From Microbacterium sp. (GTDB taxonomy: Bacteria; Actinomycetota; Actinomycetes; Actinomycetales; Microbacteriaceae), in contig JARBUN010000001.1 of assembly GCA_029239635.1 (NCBI GenBank), positions 1 to 64,000 of the forward strand: a DNA stretch of 64,000 nt, written 5' to 3'. The stretch's first letter is position 1; every line of letters begins with the position of its first letter. A program made the position numbers and the translations under genes. Shown here one piece after another: positions 1 to 64,000 of the stretch. The notes beneath the pieces were generated by a model that saw nothing but the letters and a program-made list of their open reading frames with translations, was not told the DNA's origin and made no database searches.

Positions 1-286
1 GGGTGGGCAGATGCCGCTGCACATGCGCACCCCGAAGCTCCGCGGCTTCAAGAACCCGTTCCGCGTCGAGTACCAGGTCGTGAACCTGGACAAGCTCGCC
101 GAGCTCTACCCGCAGGGGGGCGACGTGACCGTCGCCGGCCTCGTGGCCAAGGGCGCCGTCCGCAAGAACGAGAAGGTCAAGGTGCTCGGCACCGGCGACA
201 TCTCGGTCGCGCTGACCGTCTCGGTCGACAAGGTCTCCGGCTCCGCTGAGCAGAAGATCGTCGCCGCCGGCGGCACCGTCAACTGA
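1..286 (+). CDS. rplO: 50S ribosomal protein L15, C-terminal part
   Basis: The gene enters from the left edge, so only the C-terminal ~95 residues are present. The visible protein opens with [16 protein letters not shown], the conserved L15 segment, and ends in an alanine/glycine-rich tail ([13 protein letters not shown]). L15 is a late-assembling protein of the large ribosomal subunit. It is the last spc-operon ribosomal gene before secY, which is exactly what follows here. The true start lies outside the window; the ATG at 11 is internal. Confidence 0.97.
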
Positions 287-301
287 CGCCCGAACCCCGG
301 A

Positions 302-331
302 GGGGCCGGCGGCCTTACGGCCGTCGGCCCC
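302..331 (+). terminator. Hairpin between rplO and secY
   Basis: A 13-bp stem (302-314 with 319-331, one G-U pair) closes a TTAC loop and is followed by TTCT. It lies 16 bases after the rplO stop, so it could end or attenuate spc-operon transcription. A TAGTCT box at about 339-344 suggests that secY also has its own promoter. A stop/restart arrangement here is an inference. Confidence 0.6.
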
Positions 332-395
332 TTCTGGGTTAGTCTGATTTGGTGTGCGCCTGCGGCGCGCCGAGATCGTTCTGGAGGAATCCTCT

Positions 396-1718
396 TTGTT
401 CAGCGCCATCGCGCGGGTTTTCCGCACGCCCGACCTGAGGCGGAAGATCGCCTTCACGCTGGGCATCATCGCCATCTACCGGCTCGGTGCCCACGTCCCG
501 TCGCCGTTCGTCGACTTCCCCAACGTCCAGCAGTGTCTGAGCGACTCCGGGAGCACCGAGGGATTGCTCTCGCTGGTGAACCTGTTCTCCGGTGGCGCTC
601 TGCTGCAGCTGTCGATCTTCGCGCTCGGCGTCATGCCGTACATCACCGCCACGATCATCGTGCAGCTGCTGCGCGTCGTCATCCCGCACTTCGAGACCCT
701 CTACAAGGAGGGTCAGGCGGGCCAGGCCAAGCTGACGCAGTACACGCGTTACCTGACGATCGCCCTCGCGCTTCTGCAGTCGACCACCCTGGTCACCGTC
801 GCGCGTTCCGGCCAGCTCTTCGGCTCCGCCGGCATCCCCGAGTGCCAGCAGCTCCTCACCAACGACGTCTGGTGGGCTCAGCTGCTCATGATCATCACGC
901 TGACCGCCGGCACGGGTCTGGTCATGTGGTTCGCCGAGCTGGTGACGGAGCGCGGTGTCGGTAACGGCATGTCGATCCTCATCTTCACCTCGATCGCGGC
1001 GACCTTCCCCGCTGCGATGATGTCGATCCTCAACTCGCGCGGCGTCGAGATCTTCCTCCTCGTCCTGGCCGTGGGCATCGTGGTCGTCGCGCTCGTCGTG
1101 TTCGTCGAGCAGTCCCAACGCCGTATCCCGGTGCAGTACGCCAAGCGCATGGTGGGTCGCCGAACGTATGGCGGCACCAACACCTACATCCCGATCAAGG
1201 TCAACATGGCCGGTGTCGTGCCCGTGATCTTCGCGTCCTCGCTGCTGTACATCCCGGCGCTCATCGCCCAGTTCAACCAGCCGCAGGCCGGTCAAGAGCC
1301 GGCGCCGTGGGTCACGTGGATCTCGCAGTACCTCACGCGTGGTGACCACCCGCTCCACATGCTGATCTACTTCCTGCTGATCGTGGGCTTCACGTACTTC
1401 TACGTGGCCATCACCTTCAACCCGGTCGACGTCGCCGACAACATGAAGAAGTACGGCGGATTCATTCCCGGTATCCGCGCCGGTCGTCCGACCGCCGAGT
1501 ACCTCGACTACGTCCTGACGCGCATCACGCTGCCCGGATCCATCTACCTCGGCCTCATCGCGCTCCTGCCGCTCGTGGCATTGGCCACGGTCGGCGCCAA
1601 CCAGAACTTCCCGTTCGGCGGCGCCTCGATCCTGATCATCGTGGGTGTCGGCCTCGAGACGGTGAAGCAGATCGACGCGCAGCTGCAGCAGCGTCACTAC
1701 GAAGGGCTCCTCCGATGA
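396..1718 (+). CDS. secY: Protein translocase subunit SecY
   Basis: SecY is the central pore of the SecYEG translocon in the cytoplasmic membrane. It exports unfolded preproteins with SecA and inserts membrane proteins co-translationally. The 440-residue product has the family length, about ten hydrophobic segments, and family motifs such as AHVPSPFVDF near the N terminus, the GVGNGMSI segment and FNPVDVADNMKKYGGFIPGIRAG in the C-terminal half. I chose TTG at 396 because GGAGGA at 383-388 sits 7 bases upstream and gives the standard start MFSAIARVFR; an in-frame GTG further upstream lacks a ribosome site. The stop overlaps the adk start as ATGA, so the two are translationally coupled. Confidence 0.97.
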   Translation: MFSAIARVFRTPDLRRKIAFTLGIIAIYRLGAHVPSPFVDFPNVQQCLSDSGSTEGLLSLVNLFSGGALLQLSIFALGVMPYITATIIVQLLRVVIPHFETLYKEGQAGQAKLTQYTRYLTIALALLQSTTLVTVARSGQLFGSAGIPECQQLLTNDVWWAQLLMIITLTAGTGLVMWFAELVTERGVGNGMSILIFTSIAATFPAAMMSILNSRGVEIFLLVLAVGIVVVALVVFVEQSQRRIPVQYAKRMVGRRTYGGTNTYIPIKVNMAGVVPVIFASSLLYIPALIAQFNQPQAGQEPAPWVTWISQYLTRGDHPLHMLIYFLLIVGFTYFYVAITFNPVDVADNMKKYGGFIPGIRAGRPTAEYLDYVLTRITLPGSIYLGLIALLPLVALATVGANQNFPFGGASILIIVGVGLETVKQIDAQLQQRHYEGLLR

Positions 1719-2311
1719 CGGCGCGTCTGTTGATCGTCGGCCCTCAGGGGTCGGGCAAGGGGACGCAGGGCGTCCGCATCGCGGAGGCCTTCGGCATCCC
1801 CGTGGTCTCGACCGGCGATGTCTTCCGGGCGAACGTCGCGGAAGGCACCGACCTGGGCAAGCAGGTGACCTCGATCATCGATGCCGGCGACCTCGTTCCC
1901 GACGAGCTGACGAGCGCGGTCGTGCGCGACCGCCTGTCGCAGCCCGACGCGGGGGAGGGGTTCCTCCTCGACGGCTACCCGCGCAACCTCGCGCAGGTCA
2001 TGCACCTCGATGAGTTCCTCGGCGGGCGTGACGAGTCTCTCGACGCCGTGATCGCGCTCGTGGTCCCGCGGGACGAGTCGCTGGCCCGACTGACCGCCCG
2101 TGCGGCCGAGCAGGGACGCGCGGACGACACGGCCGAGGCCATCGAAACCCGTCTGAACATCTACGAACGCGAGACCGCTCCGATCCTCGGCGTGTACGGC
2201 ACGCGGGGCATCGTCGACGAGATCGACGGTGTCGGCGGGCTCGACGAAGTGACGGAGCGGATCTTCGCGGCGCTCGACGCACGCGGTCTCCACCGTCGTA
2301 CGGCTGAGTGA
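1715..2311 (+). CDS. adk: Adenylate kinase
   Basis: Adk catalyses ATP + AMP = 2 ADP in the cytoplasm and balances adenylate pools. The 198-residue protein has the P-loop GPQGSGKGTQ at residues 9-18 and the AMP-site motif DGYPRN. It has the short lid found in many actinobacterial Adk proteins, with no four-cysteine zinc lid. It overlaps secY by 4 bases, and its stop overlaps the map start (GTGA), giving the classic secY-adk-map order. Confidence 0.97.
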   Translation: MTARLLIVGPQGSGKGTQGVRIAEAFGIPVVSTGDVFRANVAEGTDLGKQVTSIIDAGDLVPDELTSAVVRDRLSQPDAGEGFLLDGYPRNLAQVMHLDEFLGGRDESLDAVIALVVPRDESLARLTARAAEQGRADDTAEAIETRLNIYERETAPILGVYGTRGIVDEIDGVGGLDEVTERIFAALDARGLHRRTAE

Positions 2312-3153
2312 CAGTGGTCTTCCGCTCGTCGATCTACAAGAAGCCCGCGCAGTTGCGCGCGATGATCGAGCCGGGTCTCATCACGGCGGCTGCGCTGGAT
2401 GCCGTTCGGGCGTTGATCGCGCCGGGCGTGACGACGCTCGAGCTCGACGCCGAAGCTGCGCGGGTCATCGCCGCGCGCAGCGCGGTGTCGAACTTCCAGA
2501 TGGTGCGGGGATACCGCCACACGATCTGCGCCTCGGTGAACGAGCAGGTGGTCCACGGCATCCCGGACGATCGGCCCCTGCAAGCCGGTGACATCCTGTC
2601 GATCGACGCGGGCGCGGAGTTCCGCGGGTGGAACGGCGACTCCGCCTTCACGGTCATCGTGCCCGGCGACGCTCCCGAGGAGATCGTCGCTCCCCGCCGC
2701 CGGCTGTCGGAGGTCACGGAGGGCTCGCTGTGGGCGGGTATCGCCGCTCTCAGCAGGGCGTCGCACCTCGCGGAGGTGGGGGCCGCCATCGAGGCGTACA
2801 TCGACGAGAACGCGCCCGCCGGGGGCTACGGCATCCTGCGGGACTACGTCGGGCACGGGATCGGACGCAAGATGCACGAGTCGCCGAGCGTCTTCAATTA
2901 CGCCGTCGACGACCGCGGGCCCGAAGTGCGTCCGGGACTCGCCGTCGCGATCGAGCCCATGGTCGTCATCGGTGATCAGGCGACCGAGGTCGAGGACGAC
3001 GGTTGGACCGTGTCCACGGTCGACGGCACCGACGGCTCCCATTGGGAACATAGCGTCGCCGTGCACGATGGAGGCATCTGGGTTCTCACCGCGCCCGACG
3101 GTGGTGCAGAAAAACTGGCGCCCTTCGGTGTGGTGCCGAAGGAGATCGATTGA
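2308..3153 (+). CDS. map: Methionine aminopeptidase, type I
   Basis: Removes the initiator methionine from nascent proteins. The 281-residue pita-bread enzyme keeps all five metal ligands: D100 (SIDAG), D111 (NGDSA), H183 (VGHGIGRKMHE), E216 (AIEPM) and E247 (HWEHSV). It also keeps the substrate-site histidine H83 (VVHGIP). There is no N-terminal zinc-finger or SH3-binding extension. The GTG at 2308 overlaps the adk stop; a second in-frame GTG at 2314 could also serve. The C-terminal residues GGAEKLAPFG are typical of actinobacterial MetAP. Confidence 0.96.
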   Translation: MTVVFRSSIYKKPAQLRAMIEPGLITAAALDAVRALIAPGVTTLELDAEAARVIAARSAVSNFQMVRGYRHTICASVNEQVVHGIPDDRPLQAGDILSIDAGAEFRGWNGDSAFTVIVPGDAPEEIVAPRRRLSEVTEGSLWAGIAALSRASHLAEVGAAIEAYIDENAPAGGYGILRDYVGHGIGRKMHESPSVFNYAVDDRGPEVRPGLAVAIEPMVVIGDQATEVEDDGWTVSTVDGTDGSHWEHSVAVHDGGIWVLTAPDGGAEKLAPFGVVPKEID

Positions 3154-3857
3154 TGATGATGGCTGCGGCACGCAAGGCCACGAACTGGTTCGCGATCGGC
3201 ATCACGGCCGCGGCGGTGGTGATCGTCCTGGTGGTGGGAGGCGTCGTGTGGTTCGCCAACAGCCAGGCGACCTCGGCGGGCACTCTGCCGCAGTCCTCGG
3301 CGGTCAACACGGACACCGGCGCGATCGCGGTCGGCTCCGGCTCGAAGACGGTGGACACGTACGTCGACTTCATGTGCCCCATCTGCAACTCCTTCGAGCA
3401 GTCCTACGGACCCACGTTGCAGTCGCTCGTCGATGACGGCACGATCACGCTGAACATCCACCCGATCTCTATCCTCGACCGCTCCTCGCAGGGAACGCAG
3501 TACTCGACGAGGTCGGCGAACGCGGCCTACTGCGTCGCGGTCGACAACCCCGCGAACGTGTCCGCCTTCGTGAAGGCCATGTACGCGCAGCAGCCGACGG
3601 AGGGGACATCCGGCCTGGACGACGCCACCATCGCCTCGATCGCGACGAGTGCGGGCGCTTCGGATGCCGTGACCTCGTGCATCAATGACGGCACGTACGA
3701 GAAGTACGTGACCGCCATGACCCGTCAGACTCCGATCCAGTCGGGCGCGAGCGGCGTCTCGACGCCGACGATCGTCGTCAACGGCACGCTGCTGACGAAC
3801 AAGACCGACCTGACGGGTGACCCGCAGAAGGACATCGTCGCCCGTCTGAACGGCTGA
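3153..3857 (+). CDS. Membrane-anchored DsbA-like thioredoxin-fold protein
   Basis: Predicted extracytoplasmic thiol oxidoreductase of the DsbA/thioredoxin_4 type. Residues 12-35 form one membrane anchor, followed by a thioredoxin fold with the active-site pair C75-P-I-C78 (FMCPICNSF). Further cysteines lie in AAYCVA and VTSCIND. A cis-Pro loop is seen in VSTPTIVVNG. The start is one of three tandem ATGs (3153, 3156, 3159); AAGGAG at 3138-3143 best fits 3153. It overlaps the map stop by one base. Its partner for re-oxidation is not in the window. Role in disulphide formation of secreted proteins is inferred from the fold. Confidence 0.85.
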   Translation: MMMAAARKATNWFAIGITAAAVVIVLVVGGVVWFANSQATSAGTLPQSSAVNTDTGAIAVGSGSKTVDTYVDFMCPICNSFEQSYGPTLQSLVDDGTITLNIHPISILDRSSQGTQYSTRSANAAYCVAVDNPANVSAFVKAMYAQQPTEGTSGLDDATIASIATSAGASDAVTSCINDGTYEKYVTAMTRQTPIQSGASGVSTPTIVVNGTLLTNKTDLTGDPQKDIVARLNG

Positions 3858-3873
3858 CGACACTCCCGGCGAG

Positions 3874-3902
3874 TTGCCGGGTCGGGCATTACCACGTATG
3901 CT
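3874..3902 (+). promoter_or_regulatory. Promoter of the infA operon
   Basis: TTGCCG (3874-3879), a 17-bp spacer and TATGCT (3897-3902) form a good housekeeping sigma-factor promoter. Transcription would start near 3909 and leave a leader of about 90 nt before infA. The -35 box overlaps a small GC hairpin (CCCGGC 3865-3870 with GCCGGG 3876-3881) that probably ends the upstream transcript. Confidence 0.75.
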
Positions 3903-3960
3903 TGATCTTTGGTGCGTTGCGCCTTCATTGGCGTGTCGAAGTACCGAATCCCCATCCACC

Positions 3961-3978
3961 GCAGACCGGCCGGTCTGC
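3961..3978 (+). repeat. Perfect 18-bp palindrome in the infA leader
   Basis: GCAGACCGG is followed directly by CCGGTCTGC with no spacer, 20 bases before the infA ATG. In RNA it could fold only with a small opened loop; in DNA it would suit a symmetric dimer. The role is unknown. Confidence 0.7.
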
Positions 3979-3998
3979 AACTGAGCGTGAGCGAGTTT

Positions 3999-4220
3999 AT
4001 GGCGAAGAAAGACGGTGTCATCGAGATCGAGGGCACGGTGTCCGAGGCACTGCCCAACGCGATGTTCCGTGTCGAACTGACCAACGGCCACAAGGTGCTC
4101 GCCACCATTTCGGGCAAGATGCGGCAGAACTACATCCGCATCATCCCCGAGGACCGTGTCGTCGTCGAGCTGAGCCCCTACGACCTCACCCGCGGTCGTA
4201 TCGTCTACCGCTACCGCTGA
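3999..4220 (+). CDS. infA: Translation initiation factor IF-1
   Basis: IF-1 binds the A site of the 30S subunit and helps IF-2 and IF-3 select initiator tRNA. The 73-residue product starts [14 protein letters not shown] and is a full-length single OB-fold (S1-like), ending [12 protein letters not shown]. It is the first gene of the infA-rpmJ-rpsM-rpsK-rpoA-rplQ block and has its own promoter about 100 bases upstream. I placed the start at the ATG encoding MAKKDG because it matches the universally conserved N terminus; longer in-frame extensions run through the leader. Confidence 0.98.
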
Positions 4221-4281
4221 GTCCGGCCGAGAAGTAACGAACCGCCCCCGGCGGGTTCGAAGACAGCGAAACAGGAACATC

Positions 4282-4398
4282 ATGAAGGTCAACCCCTCCG
4301 TCAAGCCCATCTGCGACCACTGCAAGGTGATCCGTCGCCACGGGCGCGTGATGGTGATCTGCAAGAGCAACCCGCGCCACAAGCAGCGCCAGGGCTGA
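4282..4398 (+). CDS. rpmJ: 50S ribosomal protein L36
   Basis: A 38-residue large-subunit protein, [19 protein letters not shown]... . It is the zinc-binding form: C11, C14, C27 and H33 make the zinc ribbon. Actinobacteria often carry a second, zinc-free L36 elsewhere that replaces this one in zinc starvation; whether that is so here cannot be seen. AGGAAC lies just before the ATG. It sits between infA and rpsM, the standard position. Confidence 0.98.
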
Positions 4399-4539
4399 GC
4401 TTTCAGCTCGACGTCATTTCCAACTGAATACACCGGCAGGATCAGAACCCGTCCGCGTCAGCGGCCGGGGGACACCTCGGGGCGGAGGCCCGAGCACCGA
4501 TCCTGCTCCACACCTCCAACACACTCTGAGGAGAGCCGC

Positions 4540-4914
4540 ATGGCACGTCTTGCCGGCGTCGACATCCCGCGCGATAAGCGCGTGGTGATCGCACTTACTT
4601 ACATCTACGGCGTGGGCCGCACCCGCTCCGTCGAGATCCTGAACGCAACCGGCATCAGCCAGGACATCCGCGTCAAGGACCTCACCGACGACCAGCTGGT
4701 CGCGCTCCGCGACCACATCGAAGGCACCTACAAGGTGGAGGGTGACCTCCGTCGCGAGGTCGCCGCCGACATCCGCCGCAAGGTCGAGATCGGTTCCTAC
4801 GAGGGCCTGCGCCACCGCCGCGGCCTCCCCGTGCGCGGTCAGCGCACGAAGACGAACGCGCGTACCCGCAAGGGTCCCAAGCGCACCGTCGCCGGCAAGA
4901 AGAAGGCGCGCTAG
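4540..4914 (+). CDS. rpsM: 30S ribosomal protein S13
   Basis: S13 sits in the head of the small subunit and contacts the P-site tRNA and the 50S bridge B1. The 124-residue protein starts [15 protein letters not shown] and contains the helix-hairpin-helix segment [10 protein letters not shown]. It ends in the basic tail [13 protein letters not shown] that touches tRNA. TGAGGAGAG lies 6-13 bases before the ATG. A 141-base gap separates it from rpmJ; 34 bases separate it from rpsK. Confidence 0.98.
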
Positions 4915-4948
4915 GCCTCCGCCGGCGCAGGATTCAGGAGAACCGCAC

Positions 4949-5347
4949 ATGGCACAGGCCAAGTCTGCCGCGCGCAAGCCGCGCCGCAAGGAGAAGAAGA
5001 ACATCGCCGTGGGTCAGGCCCACATCAAGTCGACGTTCAACAACACCATCGTTTCGATCACCGACCCCTCGGGCGCCGTCATCAGCTGGGCTTCGTCCGG
5101 CGGTGTCGGGTTCAAGGGCTCGCGCAAGTCGACGCCGTACGCCGCCGGCATGGCCGCCGAGTCGGCCGCCCGCCAGGCGCAGGAGCACGGTGTCAAGAAG
5201 GTCGACGTCTTCGTGAAGGGACCGGGTTCGGGTCGTGAGACCGCGATCCGCTCGCTCACCGCGGCCGGCCTCGAGGTCGGCTCGATCCAGGACGTGACGC
5301 CGCAGGCCCACAACGGCTGCCGTCCACCGAAGCGTCGCCGCGTCTGA
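4949..5347 (+). CDS. rpsK: 30S ribosomal protein S11
   Basis: S11 forms part of the platform of the small subunit near the E site. The 132-residue product begins [17 protein letters not shown] and has the conserved core [15 protein letters not shown] and C-terminal [24 protein letters not shown] lies 8 bases before the ATG. No rpsD gene follows, unlike Escherichia coli or mycobacteria; S4 must be encoded elsewhere, as in several actinobacteria. Confidence 0.98.
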
Positions 5348-5354
5348 CGCGTCT

Positions 5355-5385
5355 GTTCCCGGGGAGCTCCTGGCTCCCCGGGAAC
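5355..5385 (+). terminator. Hairpin between rpsK and rpoA
   Basis: A perfect 13-bp stem (5355-5367 with 5373-5385) with a 5-base loop lies 7 bases after the rpsK stop. There is no T run, so it may attenuate rather than stop transcription, or protect the 3' end of the ribosomal-protein message. Confidence 0.6.
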
Positions 5386-5533
5386 GCCGCGCTCACGCGC
5401 GATTCAGACTTCCGGATGCCCTGTCGCACCGCCGACGTCATCGTCGGGTCCGGCGGCATCCAGCGAGTACAACTCAACACCTCACCCCATTACACGTGTC
5501 ATATAGCGGGCACGTGATCGAAAGGAACACATA

Positions 5534-6523
5534 GTGCTCATCGCACAGCGTCCCACTCTGACCGAGGAGAAGGTCGGGGAGTTCCGCAGTCGTTTCGTCA
5601 TCGAGCCCCTCGAGCCCGGCTTCGGTTACACCATCGGCAACGCCCTGCGTCGCAGCCTGCTGTCGTCGATCCCCGGTGCAGCCGTCACGAGCATCCGTAT
5701 CGACGGCGTCCTGCACGAGTTCAGCACGATCCCGGGCGTGAAGGAAGACGTCACCGAGATCATCCTGAACATCAAGCAGCTGGTCGTCTCCAGCGAGCGT
5801 GACGAGCCCATCACGGCCTACCTGCGCAAGACCGGCTCCGGCGAGGTCACGGCCGCGGACATCTCGGCTCCGGCCGGGGTCGAGGTGCACAACCCCGATC
5901 TGGTCATCGCGACCCTCAACGACACCGCGAAGTTCGAGCTCGAGCTCACCATCGAGCGCGGCCGCGGCTACGTGTCGGCCACGCAGAACCGCAACGAGTA
6001 CGCCGAGGCCGGCCAGATCCCGATCGACTCGATCTACTCGCCCGTCCTGAAGGTCAGCTACCGCGTCGAGGCCACCCGTGCCGGCGAGCGTACGGACTTC
6101 GACAAGCTCGTCCTCGACGTCGAGTCGAAGCCCTCCATCGCTCCCCGTGACGCCGTCGCGTCGGCGGGTCGCACGCTCACCGAGCTCTTCGGCCTGGCGC
6201 GCGAGCTGAACGTCGAGGCTGAGGGCATCGAGATCGGCCCCGCGCCGGTCGAGACCGTTCTCTCGAACGAGCTGTCGATGCCGATCGAGGATCTCGATCT
6301 GTCGGTCCGCTCGTACAACTGCCTCAAGCGCGAGGGCATCAACACGGTGTCCGAGCTGGTCGCCCTCTCGGAGACCCAGCTGATGAACATCCGCAACTTC
6401 GGTCAGAAGTCGGTCGACGAGGTGCGCGACAAGCTCGTCTCGCTCGGCCTGTCGCTCAAGGATTCGGTGCCCGGCTTCGACGGCGCCCAGTTCTTCGGCG
6501 GCTACGACGAAGAAACCGTCTGA
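5534..6523 (+). CDS. rpoA: RNA polymerase alpha subunit
   Basis: Alpha dimerises to nucleate RNA polymerase assembly, and its C-terminal domain contacts UP elements and activators. The 329-residue protein has the N-terminal domain ([24 protein letters not shown], residues ~20-45) and the C-terminal domain with two helix-hairpin-helix motifs ([32 protein letters not shown]). The start is GTG at 5534 with AAAGGA at 5521-5526. It is 186 bases downstream of rpsK, separated by a hairpin. Confidence 0.98.
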
Positions 6524-6566
6524 CCCCGTCGGACCCGACCGAACCTTCCCACTGGAGTAACACGAC

Positions 6567-7115
6567 ATGCCTAAGCCCACGAAGGGTCCCCGCCTCGGAG
6601 GCGGCCCGGCCCACGAGCGTCTGCTTCTCGCGAACCTCGCTGCAGCGCTGTACACGCACAAGTCCATCAAGACGACCGAGACGAAGGCCAAGCGCCTCCG
6701 CCCGCTCGCTGAGCGCCTCATCACGTTCGCCAAGCGCGGCGACCTGCACGCGCGTCGCCGCGTGCTGAGCGTGATCGGTGACAAGGAAGTTGTGCACACC
6801 CTGTTCACCGAGATCGCGCCGCTGGTGGCCGAGCGTGACGGCGGCTACACCCGCATCACCAAGGTCGGCAACCGCAAGGGTGACAACGCCCCCATGGCCG
6901 TCATCGAGCTCGTTCTCGAGCCCGTGACCAAGAAGCCCTCCTCGTCGAAGGCCGCCGCGGCTCCTGCTGCTGCTGCCCCGGCGGAAGAGCCCGCTGCCGA
7001 AGAGGTCGTCGCCGAGGAGGCCCCCGCCGCTGACGCGTCCGCCGAGGCCGGCGCCGAGTCGCAGGACGAGGGTGCCGCAGCCGAGGACGCCGTGGCGGAC
7101 GACGCCAAGGCCTGA
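6567..7115 (+). CDS. rplQ: 50S ribosomal protein L17 with acidic Ala-rich tail
   Basis: L17 binds near the polypeptide exit tunnel. Residues 1-~120 are the family core ([24 protein letters not shown]). After VLEPVTKK the protein continues into a ~60-residue low-complexity Ala/Glu/Asp tail, giving 182 residues against ~120 in E. coli. Such tails are common in actinobacterial L17 and are probably disordered. A strong terminator follows 15 bases after the stop and closes the ribosomal-protein transcript. Confidence 0.97.
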
Positions 7116-7130
7116 GCCTCGCTCTCGCAC

Positions 7131-7161
7131 GAAGCCCTCACCCTGTCGGGGTGAGGGCTTC
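7131..7161 (+). terminator. Terminator after rplQ
   Basis: A perfect 13-bp stem (7131-7143 with 7149-7161) with a 5-base loop, followed by GTCGTGTTT, lies just behind the rplQ stop. It ends the alpha operon. Confidence 0.85.
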
Positions 7162-7193
7162 GTCGTGTTTGCGGCTCCCCGTAGGCTTGTGGG

Positions 7194-8051
7194 GTGCGTC
7201 TGCGACTCGACATCTCCTACGACGGAACGCACTTCCGTGGATGGGCTCGTCAACCGGGGCTACGGACGGTCCAGGGCGTCCTGGAAGAGGCCCTCGCCCG
7301 TATCCTGGGAGGTGATCCTCGGCTCGTCGTGGCCGGGCGCACCGACGCCGGCGTGCACGCGTCCGGCCAGGTCGCTCACCTTGACCTGGATGCCGAACAG
7401 CAGGCGAGACTCCCGCGCCGACGTCGCGACGGCGATGAGGCAGACGCGGTCGCGGCCCTCGCCGGGCGCGTGCGCGGCGTTCTCGGCGCCTACCCGGACG
7501 TGACGGTTCACCGCACGTCGTCCGCCCCGGAAGGCTTCGACGCACGGTTCTCCGCGGTATGGCGTCGCTACTCCTATCGGATCGCCGATACGCAGACCGG
7601 GTACGCGCCGCTGGAGCGGCTCCGGACGACCTCGGTCAGGACCTCGCTCGACGTGGATGCCATGCACGCCGCGGCCCAGCGGCTCATCGGCCTCCACGAC
7701 TTCGCCGCCTACTGCAAGGCCCGCGAAGAGGCGACGACGATCCGTACGCTCCTCGAGTACGACTGGCGGCGCGGCGACGATGGCATCCTCGTCGCGAAAG
7801 TCCGCGCGGACGCCTTCTGCCACAGTATGGTCCGTGCGCTCGTGGGTGCCTGCGTCGCGGTGGGGGAGGGGCGCCTCGACGTCGAGGATGTGGTCAGGAT
7901 CCGCGACGAGGGGCAGCGCACCGCCGATACGAAGGTCCTTGCGGCGCGTGGTCTCGTCCTCGCCGAAGTCGGGTACCCGGAGGACGAGCTTCTCGCGGCC
8001 CGAGCAGAGCAGACCCGCAACCGCAGGGACGCGGACGACATCGGGGCGTGA
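7194..8051 (+). CDS. truA: tRNA pseudouridine(38-40) synthase TruA
   Basis: Converts uridines 38-40 of the anticodon arm to pseudouridine. The catalytic aspartate is D51 in GRTDAGVHASGQ, and RLDISYDGTHFRGWARQ opens the protein as expected. At 285 residues it is slightly longer than E. coli TruA (270) because of a basic insertion near residues 65-85 (QQARLPRRRRDGDEADA). It starts at GTG 7194, with TAGGCT at 7182-7187, so a leaderless or near-leaderless transcript is likely. truA follows rplQ in many bacteria, but a terminator separates them here. Confidence 0.95.
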   Translation: MRLRLDISYDGTHFRGWARQPGLRTVQGVLEEALARILGGDPRLVVAGRTDAGVHASGQVAHLDLDAEQQARLPRRRRDGDEADAVAALAGRVRGVLGAYPDVTVHRTSSAPEGFDARFSAVWRRYSYRIADTQTGYAPLERLRTTSVRTSLDVDAMHAAAQRLIGLHDFAAYCKAREEATTIRTLLEYDWRRGDDGILVAKVRADAFCHSMVRALVGACVAVGEGRLDVEDVVRIRDEGQRTADTKVLAARGLVLAEVGYPEDELLAARAEQTRNRRDADDIGA

Positions 8052-8115
8052 CGCGCCCGCGATCCGTTCGCAACCCCCGTCCCGTCGGCGACCGCGGCTC
8101 TAGGCTGAAACCGTC

Positions 8116-8808
8116 ATGAAGGTCATCTCGTACAACCTCCGCAAGCACCGCGCCGCGGTCGAGCTGTCGAAGCTCGTCGACGAGCACGCCATCGACGTGT
8201 TGTGCCTCCAAGAGTGCGATACGCGCGACATCCCCTCCGAGATCGCGGGTCTGCGCCTCGCCGAGGCGACCCAGCGCAACCGTCTGGGGCTGGCCGTCTA
8301 CTACCGCGAGAACAGCTTCCACGCCGTGGAGGTGCGGGCTCTCGCACTCAAGAAGTCGTTGCACGACTACGTGCTGAAGCCGGCCGAGGAGCGCATGCTC
8401 GGGGTCCGTCTGCGCGACATCGACAACGGACGCGAGGTGATCGTGGCGTCCTTCCACGCGGCACCGCTGACCGCGTTGAACTCACTCCGGCGGCATCAGA
8501 TCCGCACGGCGCTGAGCGAGCTCCAGAACCTCGGTCCCGGGCTCCCCGCGCTGATGGTCGGGGACTACAACTACCCGGTCTTCAAGGAGCATCTCGGGCA
8601 GAAGGTGCGGGACCAGGGCTACGAACTCACGCTGAGCGACGCACGGACGTACACGAGGTATCGGTTCTTCCGCGGACACTATGATTTCGCGACGTCCGTG
8701 GGTTTCGACATCGCGCACATTCGGACCCTCCCGCAGGGGCTGAGTGATCATCTGCCGATCCTCATCACGGCAGAGGTGTCGACGTCGCACGCTCCCACCG
8801 GTTCCTGA
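8116..8808 (+). CDS. Endonuclease/exonuclease/phosphatase-fold protein
   Basis: A 230-residue cytoplasmic member of the EEP superfamily (DNase I / inositol phosphatase / ExoIII fold). It opens MKVISYNLRKH, with the metal-site Asn7, then LCLQECD (metal-binding Glu33), GDYNYP (Asp/Asn pair) and the C-terminal SDHLPI carrying the catalytic histidine. All core residues are present, so it is probably active. The substrate could be DNA, RNA or a phosphoester and cannot be told from sequence. No signal peptide. TAGGCT at 8101-8106 is a likely -10 box. Confidence 0.85.
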   Translation: MKVISYNLRKHRAAVELSKLVDEHAIDVLCLQECDTRDIPSEIAGLRLAEATQRNRLGLAVYYRENSFHAVEVRALALKKSLHDYVLKPAEERMLGVRLRDIDNGREVIVASFHAAPLTALNSLRRHQIRTALSELQNLGPGLPALMVGDYNYPVFKEHLGQKVRDQGYELTLSDARTYTRYRFFRGHYDFATSVGFDIAHIRTLPQGLSDHLPILITAEVSTSHAPTGS

Positions 8809-8834
8809 GGAGACGACAGAACCATCTGCACACG

Positions 8835-8874
8835 AAAAGGGGGGGATCACCCAGACAGGTGATCCCCCCCTTTT
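8835..8874. terminator. Bidirectional terminator
   Basis: A perfect 17-bp stem (8835-8851 with 8858-8874) has AAAA at one foot and TTTT at the other, with a 6-base loop. It works on both strands and separates the forward EEP gene from the reverse LAKTG gene. Confidence 0.95.
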
Positions 8875-8888
8875 CTTGCGCGTGAGGG

Positions 8889-9455
8889 TCAGACGGTCGC
8901 CGGGCGCCGGCGGCGCAGGACAGCTCCGACGCCGACAGCTGCTCCGGTGACGATCAACGCGCCGCCGGCGATCCACAACCCGGCCGTGGTGCCGCCGTCG
9001 ATCCCCGTCTTCGCGAGGGTGCTGGTGGACGGCGGGGTGGACGGCGAGGCGCTTTCCTTCGAGACGACCACGCGCGCGTGGAGAACCTTGCCGCTGACCG
9101 TCCCCGTGAAGGTCAGGTCGTAGGTGCCGATGGCGTTCGAGGGGAAGACGATCGGCACGGCGAGTGCGCCGGCCTTCGCACGGGTACGCAGGACCGTGTT
9201 CGTTTCGATCGCTGTCTTGACCATGCCGAGCGTCGCGCCCGACGCGTTTTCTCCGGTGATGGAGATCAACACGTCCTCGTCGTCTGTGAACGGTGCACCG
9301 TTCGTCGTGAAAGTCGAGGTCTGTCCGGGAGCGATCGTGCTCGGTGTCGCGATGGCGGCGGACGGATCGACGTAGGCGTTGGCGGCGGTCGGCGCCAACA
9401 GAGCGACTGCGGCCAGCGAGAGAGCGGCGGCAGCGCGGAGGATCGTGGTTTTCAT
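8889..9455 (-). CDS. Sortase-anchored surface protein (LAKTG)
   Basis: A 188-residue secreted protein. Residues 1-~27 are a signal peptide ending ANA. The mature part has an Ig-like beta-rich domain (TPSTIAPGQTSTFTTNG ... VVSKESA), then a Ser/Thr/Pro linker and the sorting signal LAKTG, a hydrophobic stretch and the tail RRRRPATV. LAxTG is the motif preferred by actinobacterial class E sortases, so covalent attachment to peptidoglycan is likely. No sortase gene lies in the window. The ATG is preceded by GGGGACC. The ligand or function of the displayed domain is unknown. Confidence 0.85.
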   Translation of the reverse strand: MKTTILRAAAALSLAAVALLAPTAANAYVDPSAAIATPSTIAPGQTSTFTTNGAPFTDDEDVLISITGENASGATLGMVKTAIETNTVLRTRAKAGALAVPIVFPSNAIGTYDLTFTGTVSGKVLHARVVVSKESASPSTPPSTSTLAKTGIDGGTTAGLWIAGGALIVTGAAVGVGAVLRRRRPATV

Positions 9456-9660
9456 GGTGGGTCCCCATCTCGGTGGCACGTGTGGCCGGCGGAAGTCGAA
9501 GAGCGACCCGTTTGATCTCAGCGGTTGAGGATCGCCCTCGGGCAGTCTTTCGGAGGGCCGGGCCGGGGAGCCGTGCGGGGAACGTGTATTCACGAACGAG
9601 GCTGATGGACTTCACCAGGGGCGTCGCCTCGAGAGGCATGGCACCGGGCGCCCGGCGGCG

Positions 9661-11433
9661 CTACCCCGCCGCGACACAGCCTTCGACCACGTTCCCGATG
9701 GCGGGGCTTCCGATCGTCGGGGTGACTCTCGCGTCGATCCGTGTCGTCCGGGGCGTCGACACCCGGAGATCGAGATGAGCCTGTTGTCCGGGGGCCAGCT
9801 GCACGGACCACTTCACCACCTGGCGGCCCTGCTCCGCACCTCCCGCGAAGCCGGCCGCCACCCCCTCCGTGGTCGACGTGCGCTCCTCGAGTCGTGCCCC
9901 GGCGGGGAGGTAGACGTAGACGCCCGTCAGCGCCTCGCCCACCGGGACCCCGTACGCGCCCTCGCCGGTCACGTAGGGCGAGAGGGTGCCGGGATCAGGG
10001 GCGTCGTTGCGCAACGTCACGCTCAGGGCCGCGGAATCCGGTCCGCACCACGCGACGTCGACCGTGGGATGAAGGTAGAAGTCCATCTTCGATCCGGTGC
10101 CGTCGTCGAGGTACACCCCGAAGGTCGTCCGGGTGGCGTCGGTGGTGGGCAGCGTGCCTTGCAGCGTCGTGTCATCGAGGACCGCCTGGTCGTCGGCATC
10201 CGCGTTCCACAGGAGCAGGCGATCCTCCGAGGCGGCGCGGCTGAGCGCATCGACCAGCTCGCGAGGATCGGCGCGCCCCTCGGCGAGAGCGGCGAACACG
10301 GCGGCGGAGGCCGCGCGGAAGAACGCGTCCTGCTGCGCGGGGTCGGGGTAGCGCCGGTAGACCTCCTGCAGCAGGAGGGGGACGGCGTTGTCCGCGGTGA
10401 GTTCGTCGCCCGTGGGGAGGGTGACAGGGCCCGTCGCCGTGAGCATGTAGCCGAGGGTGACGGGGTCGAGCGCGATCACCCCGTCGACGTCTCGTCCGCG
10501 GAGGCGCCGCCACATCTCCCGCGCGATCGGCGCGCCGACGGTGAAGTCGGGGATCTGCGTGACGTTCTGGATGAAGCGAGCCGGCCGGGTGTCGTAGAGG
10601 TCGCGCACCTCGGCGGGGAGATCGACGACCGGTTGCTCTGCTCCGGGTGGGAAGTCGGCCGCCGAGGCCTGGTCGACCAGCTCGATGCGTCCGCCATCGG
10701 TGTCGATCTGGGCCAGGGCTCCGACGATCCCGCCGAGCGAGCGCCACTCCGCGTTGTTCTGGAAGAGCACCAGATACGACCGCGGCCCGTCGGCGCCGAG
10801 CATGGTGGGGATCAACCGGGCTGCGCGGTGGAGGGCATCCGCCGAGTTCGCCGCCGTGTCGACCAGATCGCGCGCCCGCGTCACGCCGTCGCGCAGCGGT
10901 CCGAGGAGAGAACGGGTGTCGATGGCGGACAGCTCGGCCGTGGCCGTATGGAGCTGGGCCGACGCGGTGCCGGCGACAGGTTCGAGCGCGGAGATCACCT
11001 CGATGTCGAAAGCGCCGTCCTTCGGCCGGAGTGCCTCGTCGGACAGCCCGGATGCGGCGGTCGCCAACGGACCGAGACCGTCGGAGACGGCGTCGTCGAG
11101 AGTCGCCGACGTCACCGCGAGGGCGCTGAGTTGCGGCCCGATCCAGGGGAGTGTCTCGGCGAGCGACCAGATCGGGTCGCTCGTGAGCTCTCGCGCCGCG
11201 GAGGTCTCCTCACGCACCGTCGAGAGGACGGGGGCGAGGGTGGGAGGGTCGTCGATGTCGCTTGCGGCATCCTGGACGGCCCGCTGAGCGGCCGTCAGGT
11301 GGGTGACAGCGAGACCCCCTCTCACGCCGACCCACAGGGTCGCGAAGAGGCCCAGGACCAGGGCCGCTGCCGCGCACCAGGCGAAGACCCGCCCGGCCCG
11401 GGCCGCCGGTCGATGGTCGTACGTATCCGTCAC
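9661..11433 (-). CDS. DUF4012 domain membrane protein
   Basis: About 590 residues. One N-terminal transmembrane segment (VFAWCAAAALVLGLFATLW) is followed by a large extracytoplasmic region of the DUF4012 type, with motifs such as YLVLFQNNAEWRSLGG and DPVTLGYMLTATGPV. Proteins of this family often sit in surface-polysaccharide or cell-wall gene sets, but no biochemical activity is established that I know of. I chose GTG at 11433; no start has a clear ribosome site, and GTG at 11481 would add 16 residues. It is divergent from the lipoprotein gene at 11519. Confidence 0.8.
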   Translation of the reverse strand: MTDTYDHRPAARAGRVFAWCAAAALVLGLFATLWVGVRGGLAVTHLTAAQRAVQDAASDIDDPPTLAPVLSTVREETSAARELTSDPIWSLAETLPWIGPQLSALAVTSATLDDAVSDGLGPLATAASGLSDEALRPKDGAFDIEVISALEPVAGTASAQLHTATAELSAIDTRSLLGPLRDGVTRARDLVDTAANSADALHRAARLIPTMLGADGPRSYLVLFQNNAEWRSLGGIVGALAQIDTDGGRIELVDQASAADFPPGAEQPVVDLPAEVRDLYDTRPARFIQNVTQIPDFTVGAPIAREMWRRLRGRDVDGVIALDPVTLGYMLTATGPVTLPTGDELTADNAVPLLLQEVYRRYPDPAQQDAFFRAASAAVFAALAEGRADPRELVDALSRAASEDRLLLWNADADDQAVLDDTTLQGTLPTTDATRTTFGVYLDDGTGSKMDFYLHPTVDVAWCGPDSAALSVTLRNDAPDPGTLSPYVTGEGAYGVPVGEALTGVYVYLPAGARLEERTSTTEGVAAGFAGGAEQGRQVVKWSVQLAPGQQAHLDLRVSTPRTTRIDARVTPTIGSPAIGNVVEGCVAAG

Positions 11434-11518
11434 GCAGGAACAATACGGCGCTCCCGTCCGGGGCCGGGGCCAGGGTCGCACGGCTCACCCTAGACTTAAC
11501 CCGGATCGGGGAGGGTGC

Positions 11519-12145
11519 ATGCGGAACAGGGTGCGAAAGGGGCGTGTCGCGCTCGGCGCGATGATCGGACTGATGACGATCGCCGTCGCAGGTTGCGGTG
11601 CTCCGCCCTGGGCCCAAGGCGGGGGCGCCGGTTCCGCGTCTCCGACGCCGTCGCAGGTCTCCACCCCGGCGCCTCAGCCGGTGGCCAACGACCTTTCGAG
11701 CGGGTCGACGCAGAAGACCGTCACCGCGGGGGCGGTGTCCGCGACGGTGAACTACTGGTCGACGCTGTCCATGGACAAGTGGACACCGACGGCGCTCAAA
11801 CCGGTGAGCCTTTCCATGGTCACCACGGTGACTCCGGACGACGGTCAGAAGGTCTATCTCCAGCGCGCGACGATGACCGCCGTGCCCGGGAACGAGACGC
11901 AGTCGTTCGCGCCGCTCGCCGCGCAGACCGATCAGTCGAACGCACCCGGCTACCTGGTCCTCGCGCCGTACAGCTACTCCCAGACCTTCAACGTCGGTGA
12001 GGTGCCCGCCGAGGCGACCTTCGTCACCCTTCAGTTCACCTACGAGTACCTCGTCCAGGCGACGCCGACGTCGGACGAGTACGCCAAGCAGACGGCCAGC
12101 GACACGCTCACGGTGGCCATCGCGCGGAGCGGGTCCGCGGGCTGA
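11519..12145 (+). CDS. Predicted lipoprotein A of a paralogous pair
   Basis: A 208-residue lipoprotein. A basic N terminus (MRNRVRKGR) and hydrophobic stretch end in the lipobox VAGC at C26. A Ser/Thr/Pro-rich linker follows, then a single beta-rich domain. Its layout (KVYLQRATM ... FAPLAAQ ... TFNVGEVPAEATFVTLQFTYEYLV) resembles that of the lipoprotein at 15052, so they are probably distant paralogues. GGGGAGGG precedes the ATG. The next gene, on the opposite strand, ends 2 bases away. Function unknown; it may sense or bind something at the outer membrane face. Confidence 0.75.
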   Translation: MRNRVRKGRVALGAMIGLMTIAVAGCGAPPWAQGGGAGSASPTPSQVSTPAPQPVANDLSSGSTQKTVTAGAVSATVNYWSTLSMDKWTPTALKPVSLSMVTTVTPDDGQKVYLQRATMTAVPGNETQSFAPLAAQTDQSNAPGYLVLAPYSYSQTFNVGEVPAEATFVTLQFTYEYLVQATPTSDEYAKQTASDTLTVAIARSGSAG

Positions 12146-12146
12146 C

Positions 12147-13265
12147 TCAGAGCCGCACGCGCTCCCAGCGGTCGCCGCCGAGGCGCCGCGCCGTCGCCGC
12201 TGCGGCATCGGCCTGATCGATCAGGGCGTCGAAATCGTAGTCCGCCGCCTCCGCGGGGACCCATCCCACACTGGCCGAGAGCTGGACGGCGATCCACGAG
12301 GTGGCATCCATCTCGGTGAACTGTCGAAGGACGGTCCGGACGTACTCGCGCACCACCGGATCGGGGCGTGCCACGAGGACCACGAGATGACCGCTCGCCT
12401 TCCGACCGATGTCGGCTTCCGCGGGGAACGCCCCGGTGACGACCGCCTCGAACGCGGAGGTGATGTGCGACCAGTTGTTATCGCCCGCCGCGCTGCGAAG
12501 GTGCGCCGGATCGTCCACCTGGATCGAGAGCGCCACCCATCCGGACTCGCCGGCCCGACGGGCGCGGACCAGACGATCGGATGCCGTGACGGCGAACTGC
12601 GGCCACTCGGTCGCCGCGAGCGTGTACCCGGGGGAGGCGGACGTGAAGTACAGCAGGCTGACGGTGGCGCAGACGAGGTAGATGAGCATCGCGAGCCCGT
12701 TGAGCAAGCGGGGGAGCTGTAGGTCGCCGACGGCCGCGGGCGCGGCGATCGCCGAGATGATGCTCGCCAACGCGAGCGCGACGAATCCGGCGGACACGAT
12801 GAGAAGCGGCAGCATCAGCCGTTCCCGGGAGTCGGCGGAGCGACGGAGCTCGAAGATGGTCAATCCGGCGAAGACGGCCGCGCCGAGGAACGCCAGGCGG
12901 AAGGCCAGCCCGTAGACGGTGGCATCCGCGGTGAGGACGAACAGGGCCGCCGAGCAGACCGCCTGCACTCCGCCCAGCCAGGGGAGGGCGCGCACACCAC
13001 GACGCGCGCGGAATCCCGACCAGATGAGGGCGGGAGCGCCGAGGATCAGACCGAGACCCACGCGGCGGAGAGACTCGTCGCCCGTCGCCACACCCACCAC
13101 GGACGTCCAGGTGCTGGTCATCGCGAGCAGGAAGGCCAGCGACCAGAGCAGAGCCGCCCGGGAGGGACGGGGGAGGAACCCCAGGCTGACGATCATGATC
13201 GACGCCAGGGTGGTGACGGTGGCCTGCGCGAGGCTGAGGTTCGCGAGGGTCTCGACCGCTGTCAT
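12147..13265 (-). CDS. Membrane protein with degenerate GGDEF-like domain (A)
   Basis: A 372-residue protein with about seven hydrophobic segments (residues ~10-225) and a cytoplasmic C-terminal domain. The latter has the GGDEF-family frame (QLSASVGWVPAEAADYDFDALIDQADAAAATARRLGGDRW). At the catalytic turn it reads GRKASGHLVVLV instead of GG(D/E)EF. It should not make c-di-GMP; it may bind nucleotide or act as a signalling scaffold. It overlaps the stop of the sensor-kinase gene by 4 bases, so kinase and this protein are coupled. A similar protein is encoded at 15859-16932. Confidence 0.7.
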   Translation of the reverse strand: MTAVETLANLSLAQATVTTLASIMIVSLGFLPRPSRAALLWSLAFLLAMTSTWTSVVGVATGDESLRRVGLGLILGAPALIWSGFRARRGVRALPWLGGVQAVCSAALFVLTADATVYGLAFRLAFLGAAVFAGLTIFELRRSADSRERLMLPLLIVSAGFVALALASIISAIAAPAAVGDLQLPRLLNGLAMLIYLVCATVSLLYFTSASPGYTLAATEWPQFAVTASDRLVRARRAGESGWVALSIQVDDPAHLRSAAGDNNWSHITSAFEAVVTGAFPAEADIGRKASGHLVVLVARPDPVVREYVRTVLRQFTEMDATSWIAVQLSASVGWVPAEAADYDFDALIDQADAAAATARRLGGDRWERVRL

Positions 13266-14929
13266 TCCTCCCCGTCCTTCGCCGGGACGGGCAGGACCAC
13301 CGTGACCGTGGTGCCGGATCCGAGGTCGCTCTCGAGAGTCACCGAGCCGCCGTTCTCTTCGATGATCCCGCGGACGATCCCCATGCCGAGTCCCGTTCCG
13401 GGAGTCGAGCTGTCGCGGGCGGCCCGTGAACGGAAGTACGGGTCGAAGATGCGCGGCAGGTCTTCGGCGGGGATGCCGATGCCGGTGTCGGCGAAACGCA
13501 GCACCACGCTGTCGTCGCCGACCTCTGCCGAGAGGTGCACCGAGCCGCCGCCGGGCGTGTACTTGATGGCGTTGCTCAAGATGTTGTCGAAGGCCTGGCG
13601 GAGGCGGAAGGCGTCTCCCACGACCTCCGCGGCACCGGGGAGATCGTCGAGGATGGTCACGCGACGAGCGGCGGCGGCGGGTCGGAAGGATTCGAGCGAG
13701 GAGGCGATGATGCGCGTCGCGTCGGCGGTCTTCGGGGTGTCCTTCTCGCGGAACACCCCGCGGGAGTTCGCGAGGATCTCGGAGATGAGCTTCTGCATGC
13801 GCTCGCCCGCGCCGGCGATGACCTCGAGCTGCTCCCGGACCTTCGGGGAGAGACCAGGGTCGTCCAGAGCGAGATCGGCGTGACCGATGATCGCCGTCAG
13901 CGGGTTGCGCAGTTCGTGCGAGACCGTCGCAGCCAAGCGATCGCGCGCGCGTTCGGCTTCGATGAGGGCGGTGATGTCGTGGACGATCAGCAGCGTGCTC
14001 TCCGGCTCATCGGAGGAGACCAGTCGCCGCGTCGAGGCCGAGAGGGCATGCCAGTTGCCGTCGGCGTCGAAGAGCCAGGCCCGCTCGTCGTCGAACTGCT
14101 CTCCGCGCGCCGCCCGGGCGAAGGGGCGTTCCGATTCGTTGAGCGGCTCGCCCTGGAGGGTCGCGTACTCCACGGCGCTCCCGGGGCGCTGCGGTTCGTC
14201 GCGGTCGATCCCGTACAGCGACAGGTAGGTGTCGTTCAGGGCGAGGATCTCGCCGTCCGCCGACATGCGCGCGATCCCGGTGTCCAGACCGTTGAGGACC
14301 TGCGAGACCCGTCGTTCCTGTCCGGTGACGCGTTGGAGGGTGCCCTGCAACCTGCTGGCCTGCCGTCGGAGCAGCTGTTTGAAGGCGCGGGTCTGCCGCG
14401 ACGAGAGGTAGGCGGTGATGCCGATGAAGGTCAGTGAGAGAAGGACCACGATCAGCCGCAGCGCCGTGGCCGGTCCCGACCCGTTGGCGGCGGCGTCGAT
14501 GACGATGATCACACCGACGGTCGCGAGGGTGCTGACGAGCAGGCTCACGGCGAAGTGCGTGGCGATCCAGGTGATGGGGAACACCCAGAAGAACCCGAAG
14601 CGCAGATCGGTTCCGAAGCTCAGGAGCCCGATCCCGATGATGTCCCCGAACGGGATGACGGCCACCGCGTTGCGTGGCAGACGATGCCAGGGGACGATGA
14701 TCGCGACGGCGGTCAAGGCGATGACGACGCCCACGCCGGTCGAGAAGGTCCACACCGCGAACAGGGACGGCTCGAGCGCCTGCGTGAGCAACACGGTGAT
14801 GACCACGCTGGCCCCGAGGACGAGTTGCAGGAGCCAGACGGACCTCGTTCGGCTGCTGGGGCTGGACCCTTCGTCGGTCTGCGGCACCCGGGCCGGCGCC
14901 GCCGACGGAACCATCCTCCCCGCTGACAT
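13262..14929 (-). CDS. Membrane sensor histidine kinase with PAS domain
   Basis: A 555-residue kinase. Six hydrophobic segments (residues ~30-175) form an integral sensor module, followed by a short coiled linker, a PAS domain (~205-325), HisKA with H338 in TVSHELRNP, and HATPase_c with the N box (DNILSNAIKYTP), G1 (DTGIGIP) and G2 (GTGLGMGIV). No HAMP or receiver domain is seen. The ATG at 14929 has no clear ribosome site; upstream codons are also possible. The downstream degenerate GGDEF gene overlaps its 3' end. The nearest response regulator is at 18661; pairing is plausible but unproven. Confidence 0.88.
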   Translation of the reverse strand: MSAGRMVPSAAPARVPQTDEGSSPSSRTRSVWLLQLVLGASVVITVLLTQALEPSLFAVWTFSTGVGVVIALTAVAIIVPWHRLPRNAVAVIPFGDIIGIGLLSFGTDLRFGFFWVFPITWIATHFAVSLLVSTLATVGVIIVIDAAANGSGPATALRLIVVLLSLTFIGITAYLSSRQTRAFKQLLRRQASRLQGTLQRVTGQERRVSQVLNGLDTGIARMSADGEILALNDTYLSLYGIDRDEPQRPGSAVEYATLQGEPLNESERPFARAARGEQFDDERAWLFDADGNWHALSASTRRLVSSDEPESTLLIVHDITALIEAERARDRLAATVSHELRNPLTAIIGHADLALDDPGLSPKVREQLEVIAGAGERMQKLISEILANSRGVFREKDTPKTADATRIIASSLESFRPAAAARRVTILDDLPGAAEVVGDAFRLRQAFDNILSNAIKYTPGGGSVHLSAEVGDDSVVLRFADTGIGIPAEDLPRIFDPYFRSRAARDSSTPGTGLGMGIVRGIIEENGGSVTLESDLGSGTTVTVVLPVPAKDGEE

Positions 14930-15051
14930 TCTTCGAGTGTATCGACGGTGGTGTAGTCTTCTGCGCGCCATCCTGTCTCTGCTCGCCGTTTGTGCCCATC
15001 GGGGCACGTCGTCCGGTCAGACTCCCCCTGAGGCCTGCATCCCGCAGCGTG

Positions 15052-15843
15052 ATGGTCGTTCAGCGACCTCTGCGCCGCGCGCTCGCCCTCGCCACCGCGC
15101 TCGTCGTCGGCCCGATCGCCCTCAGCGGGTGCACCCAGGTCGTCGACGCGTTCAACGCGTTCCAGGCACAGTCCTCGGGCAACCAGTCCGTGGTGGTGCC
15201 GTCGGCTGCCCCGCAGGTCGCCGCGTCGAGCATGCCGTTCGACTCGCAGTTCACCTACGACGGTTCGGTCACCTTGTCATCCGAGGTCGCCGATGGCCTC
15301 GAGGTCCGCTTGGATGTCTGGGCGGTGAACCCCAAGCGCACGATGGAGTGGACGTCCGCGAACGAGAAGCAGTTCGGGTTCGCCGTCAACGTGTACGACC
15401 ACCGCGTCGACGAGAAGGCCGTGCTCGCCCAGAAGCGTCGCGTCTACCTCTCCTCCGTGTCGATCACCTCCCAGACCGCCCAGACCGGCGGCCAGGTGTC
15501 GAGCCCGTTCCAGTTCAGCGCCGACCCGCGCACGCTCGTGCCGTCCGACACCCAGCGGTCCGACCGCGGCCTCCTTCTGAACAGCTTCCAGGGCGGACTG
15601 CTCGTACCCACCACCTCGATCCGTCAGCTGCCGAACGACACCTACGGCATCACGCTCGAGTTCGCGCTGAACGTCGCCGTCGAGGGAGCGGCGAACACCG
15701 ACACGTCGTTCAGCCAGCAGACCGTGTACCAGTACCTCCCGATCGCGATCTCGACGAACGAGACGCAGGCCGCCCCGCAGAGCACGACCACGGACTCCAC
15801 CGGACGTGCTCCGGGATGGGGGCAGACCGGCGGCCAGGGCTGA
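15052..15843 (+). CDS. Predicted lipoprotein B of a paralogous pair
   Basis: A 263-residue lipoprotein with lipobox LSGC (C27) after a basic/hydrophobic signal, then a short Ser/Gln-rich linker and a beta-rich domain. Segments RVYLSSVSIT, FSADPRTLVPSD and YGITLEFALNV echo the order in the lipoprotein at 11519. A low-complexity Thr/Gly tail ends the protein (GWGQTGGQG). It ends 15 bases from the convergent degenerate GGDEF gene, repeating the lipoprotein/GGDEF-like arrangement at 11519-13265. An upstream in-frame GTG at 14992 is possible but would spoil the signal peptide. Confidence 0.75.
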   Translation: MVVQRPLRRALALATALVVGPIALSGCTQVVDAFNAFQAQSSGNQSVVVPSAAPQVAASSMPFDSQFTYDGSVTLSSEVADGLEVRLDVWAVNPKRTMEWTSANEKQFGFAVNVYDHRVDEKAVLAQKRRVYLSSVSITSQTAQTGGQVSSPFQFSADPRTLVPSDTQRSDRGLLLNSFQGGLLVPTTSIRQLPNDTYGITLEFALNVAVEGAANTDTSFSQQTVYQYLPIAISTNETQAAPQSTTTDSTGRAPGWGQTGGQG

Positions 15844-15858
15844 GCCCGGCCCCGCGGC

Positions 15859-16932
15859 TCAGCGGGCGAGGCCTTGGCGCGGGCGGAGGCGTCGACTCTC
15901 CATGAGGAGCGACACTCCGTCGACGTCATCCACACGGTGATGCTCGAACGCGAGATCCGGGGTGTCGTCGTACCCGATCGCCGGCATGGCGGCGGCGAAC
16001 ACCTCGCTCACGGATCGCTCGACGTGCGCGGCGTCGGTGCCGGCGGGGAGAAGAAGGAACACCGTGTCCCGGGCCGGCATCCCCGTGGCGACTCCGGGGA
16101 GCGCCGCGCGGGCCGCGTCGACGAGGGACGTGAGCATCTGCTCGGCTCGATCTGAACTGTGGGCCGCCCGGATGAGGTCGAGTTCGGGCAGCCGCACGAC
16201 GAACACATCGACACGGGCGTGCGCATGAAGAAGGGAAGCCGCGTCGCGCCGGAGCGCACCGCGGTCATGGGCTCGCGTGCCGGGAGCGGGGTCGTCGTCG
16301 AGCTGGCGGCCCATCTGCACGGCGGCGGCGGTCACGATCATGATCGCGAGCGCACTCACCACCGACGTGATCTCCGCGGAGGCGAGCTTCTCCCAGAGCG
16401 CCGAGTTCACTCCCGCGGTTCCGGCGACGATGAGGCGGCCGATGTTGAAGGCCGCGAAGACCCCCATCGCCGCCGCGAGAAGGACGGTTCCCCGGATCGC
16501 GTCGACCGGCCGGCGGCGCGCCTCGATCGCCGTCAAGGCGCTGAAGGCTGCGATCGCCGCCGTCTTCACGAGCATGGCCTCGTCGAGGGAGACGACGTAG
16601 GTCACGGCCAGCATGAGGATCGCGCCCGCACCCGCGCTGAGGGCCCCGATCGACGGTCGCGCGTTCAGACGTCGCACTCCGGCCCAGGCCAGTCCCGGTG
16701 CCAGCACGTTCGTCGCGTTGCCCACGGCGGCGGCGAACGTGCCGCCGCCCGTCTCTTCGAGGACGTTGAGGAAGGCGCAGGCGAGGGCGGCCAGCGCGGC
16801 GGCTCCGAAGTAGCGGACCAGTTCGGCGCGCGGGCCCCCGCGATCGTCGCCGTGGCGTCCGTGCGCCAGGAAGAGGACGGTCACGGCGAGGGCGGCGGCG
16901 GCGATGGCGGCGATGAGATCGAGGACGGCCAT
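15859..16932 (-). CDS. Membrane protein with degenerate GGDEF-like domain (B)
   Basis: A 357-residue protein built like the one at 12147: about seven hydrophobic segments (~1-210), then a cytoplasmic alpha/beta domain with GGDEF-type spacing. At the catalytic position it reads GMPARDTVFLLLP, so GG(D/E)EF is absent and cyclase activity is not expected. The end of the domain (DLAFEHHRVDDVDGVSLLMESRRLRPR) is even less conserved than in copy A. It is divergent from the GT2 gene at 17083, sharing the intergenic region that holds the phased repeats. Confidence 0.6.
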   Translation of the reverse strand: MAVLDLIAAIAAAALAVTVLFLAHGRHGDDRGGPRAELVRYFGAAALAALACAFLNVLEETGGGTFAAAVGNATNVLAPGLAWAGVRRLNARPSIGALSAGAGAILMLAVTYVVSLDEAMLVKTAAIAAFSALTAIEARRRPVDAIRGTVLLAAAMGVFAAFNIGRLIVAGTAGVNSALWEKLASAEITSVVSALAIMIVTAAAVQMGRQLDDDPAPGTRAHDRGALRRDAASLLHAHARVDVFVVRLPELDLIRAAHSSDRAEQMLTSLVDAARAALPGVATGMPARDTVFLLLPAGTDAAHVERSVSEVFAAAMPAIGYDDTPDLAFEHHRVDDVDGVSLLMESRRLRPRQGLAR

Positions 16933-16967
16933 CTGCGGGCGCTTTCTGCTTCTGCTCCCCTGAGCGG

Positions 16968-17020
16968 ATCTTGCGGAAATCTTGCGGCGACGATGCCGGA
17001 TCGCGGCGGCCGTCTTGCGG
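16968..17020 (+). promoter_or_regulatory. Three TCTTGCGG direct repeats on an 11-bp grid
   Basis: ATCTTGCGG occurs at 16968-16976 and 16979-16987 (11 bp apart), and GTCTTGCGG at 17012-17020, which is 33 bp (three times 11) further. All face the GT2 gene and lie 63-115 bases before its ATG. Direct repeats one helical turn apart are the usual target layout of OmpR-type response regulators, one of which is encoded at 18661. Assignment to that regulator is inference. Confidence 0.6.
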
Positions 17021-17082
17021 TGAACCTACCAGAGTGGGACAGGGCCGACACGCCGCCCCCTCCGAACAGGAAGACAACCGCC

Positions 17083-18558
17083 ATGACCGATGCGCGCAGC
17101 TTCGCCCCCCACACCAAGGCGCTCGCCTACACGTCCGACGACGTGGCCGGCGCAGCGGCCTCGGAGCATGGCTTCGCCGACGACTTCGCGGCGGTCCTGG
17201 AGAACACCTCGGTCCACCGTTCGACGATCGGCTGCGTGATCCCCGCCTACAACGAGGAAGAGTCGATCGCCGACGTGATCGAGGCGCTGCTCGGCCAGAC
17301 CCGTGTGCCCGACGTCATCCATGTCGTCGTCAACAACACCTCGGACAACACCGTGAAGATCGCCTCGGAGTACAGCGGCCCCCACGAGGTCGTGACCGAG
17401 CTCGGAGAGCAGTTCACCGAGGTGTTCGTCCACGACATCGGCAAGAACCCCGACAAGAAGGTCGGCGCCCTCAACTACGGGTACTCGCTCGTGGAGGGCT
17501 ACGACTACCTGCTCGGCGTCGACGGAGACACCATCGCCGACAGCAAGGCCGTCGAGTACCTCGAGACCGAAGCGGTCTCGGACTCCCGCATCGGGGGCAT
17601 CTCCGCGATCTACACGATCGACGACCGCCCCATCAAGGGGCTCATCGGGAAGTTCCTGACCGCCGGTCAGCGCACGCAGTTCGCTGCGTTCAACCTCCAG
17701 AACATGCTCCGCGGCCGCAACATGGCCGTGCTCGGCGGCCAGTTCTCGATCTTCTCGACCAACGCGCTCCGCGAGGCGATGAAGCAGAACCACCAGGTCA
17801 CGCCGTGGGTGAAGGACTCGGAGGTCGAGGACTCGCTGCTGTCGCTGCAGATCAAGAGCGCCGGCTACCTGACCAAGATCAGCCCGTACGCCCGCGCCGA
17901 CGTGGGCGGCATGACGACGCTCTCCGGTTACGACGCCCAGCAGGTCAAGTGGACCTACGGCGCGATCGAGCTGATGTGGCCCGGCCAGCGCGGGGACACG
18001 AAGGGCCAGCCCTTCCACCCCAACCTGCGCCTGCGCTGGTTCGAGAACTTCGGCATGCTGACGAACCTGTTCGTGCGCGTGGCCTTCCTGACCCTGCTCG
18101 CCGGCTCGCTGTCGATCGGCGCGTTCGTGTTCTCGCCGCTGTGGCTCATCCCGCCGGTGATCGCCATGCTGCTGAACCTGCGCATCGCCCGCACGATGAA
18201 GGCCGTCAACCGCCGCGACATCCTCTTCGCCGTCCTGTTCTTCCCGGCGGAGATCTTCATGTGGATCCGCATCAGCCACTTCGTCCGTTCGTGGACGCGC
18301 TTCCTCTCGCGCAAGAAGGTCGACAACTGGGCCATGCAGGCGAAGGCGGAACGCGGTGGCGGACTCGGGCACTGGACCCCGATGGTCGTCCTCATCGCCG
18401 TCGCCGTCGCGCTCGCCGTGATCTGGGTCATGGTCGGCCCCATGGTGCAGTCCTCCATCCTGTGGATCGGCTGGCCGATCGTCGGCGTCGTGACGGTCCT
18501 CCAGACCCTCTTGATGTTCTCCAAGCTCGTCCGTCGCCACCACGGCTTCAAGGTCTGA
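17083..18558 (+). CDS. Processive family 2 glycosyltransferase
   Basis: A 491-residue inner-membrane polysaccharide synthase-like protein. A cytoplasmic GT-A domain starts after ~45 residues (CVIPAYNEEES, 51-61). It has the metal/UDP site DGD at 147-149, the ED acid at 249-250 and QQVKW at 286-290, a conservative variant of the QxxRW motif of cellulose, chitin and hyaluronan synthases. Four or more membrane helices follow (~330-480). The nearby GH6 enzyme recalls the Streptomyces cslA-glxA-cslZ beta-glucan locus, though no glxA-like oxidase is present. AGGA lies 11 bases before the ATG. Product is probably a beta-linked glycan; the sugar is unknown. Confidence 0.88.
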   Translation: MTDARSFAPHTKALAYTSDDVAGAAASEHGFADDFAAVLENTSVHRSTIGCVIPAYNEEESIADVIEALLGQTRVPDVIHVVVNNTSDNTVKIASEYSGPHEVVTELGEQFTEVFVHDIGKNPDKKVGALNYGYSLVEGYDYLLGVDGDTIADSKAVEYLETEAVSDSRIGGISAIYTIDDRPIKGLIGKFLTAGQRTQFAAFNLQNMLRGRNMAVLGGQFSIFSTNALREAMKQNHQVTPWVKDSEVEDSLLSLQIKSAGYLTKISPYARADVGGMTTLSGYDAQQVKWTYGAIELMWPGQRGDTKGQPFHPNLRLRWFENFGMLTNLFVRVAFLTLLAGSLSIGAFVFSPLWLIPPVIAMLLNLRIARTMKAVNRRDILFAVLFFPAEIFMWIRISHFVRSWTRFLSRKKVDNWAMQAKAERGGGLGHWTPMVVLIAVAVALAVIWVMVGPMVQSSILWIGWPIVGVVTVLQTLLMFSKLVRRHHGFKV

Positions 18559-18598
18559 CGGACCCCCGATCTGATCGCGACCCGAACGCGTCAGAAAC

Positions 18599-18636
18599 AC
18601 GGATGCCTCGGCCCTGGGGAGGGTCGAGGCATCCGT
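18599..18636. terminator. Bidirectional terminator between GT2 and regulator
   Basis: A long stem (ACGGATGCCTCGGCCCT with AGGGTCGAGGCATCCGT, one G-U pair) closes a GGGG loop. It lies between two convergent genes. Confidence 0.85.
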
Positions 18637-18660
18637 CGTATCCGCGCGGAGCGCGAGGGG

Positions 18661-19641
18661 TCAGGGGGCGGCCATCAGCTCCGACGTGAGGCGGTATCCC
18701 ACCCCGCGGACGGTCTCGATGTAGCGTGGATTGGCGGGGTTGTCGCCGAGCTTGCGCCGGAGATTCGTCATGTGGGCCTCGATCGCCCGCTTGTCCGCCT
18801 CACCGACGAAGTAGCTGGTGACGTACGACTCGCCGCGCAGCACGAGCGTGAGATCGGCCTTGCTCCGCACGCGCCGCTTGGACTCCATGAGCGTGGCCAG
18901 CAGGTCGAACTCGGTGCGGGTGAGTTCGAGCTCGTCGCCGCCGACGAGGACGATCCTGCTGTCCGGGTCGAGCTGGAGGTCGCGGTGCACGATCCAGGGC
19001 GCGCCGGTCGGCGTGACCGCCCCGTGCGAGCGGACGACGGCGTCGGTGGACGGGCGAGTCGCGAGCTCGCTGCCTGCGGCCTCCCGGGGTTCCGGGCCCT
19101 GTGAGGACGGGACGACGACAGGGACGCTGGGCGCAGCCGCGGGCGGGGCGGTGGGTGGCGCGGCAGCGGGCGCCTGCGGCTCGGCCGGGCGTGCCGCCGG
19201 GAAGGACGGACCCACGCTGTCCTGCCGCGGAGCGGCCCCGGCGCCGCCGCCCGCTCCGGAGCGCGGGCGACGCAGCAGGGCCTCGATCCGGGCGCGCAGC
19301 TCGCGCGGGCGGAAGGGCTTGACCACGTACTCGTCGGCACCGGCGCCCAGGCCGAGGACCACGTCAGCCTCTTCCTCGAGACCCGTGAGCATGATGATGT
19401 ACGTGTCGCTCTGCTGCCGGATCCGGCGCGCGGCCTCGAAGCCGTCGATGCCGGGCATGTTGACGTCGAGCGTCGTGATGAGGGGCTGGTAGGCGATCAC
19501 GGCGCGGACGCCGTCGATGCCGTTCCCGACGGACACCGTCGAGAATCCCGCCGCTTCCAAGACCTCGACGAGGAGATGACGGATATCCGGGTCGTCCTCG
19601 ACGATCACGGCCGTCTTCAGCATCTCCGTGCTGTCGCTCAT
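18661..19641 (-). CDS. OmpR-family response regulator with long Pro/Ala linker
   Basis: A 326-residue transcription regulator. The receiver domain (1-~124) has the acidic pair E15/D16, phospho-acceptor D59 (TLDVNMPG), T86 and K108. A linker of about 85 residues (~127-212), very rich in Ala and Pro, is much longer than usual. The winged-helix effector domain follows (~213-322: LELTRTEFDLL, IEAHMTNLRRKLGD, RYIETVRGVGYRL). The kinase partner is not adjacent; the orphan kinase at 13262 is the nearest candidate. The 11-bp phased repeats upstream of the GT2 gene are a natural candidate target. Confidence 0.9.
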   Translation of the reverse strand: MSDSTEMLKTAVIVEDDPDIRHLLVEVLEAAGFSTVSVGNGIDGVRAVIAYQPLITTLDVNMPGIDGFEAARRIRQQSDTYIIMLTGLEEEADVVLGLGAGADEYVVKPFRPRELRARIEALLRRPRSGAGGGAGAAPRQDSVGPSFPAARPAEPQAPAAAPPTAPPAAAPSVPVVVPSSQGPEPREAAGSELATRPSTDAVVRSHGAVTPTGAPWIVHRDLQLDPDSRIVLVGGDELELTRTEFDLLATLMESKRRVRSKADLTLVLRGESYVTSYFVGEADKRAIEAHMTNLRRKLGDNPANPRYIETVRGVGYRLTSELMAAP

Positions 19642-19776
19642 CGCACCCACTCTTCTGGTTCGCACGGAAACGTGCCCGCGTTCTCCCCCGAGACGCGGCG
19701 GCCACACGGACCGAGCCACATCTTTCCACACTTCGGCGTGCCCCCGGGCGGGGTGGTGGCGGTTCGGGCCGGTGTG

Positions 19777-20802
19777 TCAGCGGCTCTCGCGCGTGAGTTC
19801 GACCGCAGCGTCGGGCCACCAGGTGCCCGCCGGAGGGCCGCCGTTGCACTCGCCGTCGCTCTCGCCCGCCGGCTTGATCCAGAGTGTGGTGTCGACGACT
19901 CCGTCGCCGAACGCGCCCCCGGCCGGGCCCACGAGGCGGCCCGGGGGATTGCACCACTCCGACCCGGCCGGTCCCGCCCCGTTCCGCGAGGTGTCGATGA
20001 CCGCGTGCGTTCCGCCGAGCTTCTCGGAGAGCGCGTGCGCATACGAGAACTCGGCCGCCGTGTCCTGGTAGTTCGACACGTTGAGCGCGATGCCCCGCAC
20101 GTCTCCGATCAATCCCGTGGCGGAGATGAGCGCGGCCATCTCCTCGACGGGATGCCACGCGGAGTGCCCTCCATCGAGGTAGATCCAGGTGTTCGTCCCG
20201 CGGACGTTGTCCACGGCGGTGCGGAGATAACCCGCACGATCCGAGGGGGACCCGCAGGACGAGGACAGGGCGATGCTGTCGGGCTCGAGGATGACGATCT
20301 TCTGGATGTCCGGGGCATTGCGCAACGCCTCGCCGATCCTCTTCGTCCAGTCCCGGTACGCATCGGGATCGAGCCCCCCGGCGGAGTGGTTGCCGCAGTC
20401 TCGATCGGGCAGGCCGTACACGGCGACCGAGAGGGAGGCATCCTGATCCCGCGCTTCGGAAGCGAGATGGGCGATCCGGTCCCAGACCTCGTCGATCGGG
20501 TCGATCTCCGGGGTCAGCCAGTAGGTCGTGGGCTGGGCGGCGAGCCACTTCGCGGCGGCGGCCTGCTCGGGCGTGGCCGAGGGGTCGTTCGCCGCGATCG
20601 CCGCTTTCGACTCGTCGGGAGCGACGATCGTGGTGTCCACGGCGGGAGGGCGGGCGCCGAGCGTCTGGAAAAGCGACGAGACGAGGCTGCCGACGACCGC
20701 GATCCCGGCGATGAGCGCGACGACGACCACCACGGCACCCACGATGAGAACGAACCGTGGAATGCGGCGGCGCTGCCGACCCGGGCGGTGCGCTCTCCCC
20801 AC
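19777..20802 (-). CDS. Membrane-anchored GH6 endoglucanase-like enzyme
   Basis: A 341-residue protein with one N-terminal transmembrane anchor (~17-45) and an extracellular glycoside hydrolase family 6 domain. Family signatures are all seen: LPDRDCGNHSAGG (131-143), the EPDS acid site (173-176), YLDGGHSAW (208-216), NVSNY (241-245), IDTSRNG (269-275), WCNPPGR (283-289) and WIKPAGESDG (308-317). Known GH6 enzymes cut beta-1,4-glucan. Next to a processive GT2 this suggests a trimming or editing role during synthesis of an exported beta-glucan rather than nutrition. The start is GTG 20802 with weak upstream signals. Confidence 0.9.
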   Translation of the reverse strand: MGRAHRPGRQRRRIPRFVLIVGAVVVVVALIAGIAVVGSLVSSLFQTLGARPPAVDTTIVAPDESKAAIAANDPSATPEQAAAAKWLAAQPTTYWLTPEIDPIDEVWDRIAHLASEARDQDASLSVAVYGLPDRDCGNHSAGGLDPDAYRDWTKRIGEALRNAPDIQKIVILEPDSIALSSSCGSPSDRAGYLRTAVDNVRGTNTWIYLDGGHSAWHPVEEMAALISATGLIGDVRGIALNVSNYQDTAAEFSYAHALSEKLGGTHAVIDTSRNGAGPAGSEWCNPPGRLVGPAGGAFGDGVVDTTLWIKPAGESDGECNGGPPAGTWWPDAAVELTRESR

Positions 20803-20852
20803 GGATGGACTCTATCCGAGCGCGGTCGCACCGAGGGCGTCTCGGGCGCGCG

Positions 20853-20864
20853 GGTGATTAATCA
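20853..20864. promoter_or_regulatory. 12-bp palindrome GTGATTAATCAC
   Basis: A perfect AT-rich palindrome in the 86-base gap between the divergent GH6 and DUF7882-like genes. It lies 12 bases before a TAGTCT -10-like box (20876-20881). It looks like an operator for one or both genes; the binding protein is unknown. Confidence 0.5.
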
Positions 20865-20888
20865 CGTGCGGGGATGTAGTCTGAATTC

Positions 20889-21209
20889 GTGGGAAAACTG
20901 GTTTACAACGCGTTGGGTCATTCCTTCGATATCGAGGACCGCACGCTTTCCCACCTGCGCATGGTCTTCATGAACAAGCTGCGCCGCGGCGAACCTTTCA
21001 TGTTCCATTTCCCGGTCGGTGACGGAAGCGGGACGCGGACTCTGTGGATCCATCCGTCCATTCCGCTCGTCTTCCACTTCTACGGCAGCCGTGCGCCCTA
21101 GCTGAACCGCCGCTGGATCGACGAGCTGATGCACGAGGCGAGTTCGGCCAACGGATTGAGCGTCATCGCGGAGCCGGAGGCGGATTCACCCGAGGTCCGC
21201 TCCGCCTGA
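20889..21209 (+). pseudogene. DUF7882-like small protein, interrupted by in-frame TAG
   Basis: The first 70 codons match the small family seen twice more in the window (21859, 42449): MGKLVYNALGHSFDIEDRTL, then NKLRRGEPFMF and TLWIHPSIPLVFHF. A TAG at 21099-21101 stops the frame. The same frame continues for 35 sense codons (LNRRWIDELMHEASSANGLSV...) to a TGA at 21207-21209 and matches the family's C-terminal part (QELLKRLANDANSSRGLSL). Aligning the copies puts the TAG where the 42449 copy has a Glu codon, so GAG to TAG would explain it. It is either a recent pseudogene, a functional 70-residue truncation, or a read-through case. TAGTCT at 20876 is a likely promoter. Confidence 0.75.
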
Positions 21210-21213
21210 TCTC

Positions 21214-21669
21214 TCAGCCGCACTCCGCGTCGACGACCTCGCGCACCTGATCGAGGAAGGTCGCGATGTGTCCCGCCGCGTCGGCGGGGAGGCTGAGAGC
21301 GTACTCCCGGATGCGCGCGGTCACCGGGTCGATGGCGTCCGCGTCCGTGGATCGGTCGAACGGGATGACGAATTTGCTGCGCCGGTCGTCGGGGTTCGCG
21401 ATGAAACCGATCAGACCCCCGGCGTGCAGGCGATCCAGCATGCCCGTCACGGATGCGGTGGAGACACCGAGCGCTTGAGCGATCTCGGTGGGGGTGACCG
21501 TGAGTCCTTCGTCCGCGCGCTCGAGGATGAGGCGCATGGCGGCCCGGGCGTTCTCGCTGGGGCCGCAGTCCGTCTGACGCCGCCGGGCGAGGCGCGCCTC
21601 GGCCAGCCGCAGCCGCTCGACGGCGCGGGCGGCCACCGCCGAAGGGTCATCGTTCTCCACGATCGTCAT
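21214..21669 (-). CDS. MarR-family transcriptional regulator
   Basis: A 151-residue winged-helix regulator. The core ARAAMRLILERADEGLTVTPTEIAQALGVSTASVTGMLDRLHAGGLI is the recognition region, and NPDDRRSKFV is the wing. Helices at both ends form the dimer interface. GGAG lies 4 bases before the ATG. Its gene is convergent to the interrupted DUF7882-like gene and divergent from the intact one at 21859, so it probably controls the latter and itself from the shared 189-base region. A similar pairing occurs at 41807-42817. Confidence 0.88.
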   Translation of the reverse strand: MTIVENDDPSAVAARAVERLRLAEARLARRRQTDCGPSENARAAMRLILERADEGLTVTPTEIAQALGVSTASVTGMLDRLHAGGLIGFIANPDDRRSKFVIPFDRSTDADAIDPVTARIREYALSLPADAAGHIATFLDQVREVVDAECG

Positions 21670-21705
21670 CGTTCTCCTGTCGCCCTGCCGCCCGAGCGCA
21701 CAGTC

Positions 21706-21811
21706 TAGTTAGGCAAACGAGATTCACGCAGGCCTACGGATCCCGACTCGCGGTGAGTAGTTCAGCGGAAGACGCGGAGGCGTCCGATGTTCCGCTAGGT
21801 GATAGTTAGGC
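21706..21811. promoter_or_regulatory. Candidate MarR operator region
   Basis: The divergent promoter region of the MarR and DUF7882-like genes has two copies of TAGTTAGGC (21706-21714 and 21803-21811). TAGGCAAACGAGAT (21710-21723) matches 13 of 14 bases with a site in the equivalent region at 42381-42394, in reverse orientation. The second copy runs into CTAGTAAAATTC, a likely -10 region for the gene at 21859. CTAG-rich DNA is unusual in this genome. Confidence 0.55.
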
Positions 21812-21858
21812 GATCTAGTAAAATTCTTTTTGACACGATCTCCGGAAGGAGGCCCGCC

Positions 21859-22182
21859 ATGGGCTCCATGTTCTACGGGTCATCTCCTGACCCGATTCGC
21901 ATGCCGGATCGCGTGCTCGCGCACGTCAAAGTCGTGATCGCGACGAAGCTTCGACGCGGGGAGAGTTTCACGGTGTCGTGGCGGCACCCCGAAGGGGAGC
22001 CGGTGGGGCGGAGCACCATCTGGCTCCAGCCCTCGATTCCCCTGCGCTTCGTCTTCGGCGCGAGCGAGCCGGAGATGCTCGACCCCGCTCTCCTGCAGGC
22101 GTACGCGAACTCGGCCAATTCGTCCGGCGGACTGACTGTCGACATCGGGGCGGCGGAGACTTCCCCCGCGCTCCCGGCGTAG
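21859..22182 (+). CDS. DUF7882-like small protein
   Basis: A 107-residue cytoplasmic protein, MGSMFYGSSPDPIRMPDRVLAHV... . Conserved blocks are DRVLAHVKVVIATKLRRGESF, GRSTIWLQPSIPLRFVF and LLQAYANSANSSGGL. I recognise the family from actinobacterial genomes, where I believe it is now DUF7882 and was often labelled ATP-dependent DNA ligase; no ligase motif is present, so that label is unsupported. The function is unknown. GGAAGGAGG lies 6 bases before the ATG, a very strong ribosome site, so high expression is likely when derepressed. Divergent from a MarR gene. Confidence 0.8.
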   Translation: MGSMFYGSSPDPIRMPDRVLAHVKVVIATKLRRGESFTVSWRHPEGEPVGRSTIWLQPSIPLRFVFGASEPEMLDPALLQAYANSANSSGGLTVDIGAAETSPALPA

Positions 22183-22191
22183 AGGTTCTTC

Positions 22192-22482
22192 TCAGCGGCG
22201 ACCGGCGTGCCGGTGCGCCATGAGGGAGACCCACTCGCGTGCGGGGCAGGGCGGCATCCCTCGATCGACGAGGCGCGCCCACGCCTCGACGTACACCTCT
22301 TCCAAGAGGATGTCGGCTCGCGAGGCGTCCGGCGTCAGGGCGAGCAGGAGGGCGTAGATGCGCGGAGCGGTGACGTCGTAGAACGTCCCGAACGCCTGCC
22401 GGTCCCCGCCGGCTGCACGCGCGAGGAGCCCGTCGGCGTCCGCGTCGTCGACGGCCGCGCGCGCTAGGTCCGTGATGGTCAT
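22192..22482 (-). CDS. Stand-alone sigma-70 region 2-like protein
   Basis: A 96-residue protein. LLARAAGGDRQAFGTFYDVTAPRIYALLL ... ILLEEVYVEAWARLVDR fits ECF sigma-factor region 2, which binds core RNA polymerase and the -10 element. The chain then ends after ~25 residues (WVSLMAHRHAGRR) with no region 4, so -35 recognition is missing. AGGAGG lies 5 bases before the ATG, which argues for a real, translated gene rather than a remnant. It might act as a core-polymerase binding modulator or be the truncated relic of an ECF factor. No anti-sigma gene is adjacent. Confidence 0.7.
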   Translation of the reverse strand: MTITDLARAAVDDADADGLLARAAGGDRQAFGTFYDVTAPRIYALLLALTPDASRADILLEEVYVEAWARLVDRGMPPCPAREWVSLMAHRHAGRR

Positions 22483-22626
22483 GCAGCCCTCCTCTCCGGT
22501 GTGGTCACAGTCAAGCTCCGCGTTGCGGGGAGGGGCCGGGGGTTGCGCGAACCGACCCCCTCGCGTAGGTGAGAGCCCCGTCGTCAAGCCCACGGTCCCC
22601 GCCGCTCCCCGAGTTACGGTGAGGAG

Positions 22627-23004
22627 ATGAAAACGGTCGTACGGTGGTCGCTCGCGCTGGCCATGATCTTCGCCGGGGTGTCGCACCTCACGTTCGCCCG
22701 CCGGGACTTCCAGGCTCAGGTGCCCGATGTCCTGGTCGAGGACCTTCCCCTCGACCGCGACCTCGTGGTCGTGGCATCCGGAGTCGTCGAAGCGGGCTTC
22801 GGTCTCGCGCTGATCGCGCTGCCGCGGGAGCGTCGCCGGGTCGGGGCCGCCCTCGCGGCGTTCTTCGTCGCGATCTTCCCCGGCAACGTCGACCAGTGGC
22901 TCAAGAAGCGTTCGGCGTTCGGGCTCGACACCGACCGCAAGCGCTTCGTCCGGCTGTTCTTCCAGCCGGCGCTCGTCGCGGCGGCCTGGTGGTCGACGCG
23001 CTGA
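22627..23004 (+). CDS. DoxX-like small membrane protein
   Basis: A 125-residue integral membrane protein with four hydrophobic segments and the pattern ALAMIFAGVSHLTF ... VVASGVVEAGFGLALIALP ... FPGNVDQWL, typical of DoxX-related proteins. Biochemical role is not established for this subgroup; some relatives take part in thiol or quinone-linked redox reactions. GTGAGGAG lies just before the ATG. The next gene begins 7 bases after its stop, so the two are likely co-transcribed. Confidence 0.7.
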   Translation: MKTVVRWSLALAMIFAGVSHLTFARRDFQAQVPDVLVEDLPLDRDLVVVASGVVEAGFGLALIALPRERRRVGAALAAFFVAIFPGNVDQWLKKRSAFGLDTDRKRFVRLFFQPALVAAAWWSTR

Positions 23005-23011
23005 CACGGCG

Positions 23012-23554
23012 GTGAGCACCGTCGTGAGCCTCGAGCTCACCTTCGACGACGCGTCCGACTCCGCCGTGCGTCGAGAGTGGGACGCCCTCCTCGCCGCCGG
23101 CTTGCCGAGCCAGGCTCAGCACCGGGGCGCCAGCAATCGACCCCACGTGACGATGCTCGTGCGCACATCCCTCGGGCCGATCGACGGTTCGGGACTCGAC
23201 GCGATGCTGCCCCTCGACCTCACCCTGGGGGCACCGATCCTCTTCGGCGTCGGGCGCAGCCGGGTCATCGCCCGGTCGGTCGTCCCCTCGGCGCCGCTCC
23301 TGCACCTGCACGCGGCGGTGCACTCCCGCGTGGGCGCACCCGCAGGCGACGATCACACCGCGCCCGGCGCCTGGACGCCGCACGTGACGCTGGCGCGACG
23401 GGTCCCCCTCGAGCGCCTGGGGGATGCGCTGGCCGTTCTCGCCGGCGCCGGGGGAGGAGAGGTGCTCGCGCGCGCCACGTGCCTTCGGCGATGGGATGCC
23501 GAGCCCCGCACCATCACGCACATAGCCGGACATGGCACCCTGGAGTCGTGCTGA
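23012..23554 (+). CDS. 2'-5' RNA ligase-like 2H phosphoesterase
   Basis: A 180-residue protein with the two HxT motifs of the 2H phosphoesterase superfamily: RPHVTM (about residue 44) and TPHVTLAR (about residue 124). Members cut or form 2'-5' or cyclic phosphodiester bonds in RNA or nucleotides. Start is GTG at 23012. It sits in a tight run between the DoxX-like gene and the PPOX gene, overlapping the latter by 7 bases. Substrate unknown. Confidence 0.85.
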   Translation: MSTVVSLELTFDDASDSAVRREWDALLAAGLPSQAQHRGASNRPHVTMLVRTSLGPIDGSGLDAMLPLDLTLGAPILFGVGRSRVIARSVVPSAPLLHLHAAVHSRVGAPAGDDHTAPGAWTPHVTLARRVPLERLGDALAVLAGAGGGEVLARATCLRRWDAEPRTITHIAGHGTLESC

Positions 23555-23925
23555 CCGACGACGCGTTCTCCTTCCTCCGCGAGTACCACCTGGCGACGCT
23601 CTCGACCGTGGGGCGCAACGGCCGTGTTCACGCCGTGCCCGTGGGGTTCACCTACGAAGACGGCATCGTGAGGATCATCGGCTCGCGCGGCACCCAGAAG
23701 TTCGTCAACGCCGAGCGCAGCGGCCGCGCCTCGGTGTGCTCCGTCGACGGAGCCCGGTGGATCAGCTTCGAGGGGCCCGCCCGCGTCACCGACGACCCCG
23801 ATGCCGTCGCCCATGCCGTCGAGCTGTATGCCGCGCGATACCGTCAGCCACGCGTCAACCCTGAGCGCGTGGTGCTGGAGATGTCCGTCGAGCGCGTTCT
23901 GGGTTCTCAGCAGTTCCGCGTCTGA
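23548..23925 (+). CDS. PPOX-class split beta-barrel (F420/FMN) oxidoreductase
   Basis: A 125-residue protein of the pyridoxamine 5'-phosphate oxidase-like fold: LREYHLATLSTVGRNGRVHAVPVGFTYEDG, then GSRGTQKFVN and ASVCSVDGARWISFEGPARV. The length and pattern fit the F420-dependent PPOX subgroup of actinobacteria better than FMN enzymes. Start GTG at 23548 overlaps the end of the 2H phosphoesterase gene. Substrate not predictable. Confidence 0.8.
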   Translation: MLTDDAFSFLREYHLATLSTVGRNGRVHAVPVGFTYEDGIVRIIGSRGTQKFVNAERSGRASVCSVDGARWISFEGPARVTDDPDAVAHAVELYAARYRQPRVNPERVVLEMSVERVLGSQQFRV

Positions 23926-24208
23926 GCGGCGTACTCTGGAGGCATGTCCCCTCTCACCTCGTCGATGCCCTCCGGGCGTGAGGGGGTCGTCGGCGTGCAG
24001 AACGCCGGCGGCAGAGGCGCGGACCGCACTGCTTCCCTCGCCGGGTGACCGGCGCGGGCGCACTCCCGCGTTCCTCGGGCTGCGCCCTTCGCGACCCCTC
24101 GCCGCTGCGCGGCTGATCGGGGTCATCTCTCCGCGCGCGGTGCGACCGCGCGCCCCCTTTCGCGGCGCCGCCGATGACGGCCGCGCCGCCCCCTCGACGG
24201 GACTCCTC
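23926..24208 (+). other. Intergenic region with leaderless-style micro-ORF and hairpin
   Basis: The gap before the FBP gene has TACTCT (23932-23937) exactly 6 bases before an ATG at 23944, the geometry of a leaderless actinobacterial transcript. That ATG opens a 34-codon frame (23944-24048) beginning MSPLT. A perfect 9-bp hairpin with 3-base loop (24133-24153) followed by CCCCCTTT lies further on. No known gene family is recognised. The FBP gene itself has no visible -10 box near its ATG. Confidence 0.4.
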
Positions 24209-24700
24209 ATGCACGCCCTCACCCCTGCCTCCGTACGCTCCTCCTTCGTCAACGTCTCGACGCGCGAACGCAGCGCGCTCGTCGTCCCCACCGATCTCGC
24301 TTCCCACGACTGGGACCGGCTGGACTACTTCGGGTGGCGCGACCCCAAGACGCCCCTCCTCGGGTTCGTCGTCGCCGAGATCGACGGATCTCCGGTCGGT
24401 CTCCAACTGCGCCAGGCCGAGCAGCCGACGCGGTCGCGCCCGCAGTGCTCGTGGTGCGCCGACGTGACCCTGCCGAACGACGTCGTCTTCTTCTCGGCCC
24501 GCCGCGCGGGCAAGGCGGGTCGCGTCGGCAACACGGTGGGGACGTTGCTCTGTGCGAGGTTCGAGTGCTCGCGCAACGTCCGGCGCCTGGATCCGCCGGC
24601 GTACCTGGGCCACGACGCCGCCGCCGCACGGGATCGACGTATCGACGCCCTCCGCGCCCACATCGACAGCTTCTTCCGCGACCTGCGCGACGGAGCCTGA
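24209..24700 (+). CDS. FBP-domain zinc-finger protein
   Basis: A 163-residue protein of the FBP (EF-G-binding, FusB-like) C-terminal zinc-finger type. It starts MHALTPASVRSSFVNVSTRERSAL. The treble-clef cysteines are C-x2-C in QCSWCADV and C-x4-C in LLCARFECSRNV, with the intervening GNTVGTLL loop. FusB-type proteins release EF-G from the ribosome; actinobacterial members lack the long helical N-terminal domain, so binding to the ribosome or EF-G is plausible but unproven. Confidence 0.8.
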   Translation: MHALTPASVRSSFVNVSTRERSALVVPTDLASHDWDRLDYFGWRDPKTPLLGFVVAEIDGSPVGLQLRQAEQPTRSRPQCSWCADVTLPNDVVFFSARRAGKAGRVGNTVGTLLCARFECSRNVRRLDPPAYLGHDAAAARDRRIDALRAHIDSFFRDLRDGA

Positions 24701-24791
24701 GCCGGGCCGCGGTGCGTCCGGGTCCAGACCTCCGCCGCGAAGGCGGTGGACCCGGGCGCGCCGTCCCCGGGCTGCTGAGATACTCGACGCG

Positions 24792-25793
24792 ATGCCTCGT
24801 GTTCTCCGCTCCTCGCTCGCGCTCCTCGTCGCGCTCGCCGCGGGGGGTGCGGCACTGACGGCGTGCGCCCCCGTGTCGACGGCATCCCTCCCTCCGGTGA
24901 CGTCTCCGTGTGCTCCGGGGGCCGTCGAGGTGCCGCCGGGGGCGGAGAATCTGCAGAGCGCTCTGGATGCCGCCACCCCGGGCGACGTCCTCCAGCTGTC
25001 GCCGGTGACCTACTCGGGGCGGTTCCGCATCGCGGTGTCGGGCGAGGCGGAGCGTCCGATCGTCCTGTGCGGGGTGTCGGGTGCCGTCCTCGACGCCGGG
25101 GGAGCGCAGGACGGATACGCGCTGCACCTCGACGGAGCCTCGTTCTGGCACGTGCAGGACCTCGCGGTGCGCGGGGGGCAGAAGGGCGTCGTCCTGGATG
25201 CCGCTTCGCACACCGAGCTGTCGCGCGTGCGCATCTCGGATGTGGGGCAGGAGGGGCTGCACCTCCGCGCCGCGAGCAGCGACAACCGCGTCGAGGACAC
25301 CGTCGTCGAGCGCACGGGCCTCACGGACGCGAAGTACGGCGAGGGGGTGTACGTCGGCTCTGCGGAGGCCAACTGGTGCCGATACACGTCGTGCGCGCCG
25401 GACCGCAGCGATCGCAACGTCTTCGAGCGATTGGACGTGCGCGACACCACGGCCGAGGCACTGGACGTCAAGGAGGGCACGACCGGCGGCATCGTCCGCG
25501 CCTCGATCCTCGCGGTCGGCTCCGATGCCGTGGTGGACAGCGCCGTCGACCTGAAGGGCACGGGCTGGTCCATCGAGGGAAGTACCGTCACGGGTCCGGT
25601 GGATGCCGTGTCGGTGCACGTGATCCTGGCCCCGTGGGGGTCCGACAACACCGTCGCGACCAGCACCCTGCAGCCCGGACCGGGTGGGATGGGCGTCCAC
25701 GTCGTGGGGGACGCCCGCTCGGCGGGGAACGTCGTGGGGTGCGACAACAGCGTCCCCGGGGACGCGTCTGCGGGGAACATCCCCTGCCGGTGA
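24792..25793 (+). CDS. Parallel beta-helix lipoprotein
   Basis: A 333-residue exported protein. A signal peptide with lipobox LTAC (C25) is followed by a right-handed beta-helix (pectate-lyase-like). Repeated rungs include FWHVQDLAVRGGQKGVVLD, TELSRVRISDVGQEGLHL and NRVEDTVVER. Cysteines in YTSCAPD, VVGCDNS and NIPCR may form disulphides. Such folds bind, cleave or epimerise acidic polysaccharides; no catalytic set can be named. GATACT lies close to the ATG, suggesting a leaderless start. It precedes a GT2/beta-helix operon by 73 bases, which supports a polysaccharide role. Confidence 0.8.
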   Translation: MPRVLRSSLALLVALAAGGAALTACAPVSTASLPPVTSPCAPGAVEVPPGAENLQSALDAATPGDVLQLSPVTYSGRFRIAVSGEAERPIVLCGVSGAVLDAGGAQDGYALHLDGASFWHVQDLAVRGGQKGVVLDAASHTELSRVRISDVGQEGLHLRAASSDNRVEDTVVERTGLTDAKYGEGVYVGSAEANWCRYTSCAPDRSDRNVFERLDVRDTTAEALDVKEGTTGGIVRASILAVGSDAVVDSAVDLKGTGWSIEGSTVTGPVDAVSVHVILAPWGSDNTVATSTLQPGPGGMGVHVVGDARSAGNVVGCDNSVPGDASAGNIPCR

Positions 25794-25804
25794 CCCGTAC
25801 GCGG

Positions 25805-25852
25805 TAGCCTTCAGTGTCTCCCCCGGGCATCGAATCGCGTTACCCGAACGCG
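25805..25852 (+). promoter_or_regulatory. Promoter and inverted repeat before the GT2 operon
   Basis: TAGCCT (25805-25810) is a -10 candidate. CGCGTT (25836-25841) and AACGCG (25847-25852) form a 6-bp inverted repeat with a 5-base spacer in the leader, immediately before the GAGGGGGAG ribosome site. It could be an operator, for instance for the XRE protein encoded by the third gene, or a small hairpin controlling translation. Confidence 0.45.
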
Positions 25853-25866
25853 CGAGGGGGAGAGTG

Positions 25867-27144
25867 ATGGCCGACGCGTCCTTCGGCGAGCAGTTGATGT
25901 GGGTGCTGCCGTTCGGCTACCTCGGCATCGTCTCGTGGGGTTTCTGGCTCATCCGCAAGATCCTGGCCGCGACGGCGCGCCCCGTGAAGAACCTCTATCG
26001 CACGACGACCACCGTGGTCGTTCCCTCGTTCCACGAGGACCCCGACGTGCTCCTGCGCTGTCTGCAGACCTGGGTCCGCCAGGGCCCGTCCCGGATCATC
26101 ATCGTCCTCGACGTGGCCGATGTGGAGGCGCAGTCCCGGATCGAAGCGCTCGCCCTGCCCTCGGTCGACGTCGTGATGTTCCACCACCGAGGGAAGCGGT
26201 CGGCGCTGGGGGTCGGCATCCGGATGGTCGACACCGAGCTGATCCTCTTCGTCGACTCCGACACGGCGTGGGAGGACGGGATGCTGGATGCCGTGCAGAT
26301 GCCGTTCATCGATCCCGCGGTGGGGGCGGTGAGCACGCGGCAGAACGTCTACCTGCCGAAGTCGAGCGTGTGGCGCCGCGTGGCCGACTGGATCATCGAC
26401 CTCCGCTACACGGACTACGCCCCCGCGATGGGGCGCTTCGGCGGCATCATCTGCGCGTCGGGGCGGACCGCGGCGTACCGCACCTCGGTGATCCAACCGC
26501 GCGTGGAAGACCTCGAGCACGAGATCTTCTTCGGCAAGGAGTGCATCGCGGGCGATGACGGCCGGATGACGTGGCTCGTGCTGTCCCAGGGCTTCCGCGT
26601 CGCGCACCAGGACAGCGCGCGCGCCCTCTCGATGTTCCCCGGCACGTTCCGCGCCTTCGTCAAGCAGCGGGTGCGGTGGAGTCGGAACTCGTTCCGGTGC
26701 TACCTGACCGCGATCCGCCACGGCTGGGTCTTCAAGGTCCCGCTCATCTCGCAGATCACGATGATGCAGATCCTCCTGACGCCCTTCACGATGTTCGTGG
26801 CGTTGGCGTACGTCGTGCTGGCGGCGCGGGCGCAGCACCCCCTCCTCGGGCTCGGACTCGCGATCGTCTGGCTCTTCGTCGGTCGCGGCATCCGCGGGAT
26901 GTCGCACCTGTGGCGGCGTCCCGAAGACATCGTGCTGCTGCCGCTGGTGACGCTCGTCATCATCTTCATCGCCCTCCCCATCAAGATCTACGCCCTCTTC
27001 ACGATGAACAAGCAGGGGTGGCTGACGCGCTCGGCCGACAGCCAGGGCGGTGAGGGCCAGACGGAAGCGAGCCTCGGCGGCGAGGGACAGTCCGCCGAGA
27101 GCCTCGGGCTCGTCTCGCAGGAGACGAAGGCGGCCCATGGCTGA
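25867..27144 (+). CDS. Processive family 2 glycosyltransferase (second)
   Basis: A 425-residue membrane GT of the hyaluronan/cellulose synthase type. One N-terminal helix (~10-30) is followed by a GT-A domain with VVPSFHEDPD (51-60), DSD at 130-132, GDD at 229-231 (acceptor acid region) and QRVRW at 267-271 (QxxRW). Three C-terminal helices cover ~291-380. The tail has a short tandem repeat (GGEGQTEASL / GGEGQSAESL). It is first in a three-gene coupled operon: its stop lies 5 bases beyond the start of the next gene. Product probably a linear surface polysaccharide; sugar unknown. Confidence 0.9.
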   Translation: MADASFGEQLMWVLPFGYLGIVSWGFWLIRKILAATARPVKNLYRTTTTVVVPSFHEDPDVLLRCLQTWVRQGPSRIIIVLDVADVEAQSRIEALALPSVDVVMFHHRGKRSALGVGIRMVDTELILFVDSDTAWEDGMLDAVQMPFIDPAVGAVSTRQNVYLPKSSVWRRVADWIIDLRYTDYAPAMGRFGGIICASGRTAAYRTSVIQPRVEDLEHEIFFGKECIAGDDGRMTWLVLSQGFRVAHQDSARALSMFPGTFRAFVKQRVRWSRNSFRCYLTAIRHGWVFKVPLISQITMMQILLTPFTMFVALAYVVLAARAQHPLLGLGLAIVWLFVGRGIRGMSHLWRRPEDIVLLPLVTLVIIFIALPIKIYALFTMNKQGWLTRSADSQGGEGQTEASLGGEGQSAESLGLVSQETKAAHG

Positions 27145-29257
27145 GGACGGTGCGATCACGGCGCAGGAACGCGGGGACAGTCACTTCGCCTTCCGCGGGG
27201 TCGCGCGCGTCTTCATGGTGGTCGCGGTGGTCGTGCTCGTGGCGGGGGTGATCCTCGCGGGCAACTTCGTGCACACCGGATCCTTCCTGCCCTGGCTGGA
27301 CGACGACGCGCGCTCGAGCGCCGCCGTGGTGGGGCCTGCGCCGGACCCGTCCGGCAATGCCGACGGAGCCGATCCGGCAGCGGCGTCGCAGACGGCCGCC
27401 GATCGCGTGGCCGCCGAGGACACGCGCCTGTCCGCGGTCGCCGCGCTGGGCAGCACCGACCCCGCCCTCATCGACGCGTGGAGCACGGTCGTGCTGGGGG
27501 CCCGGAACGGTCAGCCCACGGGGTACAGCCTCTCCGACCTCGTCGCCCTCGGCGCCGTCCGCCAGGACGACCCGACGACCTTCACGCTGCAGCGCAACGT
27601 CGTCGTCCGCTCCGGAGCCGAGCTCGACCTCGTCGCGCCCGGTGCGACGCTGCGGATGACGAGCTCGCCCGCGGCGAGCACGAGCATCGTCGGGTGGGGT
27701 GGCACCGTGCGGTTCGGCGGTGCCGACGGATCGCCGTTGCGGGTCGCGTCGTGGGACGACACCGTCGCCGCCCCCGACACCGACGAGGGGGACGGACGCG
27801 CGTACATCCGCGTTCGAGACGGCGTCCTCGCCTCGACCTTCACCGACTTCGCCGACCTCGGCTACTGGAGCGGGCGCACCGGGGGACTCGCCATCACCGG
27901 CAGTGGCACGGTGGATGCCACCGCTCAGCTCGAGAACTCGACGATGGCGGGGCTGCACTACGGCTTCTTCGCGTCGGAGAGCACCGGGGTCGGCATCTCG
28001 GACTCGACGATCAGCGACTCGACCCTCACGGGCATCGAGCTGACCAACGGCGGCCACGACTTCCGGGTCGAGCGCACCACCGTCCGCGATTCGGGCTCGG
28101 ACGGCATCGCGCTCTCCCGACAGTCGCGAGCCCTCAGCCTCACCGGGGTCACGGTGGAAGGGGCCGCCGGCTGGGGCGTCCGGGTCGACGGCTCCGCCCT
28201 GGCGGACGGACCGACGACCGGCGGCTACGGTCTGACGCCGTCGAGCGAGTTCACCCTGGTCGACTCCCGCGTGCAGGACAACCGGGACGGGGGCGTGCGC
28301 GTCATCTCGACGGACAAGACCGAGATCCGTCAGTCCACGGTCGACGAGGACCGCACGGCCGTTCTCGTCGAAGGACCGTTGACGGGGCTGGCGGTGACGA
28401 ATGTCGATCTCTCGTCGAGCGAGCTGCGGGGTCTGGACATCACCGGCCGGATCACGGATGCCAGGGTCTCGGACTCGCGCATCGTGGGACGCCGCATCGC
28501 CACCGAGATCACCGGGGCCGCGGTCGTGATGACCGGGAACGACCTCACCGTCGCCGCGGGGTCCGCCGTCGAGCTCGCGGAGGACGCGCGCGCCGACATC
28601 ACCGGCAACACCTTCCACGGGGTCGGGCAGGACGCGGTCGCGATGTGGGCGGGCTCGCGCTCGATGCAGGCGGAGAACGACGAGAGCGACTGGACGTTCC
28701 AGTGGGCCTGGGTCGGATGGATGAACGAGCACCCGATGATGTGGATGTGGGCGCTCGTGCTTCTCATCCCCGCGATCGGTTTGCCCGTGCTGTGGAGGCG
28801 GCGGCGAGAACATCGTCGACTCCGTGAGCTCCTCCGTGAGGCGCTGCTCCGGCACGGCGAGGAGCAGGTCGCGGCCTATCGCGCGCTGCCGACCCCGGAG
28901 CCCCTTCCCTCGGCAGGTCCGTTGTCCTCGGCGACGGCTTCGTCCGCGGCCTCCGCACCGCCGGCCGCGGACGGAGCGACCGACCTCCCGGGCACCCCGC
29001 ACACGGTTCCCCCGCGTCCGCGCGCGCCCCGTGCTCCGGCGACCTCGCGCCCGCGATCGTTCGCGGACCTTCGCACCGGCGTCCTCGAGGGACGCACGTT
29101 CGCGTCGCTCCGTGAGTTCGCCATCGCCGCTGTCGTCGAGGGCGGGTACTCCGTGTCGACGATCTCGCGTCTGTTCCGCATTCAGCAGTGGCGTCTGCAG
29201 CAGTGGGTGGATGACGCCCTCTCCGTCGACGCCACCTCGACGAGGGGACTCCGATGA
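27137..29257 (+). CDS. Membrane beta-helix protein with cytoplasmic HTH-like module
   Basis: A 706-residue protein with an unusual build. An N-terminal helix (~22-45) leads to an extracytoplasmic parallel beta-helix (~140-510) with many rungs (NSTMAGLHYGFFAS, STISDSTLTGIEL, TTVRDSGSDGIAL). A second membrane helix (~534-553), a basic coiled stretch, a Pro/Ala linker (~584-636) and a ~55-residue C-terminal module (640-694: SFADLRTGVLEGRTF ... RLFRIQQWRLQQWV) follow. The last looks like a three-helix HTH and also ends the XRE protein encoded next. The beta-helix may bind or epimerise the polymer made by the coupled GT2; the cytoplasmic part could signal to regulation. Confidence 0.8.
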   Translation: MAEDGAITAQERGDSHFAFRGVARVFMVVAVVVLVAGVILAGNFVHTGSFLPWLDDDARSSAAVVGPAPDPSGNADGADPAAASQTAADRVAAEDTRLSAVAALGSTDPALIDAWSTVVLGARNGQPTGYSLSDLVALGAVRQDDPTTFTLQRNVVVRSGAELDLVAPGATLRMTSSPAASTSIVGWGGTVRFGGADGSPLRVASWDDTVAAPDTDEGDGRAYIRVRDGVLASTFTDFADLGYWSGRTGGLAITGSGTVDATAQLENSTMAGLHYGFFASESTGVGISDSTISDSTLTGIELTNGGHDFRVERTTVRDSGSDGIALSRQSRALSLTGVTVEGAAGWGVRVDGSALADGPTTGGYGLTPSSEFTLVDSRVQDNRDGGVRVISTDKTEIRQSTVDEDRTAVLVEGPLTGLAVTNVDLSSSELRGLDITGRITDARVSDSRIVGRRIATEITGAAVVMTGNDLTVAAGSAVELAEDARADITGNTFHGVGQDAVAMWAGSRSMQAENDESDWTFQWAWVGWMNEHPMMWMWALVLLIPAIGLPVLWRRRREHRRLRELLREALLRHGEEQVAAYRALPTPEPLPSAGPLSSATASSAASAPPAADGATDLPGTPHTVPPRPRAPRAPATSRPRSFADLRTGVLEGRTFASLREFAIAAVVEGGYSVSTISRLFRIQQWRLQQWVDDALSVDATSTRGLR

Positions 29258-30099
29258 GCGACGAGTTCGATCCCGATGACCGGCTCGACGAGGTGCTCCG
29301 GTCACTCGCCGACCGGGTGAAAGGCCTGCGGCGCGACCGCGGGCTCTCGGTGAGCGATCTCGCCTTCGAAGCGGGGCTGTCGGAGGGGCGATTGCGGGCC
29401 GTGGAGTCGGGACGGACCGCGGCGTCCCTGTCGACCCTCGTCGCCCTGGCCGAGACCTTCGAGATCGGTCTTCCCGACCTGTTCTCGGACCCGTCCCGGA
29501 CGAACGTCTCGGAGCAGGATGCCGAATCGTCGAGCCCGCACGTCGTGCCGAGCGCCGTGGTGTGGGGCGGGGAACTCCCGCCGGCTCCCTGGGTCGGTGC
29601 GCCCTCGTCGACGGTGAGCGTCCCCGCGGACACGATGCCGACGCCGGGCCCGGGGGAACAGGCGTTCATCGCGACCGAGAAGGTGTGGGGTGGCCCGCTC
29701 CCGCCGGCGCCGTGGATCGCGGAGGCGCCGCTCGCGCCCGCGCCCGTCCGCGAGCCCGTGCCCGTCCCCGCTCCGGAGGCGCCTCCGGCTGAGATCGTGC
29801 CCCACCGTGCGAGTCCGGTTGCGGCCCGCGCCCACGACTACGCCCGCGCCCACGGCATGCGTGAGACCTTGGCATACGTGTTCGTGGCCCCGCGTTCGCC
29901 CGAGAGAGCGACGCCCCGGACGTTCTCCGACCTGCGGACCGGCGCTCTCGCGGGTCGCGAGTTCCGGTCGCTGCAAGAGTTCGCCGTGGCATCCATCGTC
30001 GAGGGCGGTCACGCGCTCGCCGATGTCGCGCGGGTGTTCCGGATCCCCGCGTGGCGGCTCGAGCAGTGGGTGATCGAAACCGGGCACACCCCGCACTGA
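29254..30099 (+). CDS. XRE-family regulator with C-terminal HTH-like module
   Basis: A 281-residue protein whose start overlaps the preceding stop as ATGA. Residues ~14-76 form an XRE helix-turn-helix (LRRDRGLSVSDLAFEAGLSEGRLRAVESGR). A disordered Pro/Ala middle contains two copies of WGG-x-LPPAPW (104-113 and 145-154). The C-terminal 221-275 module (TFSDLRTGALAGREF ... RVFRIPAWRLEQWV) is 31/55 identical, by my manual alignment, to the C terminus of the upstream beta-helix protein. It may autoregulate the operon from the inverted repeat at 25836. The module could let it contact the membrane protein or shared DNA. Confidence 0.85.
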   Translation: MSDEFDPDDRLDEVLRSLADRVKGLRRDRGLSVSDLAFEAGLSEGRLRAVESGRTAASLSTLVALAETFEIGLPDLFSDPSRTNVSEQDAESSSPHVVPSAVVWGGELPPAPWVGAPSSTVSVPADTMPTPGPGEQAFIATEKVWGGPLPPAPWIAEAPLAPAPVREPVPVPAPEAPPAEIVPHRASPVAARAHDYARAHGMRETLAYVFVAPRSPERATPRTFSDLRTGALAGREFRSLQEFAVASIVEGGHALADVARVFRIPAWRLEQWVIETGHTPH

Positions 30100-30129
30100 G
30101 GCACGCGCGCGGCGGGCGCGCGATCGCGG

Positions 30130-31095
30130 CTACAGGGCGCGGAGCTTCTCCAGGAGCGGCTCGGCGATCTCGTCGACGAAGCGCTGCTGCTGCTCGTCGC
30201 CGACCTGCACGATGGCGATGTCGGTGAAGCCCGCGTCGAGGAAGGGACGGACGCTCTCGGCGAGCTCGTCCAGGTCTGGGCCGCACGCGATCGAGTCCGC
30301 CACGTCCTCGGGACGAACGAACTGCGAGGCGCCCGCGAAGCCGGCCGGGGTCGGGAGGTCGGCGTTGACGGCCCACCCTCCCGCGAACCAGCGGAACTGG
30401 TCGTGGGCGCGGGCGATCGCGGCATCCTTGTCGGGGTCCCAGCTGATCGGGATCTGGCCGATCTTGCGGGACGCACCCTCGTGGTGCTCGTCCCACCCCT
30501 GCACGACCTCGGCATCGGGCTCGGTGGTGATGAGGTGGTCGCCCAGTGGGGCGAAGCGCGCGATGGAGTGCTCCCCGGACACGGCGACGCCGATCGGCAC
30601 CCCTCCGTCGGGTGCGTCCCACACCCGTGCCGAGTCCACGCGGAAGTACTCGCCGTCATAGGTGACGAGGTCGCCGGTGTGCAGGGCGCGGATGATCTCG
30701 ATGGCCTCGACCAGCATGTCCTGGCGCGCGTGCACCGCGGGCCAGCCTTCGCCCACGACGTGCTCGTTGAGGTTCTCGCCGGAACCGAGCCCCAGGGTGA
30801 AGCGCCCGTCGGACAGCAGCTGCAGGGTCGCGGCCTTCTGCGCGACCACCGCGGGGTGGTAGCGCACCGTCGGGCACGTGACGTAGGTCATCAGCTCGAC
30901 GTTCGAGGTCGCGTGCGCGACCGCTCCCAGCACCGTCCACGCGTAAGGGGCATGGCCCTGGCTGGTGAGCCACGGGGAGTAGTGGTCGCTGGAGACGAGG
31001 AAGTCGTAGCCCGCGCGCTCGGCGCCGACGGCGTAGTCGACGAGCTCCCGCGGGCCGCTCTGCTCGGTCATGAGGGTGTATCCGAATCGCGTCAT
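30130..31095 (-). CDS. LLM-class F420-dependent oxidoreductase
   Basis: A 321-residue luciferase-like TIM-barrel enzyme close to the F420-dependent glucose-6-phosphate dehydrogenase branch. It shows MTRFGYTLMTEQSGP, SSDHYSPWLTSQGHAPYAW, LMTYVTCPTVRYHPAVVAQ and GLGSGENLNEHVVG, the cofactor-site segment. Start is the ATG at 31095; an upstream in-frame codon would add 12 residues. Substrate unknown; true G6P-dehydrogenases need extra phosphate-binding residues that I cannot confirm. Confidence 0.88.
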   Translation of the reverse strand: MTRFGYTLMTEQSGPRELVDYAVGAERAGYDFLVSSDHYSPWLTSQGHAPYAWTVLGAVAHATSNVELMTYVTCPTVRYHPAVVAQKAATLQLLSDGRFTLGLGSGENLNEHVVGEGWPAVHARQDMLVEAIEIIRALHTGDLVTYDGEYFRVDSARVWDAPDGGVPIGVAVSGEHSIARFAPLGDHLITTEPDAEVVQGWDEHHEGASRKIGQIPISWDPDKDAAIARAHDQFRWFAGGWAVNADLPTPAGFAGASQFVRPEDVADSIACGPDLDELAESVRPFLDAGFTDIAIVQVGDEQQQRFVDEIAEPLLEKLRAL

Positions 31096-31160
31096 GACGC
31101 TCACGGTAGGACGGCCTGCCGGCCCCCTCACCGGGGTTGCGCGGCGACGCCGGATACGCC

Positions 31161-31191
31161 AGCGGCCCGCGGCAGGGCACCGCGGGCCGCT
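31161..31191. terminator. Terminator downstream of terC
   Basis: A perfect 12-bp GC stem (31161-31172 with 31180-31191) and 7-base loop, 10 bases after the terC stop on the reverse strand. No T run. Confidence 0.7.
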
Positions 31192-31200
31192 GAGCGGGAG

Positions 31201-32223
31201 TCAGTCCTCCGGAGCGTGGACGATCTTCTCGCCGTCGAAGGTCTCGCGGTCGTCCTTCCGTGCGTCGTTCCGGGTCTTGCGCAGGCTCAGCCACGTGGCC
31301 ACCGCCACGGTCGCCGCGATGAACAAGAGGGAGAACCAGATCGGGATCTCCGGCACCCACAGCAGCGGCTCCCCGCCGTTGATGAAGGGCACCTCGTTGA
31401 CGTGCAGGGCGTGGAAGACGAGCTTCACGCCGATGAACGCGAGGATCACGGCCAGGCCCTGAGCGAGGTAGACGAGACGCTCGAGCAGCCCGCCGATGAG
31501 GAAGTACAGCTGACGCAGTCCCATCAGGGCGAAGGCGTTGGCGGTGAAGACGATGTACGCCTCTTTCGTCAGGCCGTAGATCGCCGGGATCGAGTCGACG
31601 GCGAAGACGAGGTCGATGAACCCGATCGCGACGATCACGAGGAGCATCGGGGTGACGAAGCGCTTGCCGTTCTTGCGCACCGTCAGCTTGTCGCTGTTGT
31701 ACTCCTCGGAGACGGGGAGGATGCGACGGACGAACTGCATGAACTTGCCGTTGGCGGGGTCGCTCTCGCCGTGCGAGAAGGCCTGACGGTAGGCGAGGAC
31801 GAGCAGGAGGGCGCCGAAGAGGTAGAAGATCCAGGAGAAGTTCTCGATCAGGGCGGCGCCGACCGCGATGAACGCGCCGCGCATGATGAGCGCGATGACG
31901 ATGCCGATCATCAGCACCTTCTGCTGGTACTTCTTCGGCACCGCGAAGCCGGTCATGATGATCAGGAACACGAAGAGGTTGTCGATCGACAGGGCCTTCT
32001 CGGTGAGATAGCCGGCGAAGTACTCCCCGCCGAACGTCCAGCCCGAGAAGACGCCGACGCCGACGCCGAACAGCAGGGCCAGGCCGATGTAGAACGCCGA
32101 CCAACGGGCGGATTCGCCGATCGTCGGCTCGTGGGGCTTACGGACGTGGACGAAGAACTCGAACACGAAGAATGCGATCGTCACGGCGATCGTGATGATC
32201 CAGATGAGCGGGGTGACGCCCAC
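31201..32223 (-). CDS. TerC-family membrane transporter (probable Mn exporter)
   Basis: A 340-residue protein with about nine transmembrane segments. The two Asp-bearing family motifs are KALSIDNLFVFLIIM and VFAVDSIPAIYGL, within helices 3 and 6-7. TerC/Alx proteins export manganese and help metallate secreted proteins. The GTG at 32223 is chosen because GGAGG lies 5 bases upstream and the protein then starts MGVTPLIWI. An upstream yybP-ykoY riboswitch supports manganese as the signal and cargo. Confidence 0.92.
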   Translation of the reverse strand: MGVTPLIWIITIAVTIAFFVFEFFVHVRKPHEPTIGESARWSAFYIGLALLFGVGVGVFSGWTFGGEYFAGYLTEKALSIDNLFVFLIIMTGFAVPKKYQQKVLMIGIVIALIMRGAFIAVGAALIENFSWIFYLFGALLLVLAYRQAFSHGESDPANGKFMQFVRRILPVSEEYNSDKLTVRKNGKRFVTPMLLVIVAIGFIDLVFAVDSIPAIYGLTKEAYIVFTANAFALMGLRQLYFLIGGLLERLVYLAQGLAVILAFIGVKLVFHALHVNEVPFINGGEPLLWVPEIPIWFSLLFIAATVAVATWLSLRKTRNDARKDDRETFDGEKIVHAPED

Positions 32224-32259
32224 GGAGACCTCCAAGGGAAATAGGTGTACGACAAGACA

Positions 32260-32357
32260 CCAAGGTCTCCTCCGCCCGGCGAGATGGGCCGACGTCCCGG
32301 GTCCACGATGGCGTGGCCGTATTGACGAGAACGTCACGATGGGAGTACTCCCCTTGC
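32260..32357 (-). promoter_or_regulatory. yybP-ykoY manganese riboswitch upstream of terC
   Basis: Read on the reverse strand, CAAGG (32356-32352) pairs with CCTTG (32265-32261) as P1. GGGGAGTA follows at 32353-32346, a CGTC-AATACGG element lies at about 32329-32319, and GCCGGGCGGAGGAGACC lies at about 32280-32264. These are the conserved parts of the manganese-sensing aptamer, and terC is a standard target. The 3' strand GGAGACCT (32270-32263) can instead pair with AGGTCTCC (32231-32224), which overlaps the ribosome site and touches the GTG. Metal binding would therefore free the ribosome site and switch translation on. Confidence 0.88.
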
Positions 32358-32420
32358 TGGATGCGATTCTAGCGGACGCGGACGGGTGCCCGGGGGCTGG
32401 ACCCCGATCCGCGCGCCGTG

Positions 32421-33056
32421 CTAGTCGGTGGACAGGGTCGTGGCGCGCTCGCCGCGCACGCCGACGCGCAGGGCGGGGGCACCCTCTGTCGGCTCGAAGC
32501 CGAGAGCCGTCAAGGCGTCGAAGCGTGCGTCGCCGACCGGGGCGCTGACACCGAGGTCGGTGAGCTCGAGGCGGGGGAGGTCACCGAGACCCGGGTGCGG
32601 GCTGTCCTGCCAATCGATGAGGAACGGGAGCCCGTCCCACGCGTTCCCGGCGCGCCGGGTCAGTCGCCACGACAGCTGCACTCCGTCGGGGCGCACACGA
32701 CCGAGCGGCTCGACGTCGCCCGGATCGGCACCGAGGTCACGAAGGTGCGCGACCGTGGCATCCAGGTCATCCGGACGAACGGCGAAGCCGACCAGGCGCG
32801 GTGCGTCGAGGCCGCTGATGCCGAAGGTGGGGATCTCGGATGCCACGCGGTCGCCGTCGGGGTCGGGTCCGATGATCTCGAGGTACCGACGCCCGGGCTG
32901 CCCGTCGACGGTCAGGGCGATGAGAGCGTTCGCGGTCCCGGTCGTGGTGTGCCGTCCGCCCGGGGCGGCGCGGACGCCGGTGAGGCGCTCGATCTCATCG
33001 ACGGCGTGCGGCAGGGACGGCCCGGCGAAGACGAGGTGGTCGAGGTCGGTCGGCAT
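32421..33056 (-). CDS. Glyoxalase-like (VOC) domain protein
   Basis: A 211-residue protein of the glyoxalase-like type, starting MPTDLDHLVFAGPSLPHAVDEIERLTGV. It contains two betaalphabetabetabeta modules (the second around LTDLGVSAPVGDARFDALTALGF). H7 and E61 (YLEIIGP) may be metal ligands. Substrate unknown. GGAG lies upstream of the ATG. It lies downstream of the TetR gene on the same strand, 75 bases away. Confidence 0.75.
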   Translation of the reverse strand: MPTDLDHLVFAGPSLPHAVDEIERLTGVRAAPGGRHTTTGTANALIALTVDGQPGRRYLEIIGPDPDGDRVASEIPTFGISGLDAPRLVGFAVRPDDLDATVAHLRDLGADPGDVEPLGRVRPDGVQLSWRLTRRAGNAWDGLPFLIDWQDSPHPGLGDLPRLELTDLGVSAPVGDARFDALTALGFEPTEGAPALRVGVRGERATTLSTD

Positions 33057-33130
33057 GGGGGCTCCATTCGGTCGGTCCCTCGACTCTGCCGCCCGCTCCG
33101 TCGCTCGTGCACGCGGGGCGTCACACGCCG

Positions 33131-33709
33131 TCACCTGCGCGGCGGCCCGCCCACGATGACGTCGACGAGGGTGTGCATGTCGTCGGCGTCGAAGTCCTCG
33201 CGGCTGAGGGCGCGCAGGATCACCGCTCCGAGGAGGGCTTCGGCGGCGGCTTCCAGTCGGGGTCCGGTGGTCCCGCCCAGGGCCTGTGACAGACGTTCCA
33301 TGAGGGGAGCCGCCAGGATCGCCGCGCGGAGGCGTCGACCGGTCTCCGCGCTGCCCGCGGCCGCGGCCACGAACGAGCGCAGCAGTCCCTCGCCGTCGGG
33401 GCTCGCGCGCAGGGTGAACAGGTCGGTGAGCCACGCGGCGAGATCGGCGCGCGCATCACCGGTGTCGGGGAGGTGGCGCCGACCGTCGAGGAGGTGCCCC
33501 TCCAGGATCGCCTCGGCGATGATGTCGCCCTTGCTCGACCACCACCGGTAGATCGTCTGCTTGCCGACGCCCGCGCGTCGCGCGACGCCCTCGATCGTGA
33601 GGTGGTCGTAGCCGCCCTCGGCGAAGAGCGCTGCTGTCGCCGCGAGGATCGCCCGTCGGGCGGCCTCGCTGCGGACGGGGCCACTGCGCGGAAGAGCCAT
33701 GACACTCAT
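33131..33709 (-). CDS. TetR/AcrR-family regulator
   Basis: A 192-residue repressor. The N-terminal HTH reads AILAATAALFAEGGYDHLTIEGVARRAGVGKQTIYRWW, followed by a C-terminal ligand-binding helical domain. ATG 33709 (MSVMALP) or 33700 could be the start. It is divergent from the MMPL exporter gene, with 105 bases between, which makes the exporter its likely target and an exported lipid or drug its likely ligand. Confidence 0.9.
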   Translation of the reverse strand: MSVMALPRSGPVRSEAARRAILAATAALFAEGGYDHLTIEGVARRAGVGKQTIYRWWSSKGDIIAEAILEGHLLDGRRHLPDTGDARADLAAWLTDLFTLRASPDGEGLLRSFVAAAAGSAETGRRLRAAILAAPLMERLSQALGGTTGPRLEAAAEALLGAVILRALSREDFDADDMHTLVDVIVGGPPRR

Positions 33710-33730
33710 TCTGGACGACCGGCACAGAAA

Positions 33731-33754
33731 AGACGAGACGGTCCGTGTTATCTT
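33731..33754. promoter_or_regulatory. TetR operator candidate overlapping the MMPL promoter
   Basis: AGACGAGACGG-T-CCGTGTTATCT (from 33731) is an imperfect palindrome with 8 of 11 symmetric pairs around a perfect ACGG-T-CCGT core. Its right arm runs into TATCTT (33749-33754), a probable -10 box for the exporter. Repression by blocking polymerase fits. Confidence 0.6.
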
Positions 33755-33814
33755 TGCGGCGACTGGTCGGAGCCGACGGTGCTCTCCCGTGCACCGCACG
33801 AGAGGAACCCCTTC

Positions 33815-36418
33815 ATGGCTGAACTGCTGCACCGTCTCGGGACTTTCGCGGCCCGCCGCGCATGGACGGTGATCGTCGCCTGGGCCGTCATCCTCGGCGT
33901 GGTCGTGGGCGGCTTCTCCCTGGGGTTCAAGGGGCTCAGCTCGAGCTTCGACATCCCGGGCACGGCATCCGGAGACGTCATCGAGAAGCTGCAGGACGAA
34001 CTGCCGGACTTCAGCGGAGCCTCCGGCTCGGTGGTGTTCCGCACCGCCGACGGCACGGCTCTCACCGATGCGCAGAAGAGCGAGATCAGTGCCCTCGTGT
34101 CGTCGGCGGGGGACCTCCCCGACGTCGCGCGGGTGACCGATCCGTTCTCCACCCAGCAACAGCTCGACGAGCAGAGGCAGCAGATCGTCGACGGCCGCCA
34201 GCAGCTCGCCGATGCCCGTGCGCAGGCGGAGTCGGGACGACAGCAGCTCGACGCGGGCAAGGCTCAGCTCGACGCGGGACAGCAGCAGCTCGATGCCGGA
34301 CGCGCGCAGATCGAGGCGGCGCCCCTGCCCTCCGCGCAGAAGCAGGCGCAGCTCAGCGCTCTCGACGCGCAGCAGGCCCAGCTGGATCAGCAGCGGACGG
34401 CCCTCGAGCAGCAGCAGACGCAGGTGACCGACGGGCTCGCGCAGATCTCGGCGCAGGAGACGCAGCTCGCCGACGGCGCGGAGCTGCTCTCGTTCGCGGA
34501 TGCCATCCGGCTGGTCTCCGCCGACGGTTCCACCGCGATCGTCAACGTCTCGTTCGACAAGCCGCGTCTCGAGCTGCCCGAGACCTCGAAGGAAGCGGTC
34601 GTCGAGCACTTCTCCGAGGCGGTGGCCGGCGTCGACGTCGCCTTCAACACCGAGATCTCGCAGGGGATCCCCGAGATCTTCGGCGTGGGCGAGGTCGTCG
34701 GGGTCGCGGTCGCCGGTGTGGTCCTGGTGGTCGTGCTCGGATCGCTCCTCGCCGCGTCGTTCCCGATCATCACCGCCATCGTGGGCGTGGCCATCGGCGC
34801 GATGGCCACCCTGTCGTTCTCGGGTGTGGTGCAGATGGCATCCGTGACACCGTTCCTCGGCGTGATGCTGGGGCTCGCGGTGGGGATCGACTACGCGCTG
34901 TTCATCCTCTACCGTCACCGTCGACAGCTCCTCCAGGGTGCCGACGTCGTCGAATCGATCGGGCTCGCGAACGGCACCGCGGGCAACGCGGTCGTCTTCG
35001 CCGGGGCGACGGTCATCGTCGCTCTTCTCGCGCTCAACATCACCGGCATCCCGTTCCTCGGTCTCATGGGGACGGCGGGTGGGGTGAGCGTGCTCGTCGC
35101 CGTCCTGATCGCGGTCTCGCTCACCCCGGCGCTGCTCGGGTTGGCGGGCACGCGCATCCTGAGCGGGAAGGCGCGCGCGAAGGCCGCGGCCGCGGTCGAC
35201 GCCGTCGAGCATCCGCGCCGCGCCGCGCGGACGGCGCCGGTCGACGCCGACGACCACCCGCGCCGCGCCGCGCGCAACGAGACGGCTGCGGTGGCGGTGA
35301 GCGGGCGCCCCGTACGCCCCCTGTCGACGCCGCGCGCGGTGGTGACCATGGTGGTGGCCATCGCGGCCCTGCTGGTGATCGCGATCCCCGCGCTGTCGAT
35401 GCGTCTCGGCCTGCCCGACGGCGGGTCGGAGGCCGAGGACTCCTCGGGCTACAAGGCCTTCACCTGGAGCGAGCAGGCTTTCGGCGCGGGGTCGAACGCG
35501 CCCCTCCTCGTCACCGCCGCCCTCCCGGACGGCACCGCGGAAGCCGACGTGCAGGGTCTGCAGCTCGAGATCGCGCGCGAGCTGTTCGCCCAGGACGACG
35601 TCGCCGCGGTCGCCCCCGTCGCCGTGTCCGACGACCGCACCCTCGCCGCGTTCCAGGTCATCCCGGACGAGGGCCCCAACGCCGTGTCGACGGAGCAGCT
35701 CGTCCGCGACCTGCGCACCCTGCCGCCGGTGAAGGGCGACATCGAGCTCGGGGTCGCGGGCGCGTCCGCCATCAACATCGACATCTCCGAGGGCCTGGCC
35801 GAGGTGCTGCCGATCTACCTGATCGTCGTGGTCGGGCTGTCGTTCCTCATCATGGTGGCCGTGTTCCGTTCGCTGCTGGTGCCGCTCATCGCCACGGGAG
35901 GCTTCGTGCTGTCGTTGTTCGCGACCTTCGGCGCCGTGACCGCGGTCTTCCAGTGGGGCTGGCTCGGCGACCTGTTCGGGGTGCACAATCCCGGCCCGAT
36001 CCTGAGCTTCCTGCCGGTGATCCTCGTCGGCATCCTGTTCGGTCTCGCCATGGACTACCAGCTGTTCCTCACCACGGGCATGCGCGAAGCGTGGGCGCAC
36101 GGAGCGAAGCCCCGCCTCGCGGTCGCGCTGGGCTTCCGCGCGGGCCGCACAGTGGTGACCGCGGCCGCGATCATCATGATCGCGGTCTTCTCGGGCTTCA
36201 TCACGTCCGAGGCCGTGATCATCAAGTCGTTCGGTCTGGGACTCGCCCTCGGCGTGCTGCTCGACGCCTTCCTCGTGCGCATGCTGCTCGTCCCGGCGAT
36301 CATGCACGTCGTCGGCGGGGCCGCCTGGTGGCTGCCGCGGTGGCTGGATCGTCTCATCCCCCACGTCGATGTGGAGGGCTCCGCGCTCGAGCGCCGCCAC
36401 CCCGCCCACCACGGCTGA
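33815..36418 (+). CDS. MMPL-family exporter
   Basis: An 867-residue RND-type transporter with two MMPL halves. Each has an extracytoplasmic domain and a block of about five helices (~285-435 and ~665-855); motif GVMLGLAVGIDYALFILYRH is in the first and GILFGLAMDYQLFLTTGMREA in the second, each with the family's proton-relay Asp and Tyr region. The first loop has an unusual Gln/Asp-rich coiled stretch of short repeats (QQLDAGKAQLDAGQQQLDAG). The cytoplasmic loop repeats HPRRAAR. Ribosome site AGAGGAA. It probably exports a lipid, siderophore or drug under TetR control. Confidence 0.93.
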   Translation: MAELLHRLGTFAARRAWTVIVAWAVILGVVVGGFSLGFKGLSSSFDIPGTASGDVIEKLQDELPDFSGASGSVVFRTADGTALTDAQKSEISALVSSAGDLPDVARVTDPFSTQQQLDEQRQQIVDGRQQLADARAQAESGRQQLDAGKAQLDAGQQQLDAGRAQIEAAPLPSAQKQAQLSALDAQQAQLDQQRTALEQQQTQVTDGLAQISAQETQLADGAELLSFADAIRLVSADGSTAIVNVSFDKPRLELPETSKEAVVEHFSEAVAGVDVAFNTEISQGIPEIFGVGEVVGVAVAGVVLVVVLGSLLAASFPIITAIVGVAIGAMATLSFSGVVQMASVTPFLGVMLGLAVGIDYALFILYRHRRQLLQGADVVESIGLANGTAGNAVVFAGATVIVALLALNITGIPFLGLMGTAGGVSVLVAVLIAVSLTPALLGLAGTRILSGKARAKAAAAVDAVEHPRRAARTAPVDADDHPRRAARNETAAVAVSGRPVRPLSTPRAVVTMVVAIAALLVIAIPALSMRLGLPDGGSEAEDSSGYKAFTWSEQAFGAGSNAPLLVTAALPDGTAEADVQGLQLEIARELFAQDDVAAVAPVAVSDDRTLAAFQVIPDEGPNAVSTEQLVRDLRTLPPVKGDIELGVAGASAINIDISEGLAEVLPIYLIVVVGLSFLIMVAVFRSLLVPLIATGGFVLSLFATFGAVTAVFQWGWLGDLFGVHNPGPILSFLPVILVGILFGLAMDYQLFLTTGMREAWAHGAKPRLAVALGFRAGRTVVTAAAIIMIAVFSGFITSEAVIIKSFGLGLALGVLLDAFLVRMLLVPAIMHVVGGAAWWLPRWLDRLIPHVDVEGSALERRHPAHHG

Positions 36419-36507
36419 GCACGACGGGTCGGCTGACGCAATCCCCCGGGGGACCGGGGCGATGGGCGTGAGGATGCCGGTGACCACCGAATCCGAGGAG
36501 GACGACC

Positions 36508-36666
36508 ATGACCGATCGCGAAGAGACCCAGGACGCCCCCGTCATGGACGGCGCCACGGAGGCGGCGCCGGAGGAGAAGAAGGCCGGCGCCCAGGAGCAG
36601 CGGTCCGCCGATGCCGCCGTCGAGGACGACCTGCGCAGCATCCGCGCGTACGGCGAAGACCGCTGA
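36508..36666 (+). CDS. Small acidic protein of unknown function
   Basis: A 52-residue highly charged protein, MTDREETQDAPVMDGATEAA..., rich in Glu, Asp and Ala and ending DDLRSIRAYGEDR. GAGGAGG at 36495-36501 lies 6 bases before the ATG, which strongly supports translation. No membrane segment or known domain. It starts 89 bases after the MMPL stop and may share its transcript. Similar short acidic proteins occur in related genomes but I know no function. Confidence 0.65.
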   Translation: MTDREETQDAPVMDGATEAAPEEKKAGAQEQRSADAAVEDDLRSIRAYGEDR

Positions 36667-36682
36667 CGAGAACCGGGGAGAG

Positions 36683-36740
36683 GCGACGACCCCCGTCCGG
36701 AGCCAGGTGGGGGAGAGGCTCGACGGACGAGGGTCGTCGC
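36683..36740. terminator. Long hairpin between convergent genes
   Basis: A 17-bp stem with one mismatch (36683-36699 with 36724-36740) and a 24-base loop separates the small acidic gene from the convergent GT4 gene. It can act on both strands. Confidence 0.65.
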
Positions 36741-36829
36741 ACGCGCCGCTGAGGGGCGTCATCCGCGCCGGCAATGCCGGGGCTGGGTGAGAAGCACGCT
36801 ACGCCGATCCCGGGCGGATCGGCCCGGAT

Positions 36830-38272
36830 TCAGCGAACTCGAAGGCGCCGCCGCAAGACCTCACGGAATCTCCAGGTGCGTCGCCGCAGACCCTGTCGGC
36901 GTGCGGCGCGGACGAGCGTGCGCCCCCACTGCTCGAGGATCGCTCGCTCGTCGTACAGCCGGGCGCGTGCGACCGCCGCGTGCCGCATGCGGGACAGCGC
37001 AGCCGCGTCCAGCTCCATGGCCCGTGCGAGGGTGTCGGCCAGCGCCCTCACGTCCCCGGCCGGCACGAGCCAGCCGGTGCGCCCGTCGTCGATGAGCTCC
37101 CGCGGTCCGTAGGGCACGTCGTAGGCGACGGGGAGACAACCGGATGCCATCGCCTCCGCCACGACCATCGAGAACGCCTCGGACCGACTCGTCATGAGCA
37201 GCACCGAGGCGCTCGCCAGAGATCTCGTGGCGGCGGGGTCGAACCCGCGGAAGCGGATGGACGGGTCGCCCTCGGCGCGGGCCTCGAGGGCTGCGCGGCT
37301 CGGGCCGTCTCCGTACACGTCCAGCGTGAGTTCCGGGTGGTCGGGGCGGGTCAGACGCACCGCGTCCACGGCATCCTCGACGCGCTTGATGCCCGCCAGG
37401 CGGGAGAGCACGACGGCCCCGCGTCGCGGCGACGAGACGTCGATGTCCGGCGGGATCGTGACCGGGTGAGCCACGGCGGCCAGCAGGGGGAGGGGGCCGG
37501 CGTGGCGACGCGCGTCGCGCGCTTGCCGATCGGTGCAGAACACCACCGCGTCGAAAGCGCCGAGCCGCGCGAACACCTCGGCGCGGGACGCCCGGATCTC
37601 GGTCCCGTCGTCGGTCAGATGCGAGCCGTGGACCACGTGCACCACCACGACGTGGGGGCGCCGGTAGTCCGCCGCGAAGCGCGCCATCGCCTTGCTGTCG
37701 ACGAGAAGGAACGACCGCTCGCCACCGGTGAGACGGTCCAGCCACGCGCGGTAGAGCTCGCGTACCCCGTTCCACGCCGCTGTCGGCGACCCCACGTCGT
37801 CGCACGTGATCACCACGCGGCGCACCTTGCCCGACGCGCGCGGGACATCGCGTCGATCGCTCGCCGCGAGCGTGCCGTCGGCGCGCAGGTGGTCGATCTG
37901 AAGGACCGTGCCGGTTTCGTCGGTCCGGATGCGACGTCGGAGGACGCCGGCCGCCCGCTCCTCCGCGGCGGATGACGGCAGGGGAGCGAACCCGTCGACT
38001 GCCCGCACGCGCCGACCGTCGAGGTCGTTGTCCCGCACCCAATCCCAGAGGTTCGTGAGCCGGACACCGTCGGACAGCGCGTCGCGCCGGGCGAGCTCGT
38101 CCGCGAGGTCGGCGGAATCCTCGCGATCGTTGCACGTCAGCACGTGGACCGGGACGCCTCCTCGCCGATCGAACATGCGGGACCGTTGCAGCATCGCGGC
38201 GGTCAGCCCGCCGAAGTCGTGCGGGATCCCCCACGTGAGGGCGAACTGGCGGCCGGTCGGAAGAACGGTCAT
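36830..38272 (-). CDS. Family 4 glycosyltransferase, TagE-like
   Basis: A 480-residue cytoplasmic GT-B enzyme. The N-terminal half starts TWGIPHDFGGLTAAMLQRSRMF. The C-terminal donor domain has RLAGIKRVEDAVDAVRL, the EX7E-like SRSEAFSMVVAEAMASGCLP and YGPRELIDDGRTGWLV. The pattern resembles teichoic-acid alpha-glucosyltransferases (TagE/GtfA types), so a cell-wall glycopolymer acceptor is likely. The C terminus is strongly basic (RRQGLRRRTWRFREVLRRRLRVR region), suggesting peripheral membrane binding. No clear ribosome site before the ATG. Confidence 0.85.
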   Translation of the reverse strand: MTVLPTGRQFALTWGIPHDFGGLTAAMLQRSRMFDRRGGVPVHVLTCNDREDSADLADELARRDALSDGVRLTNLWDWVRDNDLDGRRVRAVDGFAPLPSSAAEERAAGVLRRRIRTDETGTVLQIDHLRADGTLAASDRRDVPRASGKVRRVVITCDDVGSPTAAWNGVRELYRAWLDRLTGGERSFLLVDSKAMARFAADYRRPHVVVVHVVHGSHLTDDGTEIRASRAEVFARLGAFDAVVFCTDRQARDARRHAGPLPLLAAVAHPVTIPPDIDVSSPRRGAVVLSRLAGIKRVEDAVDAVRLTRPDHPELTLDVYGDGPSRAALEARAEGDPSIRFRGFDPAATRSLASASVLLMTSRSEAFSMVVAEAMASGCLPVAYDVPYGPRELIDDGRTGWLVPAGDVRALADTLARAMELDAAALSRMRHAAVARARLYDERAILEQWGRTLVRAARRQGLRRRTWRFREVLRRRLRVR

Positions 38273-38421
38273 GCGGCGAGGGCATGGATGTCGGGGGTCT
38301 CCATTCCCGCGACTCTACGTGTCCGAGCACGGCTTCGCGTGGCCCTCGCGCCCGCCGGGCACCTCTCCGACGGCCGCGCAACCCGCGCGCGGCGCCGGAG
38401 AACGTGATGGAGGATGGACGC

Positions 38422-39111
38422 ATGTCGACGGCCCCGGAGCATCTCGCCGCCCTCGTGCGGAACGGTGTGTGGTGGGCGCGGGACTACCTCTACGCCGCCG
38501 TCGCGCAGGTGCGCGGCATGGGGCGGCGAGACCGGGCGGAGGAGCTCGCAGACGGCGACGGCGTGCCGATCCTCCTGCTCCCCGGCATCTACGAGACGTG
38601 GAGATTCCTCGAACCTCTGGCACGCGCCCTCCACGACCGTGGTCACCCCGTCCACGTCGTCACCGAGCTCGGCGGCAACCGCCGACCCATCGCGGAGTCC
38701 GCCGCCCGCGTCGCGCGACTGCTGGTCGCCCGCGATCTCGATGACGTCGTCGTCGTCGCGCACAGCAAGGGCGGACTCATCGGCAAACACCTCATGGCGT
38801 TCGACCCGGCGGGTGATCGCGTGCGGGCGATGGTCGCCGTGGCGACGCCGTTCGGCGGGTCGCGTTACAGCCGCCTGATGCCCACCCCGTCGCTCCGCGC
38901 CTTCCGTTCCGGGGACGCGACGATGCGTGCGCTCGCCGCGGCGGCGACCGTGAACACCCGCATCACCTCGGTGTACGGAGCCTTCGATCCGCACATCCCC
39001 GAGGGGAGCGAGCTGGCCGGCGCGACGAACGTCCGTCTGGTGACCGGAGGACATTTCCGCGTGCTCGCCGACCCGCGCGTGATCGCCGAGGTCATCCGCG
39101 TCGCGGAGTGA
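38422..39111 (+). CDS. Alpha/beta hydrolase, lipase-like
   Basis: A 229-residue alpha/beta hydrolase. It has the oxyanion segment LLLPGIYETWRF, the nucleophile elbow AHSKGG (Ser, residue ~116), an Asp in YGAFDPHIP and a His in TGGHFRVL. There is no signal peptide. I chose ATG 38422 because GGAGGA at 38409-38414 lies 7 bases upstream; an upstream in-frame ATG has no such site. Esterase or lipase activity is likely, substrate unknown. Confidence 0.88.
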   Translation: MSTAPEHLAALVRNGVWWARDYLYAAVAQVRGMGRRDRAEELADGDGVPILLLPGIYETWRFLEPLARALHDRGHPVHVVTELGGNRRPIAESAARVARLLVARDLDDVVVVAHSKGGLIGKHLMAFDPAGDRVRAMVAVATPFGGSRYSRLMPTPSLRAFRSGDATMRALAAAATVNTRITSVYGAFDPHIPEGSELAGATNVRLVTGGHFRVLADPRVIAEVIRVAE

Positions 39112-39113
39112 GG

Positions 39114-40964
39114 TCACCGGCCGCCGACGCTGCCCCCGCCCATCCCGCCTCCGGAGAAGCCACCCCCGAAGGATCCGCCCGAGAAGCTGCCGGAGCCGCT
39201 GCTCGTCGTGTCGGGGGCGCTCGCCGACTGCAGAGAGGTGAAGGTCGACGAGAAGGCCGCGGTCGAGAAGCCGTTCGCTCCGGCATACCAGTGCAGGTCA
39301 TCGCCGGTCTCACGCACGCGGGTGTCGAGCGCTTCCGCCCATTCCTTCTCCACACCCCAGACGACGGCCCACGGCAGGAGACGCTCGTAGAGGTGAAGTA
39401 CCTGGGTCGGATCGCCCGCGTCGACCGGTCGCCGCTCCGCACCCTCCGGGCTCTGCAGGATGCGCAGTCGGTCGGCTTCGGCGAGCGCCAGGTAGTCGCG
39501 CAAACCTTTGAGGTGATCGCGTGCTGCGGCACCGGCATCCGTCACCCGATCCCGATACCGCAAGAACACGAAGCTCAGGATGCCGGTGACCACCGTCGCG
39601 GGAACCGCACCGACCTGCCACCAGGTCGGGTATGTCCCCGCGGCGGCGACGATGAGCGTCGCGATCGCGACGGCGAAAGCCCCGATCGCGAGGCAGACGG
39701 CGAGGACGGAGCGGCCGTGCCGGGGTCGCTCCGTCCAGCCGCGCCGCCGGAGCTCGGCGGCGGCCGCCTTCGGCAGCGCCTGCAGAGCGGTCGCGGCGTC
39801 CTGATTGTGAGGGCCGAGCGATGCACGGGCTCCCGGTTCGGCATCGGCTCCGAAGACGGCGGCCAGCACGCCGCGGCGCAGAGGTGTGGCGTCGTCCGCG
39901 CGGACCAGCTCCAGGGTGAGCCTCTTGGCATCCGCGGGGTCGTCGATGATGCGGAGGTGACCGGCGATCGCGGTGTCGAGAACGGCGGCGGGTACCCCTG
40001 CTCGGCCTCGCTGCACGAGCTCGGCCCCCTCGAGGACATCGACATCGTCGGGCGGACCGTACTCGGGGACGATCACCCCGCGCCCTTCCGCATCCCGTCC
40101 TTTCCGGCGGGCGACCACAGCCGCTCCCACGCCGGCGAGGCCCAGGCCGACGGCGCCCAGCGAGACGCCGGCGAGCGCCGGGGCGTTGTCCACCGAGAAC
40201 TGCTCGAGAGGGGTGCGGAAGACCTCGCCGGGGACGAATGTCCCTCGCGCGAAGCCGACGGCGATGGTCATGTTCTCGCCCGCGTCGAGATTCGTGGCGC
40301 GGGCGGACCACGTGAGGGGAGCACCCGGTCCGCCCGAACGAGAGATGTCGCACGGGGTGTCGGAGCCGAAACGGCCCTGATAGCACGACGCGGCACCTTC
40401 GAGCGCGGCATCGCCCAGGTCGGCGTCGACCCGGAGTCGGGCGCTGACCTCTCCGAAGGGTTGTTCTCCGCCGGTGCCGTTGATGTCGCGGTAGAACTCG
40501 TCGGCATCGGTGTCGACGAACGAGCGGATCGTTTCGCGCTGCGTGTAGGTGATGACGTAGGTCTGCACGCCGCGGACGTAGGTGTCGTCCCCGGTCAGGA
40601 CGCGCACCTCACGTCGGCTCTCCTCCACCTCGTACGGCACGGGCGAACCGGCTCCGTCCGTGACCGACACGATCTCGGTGTGCAGCGCGATGTCGTTGTA
40701 GTCGTCGGGGATGACGCGCACGATCCCCTTGTTCTGATCCTCGTCCGGGAAGCGCGCGACGATCGTCTCCGTGACGGTCAAGGCGGCGTGCCCGTCCGGC
40801 GTCCGCGTCAGGAGCATGTCGGCATCGAAGGAGTCGAAGGTGAAGTCGCTCACATCCGCGCGGGCGAGCGGTGCTCCCGCGAAGACCAGCATCACCAGCG
40901 CGAGGACGAACACGGCGGAGAGCGCGGCCCGACGGGGCCGGATGGTCGAGGCGGCGGCATCCAT
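39114..40964 (-). CDS. DUF2207 membrane protein with Gly-rich tail
   Basis: A 616-residue predicted membrane protein. A signal peptide (~1-35) precedes an extracytoplasmic beta domain (DFTFDSFDADMLLTRTPDG ... VITYTQRE), then helices near residues ~245-270 and ~420-470. The DUF2207 cytoplasmic part includes EYGPPDDVDVLEGAELV and AAVLDTAIAGHLRI. The tail is a Ser/Gly repeat (GGSFGGGFSGGGMGGG). Family function is unknown. It ends 3 bases from the convergent hydrolase and lies downstream of the transglutaminase gene on the same strand. Confidence 0.85.
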   Translation of the reverse strand: MDAAASTIRPRRAALSAVFVLALVMLVFAGAPLARADVSDFTFDSFDADMLLTRTPDGHAALTVTETIVARFPDEDQNKGIVRVIPDDYNDIALHTEIVSVTDGAGSPVPYEVEESRREVRVLTGDDTYVRGVQTYVITYTQRETIRSFVDTDADEFYRDINGTGGEQPFGEVSARLRVDADLGDAALEGAASCYQGRFGSDTPCDISRSGGPGAPLTWSARATNLDAGENMTIAVGFARGTFVPGEVFRTPLEQFSVDNAPALAGVSLGAVGLGLAGVGAAVVARRKGRDAEGRGVIVPEYGPPDDVDVLEGAELVQRGRAGVPAAVLDTAIAGHLRIIDDPADAKRLTLELVRADDATPLRRGVLAAVFGADAEPGARASLGPHNQDAATALQALPKAAAAELRRRGWTERPRHGRSVLAVCLAIGAFAVAIATLIVAAAGTYPTWWQVGAVPATVVTGILSFVFLRYRDRVTDAGAAARDHLKGLRDYLALAEADRLRILQSPEGAERRPVDAGDPTQVLHLYERLLPWAVVWGVEKEWAEALDTRVRETGDDLHWYAGANGFSTAAFSSTFTSLQSASAPDTTSSGSGSFSGGSFGGGFSGGGMGGGSVGGR

Positions 40965-41015
40965 CCCTCGACGGTAGCGAGCTTCGGTCGCGGACGACTC
41001 CACCTCGAGGGGGAG

Positions 41016-41810
41016 TCAGGGCAGGACGACGCTCTCGGCTGGATCGTCGCCCGCGAGGTCGGTGCCGGCGACGGCCATCACCTCGATGTCCTCGAGGATC
41101 GCCGTGCCGGAGAGGGTCGTGAGAAATGCGGTGTCCGCGGCGTCCCGGCCGGTGGCGATCCGCACGTACTCGGCGCGGGGCGCGAGCCGCGTGGCATCCA
41201 CGACCTCCCAGCGTCCGTCGACGAACGCCTCGACGACCGCGTGGAAGTCCATGGGACGAAGTCCCGGCGCGTAGACGGACGCGAGGCGCGCGGGCACTCC
41301 GACGGCGCGCAAGAGACCCGCCGTGAGGTGCGCGTAGTCGCGGCAGACTCCTTGACGCAGCAGGAGCGTGTGGATGGCTGTATCGGTCGGTTCGCTCGAA
41401 CCGGGTGTGTAGGACAGGTGGGTGAAGACCCACTCGGGAATCCTCCGCACGTTCTCCGCGGGCGTGGCGCCGCCGAACCACGCCAGGGCCGTGGCGGCGA
41501 GCTCGTCCGAGGGCACGAACCGGCTCGGGCGCAGATACCTCAGCGGGTCGACGACACCGGATGCCACGGCCTCCGCCGGGCGATCGGCCTCGGCGCGATA
41601 CGTCATCACGACGTCTCCCACGGGCAACGTCGCGCGATGCAGCCGCGTGCCGTGGTCGTCGAGGATCTCCTGCACCGCGACGGGGCGGCCGTCCGCCGTC
41701 AGGGACAGATGCTCGGTTCGCGCCCAGCCACGGGTGACGGCGATCGAGAAGATCGCGTCGGCGTCGCTCTCGACGCGGAGGTCGAGGCGGGCCGAGACGT
41801 GCGTGGTCAC
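41016..41810 (-). CDS. Transglutaminase-like cysteine protease-fold protein
   Basis: A 264-residue protein with a C-terminal transglutaminase core. The triad is seen as Cys in RQGVCRDYAH, His in DFHAVVEAFVDG and Asp in VVDATRLAP. The N-terminal ~90 residues are a beta domain. No signal peptide. Members of this type act as proteases or amidases more often than as cross-linkers. GTG at 41810 overlaps the MarR stop (GTGA), so the two genes are coupled. Confidence 0.88.
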   Translation of the reverse strand: MTTHVSARLDLRVESDADAIFSIAVTRGWARTEHLSLTADGRPVAVQEILDDHGTRLHRATLPVGDVVMTYRAEADRPAEAVASGVVDPLRYLRPSRFVPSDELAATALAWFGGATPAENVRRIPEWVFTHLSYTPGSSEPTDTAIHTLLLRQGVCRDYAHLTAGLLRAVGVPARLASVYAPGLRPMDFHAVVEAFVDGRWEVVDATRLAPRAEYVRIATGRDAADTAFLTTLSGTAILEDIEVMAVAGTDLAGDDPAESVVLP

Positions 41811-42352
41811 GCCGCCACGTCCGGGGTCCCCGACGCAGACGACGTCGCAATGACGTCCGCGTCCACACCGTCGACCGCGGTGCGCATGCGCTCGAGGAAC
41901 TGCGTGACGGCCGTCGCCTCGGCCTCCGTCATCCCGCGGGTCGCGAGCATCATCTGCGCGTGCATCGATCCGAGGGTCTGGCGCATGTCGTCCTCCGTGT
42001 GGGACGTGATGACGATGAGGACCTTCCGCCGGTCACTCGGGTGGGGCCGGCGTTCGAGGTGGCCCGATTTCTCGAGGCGGTCGAGCAGGGCGGTCATCGA
42101 GGCGGTTGAGATGCCGAGGTGGCGAGCGAGATCGATCGGGGTGACGTCGAGGCTCCGTCGGCCGTGCCTGGTCAGGAAGCGCAGGACCAGCATCTCGTTC
42201 TCGCCCATGGCCATGGACGCCTGTGTGCGCCGCCGCATGGACATCTCGGCGGCCCGATAGGCGCGGAGCGCCTCCATCACTCGCGACCCGCGCTCATCGT
42301 CAGCGCTGTCGCTATACCAGTAGGACGGGGGACCCGCGCTGATCTCGGTCAT
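41807..42352 (-). CDS. MarR-family transcriptional regulator (second)
   Basis: A 181-residue winged-helix regulator: MGENEMLVLRFLTRHGRRSLDVTPIDLARHLGISTASMTALLDRLEKSGHL, wing HPSDRRKVLIVI. It is coupled to the downstream transglutaminase gene and divergent from the DUF7882-like gene at 42449, the same arrangement as the MarR/DUF7882-like pair at 21214-22182. The two MarR proteins differ clearly in sequence outside the HTH. Likely target: the shared 96-base promoter region. Confidence 0.88.
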   Translation of the reverse strand: MTEISAGPPSYWYSDSADDERGSRVMEALRAYRAAEMSMRRRTQASMAMGENEMLVLRFLTRHGRRSLDVTPIDLARHLGISTASMTALLDRLEKSGHLERRPHPSDRRKVLIVITSHTEDDMRQTLGSMHAQMMLATRGMTEAEATAVTQFLERMRTAVDGVDADVIATSSASGTPDVAA

Positions 42353-42380
42353 GGGAGTCCCTTCGGAAAATGTTCCTTAT

Positions 42381-42394
42381 ATCTCGCTTGCCTA
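42381..42394. promoter_or_regulatory. Candidate MarR operator
   Basis: ATCTCGCTTGCCTA matches 13 of 14 bases with the reverse complement of 21710-21723. It sits between the divergent MarR and DUF7882-like genes. CTAG-containing half-sites follow (42399-42411: CTAGTCTACCTAG). Confidence 0.5.
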
Positions 42395-42448
42395 TTCGCT
42401 AGTCTACCTAGTAAGTTCCTAAACAAGCAACGAGGAGAGGGAAACATC

Positions 42449-42817
42449 ATGGCGAAGCTGTTCTACGGGACCACCCCCGAGCCGATCGAGATCGACGACC
42501 GTATGCTGGCCCACGTGAAGGTGGTCGCTGCCACCAAGCTCCGCCGTGGCGAGAGCTTCACCCTCTCCTGGACGCACCGCGCGGACGAGCCGGGCGGGCG
42601 CTCCACCATCTGGCTCCAGCCCGCCATCCCGCTCCGGTTCGTCTTCGACTCGGAGCAGCCCGAGGCACTCGACCAGGAGCTGCTCAAGCGTCTTGCGAAC
42701 GACGCCAACTCGTCCCGCGGGCTCAGCCTCGACGTCACCCTCGAGCAGCAGACCGCCGCTCCGGCCAAGACCTCGACGCGTTCCTCGGGGCAGCGGTCGC
42801 TGGTCCGCGCCGCCTGA
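42449..42817 (+). CDS. DUF7882-like small protein
   Basis: A 122-residue protein, MAKLFYGTTPEPIEIDDRMLAHV..., the most complete of the three family members in the window. Conserved blocks: KVVAATKLRRGESFTLSW, GRSTIWLQPAIPLRFVF, LLKRLANDANSSRGLSL. A short basic Ser/Thr tail follows (STRSSGQRSLVRAA). GAGGAGAGGG lies just upstream, a very strong ribosome site. Divergent from a MarR gene. Function unknown; no ligase motif supports the older ATP-dependent DNA ligase label. Confidence 0.82.
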   Translation: MAKLFYGTTPEPIEIDDRMLAHVKVVAATKLRRGESFTLSWTHRADEPGGRSTIWLQPAIPLRFVFDSEQPEALDQELLKRLANDANSSRGLSLDVTLEQQTAAPAKTSTRSSGQRSLVRAA

Positions 42818-42842
42818 GGGCCTCCCGCGGGCCGGCGCGTGA

Positions 42843-43079
42843 TCAGTCGCGCGTGACGCCCTCGGGGGCCGACGGCCCCGGGTCCGGTTCGTTCCTCGCG
42901 GAGTTCTCCGCGCGCACGCGCATCACCGCGGTCGCGAGGAGGATCGAACCCCCGACGATGAAAACCAGCTTCACCGACGCATGCGCGTCCGGCGGCAGGA
43001 ACAGCGTCGGCGTGGCGAACACGAACGCCGCCGCGGCGCTGAGCGCAGCGCCGAGCGGGCGCGAACTTCTCGGTGTCAC
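42843..43079 (-). CDS. Small membrane protein of unknown function
   Basis: A 78-residue protein with two predicted transmembrane helices (GAALSAAAAFVFATPTLFL and LVFIVGGSILLATAVM) and a charged Pro-rich tail. Start GTG at 43079 with GGGAG 5 bases upstream. No family recognised. Confidence 0.65.
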   Translation of the reverse strand: MTPRSSRPLGAALSAAAAFVFATPTLFLPPDAHASVKLVFIVGGSILLATAVMRVRAENSARNEPDPGPSAPEGVTRD

Positions 43080-43217
43080 CGCGGCTCCCTTCGTACCGGA
43101 CTCAGCCTAGAACGGATCATCCGGCGGCCTCATACCCGCGCCGGGTCGCTGCGTCTACGGGTGCGACGCGAACCTGTGAACCGGATACCGTCGCCCACAC
43201 GCGACGAAAGGACGTCC

Positions 43218-43766
43218 ATGCGCGGTGCAATCGCTCGACTTTCCCTGGCCCTGTTCATGATCGTCGCTCTCGCGCTCCCGACCGCCGCGCACGCGGCGTC
43301 CGCGCCGCGGGTGACGGTCTCTCCCGCCGAGATCGTCGTCGGAGAAACGGCCACCGTGACCGTTTCCGGCCTGCTCGGGGTGGACTCTGTGCGGTTCGCG
43401 CTCGAGCCCGCCGAGGGCGGATCTTTCTCTCCGGGTGATTCCCCGGAGGCGGAGGTCGCGGTGACCGATGGTGAGGCTCGCGTCGAGGTCACGGCCGCGC
43501 GAGTCGGTGACCTGTTGGTCTCCGCCGACGCCGGGGAGTCCACGCGCATCGAGGCCACCGTGGTCGTCGTCGCGACGCCGGGTGCTGTCGCGACGTCGAC
43601 GAGTCCGCCGACCGCCAGCAACGATTCGGCACAGGCGGAGCCCGATGCGGAGGCGGAGAACGGGCGGCTGGTCTTCGTGCTCGTCCCCCTCATCGCCGCC
43701 GTCGTGATCGGGATCGGGGCGGTCCTGGTGATCTCGAAGAGTCGTCGCGGACGCCGGGGCGATTGA
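43218..43766 (+). CDS. Secreted, C-terminally anchored Ig-like protein
   Basis: A 182-residue surface protein. The signal peptide (LALFMIVALALPTAAHAAS) leads to one Ig-like beta domain (VTVSPAEIVVGETATVTVSG ... VVVVATPG), a Thr/Ser/Pro linker, one C-terminal helix (FVLVPLIAAVVIGIGAVLVI) and the tail SKSRRGRRGD. There is no LPxTG-type motif, so it stays as a single-pass membrane protein. GAAAGGAC precedes the ATG. It resembles the LAKTG protein at 8889 in plan but not in anchoring. Confidence 0.75.
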   Translation: MRGAIARLSLALFMIVALALPTAAHAASAPRVTVSPAEIVVGETATVTVSGLLGVDSVRFALEPAEGGSFSPGDSPEAEVAVTDGEARVEVTAARVGDLLVSADAGESTRIEATVVVVATPGAVATSTSPPTASNDSAQAEPDAEAENGRLVFVLVPLIAAVVIGIGAVLVISKSRRGRRGD

Positions 43767-43769
43767 TCG

Positions 43770-43794
43770 GGCTCTCGCCGAAGTGCGAAGAGCC
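43770..43794. terminator. Weak hairpin between convergent genes
   Basis: GGCTCT (43770-43775) and AGAGCC (43789-43794) pair, extended by CGC/GCG with an A bulge. It lies between the stop of the secreted Ig-like gene and the end of the DivIVA-like gene. Confidence 0.5.
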
Positions 43795-43799
43795 GCGGC

Positions 43800-45173
43800 T
43801 CAGTCGCTATCCGTCTTCTCGGGGTCGACCGCGCGTTCGTCGGACTCCGAGGCCGCGCTCTCGTCAGGCGAATCGTCGCTCGCTGCATCGTCATCGGCGA
43901 AGTCGACGCCCGCGGACGCACCCCGCGGCGTCGCACGGAGAAGCTCGTTCATCTCGGTCATGAAGCTCCCGACCTGCTGCTGCTGCCAGCGCAGGTCACG
44001 CGTCCGGTCCTCGGCATCCCGGAGGACGGATGCCGCATGCTCGGTGATCTTGTCCGCGATGCGCTGAGCCCGCTCGCGAGAACCGTCGAGGATCTCTCGC
44101 GCGCGCACGTGTGCATCGGCCTCGGCCTGCTGCGCCTGGGCGCGCGCGAGGCGTTCGTAGTCGTCGGCGCGCGCGGAGATGCGTCGCGCGTGTTCGAGAG
44201 CCGCGGCGACCTGCTCGCTGGCGTCGCCGGTGATGCGCTCGGCGTGAGCGACCGCTTGGTTGTGCAGCACGAGGAACTCCTGCTGCGCCTCATCTTGTCG
44301 ACGGGTCAGCGATTCTTCGAACTCGAGCACCCGCGCGGTCATCTCCCGCACGTCGCGCTCGGCCTTCGCCCGCAGCTCGCCGGTCTCTCGCGACACCATC
44401 GAGCGCAGCGCGGCCGCTCCCTTCTCCGCTTCGGTGCGGATCGCGACGGCTTCGCGCTCGGCCTGCGCGACCTTCTCGGCAGCGTGAGCCCGTTCCCGCT
44501 CGAGTCGCGCGGAATGGGCGGTCGACTCGGTCTCGATGCGCAGGCGCACCTGATCGGCATCGTGCTGCGCTTCGGCGCGGAGACGCGCCTGCTCGGCGAC
44601 GGCCTCATCGCGGATCGACGCGGCTTCGTCGTGGGCGCTGGCCAGGAGCCGTTCCGCTTGTCCGACGGCGTTCTGAACCAGGACGCCGGCCTGTTCTTCG
44701 GCGACGCGGAGGATCGCGTCGAAGTGTTCGCGCCCCCGCTGCGGGTCGTCGTCGTCGCGAGTGGCGAACTCGTCCGACAGGGCGTGGACCTGCGACTCGG
44801 CGTCGGCGGCTCGCGCCGCCGCCGCGCGAAGCTGCTCGTGAAGACCGGCGACCTCTTCGGAGTAACGACGGGCGGACTCCTCGAGTTCGGCGTCGTGTTC
44901 GGCACGCTGCTGCGCGAACATCGCCTCGGCGCGTCGCTTGGCATCCTCCGTGTCCTCGGTGGCTCTCCGCACGCGGTCGGCGAGCTGACGGATCGCCTCG
45001 TCGACGGCCTCGCGGTCGTATCCGCGGAAGTTCACCGGGAAGACCGTGGTGCCCTCGGAATCCCCGGCCGTCGACAGCAGCTCGTCGAGGAACGCATCGT
45101 TCTCGGTGGCGTCGGTCCCTCCGGTGCGGCCGTCGCCTCGGTGGTCGTTCGCGATGTCGCGGTCGTCGGTCAC
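43800..45173 (-). CDS. DivIVA-like long coiled-coil protein
   Basis: A 457-residue cytoplasmic protein. An N-terminal DivIVA/Wag31-type motif (FPVNFRGYDREAVDEAIRQLADRV, about residues 46-69) leads into a continuous coiled coil of ~320 residues rich in Ala, Glu, Arg and Gln. It ends in an acidic Ser/Asp tail (DDSPDESAASESDERAV). DivIVA proteins mark curved membrane and organise polar growth; this is longer than Wag31 and probably a paralogue acting as scaffold. GTG 45173 has AGGAGG 7 bases upstream. Confidence 0.82.
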   Translation of the reverse strand: MTDDRDIANDHRGDGRTGGTDATENDAFLDELLSTAGDSEGTTVFPVNFRGYDREAVDEAIRQLADRVRRATEDTEDAKRRAEAMFAQQRAEHDAELEESARRYSEEVAGLHEQLRAAAARAADAESQVHALSDEFATRDDDDPQRGREHFDAILRVAEEQAGVLVQNAVGQAERLLASAHDEAASIRDEAVAEQARLRAEAQHDADQVRLRIETESTAHSARLERERAHAAEKVAQAEREAVAIRTEAEKGAAALRSMVSRETGELRAKAERDVREMTARVLEFEESLTRRQDEAQQEFLVLHNQAVAHAERITGDASEQVAAALEHARRISARADDYERLARAQAQQAEADAHVRAREILDGSRERAQRIADKITEHAASVLRDAEDRTRDLRWQQQQVGSFMTEMNELLRATPRGASAGVDFADDDAASDDSPDESAASESDERAVDPEKTDSD

Positions 45174-45273
45174 GGGCAGTCCTCCTCGTGGTGTCGCGTC
45201 CGGATCGCGGACGCTCCTCCGATTCAACCGCACGCGAGCAGCGGTGGGGAAAGTTCGAAGGAGGTTCCGAAGG

Positions 45274-45322
45274 GGATGCGCGGTCTCAACAACCGGGTGC
45301 CGTGGAGTGAGACCGCGCATCC
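45274..45322. repeat. Perfect 15-bp inverted repeat
   Basis: GGATGCGCGGTCTCA (45274-45288) and TGAGACCGCGCATCC (45308-45322) are exact reverse complements with a 19-base spacer. No T run follows, so a simple terminator is unlikely. It could be a dimer operator, the end of a small mobile repeat or a stable small RNA stem. Confidence 0.85.
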
Positions 45323-45519
45323 TGGGGAGAGCGACCGTGGAGAAAGAGGGTGCTTGGGGGAGAACCACTCGAGATCGCTCGTGATGAGACTGACACGGGG
45401 AGCGGGGCGTGGTGCCGTCGAGGGCCCATTCCTCACCCGGAGGATCGCCCTCAGGTGGTAGCGCTTCACGCGCGCGAGGCGGGCGAGGTCCTGTCGCGCC
45501 CGGGAAGCCGGGAACGAGA

Positions 45520-45611
45520 CGGGCAGAGCCGCAGCCGCTGCAGGACGGCCCCCCGGCGCGTCCGCGCTCCGCAGGCTCTGCCCGCCGCATCAGCATCCGG
45601 CGGGCAGAGCC
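45520..45611 (+). repeat. Three-armed GGGCAGAGCC element
   Basis: CGGGCAGAGCC (45520-45530), GGCTCTGCCCGCCG (45574-45587) and CGGCGGGCAGAGCC (45598-45611). The second and third arms form a perfect 14-bp hairpin with a 10-base loop. The first arm can compete for the second over 11 bp. Mutually exclusive hairpins of this kind are the layout of attenuators or riboswitches; the DUF998 gene starts 126 bases downstream. Confidence 0.8.
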
Positions 45612-45737
45612 GACAACACCGTCGCCGTCGAGGGAAATCACCCAGGACCCGCGGGTAAGTCATCCCCGCGGCGGACGGAGCGGGCGCCTGCCCGCACGGT
45701 AAGGTTGCCGGGCCCCTGACGACGCGCGGAGATCCGA

Positions 45738-46409
45738 ATGACCCAGACGACAGAGCGGTCCGCGGGGACCACCACCCGGGGCCGACGAGGGCGGCCCGTC
45801 GTGCTGGCGACGGTGGGATCGGTGGCTGCCTTCGCCAGCGCCGCGCTCATCTGGGTGACGCGCTCGTGGGAACCGAGCGTGCACTACGTGAGCCAATTGG
45901 GTGCGACGGGGATGTCCACCGCTCCGGTCTTCAACCTCGCGCTGCTCCTGCTCGCCGTCGCCACCGTTCTCGTGGACCGAGCCGTGGTCGGCAGCGCGAG
46001 AGCGTATCGAGTGGGGTGGCCGATCGCCACGACGCTCGTTGTCTGCGGCCTCTGTTTCGCGCTCGCGTCGGTCGTGACGTGCTCGCCCGGGTGCCCCGTT
46101 CCGTTCACCCCGGGCGCGCTCCCGCAGGATCTCGTCCACATCACGTCCGCGGTGACCGGGTTCGTCCTGGCGATCATCGCGATGGCGCAGGTGGCGACTC
46201 TGCGTCGCCGCCCCTGGATGCGCGCCGCGAGCGTGGCCACCCTCGTCGCCGTGGGCGCGACGTCCTTCACGGGCGCCATGATCTCGCTGTTCCGGGGGGA
46301 CACGGTCCTCGGCGGCAACCTCGAGTTCACGGCCGCGACGCTCGCCATCGCCTGGTTCGGGGTCTTCGGTCTGCAGGTGGCGGCCGACGAGCGCGCCGCC
46401 ACCCGCTGA
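45738..46409 (+). CDS. DUF998 membrane protein
   Basis: A 223-residue protein with six predicted helices and the DUF998 signature around HYVSQLGATGMSTAPVFNLALLL. A Cys pair in TCSPGCPVPFTPG faces a loop. Function of the family is unknown. It is convergent with the ABC permease gene, only 2 bases apart. Confidence 0.8.
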   Translation: MTQTTERSAGTTTRGRRGRPVVLATVGSVAAFASAALIWVTRSWEPSVHYVSQLGATGMSTAPVFNLALLLLAVATVLVDRAVVGSARAYRVGWPIATTLVVCGLCFALASVVTCSPGCPVPFTPGALPQDLVHITSAVTGFVLAIIAMAQVATLRRRPWMRAASVATLVAVGATSFTGAMISLFRGDTVLGGNLEFTAATLAIAWFGVFGLQVAADERAATR

Positions 46410-46411
46410 CC

Positions 46412-47857
46412 TCACACCTGGGCGGCCAGAGACCTCACCGGGCTGAGTCGGGTCGCCAAGCGGGCGGGCACGATCGACGCGACGAGCGTGAGAACGGCTG
46501 TCGCCGCCACGACGGTGAGGAGGATGGATGCCGGGATCGCCGGCGCGACGAACACCGGGCCGTCCGTGAGTCCGGCGGCGTGCGGCATCCATCCGAACAG
46601 GGATTGCGCACCCGCCCATCCGTAGGCCGTCCCGAGCAGGAGGCCGATCGTGACCGACGTCACGACGATGTGGGCGGCCTCCCAGACCACCATCGTGCGC
46701 ACCTGCTGAACAGACAGCCCGAGAGCCCGGAGCAGCCCCAGCTCGCGCTGTCGCTGCAGGATGCCGAGCCTCAACAGGTTCACGACGCCCACCGCGGCGA
46801 TCACGGCCGAGACGCCGACGAGCCCCATCATCACGCCGGTGAAGACGTCGACCGAGAGCGTGAGCTCGGCCGGGATCTCCTCCCCGAGGACCACGTGGAA
46901 GAAGCGGGTCGCCGTCGCCGACGCCACCGCGAACATGGTCACGAGGGTGACACCCATGACCACCCCGATGGCCATGCGGGACGAGCGTTCCGAGTGCCGC
47001 AACGCGTTGGCAGCGGCCATTCGCGCCACGACGCTGCGCCCGAAGAGTCCGCCGACCGCGCGAAGCGCCGGGGGGATGAAAAGCGTCGCGCCGATCGCGA
47101 TCCCGGAGAAGGAGAGGGCTCCTCCCGCGAACGCGAAGAGGATCCCCGAGGAGGACGCTCCGCCGGCCACGATCCCCGCCGCGAGGAGGGCGGCACCGAC
47201 GGCGACCAGCACGGCTGCCGCGAGGTGTCGCCCGCGACGGGCGACCACCTGTTCGCGAGGAGGTTCGACCGCAGCGGACAACGCCTGAAGGGGCGTCACG
47301 ACGCCGACGCGACGGGAGCCGATCCACGCCGCCACCCACGTGACCAGGATGACGGCGATGGACGGGGCGGCCAGGTCGGGACGCAGGATCGCCCAGTCCA
47401 CGCGGAGCCCCCACGCGTCGGAGGCGAGCCGGAGCCCCACGACCGAAACGGCGAGTCCGCCGAGCAGTCCGGCCGCCGCACCGAGCGTCCCGAGGACGAG
47501 GCCCTGGCGGGCCAACACCATCCGTTCGCGCCGCGCAGACGATCCCAGCAGGCGCAGGAGCGCGATGCGACGCGTCCGCCCGGCGACGACGGTGGCGAAC
47601 GTGTTCGTGGTGACGATCGCGCCGACGTAGATCGAGAGACCGACGAGGACGGTGGTGACGATCGTGAGAGCGGCCTGGACCGCGTCCACGCCCTGGAGCT
47701 CAGGCTGGGCCCGGACGAGGGTGGCCAGATACTCGGTCACCGACAGGAGGACGACGCCGAACGAGGTCGAGATGGCGCCGACCAGAACGGTGGCCCCCAT
47801 GCCGGGGTCGCGGAGCCACGCGGCCCTGGCCGGAAGGGTGCGGGCGGCGGCGCTCAC
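46412..47857 (-). CDS. FtsX/MacB-type ABC transporter permease
   Basis: A 481-residue permease with two FtsX-like domains: helices at ~22-45, ~105-180 and ~225-260, then a second set after ~300 (MRTMVVWEAAHIVVTS region) and at the C terminus. The motif LGILQRQRELGLLRALGLS is the coupling region that contacts the ATPase, and its counterpart GRTRRIALLRLLGSS is in the first half. AGGAG precedes the GTG, which overlaps the ATPase stop. MacB-type systems export peptides, antibiotics or lipoproteins, or transmit force to wall hydrolases; the cargo here is unknown. Confidence 0.9.
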   Translation of the reverse strand: MSAAARTLPARAAWLRDPGMGATVLVGAISTSFGVVLLSVTEYLATLVRAQPELQGVDAVQAALTIVTTVLVGLSIYVGAIVTTNTFATVVAGRTRRIALLRLLGSSARRERMVLARQGLVLGTLGAAAGLLGGLAVSVVGLRLASDAWGLRVDWAILRPDLAAPSIAVILVTWVAAWIGSRRVGVVTPLQALSAAVEPPREQVVARRGRHLAAAVLVAVGAALLAAGIVAGGASSSGILFAFAGGALSFSGIAIGATLFIPPALRAVGGLFGRSVVARMAAANALRHSERSSRMAIGVVMGVTLVTMFAVASATATRFFHVVLGEEIPAELTLSVDVFTGVMMGLVGVSAVIAAVGVVNLLRLGILQRQRELGLLRALGLSVQQVRTMVVWEAAHIVVTSVTIGLLLGTAYGWAGAQSLFGWMPHAAGLTDGPVFVAPAIPASILLTVVAATAVLTLVASIVPARLATRLSPVRSLAAQV

Positions 47858-48618
47858 GCGGCGGCTCCTTCCGCGCGGAGCATGAAGGTCGAGATCTCCT
47901 CGGCGGTCTGGGCCGGCTTGTCCGCGATGATGCGACCATCGGCCACGAAGACCACGCGATCCGCGCGGCTCGCGGCGGCCGGGTCATGGGTGACCATGGC
48001 GATCGACTGGCCGAACTCCTGAGCCGCGGTGCGAAGCAGCAGCAGGACCTCACGACCGGACCGGGAGTCCAGGTTGCCGGTCGGCTCGTCCGCGAAGACG
48101 AGGTCGGGGGCCGTGGCGAGGGCACGGGCGATGGCCACGCGCTGCTGCTGTCCGCCGCTCAACTGGTCGGGGCGATGATTCATCCGCGCCTTCAACCCGA
48201 GGGCGTCGACGAGGGACGCGATCCTCGACTCCTCCTGTGCCGTGGGTCGGCGGGCGTCGAGATCGAAGGGCAACCGGATGTTCTCGGAGGCGGTGAGGGT
48301 GGGGACGAGGTTGAAAGCCTGGAAGACGAATCCGACGCGCCGTCGGCGCAGGACGGTCAGCTCGGCGTCCGACAAGCCGGTGATCTCCTGCCCGCCGAGC
48401 CACGCGCGGCCACTCGTGGGGGCATCGAGGCCCGCCATCACGTGCATGAGCGTGGACTTGCCGGAGCCGGACGGGCCCATGATCGCGACGAACTCGCCGC
48501 GGCGAACGCTGAGCGAGACGCCGTCTAGCGCGTGGACGGCGTTGGCGCCGTCGCCGAAGGTTTTCGTGAGGTTCTCGACGCGGGCAGCGAAGCCGTCGTC
48601 TGTGGGCGAAATGGTCAT
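47854..48618 (-). CDS. MacB/LolD-type ABC transporter ATPase
   Basis: A 254-residue ATPase with all motifs: Walker [10 protein letters not shown] (48-56), Q loop [10 protein letters not shown], signature LSGGQQQR, Walker [13 protein letters not shown] and H loop VTHD. Type and neighbour identify the MacB/LolD class. It is the first gene of a two-gene operon, overlapping the permease by 4 bases. There is no accessory HlyD-like protein in the window. Confidence 0.95.
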
Positions 48619-48759
48619 GACTTCACGCTACGAAGCGCGCCGTTCCGTCGCGTCAGCTCCGAGAACGACATCGCGCGAGGGGCGTCATCCTCCAGGGTGA
48701 GGAGGAGTGCCTGCGTCATGCCCGGGACGACTGCGCGAACGAACGGTTAGCGTGGATGC

Positions 48760-48963
48760 GTGAACCGACGACTGTTCTGGCGCATCCTCGGGTGGGCCGC
48801 CCCGGTCGCCGCGTTGCTCGTGGTCCTCGCCGTTCTTCGTGGAGCGGGCGTTCCGCTGACGTTCCCCGGAGTGGCCCTCACCCTGGTGCTTCTCGTCCTC
48901 GTCCGATTCGTGGTTCTGCGGGCGCGTCGCCGCTCCGACCGTCGTCGCGCCGATCGCCGCTGA
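48760..48963 (+). CDS. Small two-helix membrane protein
   Basis: A 67-residue protein with two hydrophobic helices (WAAPVAALLVVLAVL and PGVALTLVLLVLVRFVVL) and an Arg-rich end (RARRRSDRRRADRR). Start GTG 48760 lies just after a TAGCGT box (48748-48753), so the transcript is likely leaderless. No family recognised. Confidence 0.65.
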   Translation: MNRRLFWRILGWAAPVAALLVVLAVLRGAGVPLTFPGVALTLVLLVLVRFVVLRARRRSDRRRADRR

Positions 48964-48987
48964 GGGACCGGCGCGACGACGGCGTGA

Positions 48988-51465
48988 TCATCGCTCGTTC
49001 TCGTTCTCGGTCTCGATCAGGCCCCAGGCGTGGGCCGCACGGATGGCGCTGGCGCGGTCCGACACCTCGAGCTTGCGGTAGAGGCTCTGCAGCTGTGTCT
49101 TGACCGTGTTCGGCGATACGACGAGAACCCGTGCGATGTCGGCGATCGTCGATGAGGGCGTCAGTTGAGCCAGCACCACCTGCTCCCGCTTGGTGAGATG
49201 GGGAACGCTGACGGATGAGGCGAAGAACGAACTGCGTGTCGCGACCCGATCCCGCGCGCCGCTGGAGAGCGCGCTGAGGACCATCGCCCGGTCCTCCGGT
49301 GCGACCGCGCTCCACGGACTCCACAGGTCGAAGCGGTTGCTGATCGCTTCGGCGCGCTGCACCGTGCTGCGTTGCGCGGCGGAGCCGTTCAGCCGAATGT
49401 CCGCCACGATGCTCACCACCATGCTCTCCAAGGATGCGCGGGGGGACGCCTCCTGGTGGATACCCCACTTCACGCTCATCACGAAGGCCTCGTGCGCGCG
49501 GCCCGCGTACAGCTGCGAGAGCGCGATGGCCGGGGCCGTCGCCGACGAGAGCCCGAACGGGCCTTCGAAGAGAGCCAGCGCTTTTCGCGCCTGCCGAAGC
49601 GCGATGAGGACTTTCGCGCGCGCCGTGAGCATCTGCGTGGACTGGAAGTGGGAGGGCGGGGTGCTCCGGGCTCGTGTGCCCCAGGAGCGCAGCATACCGA
49701 GAGCATCGGGAGCGGCTCCGGAGAGCAGGGAAGCGAGGGCTTGGGTGGATGCGGCGTACGGCCACAGTTCCCGCGCGGAGGCGGTTGCCGGCACCGTCTC
49801 CAGGGCCTTGCGCGCTTCGTGTGCCTCGCCTCGCTCGAGCAGCAACCAGGCGCCTGCCAGTCGCACGGCCTCACCCCACGGGGTGTCGAACCACCCGTCG
49901 CCTCGCGTCCGATCGACGATCGACTCCGCGCCACGGACGTCCCCCTCGAGCAGGGCGATCACGGCGAGGATGCCGCTTGCCCGCATCCGCTGCGGCGGAG
50001 CCGCCATCCGTTCGACCTGACCGATCGCCGATGACGCGTCGCGCAGTCTCCCCATCGCGAAGTGCGTCATCCCGACCTGGTACCAGCCCTCCACGACGAC
50101 GTCGGCACCCAGATCCTGACGACGACGGAGAGCATCGATCAGCAACGCGGCCGACTCCGTGGCGAGGGCGAAGCGCCCGGCGGCCCGCAGCAGGCTGACG
50201 CGAAGGATGAGACCCAGAATGTTCCCGTGGGCGGATGCCTTCGCCTCGGGCAACTTGCTGAGCGCGCTGATCACAGCGGCAGGTGTCTCCGACGATGTCG
50301 ATGTGGACGCGTCGAGGGCCAGAAGGGTGTCCACCGCGATCGGTTCGGAGCCTGCGTGGGAGCGCAGGGCGGCGATCAGCGAGTGGAAGACGGCGACGTC
50401 GCGCGCCCAGATCTCCGCTCCGGACGCGCGGAGCACCGAGGCGAGGGTGGCCCACTGGCCGGCATCAGCGGCCAGCTGCGCCGCCCGCAGAGGCTCGCCG
50501 GTGGCGACGAGATGGTCCAGCAGGCGGAGCCGGGCGCGCTCGACCAGCGCAGGCTGTCGCGCTTCGATCTCTCGCAGCCATTGAGCCCGCACCGGCTCGG
50601 CGAGCACGAGGCGTGTCGAGCTCGGCCAGACGAAGCCGGCATCCTGCAGTTCACCGGGAAGATGTTGCGTGGTCCCGACCGTGGGGTCGATCCCGATCGC
50701 GTCGGCGAGTTCGACGTTGATGAACGGAGCGACGGCCAGCAGTCTCAACTCGTCGGTGACGGGGGTCGCCAGGCGCTGCTCCATGTCGCCGGTCAAGGAG
50801 CGACTCGCGTGTTCGGCGGCCGCCTCCGCCTCGTCGCCGCTGCGGAGCGAGAGGCCCTCGAGGCGAAGACGAGAACTCACCAGCTGCGCGAGTGCCGGCC
50901 AGCCGTAGGTGCGCGCCATCATGATGTCGAGGGCGGCGTCGCTGGCGTCCACGCCGTTCAGCTCGAAAACCGTCGCCAGCTCGGACCGCGACATCAACAG
51001 GTCGCCGGGCGGCAGCACGTGCACGTCGAACTCGAGGGCGACGAGTGGGCTCTCGAGCCGAGTGACGTGTCGAGTGGCGACCACCACGCGGAGGGCGGGG
51101 TCGACGCGGAGCAGCTCGATGATCTGCTCCGAGGTGAGACCCGTCCTGTCGGTCAGGTTGTCGACGAGCAGGATGTGCTGCGCGGGACCGTCGTGGAATG
51201 CGGCGGACACCTTCTCGAACAGGTCGGGTGAGGTCTGTGCGGCGTCGACCAGCTGGACTCCCGCTTCCGGGTCGTCGGCGAGTGCGCTGGCGAACTGCCG
51301 GAGCAACGATGTCTTGCCGACCCCTGCGGGTCCGCGCAGAAGGACGACATCGCTCGAGACGGCGTTCCTCAACGCCGAGACCGTGTCGCAGCGAGGGGTC
51401 CAGAACCGGCTCGAACGGCGCGATGCGCGCGCGAGAGAGGGTGAGGTGTCCAGGTCGATCAGCAT
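48988..51465 (-). CDS. Large LuxR/MalT-type ATP-binding regulator
   Basis: An 825-residue STAND-type regulator. The P-loop GPAGVGKTS is at 45-53, with LLVDNLTD as Walker B at ~100. A long helical middle (~300-740) is probably TPR-like and binds a signal. The C-terminal LuxR HTH reads LTKREQVVLAQLTPSSTIADIARVLVVSPNTVKTQLQSLYRKLEV. Relatives such as MalT integrate inducer and ATP binding before activating transcription. The adjacent EPS block starting 328 bases upstream on the other strand is a reasonable target. Confidence 0.88.
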   Translation of the reverse strand: MLIDLDTSPSLARASRRSSRFWTPRCDTVSALRNAVSSDVVLLRGPAGVGKTSLLRQFASALADDPEAGVQLVDAAQTSPDLFEKVSAAFHDGPAQHILLVDNLTDRTGLTSEQIIELLRVDPALRVVVATRHVTRLESPLVALEFDVHVLPPGDLLMSRSELATVFELNGVDASDAALDIMMARTYGWPALAQLVSSRLRLEGLSLRSGDEAEAAAEHASRSLTGDMEQRLATPVTDELRLLAVAPFINVELADAIGIDPTVGTTQHLPGELQDAGFVWPSSTRLVLAEPVRAQWLREIEARQPALVERARLRLLDHLVATGEPLRAAQLAADAGQWATLASVLRASGAEIWARDVAVFHSLIAALRSHAGSEPIAVDTLLALDASTSTSSETPAAVISALSKLPEAKASAHGNILGLILRVSLLRAAGRFALATESAALLIDALRRRQDLGADVVVEGWYQVGMTHFAMGRLRDASSAIGQVERMAAPPQRMRASGILAVIALLEGDVRGAESIVDRTRGDGWFDTPWGEAVRLAGAWLLLERGEAHEARKALETVPATASARELWPYAASTQALASLLSGAAPDALGMLRSWGTRARSTPPSHFQSTQMLTARAKVLIALRQARKALALFEGPFGLSSATAPAIALSQLYAGRAHEAFVMSVKWGIHQEASPRASLESMVVSIVADIRLNGSAAQRSTVQRAEAISNRFDLWSPWSAVAPEDRAMVLSALSSGARDRVATRSSFFASSVSVPHLTKREQVVLAQLTPSSTIADIARVLVVSPNTVKTQLQSLYRKLEVSDRASAIRAAHAWGLIETENENER

Positions 51466-51792
51466 CGGGTGTCTCCAACTCAGTGACCGTCGCCCCTTCG
51501 CCTCTGTCTGAGGAAGGGACGAGCCGGTGATTCACGCGACGGACGCGCACTGACGATCATTGAGGCCACCCGCGGGGGACACCGGTCCAAAGAGCGGTCT
51601 TTCATCCCGTCCGTCATCCCCTCATCACCCTTTCGGCATCACACCCTCCTCCTCCGCCGGGGCGCGGTGCGGCGCCCCCGCTCTTTCGCCCGTCCGCGCA
51701 GCGATCAGGGTCGTCCGGGGGTGTCGAGAGGGTGTGCCTATGCTGCGTCGGGCTCGGCGGCTCGTCGCCGGCCGTGCGAAAGGCGGACACGA
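51466..51792. other. Divergent promoter region between LuxR and BY-kinase genes
   Basis: A 327-base gap without a convincing gene. TATGCT at 51739-51744 is a probable -10 box for the Wzz-BY-kinase gene about 50 bases downstream. Pyrimidine-rich DNA fills 51600-51700. No clear palindrome was found for the LuxR-type regulator. Confidence 0.5.
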
Positions 51793-53451
51793 GTGGACAT
51801 GCAGAGGGTGGTCCGCGTCCTGCGGGCCTACTGGAAGGCGATCGTCGCCCTGACCGTGGTGGGAGGCCTCGCCGGACTGGGATGGAGTGCGATCCAGCCG
51901 CGGGTGTACACCGCCGACGCGAGCGGGTACGTGGCGGCGATGTCGTCCGACAACTCGACCGGGGCGGCTCTGGCAGGCGACCAGCTGGCCTTGTCGAAGG
52001 TCAAGTCGTTCATCGACATGGGGTACTGGCGCAGCGTCGCGGAAGCGGCCAAGGAGGATCTGGGCCTGCCGGACAGCCCGGAATCGCTCGTGCAGCGCAT
52101 CCAGGTGTCCAATCCCGTCGACACGGTCAACGTTCGTGTGGATGCCGCCGGCCCGACGCCGGAGTCCGCCCGAGACCTCGCCGAGGCATGGATCCGCGGG
52201 ATGACGAAGCAGGTGGACGGCCTGGACTCGGCGGGCTCGGGTCAGGGGGCGGTCCGACTGGTGGCGGGCGACTCCGCTCGACTCCCCACCTCTCCCTCGT
52301 CTCCCAACGTTCGCGTCAACGTGGCGATCGGCGCGATCGTCGGCGCGATCCTCGGTGTCGTCTTCGCGCTCGTGCGACGGGCCTTCGACCGCCGTCTGCG
52401 GTCGGCCCGCGATATCACGGACGCCGTGGACACCTCCGTCGTCGGGGTGTTGCCGGTCGACAAGGAACTCGCCTCCGGGCGCGCGGTCTTCTCGTTCGAC
52501 GACATCAAGGATGGGCGCGGATCGTTCGCGCACAAGGAGGCCATGCGCGAACTGCGCACCAATCTCCAGTACGTCGACGTCGATCACCCGGCGAAGGTGA
52601 TCGTGATCACCAGCCCGCTGCCCGGTGACGGCAAGTCGACCACGGCCGCCAACCTCGCCGTCAGTATCGCCGCCACGGGTCGATCGGTGATCCTCATCGA
52701 CGCGGACATGCGGCGTCCTGTGCTGGGTGGGATCTTCGGCTTCTCGGATGACGTGGGTCTCTCGGATGTCCTCGCCGGGCGCGCGCAGATCGAACAGGTC
52801 GCTCATCAGGTGGACGAACATGGACGGCTCTTCGTGGTCGCGGCGGGGCGCACGCCGCCCAATCCGACGGAGATGGTGGGCTCGCAGCGCATGCAGCAGC
52901 TGGCTCGCAGGCTGTCCGACGACATGATCGTCGTCGTCGACTCGCCGCCCACCCTCGCGGTGGCTGATGCCGCGGTGATCGCGAGCTGGGCCGACGGGGC
53001 TGTCCTCGTGGTCACGGCGGGACGCACGACGGACGACATGCTCGTGCGGGCGTGCGACAACATCGGCAAGACGCGTGGCCGGCTCCTCGGCGTCGTGTTG
53101 AACCGCGTCCCGCTTCGCGGTGCCGACTCGAGCTACTACGGGTCCCAGTACGCCGGCTATTACGGCTACGGTGCGCCGACGAGGACGCGACGCCCCTGGT
53201 GGAGGTCGGAGAGCGCGAAGCGCCCCGGCGTCGATGACGCCGACGTCGCGGCGACCCCGGGTCCGCGTCGCCACGCCGCCCTGCCCCCCGACAACGTCAG
53301 TGGACTGCGTACGCTTTCGCAGCGGAGGAAGGTGTCGGGGCAATCGGGTGGGCCGTCGGGTGAAGAGGGCGAGGTCGCCCCGCCGGCGACGCAGCCCGTG
53401 GTCTCCGTGCAGGAAGAGCCGGCGAGAGCGAGTCGTCGTCGTCGCTCCTGA
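51793..53451 (+). CDS. Wzz-like chain-length protein fused to BY-kinase
   Basis: A 552-residue polysaccharide co-polymerase of the actinobacterial single-chain type. Two helices bracket an extracytoplasmic Wzz domain (VLRAYWKAIVALTVVGGLAG ... AIGAIVGAILGVVFALV). The cytoplasmic bacterial tyrosine kinase follows, with Walker A GDGKSTTAANLA, A' LIDADMRRP and B VVDSPP. A tyrosine cluster (SSYYGSQYAGYYGYG) downstream is the likely autophosphorylation site, and a disordered basic tail ends the protein. Start GTG 51793 fits AAAGG at 51779-51783; ATG 51799 is possible. It should control EPS chain length with the phosphatase at 56269. Confidence 0.92.
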   Translation: MDMQRVVRVLRAYWKAIVALTVVGGLAGLGWSAIQPRVYTADASGYVAAMSSDNSTGAALAGDQLALSKVKSFIDMGYWRSVAEAAKEDLGLPDSPESLVQRIQVSNPVDTVNVRVDAAGPTPESARDLAEAWIRGMTKQVDGLDSAGSGQGAVRLVAGDSARLPTSPSSPNVRVNVAIGAIVGAILGVVFALVRRAFDRRLRSARDITDAVDTSVVGVLPVDKELASGRAVFSFDDIKDGRGSFAHKEAMRELRTNLQYVDVDHPAKVIVITSPLPGDGKSTTAANLAVSIAATGRSVILIDADMRRPVLGGIFGFSDDVGLSDVLAGRAQIEQVAHQVDEHGRLFVVAAGRTPPNPTEMVGSQRMQQLARRLSDDMIVVVDSPPTLAVADAAVIASWADGAVLVVTAGRTTDDMLVRACDNIGKTRGRLLGVVLNRVPLRGADSSYYGSQYAGYYGYGAPTRTRRPWWRSESAKRPGVDDADVAATPGPRRHAALPPDNVSGLRTLSQRRKVSGQSGGPSGEEGEVAPPATQPVVSVQEEPARASRRRRS

Positions 53452-53460
53452 CGGTGAACA

Positions 53461-53512
53461 GAAAGAGGAGAAGGGGCGTCGATCCACGGATCGACGCCCC
53501 TTCTCCTCTTTC
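53461..53512. terminator. Strong bidirectional terminator
   Basis: A perfect 25-bp stem (53461-53485 with 53488-53512) has GAAAGAGGAG at one foot and CTCCTCTTTC at the other. It separates the convergent BY-kinase and sugar-transferase genes. Confidence 0.95.
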
Positions 53513-53516
53513 GTCG

Positions 53517-54989
53517 TCAGTGCGCCGTGCCTCCCGGGGCGACCACCGCTTTGAAGGTGCGCGCGAGGATGACGATGTCCCCGATCAGCGACCAGTTCTC
53601 GACATAGAACAGGTCGAGCCGGATGGCGTCGTCCCACGCGAGCGCCGATCGTCCGCTGACCTGCCACAGCCCGCTCATGCCCGGACGGACGATGAGACGT
53701 CGGTGTGCGTCGTCGTCGTAGAACGCGACCTCCGCGTCGCGCTGAGGTCGCGGTCCGACCAGACTCATGTGTCCGCTCAGCACGTTGAACAACTGCGGCA
53801 GCTCGTCGAGCGAGTACTTCCGCAGCCATCGTCCGACGCTCGTGATGCGGGGATCGTTCTCGACCTTGAACAGGGGCGACCCGTCGCGCCCCTGCTCCGC
53901 GAGCAGCTCGTGCAGGCGTGCATCCGCGCCGTCGACCATCGAACGGAACTTGAGCATCCCGAAGTGCGTTCCCCCCTGGCCCACGCGCTGCTGGCGATAG
54001 AGCACGCGACCCGGGCTCGACATCCGCACCAGCGCGGCCAACGTCAGCAGAACGGGGGAGAGGAGCAGGATGAGCGTCGCCGAGCCGACGATGTCGAAAG
54101 CGCGCTTGAGGACCTTCTGCGTCGTGGAGTACTGGGGCGTCTCGATATGGACGAGGGGAAGGCCCGCGACCGGACGCGTGTGGATGCGAGGTCCTGCGAC
54201 ATCGGCGAGGTTGACGGCGACGACGAGGTGCTGCCGCCCGGGCTCGAGGATCCAGCCGATGCGCCGGATGTCCTGCGGCTGGAGGTGTGCTCCACCTGTC
54301 ACGAGGACGCTGTCCGCCTGAAGCTCGTCGAGAAGCTCTCGCAGTCGGCGGGAGTGTCGGTCTGTCCAGCCCGCGTCGAACCCCTCCGCGGTGACCGTGT
54401 GCACCCCGACGACCGTGAATCCGACGCCGGGGTGGCGTGCAAGCTCGGAGGCGACTCGAGCGTTCTCGTTTTCCCCGCCCACCAGGACGACGCGCGTCGC
54501 CATCGACCCCCGGCGCCGCTGGGCCACCAGCCAGGATCGACACGCCGTCCGCGCGCCGAGGAGCACGGCGGTGCCGGCGGGGAGACTCAGCAGGAAATAG
54601 CCCCGGGAGAGGTCGATGCTGCCCAGGTAGGCGCCGATCGCCACGAGACCGAAGAGCTGGAACGACGCCCCGATGATCAGCCGATGTTCGGTGATGCCGT
54701 GCCCGAGAACACGTGGATGCCGGCTCCCGCTCAGGGTGAGCGCGAGGAGCCACGCGCCGGAGAGCAGGATCGACACGGTCGTGTAGCTCACGGGTGCCGA
54801 GCTGACCTCCGTCGGATGCGGCCCCAGCCACAGCACCTGGGCTCCGAACACCGACGTCAGAACGACGGCCGTGTCGACGACGGAGAGGATCCGCGCGTAG
54901 CGGCGCTCCCACGGCGTCGTCGGTGTCCGCGCGACCGACGGTGGCGCAGAGGGGGATGGTGAACTCAGAGTTGAGACGGCGAGATTCAT
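53517..54989 (-). CDS. Initiating sugar transferase, WbaP/CpsE type (1)
   Basis: A 490-residue polyprenyl-phosphate sugar-1-phosphate transferase that starts repeat-unit synthesis on undecaprenyl phosphate. Five N-terminal helices (~30-150) are followed by a Rossmann-like domain (VVLVGGENENARVASELARHPGVG) and a sixth helix. The catalytic domain has LKRAFDIVGS, FGMLKFRSM, SLDELPQLFNVLSGHMSLVGPRP and a C-terminal DLFYVENWSL. All catalytic landmarks are present. A paralogue sits at 61143. Convergent with the BY-kinase gene. Confidence 0.93.
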   Translation of the reverse strand: MNLAVSTLSSPSPSAPPSVARTPTTPWERRYARILSVVDTAVVLTSVFGAQVLWLGPHPTEVSSAPVSYTTVSILLSGAWLLALTLSGSRHPRVLGHGITEHRLIIGASFQLFGLVAIGAYLGSIDLSRGYFLLSLPAGTAVLLGARTACRSWLVAQRRRGSMATRVVLVGGENENARVASELARHPGVGFTVVGVHTVTAEGFDAGWTDRHSRRLRELLDELQADSVLVTGGAHLQPQDIRRIGWILEPGRQHLVVAVNLADVAGPRIHTRPVAGLPLVHIETPQYSTTQKVLKRAFDIVGSATLILLLSPVLLTLAALVRMSSPGRVLYRQQRVGQGGTHFGMLKFRSMVDGADARLHELLAEQGRDGSPLFKVENDPRITSVGRWLRKYSLDELPQLFNVLSGHMSLVGPRPQRDAEVAFYDDDAHRRLIVRPGMSGLWQVSGRSALAWDDAIRLDLFYVENWSLIGDIVILARTFKAVVAPGGTAH

Positions 54990-55339
54990 AAGTGCTCCGC
55001 TAACGGTGCCCGAGGGTCATGGAGGGGGCCGCCGTCGGGGCACGAGACATGCGGCGGGCCTCGGAACTGTGCCACCGGGCGGATGAGCCGACGGCGCGGT
55101 CAGCGGGGTGCCTGCGCGGGTGAATCGGTCGGGCGAGGATGACCGTCCAGCACATGCGCTGGCGTGGCTCGGTCCGCATTCGTCGCGTCGCACGGGTCCG
55201 TCTGTACTGATCCCCTGTGAACTCACCCCTGGATCGAGGTCCCTCACCTGATTCCACACGCGGCGGGGCGGAGGACGCGACCAACGATGAGCATGTAAAC
55301 ATGTTCATGTGAGCGTTGCTCTCCGATCAAGCTGGGACG
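54990..55339. other. Intergenic region upstream of XRE gene
   Basis: A 350-base gap. No gene with a plausible ribosome site was found. It holds the promoter of the reverse-strand sugar transferase and, near 55292-55310, a cluster of CATGT half-sites before the XRE gene. Nothing else is recognised. Confidence 0.55.
55292..55310. promoter_or_regulatory. Three alternating CATGT half-sites
   Basis: CATGT-aa-ACATG-tt-CATGT (55292-55310) makes two overlapping palindromes with 2-base centres. It lies 30 bases before the XRE start and likely overlaps its promoter. It suits cooperative binding by a small XRE-type dimer, probably autoregulation. Confidence 0.6.
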
Positions 55340-55615
55340 ATGACGGACGCGCCCGACCCCTGGAACGACTTCGCGCGGGAGCTGGGGAGACGGCTCCTCC
55401 GTGCGCGCGCGGAGAGGGGCCTGTCGCAGGAGCACGTCGCGCACGCGGCCGGTCTCGCGACGTTCACCTATCGCAAGCTCGAGAAGGGCGAGTCGAATCC
55501 GGGAACGCCGGCCAATCCCCGTCTCAAGACGCTCGTTGCGCTCGCCGAGGTTCTGGAGATGTCGCTCGACGAGCTGATCCCGGCGCGTCCAGGGGGTGTG
55601 GCACCCGGGCGTTGA
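55340..55615 (+). CDS. Small XRE-family regulator
   Basis: A 91-residue protein consisting almost only of an XRE helix-turn-helix (LLRARAERGLSQEHVAHAAGLATFTYRKLEKGESN ... TLVALAEVLEMSLDELI). I prefer ATG 55340; a TTG at 55316 would add 8 residues and has no ribosome site. It lacks a ligand domain. It lies between the EPS genes and may be local or phage-type; no other phage gene is near. Confidence 0.85.
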   Translation: MTDAPDPWNDFARELGRRLLRARAERGLSQEHVAHAAGLATFTYRKLEKGESNPGTPANPRLKTLVALAEVLEMSLDELIPARPGGVAPGR

Positions 55616-55707
55616 GCTCGATGTCGGAGGGTCGTGATTCACTCGGGGCGTGCCCACCGATGATGGGGTCGCTTTGGACGGGCGGCCCTGCAAGAGAGGT
55701 GTCAGGC

Positions 55708-56043
55708 ATGAATCGAATCCCGGCAGAGCAGCGCCCGCAGAACACGGCGTGCGCGTTCGCGTGGTGCACGACCGACCACGGCGAAACGGTGCATCCGGAC
55801 GATGAGATCCACCGGAGCGCGGGCACGGGTTTCCCGGCGCGCGTGCGGGACGGCCACCTGGGCAGCGCCGACGTTCTCAGGGATATAGAGGTGGGAGTCA
55901 TCCGTCGCCCCGACGACGCCGAATCCTGGGTCGCGCTCGAGTTCGGTGCCGGGTACGCGGTCGCGATCGATGTCGTCGCCGCGCGCACGCTGGGTCGCCT
56001 GCTCCGCGATGCCTCCGCCGTCGCCGCGGCCCTCGGCGACTGA
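55708..56043 (+). CDS. Hypothetical protein, DUF6907-like
   Basis: A 111-residue protein. The early segment TACAFAWCTTDHGETVHPDDEIHRS, with two Cys and several His, resembles the DUF6907 type found in actinobacteria, where a small Cys/His site may bind zinc. The rest is a compact alpha/beta chain (VALEFGAGYAVAIDVVAARTLGRLL). Function unknown. AGAGAGGTG lies 8-16 bases upstream of the ATG. It is probably co-transcribed with the XRE gene 92 bases upstream. Confidence 0.6.
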   Translation: MNRIPAEQRPQNTACAFAWCTTDHGETVHPDDEIHRSAGTGFPARVRDGHLGSADVLRDIEVGVIRRPDDAESWVALEFGAGYAVAIDVVAARTLGRLLRDASAVAAALGD

Positions 56044-56268
56044 CGCCGCCGGTGGAGGTCGAGCGGGGCCGCCGGGCGTCCGCGCCGAGGGGCGTGGTGG
56101 GCTGAGGGGTGTCTTCTTGCGCTCCCGCGAGGAGTTCGCGTGTGCACCCGGCCGGGCCCGTTCACCCGAGTCGGTGTTCCCTCGCGTGAGCAGCCGAAGA
56201 GAAGAGGCCATCGCGACCTGCGTTTGACTGGCCGGGCGCGGTGCCGCCGCGCGGAAGGAGCCTTTTCG

Positions 56269-56940
56269 ATGTCGTCAGACCCGTCCTCGACGCGACCTCA
56301 CCTCATCGTGGTGTGCACGGCGAACGCCATTCGCTCGCCGTTCGTCGAGAATCTCTTGCGGAAGCGCCTGGCGGAGCGGGGCGTCCACGGGGTCGAGCTG
56401 GAAAGTGCCGGCACGGCGGCGCGTTCTGGCGGCCCTGCGGAGGAGGGAGCGCGGGCACTCGCGCGAGCTCGGGGCTTCTCGCTCGATGCGCACCGAACGC
56501 GTCTTCTGGAGGAGCGAATGCTGAGTGCGGGCACGACGGTGCTGTGCGCCGAGCGTGCGCACCGACGTGTCGTGCGGGGGATGCGCCCCGACCTGATGGG
56601 CCAGGTTTTCACGATCCGCGAGTTCGCGAGACTTCTCGACGGCGCTCGGCCCGCCGATGGGCCGAACACGTGGCCGGCGATTCTCTCGGCGGTCGCGCGT
56701 GCACGCTTCGGTGATCGTCACGTCGCGCAGAGCGAGGACGACATCGTCGACCCGATCGGACAGGACGCCCCCGTCTGGGTCGAGTTCGAGCAACGCGCGA
56801 CGAGCGCGGTCGAGGTGATCGTGGAGGCGATGTCGGGACTCGCTCAACCTGCGCCCGACCGACGCGCTCCCGCCGTGCCGACGACCCGCCGCGCCTATCG
56901 GGCGGCGACTCGCGCACGCGCTCGCGACGCACATCTCTGA
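56269..56940 (+). CDS. Low-molecular-weight protein tyrosine phosphatase-like
   Basis: A 223-residue enzyme. The P-loop is VCTANAIRSPF, which fits the family C-x5-R-S pattern with Cys nucleophile and Arg. The general-acid DP motif is in DDIVDPIGQD. Such phosphatases remove phosphate from BY-kinases and sugar transferases and so keep EPS synthesis cycling, which fits the neighbours at 51793, 53517 and 61143. The C-terminal ~50 residues are Arg/Ala-rich and disordered, longer than usual. GGAAGGAG at 56252-56259 precedes the ATG. Confidence 0.88.
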   Translation: MSSDPSSTRPHLIVVCTANAIRSPFVENLLRKRLAERGVHGVELESAGTAARSGGPAEEGARALARARGFSLDAHRTRLLEERMLSAGTTVLCAERAHRRVVRGMRPDLMGQVFTIREFARLLDGARPADGPNTWPAILSAVARARFGDRHVAQSEDDIVDPIGQDAPVWVEFEQRATSAVEVIVEAMSGLAQPAPDRRAPAVPTTRRAYRAATRARARDAHL

Positions 56941-56987
56941 CGCGCCCTCAGCCCTCGCGGGAGACGGCTCCGGGATCGAGCCCGGGC

Positions 56988-57010
56988 GACGGCTCCCGCA
57001 TCGAGCCGTC
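56988..57010. terminator. Hairpin after phosphatase gene
   Basis: GACGGCTC (56988-56995) and GAGCCGTC (57003-57010) form an 8-bp stem with a 7-base loop. A further GACGGCTC copy at 56963-56970 could pair alternatively. It lies between convergent genes. Confidence 0.5.
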
Positions 57011-57179
57011 CGCAGCGGCGCGCACGTCGCCGCGAGTGGTCAGGGACGGACTCCCTCGCCCCCTGGACCCGATGAGGAGCGCACTGCCGGTGACCGCTCC
57101 GACGGCGTCGGCGGCGACGTCCACGGCCGGTGGGACGTGCGTCGCGGATGCCACGCGGCCGCTCACGTATCGGGTGAGG

Positions 57180-57317
57180 TCACAGACTCCGGGTGACGAG
57201 AGGCGGCACGCGGCCGTCTTCGGTCTCGGAGCGCGCGATCATGCGGCCGAGGCCGACACCGGCAGCGAGCGAGATGACGATCCAGGCCAGCAAGGCGATC
57301 AGGAAAGCGACGACCAT
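57180..57317 (-). CDS. Small single-helix membrane protein
   Basis: A 45-residue protein with one helix (MVVAFLIALLAWIVISLAAGVGLG) and a short cytoplasmic tail ARSETEDGRVPPLVTRSL. AAAGGAGAAG lies 4-13 bases before the ATG, a strong ribosome site that supports a real gene. The function is unknown. Confidence 0.65.
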   Translation of the reverse strand: MVVAFLIALLAWIVISLAAGVGLGRMIARSETEDGRVPPLVTRSL

Positions 57318-57428
57318 GGGACTTCTCCTTTGGAGTCCGGGTGGTGCAACGACAGGGCGACTGCTGCTCACAGTAGCGGCGCCGACCCGCGCCGCGGTGC
57401 ATCGGCGCGAGGAAAGATCGGCGATTCT

Positions 57429-59423
57429 TCAGCCTCGACGACTGAACGTCCGCCGCACGATACGCAGGAGCCCGAGGAACCCGAACAGCCCGATCACCGC
57501 GCCCAGGACGGCGAAGAGGGTGACGGATCCGCCGAGAACGGGCCCTCCCCCCGAGACGATCAGCACGACCGCGATCACCACCGCTGCGATCGACACCAAC
57601 GTCGACGCCGCCTCCGCGGTGATGCGGGTCAGGATGCCACCGGCATCCGATCCGTCCTTGGAGCGGAGGGTGACGCCGATCGACCCCTTCTCGATGCCGG
57701 TCAGGAGGGCTTCCAGGCGCCGTGGCACGCGCTGGATGCGCGCCATCGAGATGACGGCCCCGGCTTGAAGATCGGTGGCCAACCGTTTGACCGACAGCGT
57801 CCGGCGCAAAAGTGTGGGCATCAACGGCAGCGCCCGCCCGACCATGTCGAAGTCATCGACGATCACGCGCAGACACCCTTCGAGAGTGGCGAAGCTGCGG
57901 AACGCGGAGGCGAGCTCGCCGGGAAGGGCGATGCGGTGCTGACGGATGACATCGACCATGCGCGTGAAGATCGATCCCTGACCGTCCGTGCGCAGGTGCT
58001 CCGTCGTCAGCACGATGCCGACGTCGTGCCGGAACGCCTCGAGGTCCACATCCTCGGGAGCGTCGACGATGAGCAGGAGCGCGTCGGTGGCTGCCACGTC
58101 GTTCTCGCCCAGCGCTGCCAGAAGGAGGGCCGTCATGTGCTCACGCCGGCTGCGTTCGATGATCCCCACCGCGCCGAAGTCGATGAGACCGAGCGTGCCG
58201 TCCTCTTTCAGGAGGACGTTGCCGGGGTGGAGGTCGGCGTGGAAGACCCCGTACACCAGGATCTGCTCGATGACCGTCGACATCAGGACCTGCGCCAAAC
58301 GATCGCGCTCTTCGGGACTCAGGGTGGCGAGACGGTCCCTCGAGTCGCTCAACGCCGCTCCGTCGACCAGCTCCATCGTGAGAACCCGCGGGCCGGACGC
58401 GTCCGGGAAGACGTGGGGAACGGAGACGATACCCCGACGGTCGGGCTCGGCTTTGTCGATCCGCTCGAGGGTGGAGCGGATCATCTCGGTGTTGCGCGCC
58501 TCGATGCGGTAGTCGAGTTCTTCGAGGAGAGTCGTGGTGAATCCGTGCGCCACCGACTCGATGTGGAGGTCACGGCCCACTCTCGTGCGCGCTTCGGCGC
58601 GATGAGCGAGACGGCCGATGATGTCGGCATCCGCCTCCACCTGCGCCCGAGCGGCGGGACGTTGCACCTTGACGACCACGTCGGTTCCGTCGAGCAGTCG
58701 TGCCCGGTGGACCTGTGCCACGGACGCGGCGGCCAGAGGAACGCGATCCACCTCCGCGTACACCTCGTCGATCGATGTGCCCAGATCGCTTTCGATGACC
58801 TCTCGCACCGTCTCCCACGGAAGCGTCGTCGCCTTGGTCTGCAGACTGGACAGGGCGCTGAGATACGGTTCCGGGATCAGATCGCGCCGAGTCGAGAGGA
58901 CCTGCCCCAGCTTCACGAAGGTCACGCCGGCGTCGTTGATGGTGGACACGATGGCGTTGGCACGCTCTTCCGCCGTGCTGAGTTCTTGTTCGACGCGGGC
59001 GCGCCCGCCGTGGAAGAGCCACCCCACGCCGTGTCGTGACGCGATCGCCAGGATCTCCAGGTATCGCCGCGTGCGCTTCCGCTGGCGCAGCGCGGCGCGT
59101 ACGAGATCGACCGGGTTGGGGAGGGGGCGAGTGGGGAAGATCGCCTCGCTCGCGACGAGAGCCGCCACCCCCAGCGCGAAGACCCAGGCGATGGCGAGGG
59201 CGACCAGGGCCAGCCACAGCCCGGCCTCGCCCGCAGGTTCCGGAGAAGTCCCGGTCTGGCGGAGCACCCAATCGGCGAAAGGGACGCCGAGGAAGAAGAC
59301 CAGCAGACCGATGATGATGCTGCGCGGCCAGCCGACTGCTGTGCCCAGGATGCGGCGGGCGACGAACCCCACGAGCACCGCCGAGACGATGGCGGCGACG
59401 GAGATGAGGAGGCTGACGACCAC
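57429..59423 (-). CDS. UbiB/AarF/ABC1-family atypical kinase
   Basis: A 664-residue membrane-associated protein. Three N-terminal helices lead to the ABC1 kinase-like domain: [14 protein letters not shown] (the family KxGQ signature), [11 protein letters not shown] (Ala-rich loop), VVVKVQRP (Lys), [12 protein letters not shown] and LIDFGAVG. Two C-terminal helices (~600-650) follow. Family members support quinone biosynthesis or lipid homeostasis, with ATPase rather than protein-kinase activity. Start GTG 59423. Confidence 0.92.
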
Positions 59424-59444
59424 GGGGTCAGCGTAGCCGCCGCA

Positions 59445-59612
59445 TCACGAGATGCGCAGATGCCCGCAGCTCGGGCACTGCCAGTGTGCGGAGCGAGCGG
59501 TGTGCCGTTCCACCATCGGGAGGAGGCAGGACATGCAGCGGGGAGAGAAGCCGAGGTCGCTGTCGTCGTGCGGTGCATCCGGGCGGAAGGGGTGGGGGAG
59601 AGAGGAGAGCAT
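59445..59612 (-). CDS. Small zinc-ribbon protein
   Basis: A 55-residue protein, MLSSLPHPFRPDAPHDD..., with CMSC and CPSC pairs (the second in HWQCPSCGHLRIS), separated by ~18 residues. This is a four-cysteine zinc ribbon. AAGGAC lies 5 bases before the chosen ATG; a longer start at 59639 is possible. It ends 21 bases from the UbiB gene on the same strand. Function unknown. Confidence 0.65.
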   Translation of the reverse strand: MLSSLPHPFRPDAPHDDSDLGFSPRCMSCLLPMVERHTARSAHWQCPSCGHLRIS

Positions 59613-59700
59613 CGGGTGTCCTTCGGGGCGAGAAGGCATTCTTACATGCGCACGCGAAGGGTGGGAGGAGCTGTCCACAGGGGGCGTCTCGCGGAAACGC

Positions 59701-59730
59701 AAGACGCCCCGGCCGGGGCCGGGGCGTCTT
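59701..59730. terminator. Terminator after ugd
   Basis: A perfect 14-bp stem (59701-59714 with 59717-59730), AAGACGCCCCGGCC with its complement, ends the reverse-strand ugd transcript 12 bases after its stop. Confidence 0.88.
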
Positions 59731-59742
59731 CGTGTGCGAAGG

Positions 59743-61068
59743 TCAGGGACGACCCATGCCGTGGTACGTCCACCCGGCGGCACGCCAAGCGGCGGCGTCG
59801 AGGCAGTTGCGGCCGTCGATCACGACGTGCCCCCGCGTCAGCGTCGCCGCGTGCGCCGGATCGAGCTGGTGACGGTATTCGTCCCATTCGGTCACGACGA
59901 TGACGGCATCGGCATCCTGCAGCGCTTCGTCGCGGTCGTGCACGTACGTCAGCTGCGGGTGAACGCGCTGCGCGTTCTCGATCGCGGCGGGATCGGTGAG
60001 GGTGACGTCGGCACCGAGGCCGTGCAGACGGACCGCGACGTCGAGAGCGGGGGAGTCCCGGATGTCGTCGCTGTGGGGCTTGAACGCGGCGCCCAGCACG
60101 GTGACCTTCTTCTGGAAGACGGAACCGCCGAGGGCCTCGCTCGTCAGCTCGACAGCGCGGTCGCGCCGGCGAAGGTTGATGGCGTCGATCTCGCGGAGGA
60201 ACGCGACGGACTCGCCGCGGCCGAGTTCTTCGGCGCGAGCGGAGAACGCGCGGATGTCCTTCGGGAGGCATCCGCCGCCGAAGCCGATACCCGCACCGAG
60301 GAAGCGGCGCCCGATGCGCGCGTCGTGCCCGATCGCGTCGGCCAGGGTCGTCACGTCGGCGCCGGTGACCTCGGCGATCTCGGCGATTGCGTTGATGAAG
60401 CTGATCTTCGTCGCGAGGAAGGCGTTGGCGGAGACCTTCACGAGCTCAGCCGTGGCGTAATCCGTGACGATGAAAGGCGTGCCCTTCGCGATCGACGGGT
60501 GATAGACCTCGCGCAGGATCTGCGCCGCGCGCTCGCCCTCAGGGGTCGCGGTGCCCTCTGCGAACGGCACACCGGCCACCAGACGATCGGGGTCGATGGT
60601 GTCCTGAACGGCCCAGCCCTCACGGAGGAACTCCGGGTTCCACACGAGGGTCGCTCCCGTCTCGGACACGCGCGGGGCCAGCGTCGCTGCGGTGCCGACC
60701 GGAACCGTGGACTTGCCCGCGACGAGGTCTCCCTCGGACAGGTAGGGGAGCAGGCCGTCGACGGCTGCGTTGACGTAGGTGAGGTCGGCGGCGTAGCCGC
60801 CTGCCTGCTGCGGGGTGCCCACGCCGATGAAGTGGACCTTCGCGCCCTGGGCCGCCGACATGTCGGTCGTGAACGAGAGGCGACCCGACGCGATGCCCTC
60901 GGTCAGGATCTCCTGCAGTCCGGGCTCGAAGAACGGGGCCTCGCCCTTGCTCAGCGCGGTGATCTTGCGCTCGTCGACGTCGATGCCCACGACCTCATGG
61001 CCGATGGAGGCCATCGCCGCCGCATGCACCGCACCCAGGTAACCGCACCCCACTACAGACAAACGCAC
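59743..61068 (-). CDS. ugd: UDP-glucose 6-dehydrogenase
   Basis: Oxidises UDP-glucose to UDP-glucuronate with two NAD, supplying an acidic sugar for EPS. The 441-residue protein has the NAD motif VGCGYLG (6-12), NPEFLREG (144-151), the Lys/Asn pair in VKVSANAFLATKISFINAIAE and the catalytic Cys267 in GFGGGCLPKD. The C-terminal UDP-binding domain is complete. It lies between the UbiB group and a sugar transferase. Start GTG 61068. Confidence 0.96.
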   Translation of the reverse strand: MRLSVVGCGYLGAVHAAAMASIGHEVVGIDVDERKITALSKGEAPFFEPGLQEILTEGIASGRLSFTTDMSAAQGAKVHFIGVGTPQQAGGYAADLTYVNAAVDGLLPYLSEGDLVAGKSTVPVGTAATLAPRVSETGATLVWNPEFLREGWAVQDTIDPDRLVAGVPFAEGTATPEGERAAQILREVYHPSIAKGTPFIVTDYATAELVKVSANAFLATKISFINAIAEIAEVTGADVTTLADAIGHDARIGRRFLGAGIGFGGGCLPKDIRAFSARAEELGRGESVAFLREIDAINLRRRDRAVELTSEALGGSVFQKKVTVLGAAFKPHSDDIRDSPALDVAVRLHGLGADVTLTDPAAIENAQRVHPQLTYVHDRDEALQDADAVIVVTEWDEYRHQLDPAHAATLTRGHVVIDGRNCLDAAAWRAAGWTYHGMGRP

Positions 61069-61142
61069 GATGGAAGCCTTTCAGATTATTGTCGACGCGA
61101 CACGGGGACACCCGGTCACGGACCCGCAGACCTGCGGGGATT

Positions 61143-62702
61143 TCACGCGGCGGTGTCGCCCGGCACCAGGGCGGCGCGAGCGGTCTTGCCGAGAATGACG
61201 AAGTCGCCCAGGAGCGTCCAGTTCTCCACGTACGACAGGTCGAGGCGGACCGATTCCTCCCACGACAGCGACGAGCGGCCGCTGACCTGCCACAGCCCCG
61301 TGATGCCGGGCTTGGCGAGGAAGCGACGGTGCACGTGATCGGCGTACTGTGCCACCTCGGACGGGAGCGGCGGACGAGGACCGACGAGGGACATCGAGCC
61401 ACCGATGACGTTGAACAGCTGCGGCAGTTCATCCAGGCTGAACTTGCGCATCACCCGGCCGATGGGGGTCACGCGAGGATCGTTCTTCATCTTGAACAGC
61501 ACCTCGTTGCCCGAGTCGCGCTGCTGTTCGGCGAGATCGTGCAGCAGCTCCTCGGCGTTGACGACCATCGAGCGGAACTTGATCATCGTGAACTCGGTGC
61601 CGTGGAAGCCGATGCGCGTCTGGCGGAAGAAGACCGGACCGCTGCTCGACAGGCGGACGGTGATGGCGAGGAACGCGAGCAGCGGGCTCAGGAGGATCAC
61701 CCCGGCGATACTCGCCAGGAGGTCCACCGTGCGCTTGAGGAAGACCTGTCCACGGGAGAACCGAGGGGTCTCGACGTGGATGAGGGGGAGCCCCGCGACC
61801 GGCCGGGTGTGCAGGCGCGGGCCGGCGATGTCGATGATGCTCGGGGCGAGGACGAGGTGCTGACGCCCGGCCTCGAGGCTCCACGAGATCTCCTTGACCT
61901 TGTCGGCGGGGAGCTCGTCGGCGCTCGTGACGGCCACGGTGTCGGCGCCGGTGGCGGAGAGCGCCCGGGAGACATCCCCGACGTGTCCCATCACGGGAAT
62001 GGAGGTCCCCGGGATGACGTCGGCGATCTTGCCGTTGGGCACGCAGGCGCCGACGACGCGGTATCCGGCGCTGGGGGTGCGCGCGAACTCCCGCGCCAGC
62101 TGGGTGACCGAGGTGAGGGAGCCGACCAGGAGGACGTTGGCGGAGTACTTGCCGTTCGACCGCTGGACGATGAGCCACTGGCGCCAGAGCCAGCGCGTGA
62201 AGACGAGGACGATGATGCCGGCGGGGAGGGAGATGAGGAGGTATCCGCGCGCGACGTCGATCTGCGTCAGGAAGGCGAGGATCGCCACGGCGCCGAACAC
62301 CCGGAAACTGGAGTCCACGATCCGGACGTACTCCTGAGAGCCGGTGCCGATCACACGGTCGCTGCGGGAGTCGACGAACGACAGAGCCCACATCCACGCG
62401 ATGATGAGCAGCGCCGAGAAGATCCAGTACGACAGGTCGGTGATGCGACCGTCTTTGCTGGCCGCGACGGCGACGTTGCCGGTTCCGAACCAGACGAGCT
62501 GCGTGCCGTACACGACCCACACCAGGGAGGCGAGGTCGGTGAGGAAGAGATTGCGGCGGTATCGCAGTCGCCACCTGTCGAGGGGGTGCCGCGTGACCGA
62601 GGTCGGCGTCGAAGGCGCGGGGGCATCCACGACGGGGTCGGAACCCCCGGCGTAGCTGTCCTGCGACGTCGATGTCGCGTCGACTCTCAGGTCAGACGTC
62701 AC
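61143..62702 (-). CDS. Initiating sugar transferase, WbaP/CpsE type (2)
   Basis: A 519-residue paralogue of the protein at 53517, with the same plan: five helices, Rossmann-like middle (VLLVGSLTSVTQLAREFARTPSAG), sixth helix and catalytic domain (FLKRTVDLLAS, FTMIKFRSM, SLDELPQLFNVIGGSMSLVGPRP, DLSYVENWTLLGDFVIL). The N terminus has a 45-residue disordered extension. GTG start at 62702. It sits upstream of ugd on the same strand, 74 bases away, so the pair is probably an operon. Two such enzymes suggest two polymers or two initiating sugars. Confidence 0.93.
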   Translation of the reverse strand: MTSDLRVDATSTSQDSYAGGSDPVVDAPAPSTPTSVTRHPLDRWRLRYRRNLFLTDLASLVWVVYGTQLVWFGTGNVAVAASKDGRITDLSYWIFSALLIIAWMWALSFVDSRSDRVIGTGSQEYVRIVDSSFRVFGAVAILAFLTQIDVARGYLLISLPAGIIVLVFTRWLWRQWLIVQRSNGKYSANVLLVGSLTSVTQLAREFARTPSAGYRVVGACVPNGKIADVIPGTSIPVMGHVGDVSRALSATGADTVAVTSADELPADKVKEISWSLEAGRQHLVLAPSIIDIAGPRLHTRPVAGLPLIHVETPRFSRGQVFLKRTVDLLASIAGVILLSPLLAFLAITVRLSSSGPVFFRQTRIGFHGTEFTMIKFRSMVVNAEELLHDLAEQQRDSGNEVLFKMKNDPRVTPIGRVMRKFSLDELPQLFNVIGGSMSLVGPRPPLPSEVAQYADHVHRRFLAKPGITGLWQVSGRSSLSWEESVRLDLSYVENWTLLGDFVILGKTARAALVPGDTAA

Positions 62703-62946
62703 AGTTCGTAGGCCTTTCCCCCAAGGTGCCTGGAAATCACTTTCTCCCCGCTGAACGATAACAGGCGGATCTCACCCAGTGAATCACCCTCGAGTGAACG
62801 CGATGTTTCTGAGACACACCCGGTGACGCTTCACGCGACGGCCGGGACCGGCGCTCCTCCGGGGCCGGTTCGGTGTGTCGCTACACTCGGGCAGCGGATG
62901 ACCGGATGTCCTGCTCCGGGGGCACCACGGCCGGAAGGACCACCCG

Positions 62947-64000
62947 ATGTCGCGTTCGCAGACGGGCTCTTCTCGCGCGGGCCGAGGGCGACGTCATGCC
63001 CTCATCGCCGCGATCGCGGCGATCGCCGTGGTCGCGGGCGCGGCCGTCGCCGTGCCGATCGCCCTCCGTCTTCTCGGCGGACCCGAGCCCGCGGTCGCAC
63101 CGTCGTCGCCTCCCGCCGAGTCGTCGCATCCGGCCCCCACACCGACGAGTACCCCGACCCCGACCCCGACCCCCACCCCGACGCCGGGTTCGCCGGTGGC
63201 GCAGTCCTGCCCGGGCGGCGACACGCTTCTGACGGTGTGGGCGCACCCCGACGACGACATCATCTTCGGGAACCCGACGATCTCGGAGGCGATCGCCGCG
63301 GGCCAGTGCGTCCGCACCGTCTTCCTCACAGCCGGCGACGCGGGTCGGGGCCTGGACTACACGCACGCCCGAGAACTCGGCATCCTGCGCGCCTACAACG
63401 TCATGCGCGGGAACGACGGACTGTGGGATGAGACCGTGATGACGCTGGACAGTGGGATGCGTGTCGATCGGCTGACGCCCCAGGGCGACGGCCGCGTCTC
63501 GGTGTTCTTCGTGCGGCTCCCCGACGGGAACATCACCGACGGCGGCTTCGCGGCCACGGGGTACGCCACGATGAGCAAGCTGCTCGACGGGAGCATCGCG
63601 TCGCTGGCTCCCCTCGACGGCGGGCCCGCGGTGAGCGCCGCGCAGCTCTCGGCGAGCCTGACCGAGTTCGCCGACGCCCTCCGCCCGGCACGCACGCTCA
63701 CCCACATCCCGCGCGGCAGCGCCTTCGCCCCGGGAGACCATCCCGACCATTCGGTCGTCGGCACCCTCGTGCGCGACGCGATCGGCCCCGTCGACGGTGT
63801 CGGTCAGGGGCTGCGCTACCTCGTCGGATACCCCTCCGAGAATCTGCCGCGCAACGTCGACGGCCAGACCCTCGACGCCAAGGTGGAGACGTACCGCGTC
63901 TACACGCAGCAGGACGACGTCATCCGCTGCGCCGACCGGGACGCCTGCCTGAGCACGCGCAAGTTCGGCGAGTGGCTCCAGCGCTCCTACCCGAAGACCG
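62947..64000 (+). CDS. PIG-L family deacetylase, partial
   Basis: The gene runs off the right edge after 351 codons. Residues ~18-45 are a signal anchor, followed by a Thr/Pro repeat linker (TPTSTPTPTPTPTPTPG) and a LmbE/PIG-L domain. The zinc/acid motif is WAHPDDDIIFG, with TAGDAGRG and the later HPDHSVVG supplying the third ligand. Extracellular PIG-L enzymes remove N-acetyl groups from sugars, fitting the neighbouring EPS genes. TACACT at 62882-62887 is a likely -10 box; AAGGACC precedes the ATG. Confidence 0.88.
   Translation, partial: MSRSQTGSSRAGRGRRHALIAAIAAIAVVAGAAVAVPIALRLLGGPEPAVAPSSPPAESSHPAPTPTSTPTPTPTPTPTPGSPVAQSCPGGDTLLTVWAHPDDDIIFGNPTISEAIAAGQCVRTVFLTAGDAGRGLDYTHARELGILRAYNVMRGNDGLWDETVMTLDSGMRVDRLTPQGDGRVSVFFVRLPDGNITDGGFAATGYATMSKLLDGSIASLAPLDGGPAVSAAQLSASLTEFADALRPARTLTHIPRGSAFAPGDHPDHSVVGTLVRDAIGPVDGVGQGLRYLVGYPSENLPRNVDGQTLDAKVETYRVYTQQDDVIRCADRDACLSTRKFGEWLQRSYPKT

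Follow-up and report, generated by a model that had tools for sequence, protein, structure and literature searches.

A Microbacterium gene cluster that resembles a simple version of the alginate-making machinery, with an AlgG-like protein lacking the presumed catalytic histidine

The window analyzed here, a 64,000-nucleotide stretch of a contig from the soil bacterium Microbacterium sp., contains a run of four genes, all of high GC3, that encode a lipoprotein lyase, a GT2 glycosyltransferase, an AlgG-like membrane protein and an XRE-family protein (Table 1). The gene order, the overlaps and the beta-helix, GT2 and XRE motifs described in a first-pass annotation are real, as judged from ORF coordinates and Pfam matches.

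Table 1. Coordinates of the features discussed, numbered from the first base of the window
Feature	Position	Strand	Details
-10-like element GATACT	24779..24784	+	7 bases upstream of lyase start codon
Lipoprotein beta-helix lyase gene	24792..25793	+	333 aa; lipobox LTAC (by eye)
Promoter-like element TAGCCTTCAGTGTC	25805..25818	+	conserved, upstream of GT2 gene; putative function
GT2 gene	25867..27144	+	425 aa; ATG start at 25867, stop ends at 27144
AlgG-like membrane beta-helix gene	27137..29257	+	706 aa; 8-base overlap with GT2 gene
HTH-like module of AlgG-like protein	29054..29218	+	model helices 658-667, 673-680, 684-705
XRE-family gene	29254..30099	+	281 aa; 4-base overlap (ATGA) with AlgG-like gene
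Same HTH-like module, XRE C-terminus	29917..30078	+	sequence match
UDP-glucose 6-dehydrogenase (UGD) gene	59743..61068	-	TIGR03026; TuaD-like, under that model's cut-off

The lyase and GT2 genes do not overlap, and because the 73-base gap between them contains a conserved promoter-like element, TAnnnT plus TKCASTGTC, the lyase gene is possibly a separate transcript. The TKCASTGTC motif has a single match within the 64 kb window; it also precedes the GT2 gene in ten loci (L045-L054) and the XRE gene in genome G039, and is absent upstream of the GT2 gene in L055-L061. No palindromic operator was seen near the GT2 promoter in a by-eye alignment of upstream regions. GATACT is a possible leaderless promoter of the lyase gene, and the sequence surrounding it is what survives in the deletion scar of genome G007 discussed below; a scan for sigma-70 consensus sequences and terminators found none.

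The GT2 protein matches Pfam PF13641 (4.7e-28) as well as NCBIfam, and its nearest solved and curated relatives are the hyaluronan synthase and NodC enzymes, the E value against hyaluronan synthases in the PDB being 1.6e-20 for the single sequence and 1.7e-25 for the profile. The DSD, GDD and QxxRW motifs (here DSDT, GDDGR and QRxRW) are invariant (6/6), and no Alg8 model or structure was found among the NCBIfam and PDB profile matches. Judged by its sequence, the protein is hyaluronan-synthase/NodC-like and hence probably processive. It differs from those enzymes in being coupled to an AlgG-like protein and in scoring far under the NodC cut-off (133.6 bits versus 550). Hyaluronan synthase and NodC use UDP-sugars, and hyaluronan operons have UDP-glucose dehydrogenase as a partner, as here. 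A hyaluronan operon proper was considered and rejected: it would account for the GT2 and UGD, but not for the AlgG-like and PsAly-type partners.

What the first-pass annotation called a beta-helix lipoprotein is, from its sequence, a polysaccharide lyase of the PsAly type, which we take to be family PL31, with intact catalytic residues and predicted activity. The profile from alignment A5 (71 lyase sequences, the window's and 70 others) matches PsAly (PDB 6kfn) at an E value of 1.9e-70, and the AF2 model (pLDDT 92.3) is a single right-handed beta-helix for which Foldseek ranks 6kfn first (TMt 0.86); the match to Pfam Beta_helix is under cut-off (3.4e-4). The catalytic Y187 and K227 and the first-site cation ligands E184, E222 and D225 are invariant in 71/71 rows of A5, the residues given for PsAly being Tyr184/Lys221 and Glu181, Glu216 and Asp219, respectively (PMC6796002). 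A lipobox occurs in 20/21 rows of the derived clade defined below versus 14/50 other rows (best 79 of 213 relatives), a count used only as a hint because the pattern is loose and the rows are related. Identity as NosD was rejected, in that the Pfam and NCBIfam NosD matches, under cut-off for the lipoprotein and over the Pfam cut-off for the 706-residue membrane protein, resemble generic beta-helix matches.

The 706-residue protein itself matches Pfam Beta_helix (2.4e-17). Its model comprises a helix at 17-46 (TM1), a beta-helix at about 117-521, a helix at 533-581 that includes TM2, and a cytosolic tail; in a hydropathy survey of relatives, the TM segments of L045 lie at 22 and 535. Foldseek ranks 1-4 for the model are all AlgG, at identities of 11-14%, and the profile from alignment A4 matches AlgG structures at an E value of 9e-12. 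A4 holds 52 of the 77 AlgG-like proteins from the window and 76 loci, with five truncated and 20 full-length sequences left out. The NCBIfam AlgG model does not match the window protein at 0.01 (E 0.15) or any protein of its own genome at E 0.001; it matches 18/52 relatives, the best at 1.6e-9 (best 79 of 213 loci), and gives one sub-cut-off match among 14 controls.

Conservation was assessed on the best 79 of 213 confirmed relatives, a sample that stops short of the most distant family members. In this set the AlgG-like gene lies directly behind the GT2 gene in 76/79 actinobacterial loci, its ORF start being offset by -14 to +61 bases relative to the GT2 stop, and the remaining 3/79 loci end at a contig edge; the GT2 occurs in 13 actinobacterial families among the tree rows. 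In the common form of the locus, a lyase (at least 100 bits) is present in 46/46 and a UGD (at least 200 bits) in 41/46 of the loci whose downstream sequence extends for 5.2 kb or more. The window belongs to a derived clade of Microbacterium, Nocardioides and Aeromicrobium that forms one branch of the tree (SH-aLRT 100, 22/80 rows) and in which a UGD is near only 3/18 loci. M. testaceum FXH-28 has both forms, on different contigs (L049 and L121). The earlier expectation that the genes are conserved together thus holds for the GT2 and AlgG-like pair and fails for the XRE gene, which adjoins that pair in one subclade only.

The XRE protein has an HTH_3 domain (3.3e-9; 37.1 bits versus a cut-off of 23), a linker with repeated VWGGxLPPAPW, and at its C-terminus the module also found in the AlgG-like protein. 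The two modules are 56% identical over 55 columns and are the only module matches in their own genome at E 1e-4 (assembly 85% complete), so their likeness is not due to chance and the common module proposed by the first-pass annotation is real. The module is present in 20/20 full-length derived AlgG-like proteins (19 loci and the window) and in 0/56 non-derived ones, four of them truncated (best 79 of 213 loci). The 4-base overlap recurs in 8/8 subclade loci with enough sequence to show it, including one whose contig ends inside the XRE gene, and the XRE gene also follows the AlgG-like gene in G068 and G070 (G009/L052, G068/L047, G070/L050, G018/L055 and G042/L123 are apparently the same genomes and are counted once). 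G018 has a module-bearing AlgG-like protein but no second module match, and no second module protein was found in the stretches examined of L055, L056 and L060-L065.

On an alternative reading, the XRE protein would be a housekeeping regulator with no tie to the operon, which lies beside its gene in one subclade, and the module would be a general docking domain with no operon role. XRE-module genes occur without a module-bearing membrane protein in 6/59 sampled Microbacterium genomes, five of which also lack this GT2 family; omega values of 0.13 (XRE domain) and 0.10 (module) for the pair G016/G020 indicate purifying selection; and no trace of the operon precedes the XRE gene in G016, G020, G059 and G065. 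Nevertheless, the conserved overlap and the common module are specific for what would be a chance neighbor, and other module proteins adjoin UGD or galU genes. Moreover, G007 has a deletion scar at its operon-less XRE locus, the GT2 upstream region is kept ahead of the XRE gene in G039 and G042, and in the XRE tree operon-less rows fall nested within those that have the operon. The scars and the nested tree suggest an older joint arrangement that some genomes have since lost, and weaken the idea of an old XRE neighbor beside which the operon landed. On this evidence an unrelated regulator is a serious but unlikely alternative. The first-pass view that the operon has its own paired regulators is nonetheless weakened and unsupported in that form, because XRE genes persist in operon-less genomes, with purifying selection seen in the G016/G020 pair and scars at some of the loci. 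Its proposed sensing in cis, and signaling from the AlgG-like protein as a receptor to the XRE protein, are put forward only tentatively.

AlgG-type epimerases carry a DPHD motif with the catalytic His (PMC4444821). Because A4 left out full-length rows, which are mostly but not only near-copies and include L081 without the His, this residue was recounted on 89 sequences (77 first and 12 second genes). The presumed catalytic His is found in 0/21 members of the derived clade versus 66/68 elsewhere, where the common form has it in 54/56 AlgG-like proteins from first genes and 12/12 from second genes (best 79 of 213 loci); in the window protein its position is occupied by T303. The common-form protein, which keeps the His, may be a C5-epimerase. 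Since the full DPHD is missing even there and the His alone aligns, no member is a proven epimerase. The derived clade represents one event, so the His losses and module gains among its members do not count as separate occurrences. An unlikely alternative is that the derived protein remains a C5-epimerase whose catalytic residues have been rearranged and that its module only recruits other proteins or positions the synthase. This would fit with the fully intact lyase and with the retention of D214, R221 and W244 in 52/52 rows of A4 and, in 14/20 derived rows, of R328, which aligns with the Arg region of AlgG. It has to contend with loss of the His in 21/21 derived proteins together with a neighboring Arg (kept in 1/20), R436 and R505 (0/20 each in derived rows versus 28/32 in common-form rows), as well as several Asn. 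We therefore favor, with some confidence, loss of epimerase activity in the window clade, and with the His absent, mannuronan epimerase is rejected as the identity of the window protein; the fold relation to AlgG stands.

The AlgG-like protein might instead be a one-component transmembrane regulator whose own HTH binds DNA. Its topology fits the layout of the ToxR/CadC class of such regulators, since TM2 is followed first by a linker and then by the tri-helical, HTH-like module, which is modeled with three confident helices. Sub-threshold Pfam HTH matches occur in 6, 4 and 3 of 12 module members, the best per family (E 0.0007 to 0.006) coming from single members and lying under curated cut-offs, and a non-HTH model, CPSase_L_D3, matches 3/12 about equally well; querying the PDB with the module yielded a single match (E 0.77). 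The net charge of -2 to +3 over 12 peptides is near neutral, unlike that of a typical DNA-binding HTH, and the XRE protein that carries the same module has a DNA-binding domain of its own, making a ToxR/CadC-like role improbable.

The window UGD gene, 30 kb from the operon, is the likely source of UDP-glucuronate, and three Microbacterium (L055, L058 and L059) have relatives of it (81-84% identical) within their GT2 loci. The window dehydrogenase scores 308.9 bits with UGD in the PDB and 170.2 with GDP-mannose dehydrogenase, and a second dehydrogenase scores 381 and 189.9, so that both sequences compared are UGD-like rather than AlgD-like by score. A true alginate (mannuronan from GDP-mannuronate) in place of a glucuronate polymer is thus quite improbable, the GT2 also being nearest to enzymes that use UDP-sugars, in spite of the AlgG-type nearest epimerase fold and of a nearest lyase structure that prefers polymannuronate (PMC6796002). 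We conclude that the genes probably constitute an operon of the alginate type, in which a synthase would make an extracellular uronic acid polymer. The glycan operon with alginate-type synthase/epimerase logic suggested by the first-pass annotation is borne out by sequence and by the operons of relatives, and the case is stronger than was then known because the lipoprotein is an alginate-lyase homolog and a UGD is part of the relatives' operon.

Taken together, a uronan operon and a lost epimerase activity form a combination that we slightly favor. We propose that the GT2 would polymerize and export a UDP-glucuronate-based chain, that the AlgG-like protein at the exit would bind the nascent chain in its groove, and that the lyase would trim or release it. 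In the window clade the former epimerase would have become a chain-binding receptor after His loss and module gain, and in the window subclade it would probably work with the XRE protein via the common module, either module to module or through one common partner, with XRE activity tied to chain occupancy. The lost His and the gained module, common with the regulator, suggest an epimerase-like protein turned sensor. The complete version, in which an enzyme was converted once to a glycan receptor, a dead AlgG-like clamp whose module captures or releases the XRE protein so that the chain reports its own synthesis, is speculative and, as a whole, rather unlikely. The derived clade nevertheless provides a natural case of a catalytic residue lost and a signaling-like domain gained, and the unmodified form exists to compare it with.

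A literature search (titles and abstract starts, with subscription literature mostly outside it) recognized no description of the operon or the module. Michel et al. 2010, cited in brown-algal reviews, may mention the actinobacterial genes. According to these reviews, an actinobacterium may have been the source of the alginate-specific genes of brown algae (PMC8307928). If the unmodified operon is truly an actinobacterial alginate-type pathway, it could bear on the origin of these genes, and the GT2/AlgG-like/lyase/UGD operon is a concrete candidate for testing it. Among known systems, PsAly of Paenibacillus sp. FPU-7 (PDB 6kfn) agrees with the window lyase in family and fold and has the same catalytic Tyr/Lys and the same cation site (PMC6796002); the window lyase differs in being encoded beside a synthase and, in its clade, in having a lipobox. 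The Curtobacterium plasmid pTCL trio of GT2, glycosyl hydrolase and UGD (L005) likewise has GT2 and UGD in a coupled run, but its GT2 is only about 30% identical to that of the window, no beta-helix or module protein appears by name among the annotated neighbors, and its six-frame ORFs gave the GT2 match only and no module match. The Pseudomonas/Azotobacter alginate operon includes alg8, algG, algL and algD, and the common form of the locus similarly brings together a GT2 synthase, an AlgG-like protein, a lyase and a nucleotide-sugar dehydrogenase. Compared over these four counterparts, the operon described here differs in having Gram-positive hosts, a PsAly-type lyase rather than the PL5 AlgL, a dehydrogenase that is UGD-like rather than AlgD, and an AlgG-like protein with TM anchors that, in the window clade, has no His and carries a cytosolic module.

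The sequence bears out the gene order and overlaps that the first-pass annotation had read for four co-directional genes, which encode a lipoprotein beta-helix protein, a GT2, a membrane beta-helix protein of 706 residues and an XRE protein of 281 residues. Between the lipoprotein gene and the GT2 gene there is a gap of 73 bases, the membrane beta-helix gene overlaps the GT2 gene by 8 bases, and the XRE gene overlaps the membrane beta-helix gene by 4 bases. The element TAnnnT + TKCASTGTC lies within the 73-base gap 5' of GT2 and occurs once in the 64 kb window; it is also found 5' of GT2 in ten relative loci (L045-L054) and is absent from that position in L055-L061. The closest named GT2 relative is that of M. 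testaceum NS283 (96% identical), which places the host in Microbacterium.

Judged by profile and modelled fold, the lipoprotein is a predicted polysaccharide lyase. Pfam gives only a weak generic beta-helix match, and a 71-sequence profile of the family matches the alginate lyase PsAly (PDB 6kfn) at E 1.9e-70, which is also the top Foldseek match of the AF2 model (pLDDT 92.3; 32% identity, TMt 0.86). The PsAly catalytic residues Tyr184 and Lys221 and cation ligands Glu181, Glu216 and Asp219 are conserved in all 71 aligned lyase sequences, as are Lys128, His154, Arg156 and Lys252, with Asp250 kept in 67 of the 71. All these residues are those given in excerpts of PMC6796002, which also mention uncharacterised PsAly homologues in Gram-positives, Streptomyces among them. 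The 706-residue membrane protein is, on the same kinds of evidence, predicted to be AlgG-like: a 52-sequence profile matches AlgG structures (E 9e-12), and the first four Foldseek ranks of its AF2 model (mean pLDDT 85.4) are all AlgG (TMt 0.54-0.67, 11-14% identity). The NCBIfam AlgG model matches 18 of the 52 sequences scanned, the window protein not among them. By a simple hydropathy count, most of 76 relatives have one TM near the N-terminus and one behind the beta-helix, and a few miss one or show an extra one. For the window GT2, hyaluronan synthases are closest among solved structures and NodC is closest among curated families, with a score far under the NodC cut-off.

The operon architecture extends well beyond the genus. 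One scan of a species-genome collection gave 213 GT2 relatives, and in 76 of the best 79 of these an AlgG-like ORF has its start between -14 and +61 bases relative to the GT2 stop, the other three loci running into a contig end. Among these best 79 of 213, 58 loci (including Streptomyces, Actinomadura, Pseudonocardia, Modestobacter and Kribbella) have the common form, usually in the order GT2, AlgG-like, lyase and UDP-glucose dehydrogenase (UGD), with the lyase in 50 and UGD in 42 of the 58, or in 46 and 41 of the 46 with at least 5.2 kb downstream; in a few, such as L070, UGD is upstream instead. The window dehydrogenase scores 308.9 bits against UGD versus 170.2 against GDP-mannose dehydrogenase, and that of a Pseudonocardia operon likewise 381 versus 189.9. 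Among sampled genomes, 8 of 79 at class level (E 1e-100) and 7 of 59 at genus level (E 1e-30) carry the GT2 family; both counts include the own genome, and one of the seven is distant (2.7e-59). Twelve loci from Actinomadura, Microbispora and Actinoallomurus (L086, L088, L090, L092, L094, L095, L102, L109, L110, L111, L113 and L115) carry two tandem AlgG-like genes, and the Curtobacterium plasmid pTCL (L005) carries a coupled trio of GT2, glycosyl hydrolase and UGD, another candidate synthase operon.

The window and L045-L065 form one derived branch (SH-aLRT 100; 22 of the 80 rows of the tree). Here the lyase gene lies upstream of GT2 in 21 of 21 loci, on the same strand in 16 and the opposite strand in 5 (two of these five, L064 and L065, have GT2 ORFs that run long and were placed by match positions), and UGD is near the operon in 3 of 18. 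M. testaceum FXH-28 has a derived (L049) and a common (L121) operon on different contigs. At the position aligned with the AlgG DPHD His, a probable proton abstractor according to excerpts of PMC4444821, the common form (best 79 of 213 loci) has His in 54 of its 56 first AlgG-like proteins and in all 12 second ones; none of the 21 derived-clade proteins has it. The neighbouring Arg was lost along with it (32/32 versus 1/20). Against reading this as a lost epimerase, however, the His is all that even the common form retains of DPHD, and the derived clade is a single event.

Derived AlgG-like proteins carry a C-terminal HTH-like module of about 52 residues, shared with the XRE protein and present in all 20 full-length members (the window and 19 loci; weak in L063, 1.8e-7, and L064, 1.3e-4, the latter below threshold in a larger search) and in none of 56 common-form proteins, 4 of them truncated. 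In the window protein it is modelled as three helices (658-667, 673-680 and 684-705). Of 12 members, 6, 4 and 3 match Pfam HTH families at scores under the cut-off, and 3 match the non-HTH model CPSase_L_D3 about equally well. The net charge of -2 to +3 speaks for a module suited to protein contacts more than to DNA binding. The module is narrowly distributed, being in 15 of 59 sampled genus genomes, own included, and, weakly (~1e-7), in 2 of 59 other family genomes, each of another genus.

Coordinates of features in the window and in relative loci
Feature	Sequence	Positions
Lyase, GT2, AlgG-like and XRE genes	window	24792-30099
XRE gene	window	29254-30099
Exopolysaccharide-type genes	window	51667-54989; 61143-62702
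Small XRE-like ORF	window	55316-55615
UDP-glucose dehydrogenase	window	59743-61068
Chimeric ORF (genome G007)	L018	7419-8042
GYxPLEMPxxWEP module protein	L041	8429-9145
GYxPLEMPxxWEP module protein	L042	8468-9238
GYxPLEMPxxWEP module protein	L058	5956-6762
GYxPLEMPxxWEP module protein	L059	6016-6708
GYxPLEMPxxWEP module protein	L020	7588-8181
GYxPLEMPxxWEP module protein	L057	13596-15161

From translations, module proteins repeatedly lie close to UDP-sugar supply genes. A second kind has the motif GYxPLEMPxxWEP and, in L041 and L057, a TM-like segment at the N-terminus; it adjoins galU in L041, is flanked by glmS and UGD in L042 and by glmS and the lyase gene in both L058 and L059, and is near acpS/alr in L020. 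Near the window UGD, translations reveal further exopolysaccharide-type genes (polyprenyl glycosylphosphotransferase-like), possibly a separate EPS locus.

The 4-base XRE overlap recurs in all eight named subclade loci that reach that far (L045, L046, L048, L049 and L051-L054; L046 ends inside XRE), and XRE follows the AlgG-like gene end in genomes G068 and G070 too. A different kind of module protein is nearby in L057, L058 and L059, and no second one was found in the flanking stretch searched in L055, L056 and L060-L065; G018, apparently the L055 genome, has a single module match in all. The window XRE linker repeats VWGGELPPAPW and VWGGPLPPAPW, in a copy number that varies among relatives, and a small ORF elsewhere in the window is 42% identical to the XRE domain along a short segment. 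The module-bearing AlgG-like protein is missing from ten of the 15 module genomes (G016 and G059 being only 86-88% complete), nine of which lack the GT2 family and one of which, G042, has the common form; the translations from these ten give six XRE-type, three GYxPLEMP-type and one chimeric (G007) module protein. Between the operon-less G016 and G020, omega is 0.13 for the XRE domain, 0.33 for the linker and 0.10 for the module, so the XRE protein appears to be active beyond the GT2/AlgG-like operon.

The simplest account of G007, G039 and G042 is that the GT2 and AlgG-like genes were lost and XRE kept. The G007 chimera, a lipoprotein-like signal peptide joined to the XRE linker and module, was apparently left by deletion of lyase, GT2, AlgG-like and XRE N-terminus: 26 bases spanning the lyase start codon are 92% identical, with the XRE linker close behind, and the scar flanks share 75-82% identity with the window. 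In G039 the GT2 promoter-like element sits 5' of XRE, and in G042 99 bases are 74% alike to the L052 GT2 upstream region. Transfer instead of loss, or an older lone XRE gene in the other genomes, may apply; G016, G020, G059 and G065 showed no such operon remnant before XRE. In the XRE tree, which has two long rows and modest supports, operon-less rows are nested among operon rows, requiring four changes, two of them forced by starred branches.

We propose that the GT2 probably extrudes a uronate chain, that the AlgG-like protein probably grips it at the exit, and that the lyase probably trims stray or finished chain, a chain-cutting role that excerpts of PMC4444821 assign to AlgL. In the derived clade the AlgG-like protein would probably hold the chain without epimerisation via the known His route and may signal to the cytosol through its module; the shared module and the gene overlap, and these only, would tie this chain holder to XRE. 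Reviews (PMC8307928 among them) trace brown-algal alginate genes to an actinobacterium; according to excerpts of a 2024 study (PMC11468063), an actinobacterial origin lacks strong support for GMD, and Streptomyces with PL41 have no known alginate pathway.
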